DNA of 25,250 nt, from the IMG/VR virus record IMGVR_UViG_3300044678_000714, positions 1 through 25,250 of that record. One strand, written 5' to 3'. Of the stretch, positions 1 to 25,250 are shown in pieces. The notes under the pieces are model-generated. The model searched no databases and was not told the origin of the DNA. It was given only the letters and a program-made list of their open reading frames with translations. Source of the stretch: a virus. How positions within the stretch are numbered: the first letter of the stretch is position 1; every line of letters starts with the position of its first letter. The position numbers and the translations under genes were made by a program.

Positions 1-1295
1 CCGTTAATTGCCTTACCGCTGATATTGCCTTGATTTAGCTGTGATGGGTCGTAAATGCCCAATACAGCCATTAGGTCTTGATTAATCGCAGCACTTGCGC
101 TGATAACACCTGCAGGCGGTGGCTCAGGCTGTAATCGCTGTGGCGCAGGCGCAGGCTGACCCTCAATATCCTTCTGCTTATATCGCAAAACAGGAGCGGA
201 TTTGATGTTAGCGTTAGCCCACTCCATTTCGTGGCCTTCATCTTGGCCTTCAGCAATTAGCCACTTGGCTTTTGGTGCAAGCGCAACAGATTCTGTGAAC
301 GCTGTCTGCCAAAAGTTATACATACGTTGCGGATCTTTGGCCATACGAACCAAGCCAAACTTCTTACGCTTGGCATCAACAATAAGCTGTTGACCGTATA
401 CAGGAACGATTGGGATATAACGACCTGCCCATGTGCCCTCTTCCAATACTTCCATTGCAGTTACTTTGCACCATTTAATGGTCTTTTTAACCGCAGAACG
501 CTTATCAATGACCGTTAAACCTTGAGCCTCAAGACGTGCAAAGAAGTCTTTGTCATCAGCAAAAGCGGTAGAACCATCAGAAAGTAGGTATAAATCAGCC
601 TTTTCACGCACCGTATAGAAATACTCAGCGATGCGAATGTCCTCTTTCATTACCCACTCAGCGTTGCTGTCACCTGTTCCACGCAAAGTAAAGCCTGAGC
701 CATCATCTTTTCCAGGATATAGACTGCGGAACGTTGCCTTTGGGATAACTTCAGTAATTAAGCACTTTTCAGCATCAGAGCCATCAGGCATCACGCTGTT
801 TGGGTCAAAATATACTGTGAATGGGTTAACAATTTGACGAATGAAGATTTCTTGGTTAAAGCTATCATCAGACGCATATTCGGTTGTTACTCGCCAATAA
901 CCCCAACCCATACGAACCGCAAAGTCTACCGCTGTATCGTATGCTTGGTCGGCATCGGAGTTGACCTCAATATGGCGAGTGATACCTGTAACGATTTGAG
1001 CCAACTTAGCGTCAACTTGGTTATTCATGCCATGCGCTTTGATGCGTGGTCTTTGTTGACGGATATTGTTTGTAACTTGGCGGATATAAGGGTCAATCTT
1101 GTTAATAGTCAAACAAGGGCGAGCCTCTAAAGTTCTGCTGTTTTGGATTTCAACTGGCCACTGTTCGCCTGCTGCGAACTTGAGGTCTTCCATCGCCTCG
1201 TTGCGGTTGTTGGTGTCAGCCTCGCTTGCTAAACGCAAGAAAGCCATTGCATCTTCAATACGTGGATCGTTGTCACCACCTTGATAATTTGACAT
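1..1295 (-). CDS. P22-like portal protein (3' end cut by window edge)
   Basis: The start is ATG at 1295, preceded by GGGG and a 6-base gap, directly after the terminase stop. About 431 codons are open to the left edge, so the C-terminal part is missing; P22-type portals are about 700 residues. The N-terminus has the portal pattern: a helical start, an EQWP segment, then KIDPYIRQVTNNIRQQRPRI near residues 73-92, followed by VNPFTVYFDP and a YFYTVREKADLYLL stretch. In this family the protein forms the dodecameric ring at one capsid vertex through which DNA is packaged and ejected, and it binds the large terminase. The order terminase small, terminase large, portal is canonical. The family call rests on remembered motifs and position. 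Translation was read by eye and shows no internal stop. Confidence 0.9.
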   Translation of the reverse strand, partial: MSNYQGGDNDPRIEDAMAFLRLASEADTNNRNEAMEDLKFAAGEQWPVEIQNSRTLEARPCLTINKIDPYIRQVTNNIRQQRPRIKAHGMNNQVDAKLAQIVTGITRHIEVNSDADQAYDTAVDFAVRMGWGYWRVTTEYASDDSFNQEIFIRQIVNPFTVYFDPNSVMPDGSDAEKCLITEVIPKATFRSLYPGKDDGSGFTLRGTGDSNAEWVMKEDIRIAEYFYTVREKADLYLLSDGSTAFADDKDFFARLEAQGLTVIDKRSAVKKTIKWCKVTAMEVLEEGTWAGRYIPIVPVYGQQLIVDAKRKKFGLVRMAKDPQRMYNFWQTAFTESVALAPKAKWLIAEGQDEGHEMEWANANIKSAPVLRYKQKDIEGQPAPAPQRLQPEPPPAGVISASAAINQDLMAVLGIYDPSQLNQGNISGKAIN

Positions 1296-1298
1296 TTT

Positions 1299-2630
1299 TT
1301 ACCCCATCCAACTTGCGCCAGGCATATAAGTGGCCTTTGAAGGCTTTAATTTGCGTGGCTCGTTAATCATTAGACCAATATATCGGAATGCGTCTGCACC
1401 ATGAGAGTATATGTCGTGTAGTGGATTTTTACTAAACATTTTAGTTTCAGGGTCAACCTCATAACGATAGTGTCGTAAGCATTGTAAACCTTGGTGACAA
1501 TTTTCTCTATCAAAATAACAGTTTCTAAATATACTTCTTGCAGCGTTTATTGAATCAACAACAGGAACTCGTGGCAATACTCGTGTTTTATATCCTGCTG
1601 CCCTGACAATATCCTCAATACTTCTACCGTTTGATGCTATGTTTTTACTTTGAGCATCGTGTGGCAACCAAAGCGTGTCGTATATATACCCAAACGTCTG
1701 CAACTTAGCCAACCAAGCGGACATGGTGGTTTGATTACCCTCAATATATCGGATTAAGCGTGTTTCCATGCCAATAAATTGCAAGAACCAAATTGCAGTA
1801 TGGTCAGCCCAACCAAGGTCAAAAATAGCGTGGACAGGCTTTGTTTCATCGTATGGCACTCTTGTGATGCGGTCTTCAAGCTCTGCCAACTGCATTTCTT
1901 TGGCAAATACAGCACCATCAACGGTTTGTCGGCATAAGCCTTCCCAAACGGTGTTATATGCTTCAGGGTCACGATCCCTTAATGAATCCTTCTCTTTGCG
2001 GAGTGTTTCAGGAAACCAAGGGTTGTCAGACCAGTTAATCTTTTGCACAACCCCATCAGGCTGTGGATTTAATACAAAACGTTGGTAAGTTTCGTCTGTT
2101 TCAAGCTCAGGGTTAAAAGACACCCATATTTCGGAGTCTTGCTTACGAATCGTTGGAATCAACACATCCCAAGACATACGTGAAACCGACTGAGCCTCTT
2201 CAACCCAGCAAATATCCACACCCTCGTAGGATTTGACGTTACTTACGTTGTTTTTTAGGCCAACAAAGCTGAACTCTGAACCGTTATAGGCTCTGATTGA
2301 GTGTTGCGTGATTTGGAAGAATGGCAACATTCCCATCGCCTCAATTTGATCCGAGAGCAACTTATGCACAGAATCCCTGATTGACGTCTGAAATTCACGT
2401 GCGCAAAGGATTCTCAGGGGCTTTTTATAAGCCTTAATCAGCAAAGCCCTGGCAATATTCCAAGATTTAGAGCCACCACGACCACCCCAAAGGATACGAT
2501 AACGACTCTTTTCAGGATTAAACAAGCACTCAAGTTTGGCAGGAAACTCTATTTTTGCAAGATTTGACCTGATTTCCTGATGCTGTTCAGGGGTGACTTC
2601 TAGCGGTGAATGCTCAATTTCATCACTCAT
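1299..2630 (-). CDS. terL: Terminase large subunit
   Basis: A 443-residue protein with the two-domain architecture of the phage packaging motor. The ATPase domain has a Walker A-like GGRGGSKS at residues 49-56, a Walker B strand ending in acidic residues (VDICWVEEA, about 138-146) and a coupling motif SFNP at 171-174. The C-terminal RNase-H-like nuclease domain shows the expected acidic residues: D271 in FDLGWAD, D325 in PHDAQ and D413 in HGADAFRY. It should translocate DNA through the portal and cut concatemers. The start overlaps the end of the small subunit gene by 8 bases, and the stop lies 3 bases before the portal start, so the three are probably translated from one message. The lineage looks closest to PBSX/Terminase_3-type enzymes. 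Confidence 0.96.
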   Translation of the reverse strand: MSDEIEHSPLEVTPEQHQEIRSNLAKIEFPAKLECLFNPEKSRYRILWGGRGGSKSWNIARALLIKAYKKPLRILCAREFQTSIRDSVHKLLSDQIEAMGMLPFFQITQHSIRAYNGSEFSFVGLKNNVSNVKSYEGVDICWVEEAQSVSRMSWDVLIPTIRKQDSEIWVSFNPELETDETYQRFVLNPQPDGVVQKINWSDNPWFPETLRKEKDSLRDRDPEAYNTVWEGLCRQTVDGAVFAKEMQLAELEDRITRVPYDETKPVHAIFDLGWADHTAIWFLQFIGMETRLIRYIEGNQTTMSAWLAKLQTFGYIYDTLWLPHDAQSKNIASNGRSIEDIVRAAGYKTRVLPRVPVVDSINAARSIFRNCYFDRENCHQGLQCLRHYRYEVDPETKMFSKNPLHDIYSHGADAFRYIGLMINEPRKLKPSKATYMPGASWMG

Positions 2631-2988
2631 TGGCTATTTTTGAAATATCTGTGGCTTTTACAAAGGTAATCTGAACGTCAAAAGGCTCACCGCCTGCACC
2701 TGTGATCTCGTGTTGCGTTTTCTCTGACCACCCCATCTGAGCCTTGGTCCACCAAATGCCTGCGGTTGTGTCCCCTTTTACAGCCTTATTAAACAAAGTC
2801 TGAGCAATCTTGGCTGAAGCCTTAGCCTTTCCAACCGCCAATTCAACCTTGTAATGCTTGCGCAGGGTCACATCGCTGATGCCAATTAAAGACGCAATCT
2901 GTTCGTGTGGCAGACCAAGACCTGACGCAGATTCAACCTGCGCTTTGGTCACGTCTGTCGGTATATGTGCGTTATTGATATTTGCCAT
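2623..2988 (-). CDS. terS: Terminase small subunit
   Basis: A 121-residue protein with a helix-turn-helix near residues 25-50 (LPHEQIASLIGISDVTLRKHY), then an alpha-helical stretch rich in Lys and Ala and a segment GIWWTKAQMGWSEK typical of small terminase subunits. The role is to recognise the packaging-initiation site and load the large subunit. It directly precedes terL with an 8-base overlap. No Shine-Dalgarno sequence is visible ahead of the ATG at 2988 (the upstream bases are ACCTCAATAAAA), so initiation may depend on translation of the upstream methyltransferase gene, which ends 20 bases before. Function is assigned from the HTH and the position beside terL. Confidence 0.9.
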   Translation of the reverse strand: MANINNAHIPTDVTKAQVESASGLGLPHEQIASLIGISDVTLRKHYKVELAVGKAKASAKIAQTLFNKAVKGDTTAGIWWTKAQMGWSEKTQHEITGAGGEPFDVQITFVKATDISKIANE

Positions 2989-3007
2989 TTTTATTGAGGT
3001 AAAACCA

Positions 3008-4240
3008 TTAAGCCGACTTAACGTCTAAGTCATTGTTTTGTATAAGAACAGCCTCTTTCCCTGTGAACTCTTCCCAACGTTTGACAATAACGTCACAATA
3101 CTTTGGATCAAGTTCCATAGAAAAGTTATTTCTGCCTGTTTTTTCGCATCCCATCATAGTGCTGCCTGACCCACCAAATAAGTCTAAAACGTTGGCTTTT
3201 GCGTATGAACTGTTCTTTACAGCCTTTTCAATAAGCTCAACAGGTTTAGTTGTTGGGTGAAGTTCTGATTTCTTGGGGCGAGCCACATCCCAAAGGTCGG
3301 ATTGCTTTCTATCCTCAACTTGGCAGATACGTGATGCGGATTCGTTCCAACCATACCAAATAGGTTCATATTGGGTGTGGTAGTCCTTGCGTGAGAGAAC
3401 AAGGGTGTCTTTCGCCCAAATAATCGTGCTTGACCAGTGGAAACCGACTGTTCTTAGCCAATGGTCAATGACTGGCCATTCTTGGGCGGACATAACCACA
3501 TAAATTGGACAGCCAGGCTTTGATGCCATAAAAAGCGATGTGCAGACGTCTGAAATAAACTTATCCCAAGCGTCTTCATCCATGTGGTCGTTCATAATTG
3601 TGCGTGGTTTATATCCCATCGCATTGTTTTTATCCACAGCACCGTAGTTCACGTTCCATGGCGGATCTGTGAAAATCATGTCGGCTTTTGCGCCATCCAT
3701 CAATTTTTCAACGTCATCAATGCTTGTGCTATCGCCACACATTAATCGGTGGTTGCCAAGCTGATAAATGTCACCACGCTTTGTTTTTGGATCAACAGGC
3801 AACGGTGGCACTTCATCAGGGTCTGTATTACCCTCAATTTGGTCAGGCTCAAGCAATTTACTGAGTTCTTTGCTATCAAAGCCCAAAAGCTCAAGGTCAA
3901 AGCCTTCCTCGCCCAATTCAGTCAACTCAACCATTAAAAGGCCTGTATCCCACCCACCGTTCATGGCGAGTTGATTGTCGGCAATAATGTAAGCCTTCTT
4001 TTGAGTGTCGGTCATATCCTTAAGCTCAATGACAGGGACTTTATCCATGCCTAGCTTTCGTGCAGCCATTAAACGACCATGACCTGCAATCACACCCTTT
4101 TCGCCATCAACGAGGATTGGATTAGTCCAACCGAACTCTTTGATGCTTGCTGCGATCTGCGCAACTTGTGCGTCAGAATGGGTGCGACTGTTTTTTGCGT
4201 AAGGGATTAGTTCCGATACGTTAACTTGTTTGATTTGCAT
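3008..4240 (-). CDS. ParB-like domain fused to N6-adenine DNA methyltransferase
   Basis: A 410-residue two-domain protein. Residues 1 to about 95 are a ParB/sulfiredoxin-type fold with the hallmark GHGR at 53-56 and IIADNQLA near 85-92. Residues from about 150 to the end form a beta-class methyltransferase: DPPW (motif IV) at 192-195 comes before the AdoMet-binding FGGSGST (motif I) at 355-361, with HPTTKP at 328-333 between them. DPPW fits methylation of an exocyclic amino group, most often adenine N6. No restriction enzyme is nearby, so protection against host restriction or control of packaging is likelier than a restriction-modification pair. The start has AGGGG seven bases upstream and overlaps the preceding 56-residue gene by 20 bases. 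Confidence 0.92.
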   Translation of the reverse strand: MQIKQVNVSELIPYAKNSRTHSDAQVAQIAASIKEFGWTNPILVDGEKGVIAGHGRLMAARKLGMDKVPVIELKDMTDTQKKAYIIADNQLAMNGGWDTGLLMVELTELGEEGFDLELLGFDSKELSKLLEPDQIEGNTDPDEVPPLPVDPKTKRGDIYQLGNHRLMCGDSTSIDDVEKLMDGAKADMIFTDPPWNVNYGAVDKNNAMGYKPRTIMNDHMDEDAWDKFISDVCTSLFMASKPGCPIYVVMSAQEWPVIDHWLRTVGFHWSSTIIWAKDTLVLSRKDYHTQYEPIWYGWNESASRICQVEDRKQSDLWDVARPKKSELHPTTKPVELIEKAVKNSSYAKANVLDLFGGSGSTMMGCEKTGRNNFSMELDPKYCDVIVKRWEEFTGKEAVLIQNNDLDVKSA

Positions 4241-4391
4241 CTATATCCCCTGCGGTTTGTTCAGCCTGGGATTGGATTGCTTGTTGATGAATGGCAGCGA
4301 CAACAGGTGCTACTGCTTCATAGGGCAATTTTCCCAAACCTGCCAAAACCACGTTAATTTGCTCTACGGTTAGCTCAAGTTTGATAATCAT
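4221..4391 (-). CDS. Small conserved phage protein, 56 aa, unknown function
   Basis: Open frame from ATG 4391 to TAA at 4221, preceded by AAAGG six bases upstream. The product begins MIIKLELTVEQINVVLAGLG and continues with KLPYEAV and a short Ala/Gln-rich helix. This start pattern is familiar from small uncharacterised phage proteins near packaging genes, but no function is known to me. The start has a good ribosome binding site and the end overlaps the methyltransferase start by 20 bases, which argues for real translation. A largely helical structure is likely. Confidence 0.75.
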   Translation of the reverse strand: MIIKLELTVEQINVVLAGLGKLPYEAVAPVVAAIHQQAIQSQAEQTAGDIDANQTS

Positions 4392-4418
4392 TTTTTACCT
4401 TTCAATAATACATCTAAT

Positions 4419-4733
4419 TTACGCATTTTTATATTCTTCTGCATCAGATATAAAACACACGTCTTGCCATGACATTATCAGATAACGCTCATTATCTTCA
4501 AAATATTCTTGGTATTTTAAGTATTCGTCAGTTCCCATCGTGCCAAAGCGCACAAAATCACCAACATTTAATGGCATTACTTCACGCTTACCGTTTGGTA
4601 GCTTTTTGCCTGGACCGACAGCGACAACAGTTCCCATGTTGTCTTTCTCATCCATGATTACTTCTAAAATTTGAGATTTAACACGCACATACGGTCTTAC
4701 TACAACCTTGTCGTTCATTGGATTAAGCTTCAT
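4419..4733 (-). CDS. GroES-like co-chaperonin
   Basis: A 104-residue protein aligned by eye with the Cpn10 family. It opens MKLNPMNDKVVVRP, equivalent to the family's rPLhDRVvV start, then has a GTVVAVGPGK strand, a VGDFVRFG strand and a closing YLIMSWQDVCFI strand like bacterial LIMsEsDIla. The segment SQILEV at about residues 20-25 occupies the place of the mobile loop, whose hydrophobic tripeptide docks on GroEL. No GroEL gene is in the window, so it probably partners host GroEL, as T4 gp31 does for capsid folding. AAAGG precedes the ATG by about six bases. The start overlaps the upstream gene by 11 bases. Confidence 0.88.
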   Translation of the reverse strand: MKLNPMNDKVVVRPYVRVKSQILEVIMDEKDNMGTVVAVGPGKKLPNGKREVMPLNVGDFVRFGTMGTDEYLKYQEYFEDNERYLIMSWQDVCFISDAEEYKNA

Positions 4734-4968
4734 TTTTAGCCTTTCTTGGTCTACCCTGTTTTTTGGGTGCGACAGGAGCAGGCTCTTGGACTAAAGATTC
4801 CACAATAGAATCAACGACTTGTGCAGATTTTGCAAAAACAAACTCTCCGCACCATTCTGTTTCGTGCTTATTTTTTTGATCAGGGTATCTTTTGCAGACA
4901 CCCATAAAACCTGAATTAATAAAAAATTTACAAGAATTACAGGTTTCTCTAGAATCTAAGTTAGCCAT
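4723..4968 (-). CDS. Small Cys-containing protein with basic tail, unknown function
   Basis: An 81-residue protein with a strong start (AAGGAG four bases before ATG 4968). The N-terminal half has a C-x2-C pair (TCNSC), then VCKRYP and EWCGEF, giving a C-C-C-C set compatible with one zinc or a small metal-bound fold. The C-terminal half is a linker with Pro and Ala ending in KKQGRPRKAKNEA, which resembles an AT-hook-like basic tail. DNA or RNA binding is therefore possible but unproven. It lies between a strong hairpin and the GroES-like gene, with which it overlaps. Confidence 0.7.
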   Translation of the reverse strand: MANLDSRETCNSCKFFINSGFMGVCKRYPDQKNKHETEWCGEFVFAKSAQVVDSIVESLVQEPAPVAPKKQGRPRKAKNEA

Positions 4969-4995
4969 AAAACTCCTTCACAGTTTGTTTGGTTA

Positions 4996-5031
4996 GAAGC
5001 CCTTAGACAGTTTGCGCTGTCTAGGGGCTTC
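4996..5031. terminator. Strong 15-bp hairpin, possible terminator or RNA-processing site
   Basis: Arms 4996-5010 and 5017-5031 pair over 15 positions with a single mispair (G-U or A-C, depending on the strand transcribed) around a 6-base loop. The hairpin sits between the stop at 5039 and the ribosome binding site of the next leftward gene. No T-run follows on the leftward transcript; the sequence after it on the plus strand (cgtcttattt) is only moderately T-rich. It could be a partial terminator, an RNase III site or an mRNA stabiliser. Confidence 0.55.
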
Positions 5032-5038
5032 GTCTTAT

Positions 5039-5251
5039 TTAGCAGCAACCACGCTTGTGAGTGTAGCAAATGCCTGCTGTGCGACCAGTGTCAAACTTCT
5101 TATCTGCACCAGTTGCATCTTGTTTACCCATGCCAACACCGCCACGCAAGCTGCCTGAACGCTCACCTGATTTGTCGCTTGATGTTGCGCCTGCAGGTGC
5201 TTTAGCACCAGTTGTTGAAGGCACACCCTTCATTGAATCCATCTTACCCAT
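5039..5251 (-). CDS. Small Gly/Ser/Lys-rich phage protein, unknown function
   Basis: A 70-residue product opening MGKMDSMKGVPSTTG, with a low-complexity middle (SGERSGSLRGG, MGKQDATGADKKFDTGRT) and ending GICYTHKRGCC. I recognise the general pattern as a recurring short protein in environmental tailed phages, without known function. The ATG at 5251 is preceded by AAAGGA at good spacing, which favours this frame over the overlapping 63-codon frame ending at 5035. The protein looks disordered and basic. The clustered Cys and His at the end (CYTHKRGCC) could bind metal. It is followed by the strong hairpin at 4996-5031. Confidence 0.7.
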   Translation of the reverse strand: MGKMDSMKGVPSTTGAKAPAGATSSDKSGERSGSLRGGVGMGKQDATGADKKFDTGRTAGICYTHKRGCC

Positions 5252-5294
5252 GTTATTTTCCTTTGCAAAAGAATGTCAAAATGACCTGTTTATT

Positions 5295-5666
5295 CTATTT
5301 GAGATATTTGAGCTTGTAAACAGTTGAATTGATTAAATGAGCAATCTCATCAACGATATTTTGTAGCTCAGAGTCTTGTGGCAATTTTTTACGCTTGGTG
5401 GCCACATAGTCCTGCATATATTCCAAGTAATCTAACGAGTCCTTGGTGAAATCGTATTCTTCAGGATATTCCTCAATAAGCTCATATTTACCTTGATAGG
5501 ACTCGGTGAATGTGTCAATAAGATCAATAACCTTATCGTAGTAAGAACGCAAAGCCTTGTGACGAGAATAACTACCCTCACCTTTTGCTTGAAAGTGCTG
5601 AATGTGGGTTACGGTTGCGCTATGCAACAACGTCAAAATAAAACCTGCTGTGTCTTTATGGCTCAT
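5295..5666 (-). CDS. DUF5856-family phage protein
   Basis: A 123-residue helical protein beginning MSHKDTAGFILTLLHSATVTH, with HFQAKGEGSYSRHKAL after it and QDSELQNIVDEIAHLINSTVYKL near the end. These blocks match my memory of DUF5856, a family of phage proteins with a four-helix, ferritin-like appearance and conserved His/Glu positions. No biochemical role is established. AAGGGG precedes the ATG by about five bases. It is a stand-alone member of the leftward early block. Confidence 0.8.
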   Translation of the reverse strand: MSHKDTAGFILTLLHSATVTHIQHFQAKGEGSYSRHKALRSYYDKVIDLIDTFTESYQGKYELIEEYPEEYDFTKDSLDYLEYMQDYVATKRKKLPQDSELQNIVDEIAHLINSTVYKLKYLK

Positions 5667-5690
5667 GGTTGCCCCTTAAAGTTTTAATGA

Positions 5691-5852
5691 TTATCGCCTA
5701 TTCCGCTTTTCATAACAACTACCGCAAAGCCATTTTTGGTTTAAACCGTTATTAAAAACCCAATACCTACCAAATTCTTTAGGTTTCTTTTGTTTACAGG
5801 ATTCGCACTCTTGTCGTGTTCTATCGCCATTATTTTTGTCGTGATTCAACAT
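5691..5852 (-). CDS. Small zinc-ribbon-like protein, 53 aa
   Basis: A short frame from ATG 5852 to TAA 5691. Two C-x2-C knuckles are visible, CESC at residues 16-19 and CGSC at 43-46, separated by a strand-like FGRYWVFNNG segment. The spacing is that of a treble-clef or zinc-ribbon fold. It is highly charged and ends YEKRNRR. GAAGAG precedes the start by five bases, and the gene overlaps the 3' end of rusA by 23 bases. A nucleic-acid-binding or adaptor role is likely by fold, but no specific family is recognised. Confidence 0.7.
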   Translation of the reverse strand: MLNHDKNNGDRTRQECESCKQKKPKEFGRYWVFNNGLNQKWLCGSCYEKRNRR

Positions 5853-6198
5853 CTAACTCTTCTATCATTACCAAGCATCCACCGCCTTTGCGGATTTCGC
5901 CCCTTTTTACAATTAAAACGTCAATTTGTGCGTCATCCTCATAAACCCAACCTTCCAGGGCATCCCACAACGCTTTGACTCGGTTATCAATATCTTGCAG
6001 CCTGCGATCCCTTGGGTATAGCACTATTTCCATCTGTAAGCGCACAGAACCGCCCAAGCGAGGCACTTTATAGTCGTGCATATATTCAGCCACCTTTTCC
6101 CTAAAAAGCACCCCTTCTTTGGAAATAAAGCGTCTGTGACCGTTGGCTCGCCAATAGCTGTTAATTGAAGGTGGGTAGGGAAGATTAAGAACTAGCAA
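5830..6198 (-). CDS. rusA: RusA-family Holliday junction resolvase
   Basis: A 122-residue protein with the RusA signature: start LVLNLPYPPSINSYW, then RRLQDIDNRVKALWDAL with acidic residues D69 and D71, and VYEDDAQID with D89. These correspond to the catalytic Asp residues 70, 72 and 91 of E. coli RusA. The enzyme cuts four-way junctions in recombination or replication intermediates and may trim branched DNA before packaging. The start is TTG at 6198, supported by GGAG seven bases upstream and by the conserved N-terminus. It overlaps the HNH gene by 14 bases. Confidence 0.93.
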   Translation of the reverse strand: MLVLNLPYPPSINSYWRANGHRRFISKEGVLFREKVAEYMHDYKVPRLGGSVRLQMEIVLYPRDRRLQDIDNRVKALWDALEGWVYEDDAQIDVLIVKRGEIRKGGGCLVMIEELDVESRQK

Positions 6199-6460
6199 GT
6201 AAACGCTCCGTTATTTTGAGGAGTTCTTCCTCTCCAATTTTATGATGCTTGGCGAATCCTTTGTGTCCAAGACCATGAACACCTGAATTGCCTCGGTGGT
6301 GTTCAGGACATAGTCCGATAACAGGTGCATTAGCTCTTTTACCGCCAAAGCGTCTAATGTGGTGGATTTCGCAGGGTGACTCTCCATAGCCCAAGTGATA
6401 ACACAAGACGCATCCGAGTCGTGCAACTCTGTCGTAGTGTTCTTTTTCACTCTTTAGCAT
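6185..6460 (-). CDS. Ref-like (RecA-dependent) HNH nuclease
   Basis: A 91-residue protein from ATG 6460. It has a C-x2-C pair (CVLC, residues 17-20), EIHHIRR (H33, H34) and LCPEHHRG (C51, H54, H55), forming a zinc-stabilised HNH/beta-beta-alpha-metal site. The opening KSEKEHYDRVARLGC and the ending EEELLKITERLL resemble the catalytic domain of P1 Ref, a nuclease that cuts RecA-bound D-loops. This version lacks the long basic N-terminal region of Ref. An upstream TTG at 6481 would add 7 residues; ATG 6460 is preferred because it lies inside the 3' end of the preceding gene (14-base overlap) and matches the family start. It is paired with rusA, consistent with a recombination module. Confidence 0.85.
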   Translation of the reverse strand: MLKSEKEHYDRVARLGCVLCYHLGYGESPCEIHHIRRFGGKRANAPVIGLCPEHHRGNSGVHGLGHKGFAKHHKIGEEELLKITERLLASS

Positions 6461-6671
6461 TGGCAAACATCTGTTGTGCAATATTTTCTAGCTGTTGGCT
6501 TAAATCAACCAATGAAATGCTAATGTCGTAGGCATCATCCCATTTTTTATTAAGCGTGGCCTCTTCATAAGCCCTGATTGTTCTTTTGATTTCTAAAAGG
6601 GTTTCTGAAAAATCAATAAATTCAGGATTTTTAACCGCAAAATTAATAGCGTTTTTTAATGTTTGGTTCAT
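6447..6671 (-). CDS. Small helical protein, unknown function
   Basis: A 74-residue protein that looks almost wholly alpha-helical (FSETLLEIKRTIRAYEEATL; SLVDLSQQLENIAQQMF). No family is recognised. The ATG at 6671 overlaps the stop of the upstream 111-residue gene (ATGA), and its own end overlaps the HNH nuclease start by 14 bases, so it is embedded in a coupled operon. No strong ribosome binding site is visible and coupling probably drives its translation. Confidence 0.65.
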   Translation of the reverse strand: MNQTLKNAINFAVKNPEFIDFSETLLEIKRTIRAYEEATLNKKWDDAYDISISLVDLSQQLENIAQQMFANAKE

Positions 6672-7003
6672 TTAATCATCTTTTCAAAGGCTCGTTGGTT
6701 GGCTTGCTCCACTTTCCAAGTTTCGTGGCGCATCTGTGCTGCAATTAGTTTCCATCTTAATGCCTCAGCCTGCTCTGTGGCTAGACCTATGGCCTTACAA
6801 AGTTCCTGATAGTCAGGGCTTGCATAAGCCTCACGCTCCTGCGCCCCAAGGCTTTGTTCGCTTGATTGTTTCATTTTGATCGCTTTGAGCGAGGATTTGT
6901 ATGTTTCAAGCTCCGCTAGCCTACCTTTAGCCTGGGCATAAGCAGGGGCATTTTTGTAGATATAGTCTACAGCGTCATTTGGGTCGTATTCTTTGTGTTC
7001 CAT
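6668..7003 (-). CDS. Conserved phage protein with coiled-coil character, unknown function
   Basis: A 111-residue protein: acidic start EYDPNDAVDYIYKNAPAYAQAKGRL, then long helices rich in Glu, Lys, Ala and Gln (LAELETYKSSLKAIKMKQS; LATEQAEALRWKLIAAQMRHETWKVEQANQRAF). This arrangement recurs in small phage early proteins I have seen, but no function is established. It lies between a short DUF-type gene and a helical protein in the coupled leftward operon. AAGGA is about 12 bases upstream of the ATG. Confidence 0.7.
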   Translation of the reverse strand: MEHKEYDPNDAVDYIYKNAPAYAQAKGRLAELETYKSSLKAIKMKQSSEQSLGAQEREAYASPDYQELCKAIGLATEQAEALRWKLIAAQMRHETWKVEQANQRAFEKMIK

Positions 7004-7173
7004 AACTTTATTAATCCTTCCTGTAATTTAAGCCGAGCATCAAGCCCACGTTTATCTTGAACTAAAGCCAAAAACTCCCTGCGCTTCTGTAAAGGCAATG
7101 CTGCAATCCATTTCACCTCGCAAAAGTGTCTGTGTTCCTCTGTCCAAGTTTCCCCATTGTTCTGCCATTGCAT
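6967..7173 (-). CDS. Small phage protein, possibly DUF7696-like
   Basis: A 68-residue protein with MQWQNNGETWTEEHRHFCEVKW, then LPLQKRREFLALVQDKRGLDARLKL. The pattern of an R/C-containing first helix followed by a LPL..RR..L..V..KRG motif is reminiscent of DUF7696-type small phage proteins. GGGA lies about eight bases before ATG 7173. It overlaps the methyltransferase upstream by 122 bases and the next gene by 37 bases, more than is usual here; see the finding on this overlap. Function is unknown. Confidence 0.6.
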   Translation of the reverse strand: MQWQNNGETWTEEHRHFCEVKWIAALPLQKRREFLALVQDKRGLDARLKLQEGLIKLWNTKNTTQMTL

Positions 7174-7699
7174 CCGCTATTCCCTGATAAGTTTTACTTC
7201 GCTCTTTCCATCTATTTGGTCCAGGTGGCATTTTGTGAATTCTGTCATCTCTGCCATCAACTATATTCGTTGGGATCAATTTAGGTAAATTTTTAAGCCA
7301 CAAAGAAGTTGCTTTAGTTTCACCATGTCCAAACTGCCAAGGTTGGATTATTTGGTCAGGCTTTTTATACAAAGAGGACATTATGCATATTGGGTTCTCA
7401 ATCGCTATTTTTGGTATATCAGCCTTAGCCAACATCATAAAAAATGATGCGCTTGCATATTGACTACCATTTAATTTTTTAGCCTCAAAGTGCCTAGCAC
7501 CGCTAACCGATAAATCTGTGCAAGGTGGGTGAGCAATCATTAAATCCCAAGGGTAATCCAAAAGGTCACGAATATCGCCTTGGTAATGTGGCCCAGGCGC
7601 ATCAGTTGGCAACAAATCGCAACTTAAAGCCTCATGCCCAAGTTTTATAAAAGCATCCCTAACCGCACCGCTGTATTCGCAAGCAATTAATACTTTCAA
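7052..7699 (-). CDS. Small phage C5-cytosine DNA methyltransferase-like protein
   Basis: A 215-residue protein opening KVLIACEYSGAVRDAF (AdoMet-binding motif I), with HPPCTDLSVSG around Cys60 (motif IV nucleophile PC) and IAIENPI at 99-105 (motif VI). It lacks a large target-recognition domain, as do many short phage enzymes of this type. The start is TTG 7699, sharing bases with the stop of the 49-residue gene; no in-frame ATG lies near, and GAGG is about ten bases upstream. The family usually ends near YQGIADAMAEQWG (residues 171-183). The 32 residues beyond this overlap the next gene, so the end may be extended. It could methylate phage DNA against host nucleases. Confidence 0.82.
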   Translation of the reverse strand: MKVLIACEYSGAVRDAFIKLGHEALSCDLLPTDAPGPHYQGDIRDLLDYPWDLMIAHPPCTDLSVSGARHFEAKKLNGSQYASASFFMMLAKADIPKIAIENPICIMSSLYKKPDQIIQPWQFGHGETKATSLWLKNLPKLIPTNIVDGRDDRIHKMPPGPNRWKERSKTYQGIADAMAEQWGNLDRGTQTLLRGEMDCSIAFTEAQGVFGFSSR

Positions 7700-7845
7700 A
7701 ATGGGGCATCCTCGTAAACAGGTTTTGGTTGTTTAACACGCACAAAAGTCCAACCTTGGCGCATTTCGGTTATATGCTTGGCTTCCCAAAGTGTGGAAAC
7801 AATCCGCATTTTTTCGTTGTTTTCGTCAAATATGTGATATTTCAT
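7696..7845 (-). CDS. Small hypothetical protein, 49 aa
   Basis: Frame from ATG 7845 to TGA 7696. The start shares bases with the stop of the DUF1376 gene (ATGA) and its stop shares bases with the TTG start of the methyltransferase, so it fills the gap exactly. The product has a KYHIFDENNEKMRIVSTLWEA opening and a WTFVRVKQPKP strand, suggesting a small alpha/beta fold. No family is recognised. The tight two-sided coupling is the main evidence that it is translated. Confidence 0.65.
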   Translation of the reverse strand: MKYHIFDENNEKMRIVSTLWEAKHITEMRQGWTFVRVKQPKPVYEDAPF

Positions 7846-8585
7846 GCGCCACCCTGAATCAAACGTTGGCGATATTGGCCTTCAGTTTCGCCTAAACGTG
7901 GCTCTATGCCGAGTTCTTTGCCTTTTGCCATAACTCCACTTAAAGTCTGATGCCAAGGCACAGTGGGCTTATCCTGCGTTCCATGAAAGTTTTGACGTTG
8001 GTTGCGCACCCAAGTTCGCCACGTTGCATCCCAATCCAACTTCACCCCTTTTGCACCAGGCACAGAAATCCAATAGTCCGCAAAAGATTCATAAACGTCT
8101 GCAGGTTTAAGATCAGGTCGCTTTTCTTTGCAGTAGGATTCCCAAGAAGGTGGTATTTGGTCTTTTTTTGCAAATCTTGAACCTTTGGTCGCTTTAGCGA
8201 CACCAATACTATGGTTATTGGTTAATGGTTCTTGGTTCATGGTTTGCATTGGGGGGTGTTTAGGGGGGCTATCGCTACCCTTACCCCACCTTAATGCTGC
8301 CCCTTTGCGCCCACCTTCTTGCATTGCGTGATATTTGGCTATTTCCTCGTCTGCACGTTTATTTCGCCAACCATCGTCAAATTCCTCAAAAAATTCAACT
8401 AAAACAGTTGCAACAACTTCTTCGGTGGATTTGATTCGCCTTGCTAAAAAACCTAAATTTTTGGTAAAAGGTTGCTCAGTTTGGTAATAAAGGTCAATTA
8501 ATCGCCTATAAGCCAAATCTTCCTCATTTGAGAGGTGGCTTGTGTGGGATATATAGTCCCCAATATGGAAGGGGTAAAAATTCAT
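7842..8585 (-). CDS. DUF1376 (YdaU-like) replication initiation protein
   Basis: A 247-residue protein from ATG 8585, which has AAGGA five bases upstream; an upstream TTG at 8600 is less likely. The N-terminal DUF1376 domain is clear: MNFYPFHIGDYISHTSHLS, EEDLAYRRLIDLYYQTEQPF, then RRI and EFFEEFDDGWRNKRADEEI, a winged-helix-like region of about 90 residues. A disordered linker follows (KHPPMQTMNQEPLTNNHSIG), and the C-terminal DWDATWRTWVRNQRQNF motif is typical of lambda-O-like and related replication proteins. The linker is encoded by a heptamer iteron array, as lambda ori lies inside gene O. It is the second gene on the leftward arm, after the Cro-like gene, matching a lambdoid pR operon. 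No helicase or loader gene is visible nearby. Confidence 0.85.
   Translation of the reverse strand: MNFYPFHIGDYISHTSHLSNEEDLAYRRLIDLYYQTEQPFTKNLGFLARRIKSTEEVVATVLVEFFEEFDDGWRNKRADEEIAKYHAMQEGGRKGAALRWGKGSDSPPKHPPMQTMNQEPLTNNHSIGVAKATKGSRFAKKDQIPPSWESYCKEKRPDLKPADVYESFADYWISVPGAKGVKLDWDATWRTWVRNQRQNFHGTQDKPTVPWHQTLSGVMAKGKELGIEPRLGETEGQYRQRLIQGGA
8188..8268. repeat. Candidate replication origin: palindrome, heptamer iterons, two G6 runs
   Basis: Inside the DUF1376 gene. GTCGC and GCGAC (8188-8192 and 8197-8201) form a perfect palindrome around TTTA. From 8210 to 8244 there are five uninterrupted heptamers ending in TGGTT: TATGGTT, ATTGGTT, AATGGTT, CTTGGTT, CATGGTT. Read on the minus strand they alternate AACCAT-N and AACCAA-N, giving a 14-base super-repeat. 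Two runs of six G follow at about 8251-8256 and 8263-8268. Iterons within the initiator gene are the lambda arrangement. Origin function is inferred. Confidence 0.6.
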
Positions 8586-8620
8586 ATTTTCCTTTGTCAA
8601 AGGTAGTCGTTAAAAAGGGT

Positions 8621-8673
8621 GGGCTTGGCAGGCGGTGACTAATCGCTGTTCGGGTGCTACCCTAGCCATGCCC
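8621..8673 (-). terminator. Possible attenuator or terminator after the Cro-like gene
   Basis: On the leftward transcript GGGCATGGC (8673-8665) can pair with GCCAAGCCC (8629-8621), seven base pairs with a 2x2 internal loop. A short ACCC and then TTTTT follow (8616-8611). The loop also contains a small GGGT/ACCC hairpin. It lies in the 99-base gap between the Cro-like stop (8685) and the replication gene start (8585). The four-base gap before the T-run makes it weaker than a classic terminator. Confidence 0.35.
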
Positions 8674-8684
8674 ATAGGTTATCG

Positions 8685-8924
8685 TTAAACTTGCCTTTCA
8701 GCAAGCTCTGGCCATACAAACCGCCAAGTATCAGGAAACAACTCTTTTCTGTTAACTAATCCATGACTTTGCTTTTCAAGCTCGGCAGCCAAAAAATATA
8801 GCTTATCTTGGGGTATACCCTTGATTTTCCATTGTGCAACCGCAGGTGGGCTTACCTGGCAAAGCCTGGAAACCGCTGAAGTTCCGCCTAAAAGCTCAAT
8901 AATTTGTGGTTGTGTAAGTATCAT
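8685..8924 (-). CDS. Cro/YdaS-like HTH transcriptional regulator
   Basis: A 79-residue protein: TQPQIIELLGGTSAVSRLCQVSPPAVAQWKIKGIPQDKLYFLAAELE. The pattern of a short helix, GG-T-AVSRLCQVSPPAVAQWK recognition helix pair and IPQDK turn is the Cro/YdaS fold found as the first gene of lambdoid early operons. It should bind operators in the adjacent divergent promoter region. No Shine-Dalgarno sequence precedes the ATG, and the leftward promoter places the transcript start only two or three bases before it, so the message is probably leaderless. It is the first gene of the leftward arm, followed by the DUF1376 replication gene. No separate CI-like repressor is visible, so whether it acts as Cro or as the only repressor cannot be told. 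Confidence 0.85.
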   Translation of the reverse strand: MILTQPQIIELLGGTSAVSRLCQVSPPAVAQWKIKGIPQDKLYFLAAELEKQSHGLVNRKELFPDTWRFVWPELAERQV

Positions 8925-8933
8925 ATTAAGCTA

Positions 8934-8962
8934 AGTATAACCCAAGAATATATATTTTACAA
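8934..8962 (-). promoter_or_regulatory. Leftward early promoter for the Cro-like gene
   Basis: On the minus strand TTGTAA (8962-8957) and TATACT (8939-8934) are separated by exactly 17 bases. TATACT matches the sigma-70 -10 consensus at five of six positions and TTGTAA matches the -35 at four of six. The predicted transcript start is near 8927-8926, immediately before the ATG at 8924. One copy of the decamer TATTAAGCTA (8924-8933) abuts the -10 element, so a bound regulator would block it. Confidence 0.65.
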
Positions 8963-8967
8963 AGTTC

Positions 8968-8996
8968 TTGCACTTTTATTTAATTTAGCTTAATAT
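8968..8996 (+). promoter_or_regulatory. Rightward early promoter
   Basis: TTGCAC (8968-8973) and TAATAT (8991-8996) lie 17 bases apart in an AT-rich spacer, giving a sigma-70 type promoter reading toward the gene at 9038. The same architecture recurs at 11427-11455. The complement of the decamer TATTAAGCTA occupies 8986-8995 and covers the -10, so operator binding would shut the promoter. Transcription should begin near 9001-9003. Confidence 0.7.
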
Positions 8997-9003
8997 ATCT
9001 ATA

Positions 9004-9016
9004 CGTCAATTTGACG
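9004..9016 (+). promoter_or_regulatory. 5'-terminal leader hairpin (first copy)
   Basis: CGTCA (9004-9008) pairs with TGACG (9012-9016) around ATT. It begins eight bases after the -10, so it would form the very 5' end of the rightward mRNA, and it is followed by GTGAAA and the AGGA ribosome binding site. A matching element with different but compensated stem bases is at 11463-11476. Confidence 0.5.
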
Positions 9017-9037
9017 GTGAAAAAATAGGAAAAAATC

Positions 9038-9244
9038 ATGGATGAGCAAGCATCACAACACAATGACCGCCTACAAATGGAACGTGAATTAGAGTCCATT
9101 TTTCAGGATCTTGAAGACGGTTTAATTCCCACCTTTGACCAAATAGACATTTTGCGCTATCACTGCGGTTTGAAGGTTTACCCACGCACAATTCTTAATG
9201 ACGTTTTTAAAGACTTTGGCACAATTTATGGAGCATCAAAATGA
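9038..9244 (+). CDS. First gene of rightward operon, unknown function
   Basis: A 68-residue acidic protein (MDEQASQHNDRLQMERELESIFQ, then DLEDGLIPTFDQIDILRYHCGL). Its start has AGGA about seven bases upstream and it lies directly behind the rightward promoter and leader hairpin. The gene ends in an ATGA overlap with the putative ssDNA-binding protein. No family is recognised. By position it is the earliest rightward product, the place where lambdoid phages often keep antiterminators or host-takeover proteins, but nothing in its sequence confirms such a role. Confidence 0.7.
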   Translation: MDEQASQHNDRLQMERELESIFQDLEDGLIPTFDQIDILRYHCGLKVYPRTILNDVFKDFGTIYGASK

Positions 9245-9873
9245 TTCTTAAAGAAGAACAAATGGAAGGTAAAGATTTTAAGATTGCGCCAGTGGGAAAC
9301 CACTTGGCACGTTTATATCGCATTATTGACCTTGGCACACAAAAAACGGTGTGGGAAGGTGTGGAAAAAATGCAACGCAAGATTATGTTTAATTTTGAAT
9401 TGCATGGCGAAGATAACGAGGGTCAGCCTTTAACGACTGATGATGGCAAACCTTTAATGGTTACTAAGCGATATACAAGGTCATTCTTTGAAACTTCAGC
9501 CCTGCGCCAAGATTTGCAGGCTTGGAGAGGAAAAGAATTTACAGCAGACGAGCTACAAGGCTTTGATATTACGGTCTTACTTGGTAAGTTTTGCATGATT
9601 AACGTGATCCATAACAAAGCATCAAACGGTAAAACGTATGCCAACGTTAAAGGTTTAAGCCCTGTTCCTGCAGCCATGAAAAAATTAGGTGAGCCAAAGG
9701 GTGTAAACGATACATTCATTTTTGACCTGAACGCTTTTGATCAGGCCAAATTTGACACGTTGCCACAATGGTTGCAAGACACCATTAAAGAATCCGCAGA
9801 GTATCGTGGAACTGTGGCCTCAGGCAATCCTGCCAAGGTTTTGCAAGATATTGATGATGACGTGCCATTTTAA
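9241..9873 (+). CDS. Putative phage single-stranded DNA-binding protein
   Basis: A 210-residue protein: FKIAPVGNHLARLYRIIDLGTQK, then a strand-rich middle (KIMFNFELHG, MVTKRYTRSF, FCMINVIHNKASNGKTYANVKGLSPVP). It ends DIDDDVPF. That acidic tail with terminal Pro-Phe is the hallmark SSB C-terminal tip, used in bacterial SSB (DDDIPF) to recruit partner enzymes. The body does not look like a standard SSB OB fold by eye, though a beta-barrel with KTYANV-type strands is compatible. The ATG at 9241 has GGAG nine bases upstream and overlaps the previous stop. The setting beside an exonuclease on the arm equivalent to lambda pL suggests recombination or replication. Confidence 0.7.
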   Translation: MILKEEQMEGKDFKIAPVGNHLARLYRIIDLGTQKTVWEGVEKMQRKIMFNFELHGEDNEGQPLTTDDGKPLMVTKRYTRSFFETSALRQDLQAWRGKEFTADELQGFDITVLLGKFCMINVIHNKASNGKTYANVKGLSPVPAAMKKLGEPKGVNDTFIFDLNAFDQAKFDTLPQWLQDTIKESAEYRGTVASGNPAKVLQDIDDDVPF

Positions 9874-9881
9874 ATAATTAA

Positions 9882-9959
9882 GGGGTGAAAGCGGATGCTG
9901 ACTGCAAACAGCTACCGACTCTAGCGTCAGTGCAGCGAGTAGCCCCACCTTTATTATGA
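9882..9959 (+). other. Structured spacer with a 24-codon open frame
   Basis: The gap between the SSB-like gene and the HTH gene can fold into a nested stem: GGGG (9882-9885) with CCCC (9943-9946), GCTG-A-CTG (9897-9904) with CAG-TG-CAGC (9928-9936), and GCTA (9911-9914) with TAGC (9922-9925). ACCTTTATTATG follows. The same DNA holds an open frame from GTG 9885 to TGA 9959, whose stop overlaps the next ATG. The ribosome binding site AAGG is too close to that GTG to be convincing. It may be an attenuator, a processing site or a tiny gene. Confidence 0.35.
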
Positions 9960-10309
9960 ACAGAAAAGAATTACTACAAAAAAAATTATTGGAGCAAATG
10001 TCGCACACCCCAATGACTCGGACAGAAATGGCTGATTTTTTAGGTGTTTCTGTGGTGTTTATAGCTCGTTATATCACCCAACTTAGAAAAGCAAAGCAAA
10101 TATATATTCACCATTACGAGAGGACACCAAAGCATAAGCCTAAGTCGTTTTATGCGACAGGTGACCTGCCTGATGCGCCTGAATTGCCACCAATCCCTCA
10201 ACGTGAACTACAAAAACGTTACAGGCAGGAATCAAAAGGCAGTCCAAAGCATAAAACTTCAACATCAAAAATGGATATAGCAGCAAGTTGGCTATTTAAC
10301 CCAAAATGA
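9956..10309 (+). CDS. Winged-helix DNA-binding protein
   Basis: A 117-residue protein. Residues about 15-55 read MSHTPMTRTEMADFLGVSVV then FIARYITQLRKAKQIYIHHYERT, an HTH with a wing-like strand, of the MarR/DeoR-like type. The rest is Lys/Pro-rich and probably flexible (RTPKHKPKSF; KGSPKHKTSTSK), ending WLFNPK. It probably regulates transcription or binds DNA non-specifically; the target is unknown. The gene follows the structured spacer and overlaps the next microprotein by ATGA. Confidence 0.75.
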   Translation: MNRKELLQKKLLEQMSHTPMTRTEMADFLGVSVVFIARYITQLRKAKQIYIHHYERTPKHKPKSFYATGDLPDAPELPPIPQRELQKRYRQESKGSPKHKTSTSKMDIAASWLFNPK

Positions 10310-10404
10310 TCACAATTTTATGGGTGGTGTTGGGTGGCATCGGAATGTTGGCCTTGGCGATCCTGGCTATTTTGTTTGCTTTATGGTGGACACAAAATGA
10401 CTAA
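10306..10404 (+). CDS. Single-span membrane microprotein, 32 aa
   Basis: ATG 10306 overlaps the stop of the HTH gene and the frame ends at TAA 10404. The product is almost entirely one hydrophobic segment (ILWVVLGGIGMLALAILAIL) followed by FALWWTQND. No ribosome binding site is evident beyond coupling. No family is recognised. It overlaps the next membrane protein gene by 8 bases, forming a chain of overlapped starts. Confidence 0.55.
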   Translation: MITILWVVLGGIGMLALAILAILFALWWTQND

Positions 10405-10561
10405 GGTGGCCATCAAAACCGCTTGGGTTGCGTTATTTATCGGTGGAGTGGTCTTTGCTTATGGGCATGGATATAAAAGCGGTAAACACGCTCAAATCAG
10501 TATGGAATCAGCTATGCAAATAGCTAAAGCACAATTTACTTGCAAAATGGAGCAAAAATGA
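10397..10561 (+). CDS. Small membrane-anchored protein, 54 aa
   Basis: ATG 10397 is chosen over an in-frame start at 10334 because GGTGG lies just upstream and the N-terminus then reads MTKVAIKTAWVALFIGGVVFAYGHGY, a single transmembrane segment with a charged start. The rest (KSGKHAQISMESAMQIAKAQFTCKMEQK) is a short soluble helix. The gene overlaps the exonuclease start by ATGA. Function unknown. Confidence 0.65.
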   Translation: MTKVAIKTAWVALFIGGVVFAYGHGYKSGKHAQISMESAMQIAKAQFTCKMEQK

Positions 10562-11301
10562 TAATTAAACAAGCATCAGAATCAGGTCACTGGTATACAA
10601 AAACAGGCGAAACAGCCTATACAACAGAGGGTAAAACAGGGCTAAGGGCTACAACTTTGCGTGATGCTCGTAAATTAGACCTAGTCCCTAGTGTTACAAC
10701 TATCTTAGGTGTCGCAGCCAAACCAGGCTTGCAGACGTGGTTGCAAACTCAGGTTTTATTGGCAGCCTTAACTCTGCCACGCAAAGAAGGCGAGCCTGAG
10801 CAAGATTGGCTTGAGCGTGTGATGGCTGATTCAAAAGCCCAAACAAGGCAGGCTGCGGATCGTGGCACTGCAATTCATGGAGTTATTGAATCCTACTTTG
10901 AGCAGATTCCATCGCAAGACTGGCCACCATACGTCAAGAACGTGGAAAAAGCCCTTTTAGACACGTTTGGAGAGCAATTGTGGAACTCTGAGAAATCTTT
11001 TGCAAATGAGCTAGGGTATGGCGGTAAAGTTGATTTATCAGCCCCTAATATCGTGGTGGACTATAAAACCAAAGAAACCGACTTATCCAAAATTGAGCCA
11101 TATCACGAACATGAAATGCAATTGGCAGCTTATTGCGTTGGCATGGGTTACAAAATTGAGGATTGCCGAGCAGCGATTGTGTTTGTAAATGGCAAGACAA
11201 ATGAAGTAAAGTTATGCGAAATACCCCAGGCAAACTTAAAGTTGGCATGGGACTGTTTTACCCATCTTTTAGCGTTCTACCGTTTAAAGAACAATATTTA
11301 A
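10558..11301 (+). CDS. PD-(D/E)XK exonuclease
   Basis: A 247-residue protein from ATG 10558, with GGAG five bases upstream; a TTG at 10540 is less likely. The N-terminal part has LVPSVTTILGVAAKPGLQTW and DRGTAIHGVIESYF, seen in Cas4/RecB-like phage exonucleases. The catalytic core is GYGGKVDL (Asp), IVVDYKTKE (D-x-K) and HEMQLAAYCVGMGY, equivalent to the RecB-family Q-x3-Y motif. It probably degrades double-stranded DNA ends to feed a recombination or repair pathway with the nearby SSB-like protein. No recombinase of the Erf, Bet or RecT type is seen in the window. Confidence 0.85.
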   Translation: MIIKQASESGHWYTKTGETAYTTEGKTGLRATTLRDARKLDLVPSVTTILGVAAKPGLQTWLQTQVLLAALTLPRKEGEPEQDWLERVMADSKAQTRQAADRGTAIHGVIESYFEQIPSQDWPPYVKNVEKALLDTFGEQLWNSEKSFANELGYGGKVDLSAPNIVVDYKTKETDLSKIEPYHEHEMQLAAYCVGMGYKIEDCRAAIVFVNGKTNEVKLCEIPQANLKLAWDCFTHLLAFYRLKNNI

Positions 11302-11306
11302 AAAAA

Positions 11307-11382
11307 TGCCTTGTAGCTCAGTTGGTAGAGCATCGGACTGTTAATCCAAGGGTCGCAGGTTCAAGCCCTGCCGAGGCAGCCA
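11307..11382 (+). tRNA. tRNA-Asn (anticodon GTT)
   Basis: A 76-base cloverleaf can be drawn completely. The acceptor arms TGCCTTG and CGAGGCA pair with one G-U, the D stem is GCTC/GAGC with loop AGTTGGTA, the anticodon loop CTGTTAA has GTT at 11340-11342, the T stem is GCAGG/CCTGC with loop TTCAAGC, the discriminator is G and CCA is encoded. The anticodon stem TCGGA/TCCAA has one C-A mismatch at position 28-42. The gene begins five bases after the exonuclease stop and is probably co-transcribed. Confidence 0.95.
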
Positions 11383-11426
11383 AACTGTTGTATTTCTGCA
11401 ACACTCAAATTATTTTAATAAATGAC

Positions 11427-11455
11427 TTGCTTTAGGTATTAAGCTACCTTAATAT
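11427..11455 (+). promoter_or_regulatory. Second rightward promoter, same design as the first
   Basis: TTGCTT (11427-11432) and TAATAT (11450-11455) are 17 bases apart. The sequence from the -10 through CTATACGT and on to CGGTGAAA repeats the layout of 8991-9021. The decamer TATTAAGCTA lies in the spacer at 11437-11446; its half TATTAAG is mirrored by CTTAATA at 11448-11454, giving a palindromic operator over the -10. Confidence 0.7.
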
Positions 11456-11462
11456 ACCTATA

Positions 11463-11476
11463 CGTTCATAAGAACG
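11463..11476 (+). promoter_or_regulatory. 5'-terminal leader hairpin (second copy)
   Basis: CGTTC (11463-11467) pairs with GAACG (11472-11476) around ATAA. It starts eight bases after the -10, exactly as in the copy at 9004, and is followed by the same GTGAAA. Stem bases differ from the first copy in both arms but pairing is kept. Confidence 0.5.
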
Positions 11477-11497
11477 GTGAAATTAAGGAGAAATAAA

Positions 11498-11674
11498 ATG
11501 TTATTCCCAAAAGACACAGCTTTCAAAGTAGGCTTTACCAACGAGCAACAAGCCTTAGAGTGGGCTTGCAACAAGCACAAATTTGGTGGTTGTTATGAAA
11601 AAGTTGGAGAGAATCAATATTTAGCATATTGGTTGCCAAAAAATCACCCATTAGTTTCAGAATTTGCTTGGTAA
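11498..11674 (+). CDS. Small hypothetical protein, 58 aa
   Basis: ATG 11498 has a perfect AAGGAG seven bases upstream, so it is preferred to GTG 11477. The product (MLFPKDTAFKVGFTNEQQAL, CNKHKFGGCYEKVGENQYLAYW) looks like a compact alpha/beta domain. No family is recognised. It is the first gene behind the second rightward promoter and so likely an early product. Confidence 0.7.
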   Translation: MLFPKDTAFKVGFTNEQQALEWACNKHKFGGCYEKVGENQYLAYWLPKNHPLVSEFAW

Positions 11675-11684
11675 GGAGCTAATC

Positions 11685-11888
11685 ATGGAAATTTACGAAT
11701 ACGATTACGATGGCATCAAACTAGATATTCATTACCACACAGAAGATGGTGATGACAGCGTTGGCATGTTTGGTGTGCAAGTTTATGTAGAAGGCATATT
11801 CCACAAAGGTGAAGACATCACCGACCTTATTGGCAAATCGACTTACGAGTTTTTTGAATCTGAGCTAATGGAGTATGTAAATGGTTGA
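11685..11888 (+). CDS. Small acidic protein, 67 aa, unknown function
   Basis: ATG 11685 follows AAGGAG by six bases; an upstream ORF start at 11664 has no such signal. The product is strongly acidic (MEIYEYDYDGIKLDIHYHTED, then DGDDSVGMFGVQVYVEG, FFESELMEYVNG), with alternating strand-like segments. High negative charge in a small early protein is a feature shared with DNA-mimic inhibitors, but nothing else supports that here. Its end overlaps the next gene by 8 bases. Confidence 0.7.
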   Translation: MEIYEYDYDGIKLDIHYHTEDGDDSVGMFGVQVYVEGIFHKGEDITDLIGKSTYEFFESELMEYVNG

Positions 11889-11970
11889 TATTCTTAAAGG
11901 CTTATTCTTAGGGTTTTGTTTCTTTGTAATCCCATTAACGGTTTGGATTATCCGCACAGGTGGCCTATGA
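11881..11970 (+). CDS. Membrane microprotein, 29 aa
   Basis: ATG 11881 lies inside the end of the preceding gene and the stop TGA 11968-11970 overlaps the next ATG. The product is a single hydrophobic span (LFLGFCFFVIPLTVWII) with short charged ends. No family is recognised. The reading is supported by overlaps on both sides, though it is too short to be certain. Confidence 0.45.
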   Translation: MVDILKGLFLGFCFFVIPLTVWIIRTGGL

Positions 11971-12062
11971 AAGACCATATCCTAGGCTTTTTGTTAGCAA
12001 TTTGTTTTTGCGTGTTGTTTTTTGGAGCGATTCATGTTGCAAATGCAATACAAAAAATTTAA
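11967..12062 (+). CDS. Membrane microprotein, 31 aa
   Basis: ATG 11967 overlaps the previous stop (ATGA); the frame ends at TAA 12062. The product is one hydrophobic span (ILGFLLAICFCVLFFGAI) followed by HVANAIQKI. It overlaps the following gene by 29 bases. It may be an early membrane-acting peptide, but no function can be assigned. Confidence 0.45.
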   Translation: MKDHILGFLLAICFCVLFFGAIHVANAIQKI

Positions 12063-12480
12063 CCAAGAACTCCACGACATTTGCGATCCGCCTGCTCGTG
12101 AGGCGGTTGCAACGTGGCTTGAAAATCTTTGGTATGTTGATGCTCAACCCAACCCTGATAAATATGCGGTTGACCTGGTATTAAGCAAAAATGGCGAGCA
12201 TATTGGTTATGCCGAGGTTGAGGTGCGTGATTGGGGTATGAACTTCTGCCCTTACGACACCATTCATATTGCTCAACGCAAAGAAAAGCTGTTTGCGCAC
12301 CCAAGAACCACAATGTATGTGGTAACTAAAGAATATACCCACGCTTATTGGATAAAGGCTCACAAAATAAAAGACTGCCCCTTAATTGAAGTCCCAAACA
12401 GGGCTGTATCAAGGGGCGAGTATTTTTATGATGTTCCTAAAAACTTGTGGAACTTTGTGGATTTGCGTGAGGTTTTTTAA
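12034..12480 (+). CDS. Hypothetical protein, possible PD-(D/E)XK-like fold
   Basis: A 148-residue protein from ATG 12034, which has GGAG six bases upstream. The middle YAVDLVLSKNGEHIGYAEVEV resembles the D...E-x-(K) strand pair of restriction-like nucleases, though the expected Lys is replaced (EVEV). Next comes FAHPRTTMYVVTKEYTHAYWI, strand-rich. No named family is recognised, so nuclease activity is only a possibility. Its TAA shares bases with the TAA of the convergent endolysin gene, with no room for a terminator. Confidence 0.65.
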   Translation: MLQMQYKKFNQELHDICDPPAREAVATWLENLWYVDAQPNPDKYAVDLVLSKNGEHIGYAEVEVRDWGMNFCPYDTIHIAQRKEKLFAHPRTTMYVVTKEYTHAYWIKAHKIKDCPLIEVPNRAVSRGEYFYDVPKNLWNFVDLREVF

Positions 12481-12938
12481 GCAACCTTTGCGTATTCATC
12501 AGCAGTTAAAACTCCTGAAACATACTTGTTTTGTGGCTTAAATATGGTCAAAAACTGACCACGCATTTCAGGCGCAAACGACACGTGAACCCAACGACCA
12601 AACTCGTGAATAACCTGATCCACCTGAATATCTGACTCTTTTAAAGCCTTGGCTACAGCATACGGATCGCCAAAGCCAGGGCATACAAAATCAACAGCCC
12701 AACCATCCATGTGGCTTGATTTGGCAGCACCGCCAATCGCCTGATTTACCGCAGGCAATCGCAACCAAGAATTGACACGAATAGGCTTACCCAATAAGGC
12801 TCGGATTTTTTCCATGCCTTCTGCGGTCTTTTTCATGTTTTCCAACTGCTCAGGGCTTGGCTCATTAGGAATGGCCATGCGAACAGCAGTTTCGCTAAAT
12901 GTTGCTTCTTCTAGGGTGAAATTGGCTGATAAGTTCAT
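12477..12938 (-). CDS. Peptidase M15-type endolysin
   Basis: A 153-residue protein with NFTLEEATFSETAVR, then IRVNSWLRLPAVNQAIGG, SSHMDGWAVDF (H76 and D83) and GRWVHVSF (H118). The H-x6-D...H spacing is that of the zinc site of M15 D-Ala-D-Ala-type peptidases used as phage endolysins. It should cleave peptide cross-links of peptidoglycan once the holin opens the membrane. No signal peptide is present, so release depends on the holin. The start overlaps the holin stop by ATGA. It is the last gene of the leftward late block. Confidence 0.9.
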   Translation of the reverse strand: MNLSANFTLEEATFSETAVRMAIPNEPSPEQLENMKKTAEGMEKIRALLGKPIRVNSWLRLPAVNQAIGGAAKSSHMDGWAVDFVCPGFGDPYAVAKALKESDIQVDQVIHEFGRWVHVSFAPEMRGQFLTIFKPQNKYVSGVLTADEYAKVA

Positions 12939-13435
12939 TTTTTCATCATTCCTTTAATTTCTTCAGTTTTTTCCTTAGAACCTTGGCTTGAGCCAAAATA
13001 GTAAGACAAAACTTGCGTTGCAGAACTAGACAAGAATCCAAGTGCAAAAATAATTATGTTTTCTTGGCTATCAGGGAAGTCTACAAAGAATATAAGGGCT
13101 GTCATTATCATTGATCCTGATAAAGTGCCAATTGCCAACAAAGAGGCAATATTCTTAGTGATGAAGTGAACGTCAGCTTTAGCCATTTCAACTTCACGTG
13201 TTCTTGCGCTGTTGCGATCCTGCGCATCTATCTTGTAAAACTCTAATTCCATTTCTTTAAGTTTTTCTAGGTTAGCTGGATTAGATACCAAGGCAGCAGT
13301 TACTGCTTCAACGGTTTTATCAGGAAGACCTAATTTATCTGCCAACATTCCAACTGCTGCGCCTGCAAGAGGACCGCCTAAAGCGGTAGCCAATCCAGGT
13401 GCAACACCTTTGACAATATCTAGTAATTTATCCAT
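12935..13435 (-). CDS. Holin, 3TM family
   Basis: A 166-residue protein with the GTA_holin_3TM pattern: N-terminal LATALGGPLAGAAVGMLADKLG amphipathic or membrane region, LEFYKIDAQDRNSARTREVE, then two clear spans, ASLLAIGTLSGSMIMTALIFF (about 99-119) and IIIFALGFLSSSATQVLSYYF (about 127-147), and a Lys/Glu-rich tail. It forms membrane lesions that release the endolysin encoded immediately downstream. Starts and stops of the neighbours overlap by TAATG and ATGA. Confidence 0.85.
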   Translation of the reverse strand: MDKLLDIVKGVAPGLATALGGPLAGAAVGMLADKLGLPDKTVEAVTAALVSNPANLEKLKEMELEFYKIDAQDRNSARTREVEMAKADVHFITKNIASLLAIGTLSGSMIMTALIFFVDFPDSQENIIIFALGFLSSSATQVLSYYFGSSQGSKEKTEEIKGMMKK

Positions 13436-13887
13436 TAGTTACCCAATCTGTTAGTAGTTGCTCGTTTAATAGAATTTAGCTCTGATTTCACGCTTTCAGT
13501 CATGGCTTTAAGTTCGGTTTCCTGCGCCCTGGCTAATGATTTAATCTCACGTTGCGTTGATTCAGCCATAGTTTTAGCCTCTCGGCTACTCAATAAGGCA
13601 TCACTTAAGCGTTCTTGCATTTTAATAATTGCCTCTTGCTGATTGGCAACCTTCTCTTCCAAGACCTCAACCTTCCGCAGGGCTTTAGAAGCGTTGCCTG
13701 AAACATCGTTAAATTCGTTATACATACCAATTATTTCATTGGCTTTAGTAATGACGTTATATCCAAACGCACCAACAGCAGGTATGCCTGTAATAACTAT
13801 GCCTGCAATCATGGTGTTTTGTTTAGCCCACGTCACCCATTTATCTACAAAGCCTTGCACTTTGTCTAATTTATCTAAATCGCTCAT
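13435..13887 (-). CDS. Membrane-anchored coiled-coil protein (possible spanin-like role)
   Basis: A 150-residue protein: a short charged start, one transmembrane segment at about residues 27-46 (MIAGIVITGIPAVGAFGYNV), then a long coiled coil (KVEVLEEKVANQQEAIIKMQ, REIKSLARAQETELKAM). This topology, a single N-terminal anchor and a periplasmic or cytoplasmic coiled coil, is that of inner-membrane spanin subunits, and the gene lies directly before holin and endolysin. No lipoprotein partner is obvious, so the spanin idea is inference. Its ATG overlaps the preceding stop. Confidence 0.7.
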   Translation of the reverse strand: MSDLDKLDKVQGFVDKWVTWAKQNTMIAGIVITGIPAVGAFGYNVITKANEIIGMYNEFNDVSGNASKALRKVEVLEEKVANQQEAIIKMQERLSDALLSSREAKTMAESTQREIKSLARAQETELKAMTESVKSELNSIKRATTNRLGN

Positions 13888-14861
13888 TGCTCAATTTCCA
13901 AGGTGTTTTTAATCATCCCTTTAAACTGGCCATCTTGGTTGGGGAGTGGCAAACCTAGAAGTTCCAACAAAATACTGTCATGCATTTTTACATAGCTTGG
14001 CAATTCTTGACTAATGTTTTCTATAGGAAAAGCGTTGTATTGCACTATGTTAGGTTTAACTATTAGCTCTTGGGTTAATGCGATGCTTGCAACAGATTTG
14101 CCAAATAAACCAATCTTCGGTTCAGTCCCCTTTGCATTCGTTTGGGCAGTCGTAGATTGAGCAGATTTTTCCTGATTGGGGACACTTAATCCATCCGTTG
14201 GTGTTGTCGGTGTCGGCACACTCGTTGGCGCAGTTACAGGTGCGGATTGGGTTGTTTGGACAGACGTGCTGAAAGTGGGATTCGCTGGGCTTACAGGCGA
14301 AGCAGGACTCATCACGTTGGTCGGATTTGATAAAGATTTTACGCAAGTATTTGATGTATTTAGCCATGAACCACTCCATACAGGCTGTCCATAAGGATTA
14401 GGGCAGGTGCTTGTTTGCGTTTGAGTAATTGAACCAACATACCCTGTTTGACAACTTAAGGTTTGCGTTTGGGTGCTGACTTGGCACGTTGGGGAATTTT
14501 GGACACAAGAGTCTGAGTAGATTTGCCAACCGTAGCTTGTGACTTGACCGTCTGAGCAGGTTCTTGTTTCTTGCTTGAGCCTTTTGATGCCTGAGTAGTT
14601 GGCTTGACAACTTTCGGTTTTTTCGGTGAACGTGGTTGTGCAGGTAACAACTGGCGCAGGGGCTTGGTAGCCTGAGCAGAACGCTTGTTGCCACGAGCTT
14701 GGGTAGGCTCCTGGTGCGCAAGCCCAACAGTCTGGGTTTGCTGTGCAGGATTGACCGTAGATTGCGTTGACAGTCCAAGGAGTCGTGCAATAACACGCTT
14801 GAGCCAAAACATAATCACTCCTTAGGCTTATTAGCAGTAGAAAGAGGAGGAACTTTGCCAT
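13884..14861 (-). CDS. Secreted Cys-rich protein with tandem TSP1-like modules
   Basis: A 325-residue protein from ATG 14861, where a signal peptide reads MAKFLLFLLLISLRS then DYVLA with a likely cut before QACYC. The N-terminal half has 14 Cys. Two modules align: TC-x9-SC then NYSGI...RTC...GW...SDSC, and TC-x9-SC then GYVGS...STC...W...SNTC; each is about 47 residues and resembles thrombospondin type-1 repeats found in bacterial surface proteins. A Pro/Thr/Ser linker (about residues 190-240) and a C-terminal domain of about 75 residues (IVKPNIVQYNAFPIENISQE; LLELLGLPLP) follow. Disulphides would form in the periplasm. The weak AAGAA ribosome site and the alternative ATG 14921 leave the start open. 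Unusual inside a lysis cassette. Confidence 0.75.
   Translation of the reverse strand: MAKFLLFLLLISLRSDYVLAQACYCTTPWTVNAIYGQSCTANPDCWACAPGAYPSSWQQAFCSGYQAPAPVVTCTTTFTEKTESCQANYSGIKRLKQETRTCSDGQVTSYGWQIYSDSCVQNSPTCQVSTQTQTLSCQTGYVGSITQTQTSTCPNPYGQPVWSGSWLNTSNTCVKSLSNPTNVMSPASPVSPANPTFSTSVQTTQSAPVTAPTSVPTPTTPTDGLSVPNQEKSAQSTTAQTNAKGTEPKIGLFGKSVASIALTQELIVKPNIVQYNAFPIENISQELPSYVKMHDSILLELLGLPLPNQDGQFKGMIKNTLEIEQ
14456..14812 (-). CDS. Possible nested gene inside the Cys-rich gene, basic protein
   Basis: A second frame begins at ATG 14812, six bases after a perfect AAGGAG that lies at the end of the upstream gene. It encodes 118 residues: a hydrophobic/basic start MFWLKRVIARLLGL, then a Gln/Thr/Pro/Lys-rich chain ending RAKSAPKRKP. 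It sits wholly within the Cys-rich gene in another frame, as Rz1 does in Rz, but has no lipobox Cys. The local sequence is stop-poor in all three leftward frames, so an accidental open frame is quite possible. The good ribosome site is the only positive evidence. Confidence 0.25.
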   Translation of the reverse strand: MFWLKRVIARLLGLSTQSTVNPAQQTQTVGLAHQEPTQARGNKRSAQATKPLRQLLPAQPRSPKKPKVVKPTTQASKGSSKKQEPAQTVKSQATVGKSTQTLVSKIPQRAKSAPKRKP

Positions 14862-15288
14862 ATAGTTTCTTAAATTTTTCAGGTTTTTGGCGAATCCACT
14901 CATCACGTGCAGCATCACCAACTAAAGAATCTATAGGGCATGGTGAGCCTGACATCATCATGGCTTCCCACACACGATCATCAGCGCAAAGAACTCCAAC
15001 AGCAGCGACCTTTAATTGCATATCAGCCAAGGTTTTAGCCAATTTAATTCGTTCACAATTAGTGTCTGTGTATACAGTTCCACCTGAAACACCGATGCCA
15101 ACTGTTGAAACCGCAGCAGATAAAGGCACTCCGCAAATATCTTGGCTAAAGGCACTCATTGAAGGTGCAATTGCTGATGGAACAGGCTGGCCTTTATAGT
15201 TCATGTTCATATTGGTGTCTTGAGCTATTGCACCTGCTATTGATGCGCCTAAAGCCAAACCAATAACAAACCATGCAATATTTTTCAC
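14815..15288 (-). CDS. Exported phage protein with four Cys, unknown function
   Basis: A 157-residue protein from GTG 15288, which shares bases with the stop of the upstream gene (GTGA) and has GGTGG five bases before it; longer upstream starts would extend into that gene. The N-terminus is a signal peptide or anchor (NIAWFVIGLALGASIAGAIA then QD). The mature part has four Cys (DICGVP, TNCERIK, VLCADD, SPCPID) and a helical region LAKTLADMQLKVAAVGVLCA followed by RVWEAMMMSG, similar to periplasmic phage proteins of unknown function. It ends with a Lys/Pro tail whose codons carry the AAGGAG used by the following frame. Confidence 0.65.
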   Translation of the reverse strand: MKNIAWFVIGLALGASIAGAIAQDTNMNMNYKGQPVPSAIAPSMSAFSQDICGVPLSAAVSTVGIGVSGGTVYTDTNCERIKLAKTLADMQLKVAAVGVLCADDRVWEAMMMSGSPCPIDSLVGDAARDEWIRQKPEKFKKLYGKVPPLSTANKPKE

Positions 15289-15512
15289 TTTAACCACCAA
15301 TGAATAAACCAACCACCGATTGTGGAAAGGACTGAAAGCATACCAATTGCCAACCAACCTGCGCCTTTTTGCTGCGCTTGATTGTCTAGCAACTTTTCAA
15401 TATTGGCTTCCATCTTATCCATCTTTTTGGCCATATCGTTGAATTTATCTTCATAACCTTCAACTTTTTGCCACAGAACACCGTATTTAATAGGGTCAAA
15501 ATCGTAGGACAT
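15285..15512 (-). CDS. XhlA-like coiled-coil protein with C-terminal membrane span
   Basis: A 75-residue protein: MSYDFDPIKYGVLWQKVEGY, a short coiled coil with heptad-like spacing (MAKKMDKMEANIEKLLDNQA) and a C-terminal span (AGWLAIGMLSVLSTIGGWFI) ending HWWLK. The layout is that of haemolysin XhlA and similar phage lysis-associated proteins. It follows the tail-fibre gene and heads the envelope/lysis group, consistent with a holin accessory role. Confidence 0.7.
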   Translation of the reverse strand: MSYDFDPIKYGVLWQKVEGYEDKFNDMAKKMDKMEANIEKLLDNQAQQKGAGWLAIGMLSVLSTIGGWFIHWWLK

Positions 15513-15513
15513 A

Positions 15514-16257
15514 TTAGCTCTTCATAATGTAGCAAAGAGCAAAATATGGTGGCAAGTTTGCGTTTGTGCCACTTGTTCCTGTATTTGCATTAGTTGTTGT
15601 TGTGGCAACTGTTATGCCTGTTGTTGCTGATTCTGTTGTTTCATTAAACTCATTAGCATAACCACCACCAAAAGAACTTCCTGAACCTCCAAAATTTCCT
15701 GCAGTTGCATTATGAGTATGACCAGAATCTGTTACAACTGAAGTTGATGTTGCAGTATGTGTATGAGTTACAACAATTGCATCAGCAGATCCGCCAACTT
15801 GATTTACAGAATAAGCATCACCTGCACCTACAATAAAACGATTACGTAAGTCAGGAGTGCTGTTATTACCATCACAAAGATAATATCCGCTAGGAATAGA
15901 ACCTGATGCGCCTGACCATAAAATAATACTTCCACTTGGTAATGCAGGTGCGCTACCTGAAGGATTTTGCAAAATACCGTAAAGATCATCTAAAGTTTGT
16001 ATTGTTACATCATTAGCGTCTTTAATAATAAATTTATAGCTATAACCAAAAGTTAACCATATTTCATTAGGGGTTCTTCCATTAGTTCCCAAAATAATAG
16101 GATTTGAATTAGCTACAGTTGCGTTAACACTTGTATATGTATCTAAAGGTGTAGATGAGCCTGCTTGATAGGTGTAAATTTTACCGCCAACCAATGGCTG
16201 ACCAACGGAATCTAAAAAAGTAATACCATTTCCGACAGGTGATAAAAGGACTGACAT
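15514..16257 (-). CDS. Tail fibre protein with phage tail-collar domain
   Basis: A 247-residue protein. The N-terminal part (FLDSVGQPLVGGKIYTYQAG, LDTYTS, NPIILGTNGR) is a common virion-attachment module of podophage fibres. The C-terminal part has SGYYLCDGNNSTPDLRNRFI, the collar domain signature, followed by H-x-H motifs (THTHTATS, GHTHNAT) that bind iron or zinc in T4 gp12-like fibres, and ends LPPYFALCYIMKS. It is probably a receptor-binding or tail-spike component. AAGGA precedes the start by six bases. Confidence 0.85.
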   Translation of the reverse strand: MSVLLSPVGNGITFLDSVGQPLVGGKIYTYQAGSSTPLDTYTSVNATVANSNPIILGTNGRTPNEIWLTFGYSYKFIIKDANDVTIQTLDDLYGILQNPSGSAPALPSGSIILWSGASGSIPSGYYLCDGNNSTPDLRNRFIVGAGDAYSVNQVGGSADAIVVTHTHTATSTSVVTDSGHTHNATAGNFGGSGSSFGGGYANEFNETTESATTGITVATTTTNANTGTSGTNANLPPYFALCYIMKS

Positions 16258-16266
16258 AATTATTCC

Positions 16267-18411
16267 TTAAGGTTTAATTCCAAAATCTTTGGGTTTGTTT
16301 TTGCCTGATTGGTCGGCCTTAATACCTGCACCTGGCTCAAGCGATTCACTTACTTCTTTAGCTGTGCGTCTTTTTTCCAATATATCTTTACCTACATTAA
16401 TTGCTCTTCCAACGTATGGAATGCTCTCAATAATAGCAGGTGCATTTTCTTTAATTAATGATGAGCCTGCAGGAACAGTGTTTGATTCATTAACAAATGC
16501 GCCACGTGGCCTAGCTTCAATAGCACGACCAACCTCAACTAAATCCATAAGACTAACAGCTTGCTCGCCAAAAATAGGCTCTAAACGCTTATTTAATCGC
16601 AAAGCCTCAATGTGCTTGTTAAATTTAGCTGTGCTGATATTACCGCTTGCATCAGTTGAATCCCTAATAATCCAATCTAAAGTGCCTGATGCTAAGTTTT
16701 GACGTGCTTGCGGATTGTCAGCAATCAACTCCATAGTCTTAGCAAAATCTTTGTTTTTAGAGCGAATAATATTTTCAGGGATAAAGTTTTTTGTATCCGC
16801 AGCACCATCTTTAACTTTTGCATATAAAGGGTTTGAGGCTTCTAAGTCTTTTTCAGCTTTAAATGCAGCACGTGCATTATCAGCATATCCTTTAAGGCTT
16901 TGCGCCTCTCCCTTTAATTCCATGGTTTCTAAACCATCACGAACTTGTGAAAGCACGTTTTTGGTAACTCCGTCACCTGCTCGGTCAGCTTTACGCATAT
17001 CCGCAGCTAAGTCTGAACGTAGGTTTTCAAACAAGTTAAAGTTCATTTGCTTAGAACCGCCTGCATAAGCCTCAAGCTTTTTCTTATAAATATCAGGCAA
17101 ATAATCTAAACGATCAGCTTCTTTTAATTGATCTAAAACTTTTTTGGCAGCATTTTGACCATCCATTGGAAACTTACCACCTGATTGGTCTTTTAATGTT
17201 TTGTATGCTTCACCAATCTTTGTTTCATTAGCTTTGGCAAAATCACCAACTAAATCTATTAAAACTTGTGAATCACCAACATAATCTGTTGTTTTTACGT
17301 CAGGTGCAGTTTGTTGCTTAATCATAGTTGCGTTATCTTGCAATGCTTTATTTTGCTCGTTAAAACGTTGCGCAAACTGTTCTTTGATGCCACGCTCATT
17401 GCGTTCACGAGAAATAATCACAGGATCTTGCAAAGCCTGGCCTTTGGTTAATTCAATAGGCACTGGCAAAGATAAAGCCTTATCGTGCAAAGCTACCGCT
17501 TGAGGGTTAACTTCGCCACCTTGTGCTTTTGTTTCTTCTACAATTTTTGCAACTTCAGGTTGTTTAGCTTGGAATTGTTCATTCATTTGTGCAACAACAG
17601 GCTCTTGTTTAACAGCTTGGTCAGGCGCAACAACCTCCGCAGGCTTAACTTCAGGCGCAACCACAGCTTCAGGGGTAACAACTTGCTCAGGGGCTACCTT
17701 TTGCTCAAACTGCTGTTTTAATTGACCGCCTGCTGTTTTGCCTTCAAGTTGGGCTTTAGCAGCATCAAGCTCGGCTTTAACCTTACCGCCTGCCTCTACA
17801 ACCTTTTCTGTGCCTGCTTTAACTATCGGTGCGCCCTTTTCAATAGCTTTAGGCAATACCATGTTGGCCATCCACTCAATATCTGATGCAGGCAAACCTG
17901 TCTTTTCACCGACAAATTTTGAGCCTTTGCTGATATTTTCGCCAATAAACTCAAATAATTTACCTGTTGCCTCGCCTTTGTAGGCAGGATCGTCAGATAT
18001 ACCAAAAGCCTTACCAAAAGGCTTAGACGTGATTTCAGCCAATCTGTTGCTGATTTGTTCCGCTTTTTCAGGACTATCGCCAATAGTTCTGCCAAATAGA
18101 TAACTGACCTGTTTTGCGCCAAAAGGGATAATTCCGCCAATTGTGTTATCCACAAAGGCAGCAATACTCTTAGCCATATCTTTGGTAGGCAAACGTGATG
18201 CTCCACCGCTTAATTGGGTAAAAGCCTGCATTCCTGCCATTACGTTGCTAGGTGACCTTTCTGCGCCCTGTGTAAGCGATACAGCCTCTTTTTTGGTTGA
18301 TGGGGCAGTGGTGTCCCAAAGATTGGCCAAAGAATCAACCTGCGCCCCTTTTGGGCTTCCTGCAGGGTTTGGTGAGGCATCCCAAAGGTTCGCAAGTGTA
18401 TCTGTAGTCAT
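16267..18411 (-). CDS. Large internal virion (ejection) protein, P22 gp16-like position
   Basis: A 714-residue protein with a disordered N-terminus holding a duplicated motif (TLANLWDA at 5-12, SLANLWDT at 27-34), a glycine-rich stretch IGGIIPFGAKQ, then a Val/Pro/Ala/Gln low-complexity segment at about 238-290 and a long helical region rich in Lys, Asp and Ala (NLFENLRSDLAADMRKADRAG). The length, helical content and place as third of three proteins after gp4/gp10-like genes match P22 gp16, which is ejected into the host with the DNA. Sequence similarity to gp16 itself is not evident by eye. TAATG overlap with the gene before. Confidence 0.7.
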   Translation of the reverse strand: MTTDTLANLWDASPNPAGSPKGAQVDSLANLWDTTAPSTKKEAVSLTQGAERSPSNVMAGMQAFTQLSGGASRLPTKDMAKSIAAFVDNTIGGIIPFGAKQVSYLFGRTIGDSPEKAEQISNRLAEITSKPFGKAFGISDDPAYKGEATGKLFEFIGENISKGSKFVGEKTGLPASDIEWMANMVLPKAIEKGAPIVKAGTEKVVEAGGKVKAELDAAKAQLEGKTAGGQLKQQFEQKVAPEQVVTPEAVVAPEVKPAEVVAPDQAVKQEPVVAQMNEQFQAKQPEVAKIVEETKAQGGEVNPQAVALHDKALSLPVPIELTKGQALQDPVIISRERNERGIKEQFAQRFNEQNKALQDNATMIKQQTAPDVKTTDYVGDSQVLIDLVGDFAKANETKIGEAYKTLKDQSGGKFPMDGQNAAKKVLDQLKEADRLDYLPDIYKKKLEAYAGGSKQMNFNLFENLRSDLAADMRKADRAGDGVTKNVLSQVRDGLETMELKGEAQSLKGYADNARAAFKAEKDLEASNPLYAKVKDGAADTKNFIPENIIRSKNKDFAKTMELIADNPQARQNLASGTLDWIIRDSTDASGNISTAKFNKHIEALRLNKRLEPIFGEQAVSLMDLVEVGRAIEARPRGAFVNESNTVPAGSSLIKENAPAIIESIPYVGRAINVGKDILEKRRTAKEVSESLEPGAGIKADQSGKNKPKDFGIKP

Positions 18412-19664
18412 TATTGAATAATTCCTAGTTCTTTAGCTTTCTTGATTTTTTCAGACATATTCTTTATTTCAGATTCTGACATACCTGCCTTCATTTTGGC
18501 TACATCATCAGCAGTCATTTCTTGGAATAGTCGGAAATCCGCATACTTATTAAAAGTAGCTAACTTTCTACCATAAGCATTAGGGTTATCCATTACGTCA
18601 GCTAAATAGCTTGCTTTAGCCAATTTCATGTTCTCAATACCAATCATTTGATTTGCAACCTTTTTGATGGTCGCTTCATTCATTTTTTTGTTTGGATTGG
18701 CAATTTCAGCGATGGCACGTGCAGCGTCTGTATTACCGCCTGTCAAAGCCAACAATGCACTGTTTTTAGACAATTCTTCGGTGGCCACTTTTTCAAGTTC
18801 ATAGGCATTAATACCGATAGCATCAGCGATACCTGCAACCAATTCTTTGCGACCTGCGCCAGTTCCTGTAAATGCATCAGGAGCAAGTTTCTTGATGTTT
18901 TGGAATACAGCGATGCGATCACCTGCCCCAACAGCGTTTTTAATGGTCTGGTCTTTATCAACAGAGAGCGTTTCTGCGCCTTTATTAACAAATCCTGCCT
19001 CTGCACTTGATGGATTAACAGACAATGCAGGCGCAACAGGTGCGTTTGGTTGACCGCCACCACCTTGAACTGCAGGTGCGCCTGAACCGCCACCGCCAGG
19101 CATAACAATTTGACCTGATATTGGCTTGATTCCAATAATATTCCCTGCAGCGTTTGTTGTGTATTGTGGTGTTTGTAAGTTTTGCTGACCTGTCGCACCA
19201 ACACCTGTTTGAATAATGTTTGAAACGTGCTGTGGCAGGCTTCTTGGGTCATGCGCTGCAATAGACATTGTTGGCGCAATAAAAGCCTCAAGATAATCCT
19301 CAGGAATACCTGCATTTAAAGCTGACTTTTTAACTTCAATTAGGGCTTGAACGGTCTTTTTTGGATCGCCACTCTTAAGACGTGGGTCGTTCATATAGCC
19401 ACCTAAAATAGTGCCATAAGTTCCAAAAAGGTCTTTTTGCGTTCCTGATTTAATCTTAGTGATTTCAGGCTCAAGAGTTTCACGTTGCTTACGAACACCA
19501 AGTTGCGCAGACTCAGACTCAGCCTTCGCCTTGGCGATAAGCTCAGGATAAAGCTCTTGCATTTTTTGATATTGCAAACCCTGAGTTGCAAGGTTCATCA
19601 TATCGGTTAGCTTGATGCTCTCAGGTGGTCTTGCTTTTGAGGCTACGTCTGTAAATTCTGCCAT
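18411..19664 (-). CDS. Ejection protein, P22 gp20-like position
   Basis: A 417-residue mostly helical protein: IKLTDMMNLATQGLQYQKMQ, LYPELIAKAKAESESAQLGV, then a Gly/Pro/Ala-rich linker at about 186-212 (MPGGGGSGAPAVQGGGG) and a helical C-terminal domain with MNEATIKKVANQMIGIENMK and EIKNMSEKIKKAKELGIIQ. P22 gp20 is of similar size and lies between gp7 and gp16 as here. It probably rides in the virion and helps build the conduit for DNA through the envelope. AAGGA lies six bases before the ATG. Confidence 0.7.
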   Translation of the reverse strand: MAEFTDVASKARPPESIKLTDMMNLATQGLQYQKMQELYPELIAKAKAESESAQLGVRKQRETLEPEITKIKSGTQKDLFGTYGTILGGYMNDPRLKSGDPKKTVQALIEVKKSALNAGIPEDYLEAFIAPTMSIAAHDPRSLPQHVSNIIQTGVGATGQQNLQTPQYTTNAAGNIIGIKPISGQIVMPGGGGSGAPAVQGGGGQPNAPVAPALSVNPSSAEAGFVNKGAETLSVDKDQTIKNAVGAGDRIAVFQNIKKLAPDAFTGTGAGRKELVAGIADAIGINAYELEKVATEELSKNSALLALTGGNTDAARAIAEIANPNKKMNEATIKKVANQMIGIENMKLAKASYLADVMDNPNAYGRKLATFNKYADFRLFQEMTADDVAKMKAGMSESEIKNMSEKIKKAKELGIIQ

Positions 19665-19673
19665 GACTATTCC

Positions 19674-20471
19674 TTAAGCAGGTGATATTGAGTAAGAAGG
19701 ATATTGATAATTCAATGAATTCAACGATGTTGGGGCAGTAGTTGCACCAGGAGTTGTTGCAGGTCTTAGCAAATTACTCAACATATAAGCATTACCAACG
19801 TTTTGCACACCACCTGAAAGCGCATTAGCAGAACCAATAGTTCCTGCAGCCTGAGCATTGGCAGATCCAACAGCTAAATTAGCAGCATTTTGACCAAAAC
19901 CAGTAGCCAACTGCGCAGTTGTGCCTTGAGCAGACTGACCAATACCTGCGATAGAGGCTAAACGGTTGTAAATATTGCCAACGTCTGTTTGCTTGCGGTT
20001 AAATGCATTTCCAAACTCAGTAGAAGCTAAGTTTTGAGAGTAATCGGTTAAAGCTCGCAAAGTATTACCGCCAATAGCACCACCTGATACGTTTGCAAGG
20101 CGGTTTGTGCCTTCTTGACCGTATCTCATACGAAAATCCATGCTTGGATCAAGGTAAGTTTTTAAATCTTCAGGACCAAATTGAGAAGTTAAAAATCCAG
20201 TGCCTGTTTTTGTTCCCTCAATAGGTTGACCTTCTTCGTCATATTGAGTATATGCGCCAGGCAACATAGATCTAAGAACGTTAAGCCCTTGATAGCCTGC
20301 GCCACGATAAGGAGCGTATTGAGCATTTTGCTCATTAAAAATATCAGCTTGGAGTTGCGTGGCTCTATCCGCAGCAGCAGATTGAGTGTTAGCAGCTGAC
20401 TTAGCAGCCTTTGAGCTAATTAATGAACTTCCAACGGTTGCAGCAGCGACTGCGGTTAATCCCCAACTCAT
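19674..20471 (-). CDS. DNA-injection protein, P22 gp7-like
   Basis: A 265-residue protein starting with a weakly hydrophobic stretch (GLTAVAAATVGSSLISSKAA), an Ala-rich helix, then NAQYAPYRGAGYQGLNVLRS, a motif typical of phage DNA-transfer proteins. Ala/Gly/Gln/Asn-rich repeats follow (LATGFGQNAANLAVGSANAQ). P22 gp7 is 229 residues and is the first of its three ejection proteins, matching this place. AAGGAG precedes the ATG by seven bases and the start overlaps the cupin gene. Confidence 0.75.
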   Translation of the reverse strand: MSWGLTAVAAATVGSSLISSKAAKSAANTQSAAADRATQLQADIFNEQNAQYAPYRGAGYQGLNVLRSMLPGAYTQYDEEGQPIEGTKTGTGFLTSQFGPEDLKTYLDPSMDFRMRYGQEGTNRLANVSGGAIGGNTLRALTDYSQNLASTEFGNAFNRKQTDVGNIYNRLASIAGIGQSAQGTTAQLATGFGQNAANLAVGSANAQAAGTIGSANALSGGVQNVGNAYMLSNLLRPATTPGATTAPTSLNSLNYQYPSYSISPA

Positions 20472-21016
20472 TTTGAATCTCCTTTGCCCTCTATTTTAAG
20501 CAATTCCTCAACAGATGCAATTAAACCCATTTCTTCATAAGTAGGTGAAATTACCTCTTCTTCAATTTTGTCTAGATTTTCCTCGCCTTTATGTTGAGTA
20601 AGGTGAACCGTAGCCCAAATTGTGTCCTCTTCTGCAAACACAGCCCTTTTTAAACCAACCTCAGAAACAAAAGTGCATGGTGCTTCAAAATATTTTTTAC
20701 CAAACTCAGTTGCAACAGAAACCTTACCTTTTAAAATAAAGTTTAAGTGCTGATGGCGGTGAATTTTGCCGACAATAATTGTTCCCTTTGGAATAAACAT
20801 TTGACGTGCATAAGTGCAACAACCATATTTTTCATCAATAGGAGTGAAATAATGAGTCAAAGTGCAATTATCAAGCGTTGATTCAACAACACCGTCTGCA
20901 ATCATTTGTTGCAACCCTTCTTGAACCTGAACAACTTGCTCCCTAAATTTTACCTTTTCAGGTGAATTTTTATGAGTTCGCAGTTGAAAAGGAAGGTAAT
21001 TAACTGTGATATTCAT
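20468..21016 (-). CDS. Cupin-fold phage protein (gp14-like position)
   Basis: A 182-residue protein with a cupin motif, IIVGKIHRHQHLNFILKGKV (His86, His88, His90), and a second conserved segment ending in WATVHLT (His138); the set could bind a metal. The Cys pair GCCTYAR precedes it. The gene lies where P22 has gp14, a head-assembly protein of 172 residues, but homology to gp14 is not visible by eye. Cupin proteins in phage virion operons are known, with unsettled roles. It is coupled to both neighbours by overlaps. Confidence 0.65.
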   Translation of the reverse strand: MNITVNYLPFQLRTHKNSPEKVKFREQVVQVQEGLQQMIADGVVESTLDNCTLTHYFTPIDEKYGCCTYARQMFIPKGTIIVGKIHRHQHLNFILKGKVSVATEFGKKYFEAPCTFVSEVGLKRAVFAEEDTIWATVHLTQHKGEENLDKIEEEVISPTYEEMGLIASVEELLKIEGKGDSK

Positions 21017-21249
21017 AGGTCATAATATGGCACTTTATATTGCTGGCCATTCACTGTTACGTTAATAAATCCGACAGGGTTGGCAGGCAAGGTTGCTGAA
21101 CCTGCTGAGGCTGTTGATGAGCTACTAAAATTTAACAGATTAAGAAAAAATTGCTGCCAAGCTCTTGTTGGTCGCTTTGTTGCGCCATCCAAAAACTCAG
21201 ATTGAGGGTATGGATTACTTTGTGATGAACCGTAAATACCGTTGCTCAT
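21013..21249 (-). CDS. Small virion-operon protein, 78 aa, unknown function
   Basis: A protein beginning [20 protein letters not shown], with KRPTRAWQQFFLNLLN and a strand-like C-terminus (GFINVTVNGQQYKVPYYDL). The central Ser/Ala stretch looks flexible. It lies between the gp10-like and cupin genes, where P22 has the tail needle gene, but it is much shorter than a needle. No family recognised; possibly a tail or head completion protein. Start near a GGGGAT site; ends with ATGA overlap. Confidence 0.65.
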   Translation of the reverse strand: MSNGIYGSSQSNPYPQSEFLDGATKRPTRAWQQFFLNLLNFSSSSTASAGSATLPANPVGFINVTVNGQQYKVPYYDL

Positions 21250-23111
21250 TAGTTATCCCCTGCGCTTGCCTTTAAGTTAGCTGAAACTATAACAGCCTTA
21301 ACAGGATCAGTCACTACCACTTCAAAGATTCTGTCACGTGACCAACCCAATCTTCGCCAAACAGCACGATTTAAATAGCGACCTACTTTTCCAATAGAAA
21401 CCCAATATTCATTAGACCAAGTTGAACCGCCATCATTAGACCAACGTAACATGGCTTGCGGAGTCTGACCTACCCCTGCTTGCAAACCAACCCCAGGTTG
21501 AAATTGAATCTGCAATTCGTCAAAGAACTGACGCTGTAAGTCGGTCACAATATGCGGACACCTGCGCAATCTGCGCACTTTTTGACCATTATCGGTGTAA
21601 TTATTAGGGTCTAATTCATAAATTTGACCGTTTTCATAGTCACCAACTAAAACTTTGCCTTGAAAAACAGCGCAACAATTACCTCTATGACGCTCATATT
21701 GATTTAAATTGTTGGTATATAGCCATTTATGCCACATATTGGTTGTTACGTCATAAACCCAAGTTAAGTTAATGGTTGGGAATGTGACCACATAGCATTC
21801 GTGACCTTCAAGCTGATAAGTCCAAGCAATAGCGTCATCAATATATTGATTTACTAAAGTGTTTTCTACCGCATGAGTTGAGATACGCTGTGGGCTGTAT
21901 CCGTTCATTTGAACAATCATGCCTTGACCACGAATATTGCGTGAAACGTAAGCAAAGCTGTTACCAACCCTAGCCATTGAGTTTTTAGCAACAATACCAT
22001 GCTGAGTTGATGTGCCTGGAATACGCTGAAATGGGAAAGGCTGCGAACCTACGTCAACCCAAACCTCAGAAGATTGCTCCCCAAGTAAATAAATCTCTCT
22101 GTGGTCAACAATTAAGCTAACCAAATCATCAGGTGCGCCATCCTTAGATCCAAAACTTAAAGGATTGGTGATTGGCGATAAAATGTCTGTTGCAGCAAAT
22201 TGTTGAGTATTAGGGTCGTTGTATACAAAATAATTGTCAACAATATCTACTGAAGATCCACCTTCAAAAGCACCATCCGTTGATGGTATAACTGTCCAAT
22301 TTAAGGCATAAAGCGTTGATGAGCTAACAGTTTGTGATTTATTTAAAGTGTAAGTGCCTGCTCCACCAGTTCCTGAACCAAGAGCAGTGATAATTGTTCC
22401 TGTTGTAACGCCTGTTCCCTGAATAGTTTGACCAAGAGCCAAAGAACCGCTTGTTATTGCGGTGACTGTCATAGTGGTTGTTGATATTGAAGCTGTGAAA
22501 ATACAGCCAACTGTGGCTGAATTCATGCCTTCACTTGCAACAGTTTGTGAAATGTTGATAGTGTATGTGCCAACACCGCCTGTTCCTGTTCCCAGAGCAG
22601 TAATAACAGTTGCTTGAGTTATACCAACACCAAACAAAGCCTGACCTGCAGAAATTGAACCAGTTGAAACAGAAGTTACAGTTAAAGTTGTGCCACTTAT
22701 TGATCCTGTGAAAACAGCAGCAGAAGGAGTTGATATTTTCCAAGTGTAGCGATAAGCACCATCAACGATATAGACGTTCACTCCGTTGTCGGTGATTCCA
22801 ACAACACCTGTGCTTGTGTTTAACTGACCAACCATTGTTGGAACAAGAGTGGAACTTAAAACGTAAACATAAGGACCAACAACAGCGACCATGTATTGAC
22901 CGCCTGAAACTGTCCTTTGACCACGAACTTCTTGTTTATTTTGAAATACAATGCGTGAAGTCAAGCCAGGAGTAGGGTATAGCGCAACCACTCCACGCTC
23001 TCCTGCAGCCTTCATAATATCTATTTCAGGTCTAAAGTTTATGCATTCCTGCGCATCTTGATAAATAGATGGTGCTTCATAACTTGGACCAACAAATCCA
23101 AAATCAGGCAT
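21249..23111 (-). CDS. P22 gp10-like packaged-DNA stabilisation / tail hub protein
   Basis: A 620-residue protein starting [20 protein letters not shown] then ECINFRPEI, the opening expected for phage stabilise (gp10-type) proteins. Later segments include [40 protein letters not shown] and a C-terminal RRAVWR-type beta domain, consistent with the beta-propeller fold. It plugs the portal channel and joins the tail. Two tandem repeats of about 60 residues (about 134-193 and 205-264) are inserted near the N-terminus; see the repeat entry. GGAG seven bases upstream of the ATG. It follows gp4-like as in P22. Confidence 0.82.
22320..22712 (-). repeat. Two tandem beta-repeat modules in the gp10-like gene
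   Basis: Coding for residues about 134-193 and 205-264. Each copy reads FT-[AG]-SIS..T-TVT-[SA]..SGS...GQ...[25 protein letters not shown]. The copies are similar across their whole length. A third, diverged copy is in the gp4-like gene at 23969-24172. Such modules look like exchangeable beta domains displayed on virion surfaces. Confidence 0.75.
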
Positions 23112-23438
23112 TTAAGCACTCCAAGGTAATGGCGGTGTAACAACAACAGGCTTTGACTCTGAAGCTATTTGAGATTCAATGTCGTATTCATATTTAGATA
23201 TTAAATCAGCGCCCATTGCGTCTTTAACCCAATCAATAACTTGCTGTTCTGTTAAATTTTCATAAGGTGTAAATGGCGATTGACCATTGTAATTCAGGCC
23301 TTGAGTTCCTGAAACAGAACCCTCGTAAAATCCGTTTGTTCCTAATAATGTCCACCAAGCAACAAAAACAACGTCTGTTTTACCCTCAGATTGCGCATAA
23401 CAATCAAGCCTACTAATGCTCCATGTGTAAGACGTCAT
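23112..23438 (-). CDS. DUF7936-like phage protein (paralogue 1)
   Basis: A 108-residue protein from ATG 23438, which overlaps the gp4-like stop (ATGA) and has GGAGG nine bases upstream. It reads YTWSISRLDCYAQ, VVFVAWWTLLG, FTPYENLTEQQVIDWVKDAM then VTPPLPW at the end. The same order of blocks (W-x-I at the start, F-x-PY-x2-(I/L)TE..(V/I)ID.VK, and P-(P/L)-P-W at the end) appears in the neighbour at 24409. Function is unknown; the family occurs in many tailed phages. Confidence 0.65.
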   Translation of the reverse strand: MTSYTWSISRLDCYAQSEGKTDVVFVAWWTLLGTNGFYEGSVSGTQGLNYNGQSPFTPYENLTEQQVIDWVKDAMGADLISKYEYDIESQIASESKPVVVTPPLPWSA

Positions 23439-24406
23439 CTTAGAAAGCCTCCTGAAAGAATCCAACCTGCGTCTTGAGCTTTACTGCTTGTAATAACCTC
23501 GTCATAACGTGCAACAGGGGCAGGGCGCATATTTGTGCGTTTCACAGTTGCCTTTGCTTGACCTGCATAAGCGTTAATCATAGCAATTTGAGTCTGGTTT
23601 GTTTTGCCAAACATAGGCAATAAACGCTCTGCCAAACACCAACGCAGTGCCATTGAATAGCCTTGTGGAATCGCCAAAGTTTCGTATAAATCCTCAAATC
23701 GAGTAAAGATTGTCTGCGTAAATAGGTGCATTTCACCCTGAGCAGGATTAGGCCATACAAAGATATTTCCTAGAACGTCACCAGGGTTGTAATACAAAGC
23801 CTTAGGCCAAGGACCATTTAAAGTCTTTAAACCAATCAATTCATATTGATCTAAGCCAATACAAGCCACAGGATAATCAAGACCACCGTTGGCAATAGGC
23901 TGACCGTTTGATGTTGTATTAACACGAACAAACGCTGAATTAATACCTAAAGGTTTCTGATAAAAACCGCTGATAGTTGTGCTTGCAGCAGTCATTGTTC
24001 TATTTAATTTATAAGTGCCTGGTGCGTTTACAACACCACCTGCGCCTGTCAAAAAGCTAATAATTTTTGTGCCATTAGCAATATTCGTGCCTGTAAGCTC
24101 TTGATTTAACGTAACTGAACCGCTGTTTACCGCAGTAATAGTTAAAATATCACCTGAAACAGAGCCTGTAAAGTTTGAGCCAATATCACCTGAAGGACCG
24201 ATTGTATATTGAGTTTGACCGCTTACAACAGGAAAAACAATCTCTGTAAAGTTGTAAACCATCATGTCTTCGTTAGACCATTGATCTAACATATCATTCA
24301 ACATATCAAAAGCGTCTTGAGCTTCTTCAGGGGTTGGAGTTTCGCCTGATGCCAAAGCACCAATGTCCTTCATAGCCCTTGTGATTATATCAATTGGTTG
24401 CGCCAT
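23435..24406 (-). CDS. P22 gp4-like head-to-tail connector / tail accessory factor
   Basis: A 323-residue protein: IDIITRAMKDIGALASGETP then PEEAQDAFDMLNDMLDQWSN, the usual start of gp4-type tail accessory factors. Near the end NIFVWPNPAQGEMHLFTQTI, YSMALRWCLAERLLPMFGK and RTNMRPAPVARYD are also typical. In P22, gp4 binds the portal and then gp10. A single beta-repeat module (about 79-146) is inserted where the core fold would otherwise be continuous. GGAAG lies seven bases before the ATG. Confidence 0.85.
   Translation of the reverse strand: MAQPIDIITRAMKDIGALASGETPTPEEAQDAFDMLNDMLDQWSNEDMMVYNFTEIVFPVVSGQTQYTIGPSGDIGSNFTGSVSGDILTITAVNSGSVTLNQELTGTNIANGTKIISFLTGAGGVVNAPGTYKLNRTMTAASTTISGFYQKPLGINSAFVRVNTTSNGQPIANGGLDYPVACIGLDQYELIGLKTLNGPWPKALYYNPGDVLGNIFVWPNPAQGEMHLFTQTIFTRFEDLYETLAIPQGYSMALRWCLAERLLPMFGKTNQTQIAMINAYAGQAKATVKRTNMRPAPVARYDEVITSSKAQDAGWILSGGFLR
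23969..24172 (-). repeat. Diverged copy of the beta-repeat module in the gp4-like gene
   Basis: Codes for residues about 79-146 with FTGSVSGDILTITAVNSGSV, GTNIANGTKIISFLTGAGG and GTYKLNRTMTAAST. It matches the repeat in the gp10-like protein in block order, with an insertion VVNAP ahead of GTY. Confidence 0.65.
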
Positions 24407-24408
24407 TT

Positions 24409-24717
24409 TTAGACTTCCACTTTAAAAGTTTCAACGTGCCAAGGTGGTAAAACAGGCTCTTTTTGGACATTTTCAAGCTGTTTTTGCAGATTCAATTCTA
24501 TTAAATTTACATCATCTTGGATATATAATTTTTTAACGGTGTCAATAATGTTTTTTTCAGTTATATCTTTGTAAGGTATGCCAAAACTTAAATCGCCATA
24601 AGCATTGCCTTCTGTATCTACAAATATTTCACCGTTGGTTAACTTACAATAATATTTTGCGTGAGTAATAACATCGTTATTAACAGTTACTTCAAGTATT
24701 TTCCATTGAAAGTTCAT
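24409..24717 (-). CDS. DUF7936-like phage protein (paralogue 2)
   Basis: A 102-residue protein from ATG 24717, which shares bases with the upstream stop (ATGA). It reads MNFQWKILEVTVNNDVITHA, IPYKDITEKNIIDTVKKLYI and LPPWHVETFKVEV. The TE-x2-(V/I)ID-x-VK block and the PPW end match the protein at 23112, so these are probably diverged copies. The two lie on either side of the gp4-like gene. Function unknown. Confidence 0.6.
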   Translation of the reverse strand: MNFQWKILEVTVNNDVITHAKYYCKLTNGEIFVDTEGNAYGDLSFGIPYKDITEKNIIDTVKKLYIQDDVNLIELNLQKQLENVQKEPVLPPWHVETFKVEV

Positions 24718-25079
24718 TGACCATTTACCCAATTTAGCTGAGATTCATCCCAATAATAGTTATTTCCATCGGTTGGGAATGGCACTGGTGGCTCATATCT
24801 TCCCAATTCTTTATTTAATACCCAAGATGGATACTCTTGTGGATTTACAAAGCCATCAATTTCTTGGTTATAAGTTCCACCAATAATTGCATACCCTTTG
24901 CGGAATTTATGGTTATAGCTTGTTTGTTTCCAAATTAAACCTTCACCATACAAATTGGTCAAAAATGCTATTCCAACAGGCTCGCTTTCAGGAAATTCTA
25001 AGTTGCCAACGTCTTCATTGTTAACAACAACGACCTGTAAAACCACATTGTTTTCGTCTAGTTGAGCAAAGTGTGCCAT
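24714..25079 (-). CDS. Conserved phage tail-region protein
   Basis: A 121-residue protein beginning MAHFAQLDENNVVLQVVVVN, then EPVGIAFLTNLYGEGLIWKQ, TSYNHKFRKGYAIIGGTYNQ and YPSWVLNKELGRYEPPVPFP. This order is very common in tailed phages and I recognise the pattern, but only as an uncharacterised family usually found next to fibre genes. It may be a small structural or fibre-assembly protein. The start lies 2 bases after the fibre stop, with no clear ribosome site, so it is probably coupled. Confidence 0.75.
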   Translation of the reverse strand: MAHFAQLDENNVVLQVVVVNNEDVGNLEFPESEPVGIAFLTNLYGEGLIWKQTSYNHKFRKGYAIIGGTYNQEIDGFVNPQEYPSWVLNKELGRYEPPVPFPTDGNNYYWDESQLNWVNGQ

Positions 25080-25081
25080 AT

Positions 25082-25250
25082 TTAAGCTGTATAAGTTCCG
25101 CTACCTGTGAATGTATGGATTGTATATCCGCCTGATGATGTTACTGAGCCACCTGATCCACGCTGTGAACCTGCATATCTAATAACAACAACTCCTGAAC
25201 CGCCTGCGCCACCGTTTTGACGTGAAGCACCGCCACCACCACCACCACCG
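25082..25250 (-). CDS. Glycine-rich fibre or structural protein (5' part cut by window edge)
   Basis: Only the last 55 codons are present. The product has a run of Gly (GGGGGGGASRQNGGAGGSG), then VVVIRYAGSQRG and SSGGYTIHTFTGSGTYTA at the end. This Gly-run followed by an IRY strand and a closing TFTGSGTYTA is a familiar C-terminus of phage tail-fibre and appendage proteins. The size and N-terminal domains cannot be seen. It is the most upstream gene of the second leftward block. Confidence 0.7.
   Translation of the reverse strand, partial: GGGGGGGASRQNGGAGGSGVVVIRYAGSQRGSGGSVTSSGGYTIHTFTGSGTYTA

Follow-up and report, generated by a model that had tools for sequence, protein, structure and literature searches.

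Comparison of a 25,250-nucleotide stretch of an uncultured phage genome (IMG/VR record IMGVR_UViG_3300044678_000714, positions 1 to 25,250; hereafter the window) with its relatives indicates that the early genes of these phages probably form a Cro-only, self-limiting regulon, assembled from units in which a promoter, an operator and a leader hairpin are combined. An earlier reading of the window had recorded one decamer at three promoters and proposed a three-promoter regulon of a Cro/YdaS-like protein in a phage with no visible CI; this observation is correct, yet understates what is present, as it overlooks the leader hairpin common to these promoters and the variable gene slot behind P2. 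The proposed regulon is supported by the recurrence of the operators among relatives, the joint change of operator form and Cro recognition helix, the loss of the operators where another Cro is encoded, and searches of 23 records that found no S24-type CI or integrase. The best reading of the data is that PR, P2 and a further position seen in relatives, P3, carry such units, with a hypervariable slot of small genes downstream of two of them.

Putative operators and promoters in the window and its relatives

Exact copies of the decamer TATTAAGCTA are present at 8924-8933 (+), 8986-8995 (-) and 11437-11446 (+), precisely where the first-pass annotation had placed them, and the 12-base inverted match reported for the divergent region (8923-8934 against 8985-8996) and the palindrome reported at the third site (Table 1) are likewise as described. 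The whole-window search at one mismatch that had been proposed as a check recovered three extra copies: the opposite arm of the third site, at 11445-11454 (-), and a pair at 12179 and 22110 that lie inside coding ORFs, form no dyad and were rejected as operators. The 6 copies at up to one mismatch compare with 2.1 expected, and at least 6 were seen in 2 of 100 shuffles. In first-order Markov simulations the mean expectation for exact copies was 0.15, and any 10-mer occurred thrice in the 1169 intergenic bases in 1 of 60 simulated genomes. The decamer is the sole non-repetitive 10-mer occurring thrice between genes in the window, the only others belonging to a simple CCA repeat at the end of the contig. 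Given the mismatch counts and simulations, the recurrence of the decamer is real and chance an unlikely cause; the statistics of the window alone are modest, and it is the comparison with relatives that settles the point.

The decamer belongs to a 14-bp dyad, TTAAG-N4-CTTAA, by which the functional unit is better described. The remark that there was no fourth copy holds for the exact decamer, but one more perfect dyad is found at 3008-3021, without a recognisable promoter. A near match at 612-628 was rejected as a further operator, lying in coding sequence and having no hairpin context.

The assignment of the three copies to three promoters, here termed PL, PR and P2, stands for the promoters themselves: a scan with the E. 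coli consensus finds PL, and PR and P2, while below the threshold of that scan, match each other and their counterparts in relatives. It does not stand for the position of the first copy, which is not on the PL -10 but between it and the cro start codon. PL and PR lie back to back with their -35 hexamers 5 bp apart, and neither of their sites in the window is a full dyad. The PL half-site reaches from the edge of the -10, across the predicted +1 near 8927, up to the start codon, and a transcript from this +1 would place only about 3 nt before the ATG of cro; this near-leaderless geometry is repeated among relatives, many of which have GTTAAG-ATAG-CTACATG at the equivalent place. At both PR and P2 the right half of the dyad overlaps the -10, and the two promoters have in common the stretch CTTAATATAYCTATACG with zero mismatch, followed by a hairpin and then by GTGAAA and a ribosome-binding site. 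PR has the same geometry in relatives, often with TTGACA as the -35, and P2 is located behind an exonuclease gene and a tRNA-Asn gene.

Table 1. Candidate elements of the early regulon in the window, with the basis of each assignment
Feature	Position	Strand	Description	Basis
cro	8685-8924	-	79-aa Cro/YdaS-like helix-turn-helix protein, presumed repressor	Pfam, PHROG, structure model
PL	8934-8962	-	TTGTAA (8957-8962), 17 bp, TATACT (8934-8939)	promoter scan, 9/12
PL operator	8923-8937	-	one conserved half-site, TTAGCTTAATAT (8923-8934)	decamer/inverted match; relatives
PR	8968-8996	+	TTGCAC (8968-8973), 17 bp, TAATAT (8991-8996); predicted +1 near 9003	geometry kept in relatives
PR operator	8980-8993	+	TTAAT-TTAG-CTTAA, one mismatch to the dyad, right half over -10	dyad comparison
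PR leader hairpin	9003-9019	+	A-CGUCA-AUU-UGACG-GUG	predicted fold -4.8 kcal/mol, z -1.4
First PR operon genes	9038-9873	+	68-aa protein; 210-aa PHROG 862 protein	ORFs, PHROG
Second HTH protein, PR operon	9956-10309		117 aa	Pfam search
P2	11427-11455	+	TTGCTT (11427-11432), 17 bp, TAATAT (11450-11455); predicted +1 near 11462	likeness to PR
P2 operator	11437-11454	+	full palindrome TATTAAG-CTAC-CTTAATA; full dyad 11439-11452	dyad comparison
P2 leader hairpin	11462-11479	+	A-CGUUC-AUAA-GAACG-GUG	predicted fold -5.4 kcal/mol, z -2.9
P2 genes	11498-12480	+	58-, 67- and 152-aa proteins	ORFs with no Pfam/PHROG match

The 79-aa Cro has one near-identical match in IMG/VR, and a profile search gave 286 matches, 80 of them retained; the 210-aa protein encoded next to it, searched independently, led to 20 loci. 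In L012, a relative 95% identical to the window over the aligned region, and in the 13 of these 20 loci at 55-60% identity to the 210-aa protein, a Cro homologue is encoded divergently to that gene. A divergent cro region of the window type is also present in MW202674 and MW202520, both deposited as circular genomes and neither with an annotated integrase or CI. A nucleotide search of annotated phages with the window DNA returned only tRNA matches, and the extended window motif retrieved only the 95% relative from IMG/VR, because the operator core is shared and the flanks are not. A bacterial genome collection yielded only two short partial matches to Cro (one pattern only, and weak evidence).

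The comparison with related phages that had been suggested was carried out on 62 distinct IMG/VR relatives, with dyads of at most one mismatch surveyed over 8 kb, and most of them have operators at equivalent promoters. The operators form three clusters only: 1) 85 lie in the intergenic region within 250 bp before cro; 2) 53 lie 1.75-3.25 kb into the divergent operon (P2); 3) 48 lie 0.5-1 kb after cro (P3). Only 16 were found elsewhere. The surveyed loci hold 246 operator-like sites, as against 25 in simulated sequence. Nearly all relatives have a site at the cro promoter, and at their PR, P2 and P3 the right operator arm lies over the -10. The window has PL, PR and P2; a P3 site was sought in it and is absent.

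Predicted hairpins at the transcript starts and the genes behind them

The transcripts expected from PR, P2 and P3, the majority of those under this putative control, have a short predicted hairpin at their start, beginning about 1 nt after the predicted +1. Taken alone, the two predicted hairpins of the window are unremarkable to modest against shuffles, and the case for them is a comparative one. The divergent promoter regions of the window and L012 are identical but for one compensated hairpin pair, C-G to T-A, which makes the PR hairpin of L012 CGUUA-AUU-UAACG. A hairpin of at least 5 Watson-Crick pairs is found 5-12 nt downstream of 67 of the 246 operator-like sites, compared with 3 of 246 for a control stretch that lies further downstream. 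A set of 27 dereplicated sites, chosen by operator, -10 and -35 alone and each having a usable -35, folds without exception at -2.5 kcal/mol or below at the predicted start. Across 116 sites, which include some PL-type and spurious sites without a hairpin, the mean fold is -4.8 kcal/mol at the predicted start, -1.3 in shuffled leaders and -0.9 thirty nt downstream.

The stems vary widely with pairing kept (CTGAC, CTAGC, CTGGC, ATGGC, ACTGC, ACTAC, ACGGC and ACCGC are among them). Stem-anchored 18-mers were compared because MAFFT put hairpins out of register when their loop lengths differed; in 19 stems all cells pair and 27 cells are altered on both sides, a count matched in 0 of 500 shuffles, though one that leans towards structure, the frame having been chosen on the stem. 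A frame-free covariation scan gave few strong pairs (best z 6.4), because loop lengths differ.

The hairpin is best read by analogy with the 5'-terminal stabilising stem-loop of the ompA type (Emory, Bouvet and Belasco 1992, as cited in PMC3997798). Like the latter, it is a short hairpin at, or a few nt from, the 5' end (here a predicted one), with a free ribosome-binding site downstream; unlike it, the hairpin is a repeated unit tied to putatively repressor-controlled phage promoters, and its stabilising effect is a prediction. The main alternative is an RNA signal for a protein or for RNA polymerase, as in HK022 put-like antitermination or a translational switch. Such a signal would account for the closing C-G and first loop base A, nearly invariant in one alignment, and for the GUGA that ends many stems, but it sits uneasily with stems and loops most of whose bases vary freely, with a Shine-Dalgarno sequence left free by the hairpin, and with a search of Rfam that matched no family; we regard it as rather unlikely. 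It is improbable that these palindromes serve a second protein as operators in the DNA: they are indeed short dyads adjoining promoters, but within one phage the arms at PR and at P2 are unlike in sequence, and the distance between arms is variable (3-6 nt in the most frequent stems), whereas their pairing and their placement with respect to the -10 are conserved. Among the open-access papers searched we found no precedent for operator-hairpin units in phages.

The P2 slot is hypervariable in relatives. The 44 distinct proteins encoded first behind P2 and P3 form 28 families, most of them having fewer than 100 residues, and Pfam searches with ten examples, of which the window supplied three, returned a single weak HTH match. 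In L043 and L052 members of one gene family follow different promoters, P2 in one phage and P3 in the other; joint movement of a gene with its promoter unit would give this pattern. We tentatively raise the possibility that promoter, Cro operator and start-site hairpin constitute one mobile unit before interchangeable small accessory genes, in which the hairpin may additionally be a dedicated RNA signal. If so, a new gene arriving in the P2 or P3 slot would at once be expressed early, protected at the 5' end of its mRNA and switched off by Cro.

The Cro protein and the form of the operators

Sequence matches place the 79-aa protein as a member of the YdaS/Cro group. It scores 32.9 bits against Pfam YdaS_toxin (PF15943), above the cut-off of 30, and 26.3 bits against P22_Cro (PF14549), below the cut-off of 30.2; the Cro relatives from L022, L008 and L009 are above the PF15943 cut-off and reach 34.8-39.6 bits against P22_Cro, above the cut-off there too. 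In PHROG it falls in PHROG 35, transcriptional repressor. The structure model, for which the alignment comprised the window and IMG/VR sequences only, is all-helical (pLDDT 87), and its best PDB matches, 3bd1 (Xfaso1 Cro) and 8co2 (CP-933P YdaS), are weak (E 0.05-0.15, TM 0.44-0.49).

Operator form follows the recognition helix of this protein. The clade L013-L025, with Gln in the helix (VQAVC), has sites of the TAAAG-N4-CTTTA type, which at PR lie in tandem over both the -35 and the -10 and which recur at P2. The helix [ST]VQAVC goes with TAAAG half-sites in 9 of 9 cases and S[PV][PA]A[VI] with TTAAG half-sites in 56 of 59, with 3 ties; one further TTAAG locus has no helix match. In L026-L030 the 210-aa gene is common to all and Cro is a different one. 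Relatives of this kind lack both operator forms: about 53 kb from L026-L029 and L035, where the 210-aa gene is kept beside another Cro, gave one operator match, at chance level. Because operator form tracks the helix and the operator is missing where Cro is another, Cro appears the most likely ligand of the dyads; the switch of helix and operator has two clades as its basis and may be one event.

Were the dyads bound instead by some other phage regulator or a host protein, the second HTH protein of the PR operon would be a candidate, but three observations make this very improbable: the cro promoter has a site in nearly all relatives, the half-site changes with the Cro helix, and the dyad is absent beside a different Cro although the 210-aa gene is kept. 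Least probable of all is that the shared sequence serves only the promoter, as an extended -10 or as a phage-specific polymerase signal: CTTAATAT does lie over the -10 at both PR and P2, and downstream bases are also common to both, but the left arm TTAAG sits in the spacer, the PL half-site is downstream of the -10, the dyad form persists in the TAAAG clade where the -10 differs, and operator form goes with the helix.

The proposed circuit and its relation to known Cro systems

Neither an integrase (PF00589) nor an S24-type CI (PF00717) was detected in any of 23 records, which include two genomes deposited as circular and complete; in control searches PF00717 and PF00589 matched in 10 and 14 of 14 genomes, respectively. 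Weak HTH_3 matches, below the cut-off, occurred in 3 of the 23. Integration is excluded only as far as the Pfam models reach, and the window is a partial genome. With respect to the hallmarks of a lambdoid switch, this phage group has operator dyads over divergent promoters, and S24 CI and integrase were not detected.

We infer a circuit in which host RNA polymerase, after infection, would use three sigma-70-type promoters: 1) PL, driving cro and the leftward replication genes; 2) PR, driving the rightward recombination and nuclease genes; 3) P2, driving a block of small variable genes. As the 79-aa Cro builds up, it would occupy the TTAAG-N4-CTTAA dyads, covering the -10 at PR and at P2 as well as the start region of PL, and would shut off early transcription, cro included, via -10 occlusion, so that early transcription would limit itself. 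The hairpin (4-8 bp) at the start of the PR and P2 transcripts would shield the 5' end from decay, and the cro mRNA would begin almost at its AUG. With no CI-like competitor, the circuit would therefore act as a pulse generator or timer, and not as a bistable lysis-lysogeny switch.

Cro is known as one half of lysogeny switches. The circuit proposed here appears to differ from known Cro systems in that no CI or integrase was detected, in the operators at internal promoters and in the hairpin leaders. YdaS of prophage CP-933P of E. coli O157:H7 (PMC8630535) is a Cro analogue of the same Pfam family that binds 18-bp palindromes (half-site consensus GTTTAGTAA) at divergent promoters as well as at one more promoter; unlike the present phages, this prophage encodes analogues of both CI (PaaR2) and CII (YdaT), its leaderless regulator mRNA is that of the CI analogue, whereas here it is cro that is predicted to be near-leaderless, and no leader hairpins are described for it in the passages considered. 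The Cro proteins of PY54, N15 and phiKO2 likewise use a palindrome, of 16 bp, in which the outer base pairs set phage specificity, and the cro and cI mRNAs are leaderless; however, PY54 Cro binds one site only and leaves its own promoter untouched, and these are temperate phages with CI (PMC4488713).

P22 and lambda Cro (OR, OL) resemble the present protein as small HTH repressors of divergent early promoters and a distant promoter. In contrast to those phages, no CI was detected here, the dyads are single or paired and not triple operators, and extra promoters, P2 and P3, lie inside operons and have predicted hairpin leaders. The phages of this group also carry P22-like virion genes.

These results point to a self-limiting early-gene switch without a lysogeny repressor: freshwater phages of a large uncultured group appear to rely on a Cro-type protein acting alone. 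The operator code of this protein, readable from sequence and shifting with the recognition helix, offers a testable rule for locating early promoters, and the rule leads to a hypervariable slot of small early genes, of the kind in which host-takeover and anti-defence proteins are often found.

Operator-bearing promoters and their possible movement

In many relatives, a promoter carrying both the operator and the predicted hairpin (P3) lies 0.5–1 kb downstream, in the cro direction, of cro, the gene of the presumed repressor (examples, among others, in the table); no P3 was found in the window. Related small proteins are encoded behind P2, the second promoter of the divergent operon, in locus L043 and behind P3 in locus L052, and these sequences hence suggest that a gene may have moved together with its promoter, as a unit, between the P2 and P3 slots. 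In the window, an additional dyad, a perfect TTAAGCCGACTTAA, sits where the methyltransferase gene ends, some 20 bp upstream of the terminase small-subunit start, with no convincing promoter adjoining it.

RNA genes and a variable spacer

A complete tRNA-Asn(gtt) gene lies immediately upstream of P2 in the window; a search of the related loci L012–L025 recovered no tRNA genes, and L037 has one. The int-alpA RNA candidate is flanked by cro on one side and by the DUF1376 replication gene on the other, and the same family scores above its cut-off in two relatives. The spacer between the 210-aa and HTH genes of the rightward operon is G+C-rich and possibly structured; its L007 version retains both ends, with the middle swapped for unrelated sequence.

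Features located in the window and in related viral loci (L handles)
Feature	Locus	Position	Strand	Remarks
P3	L046	1978
P3	L048	4934
P3	L057	4889
P3	L062	2574
Additional dyad	window	3008-3021
tRNA-Asn(gtt)	window	11307-11382
tRNA gene	L037	1096-1168
int-alpA RNA (RF02996) candidate	window	8608-8672	minus	33.6 bits, E 9e-5; below curated 35.8
RF02996	L026	4021-4090
RF02996	L009	1213-1279
Spacer	window	9874-9955
Betaproteobacteria-1 RNA (RF02932)	L022	3574-3695	minus	92 bits

Genome completeness and possible host

Terminase, P22-like head-closure and tail genes were recognised in the window (1-25250) and, in contrast to complete relatives, no portal or coat gene was, so the record appears to be an incomplete genome. 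The RF02932 match in a relative offers a hint of a betaproteobacterial host.
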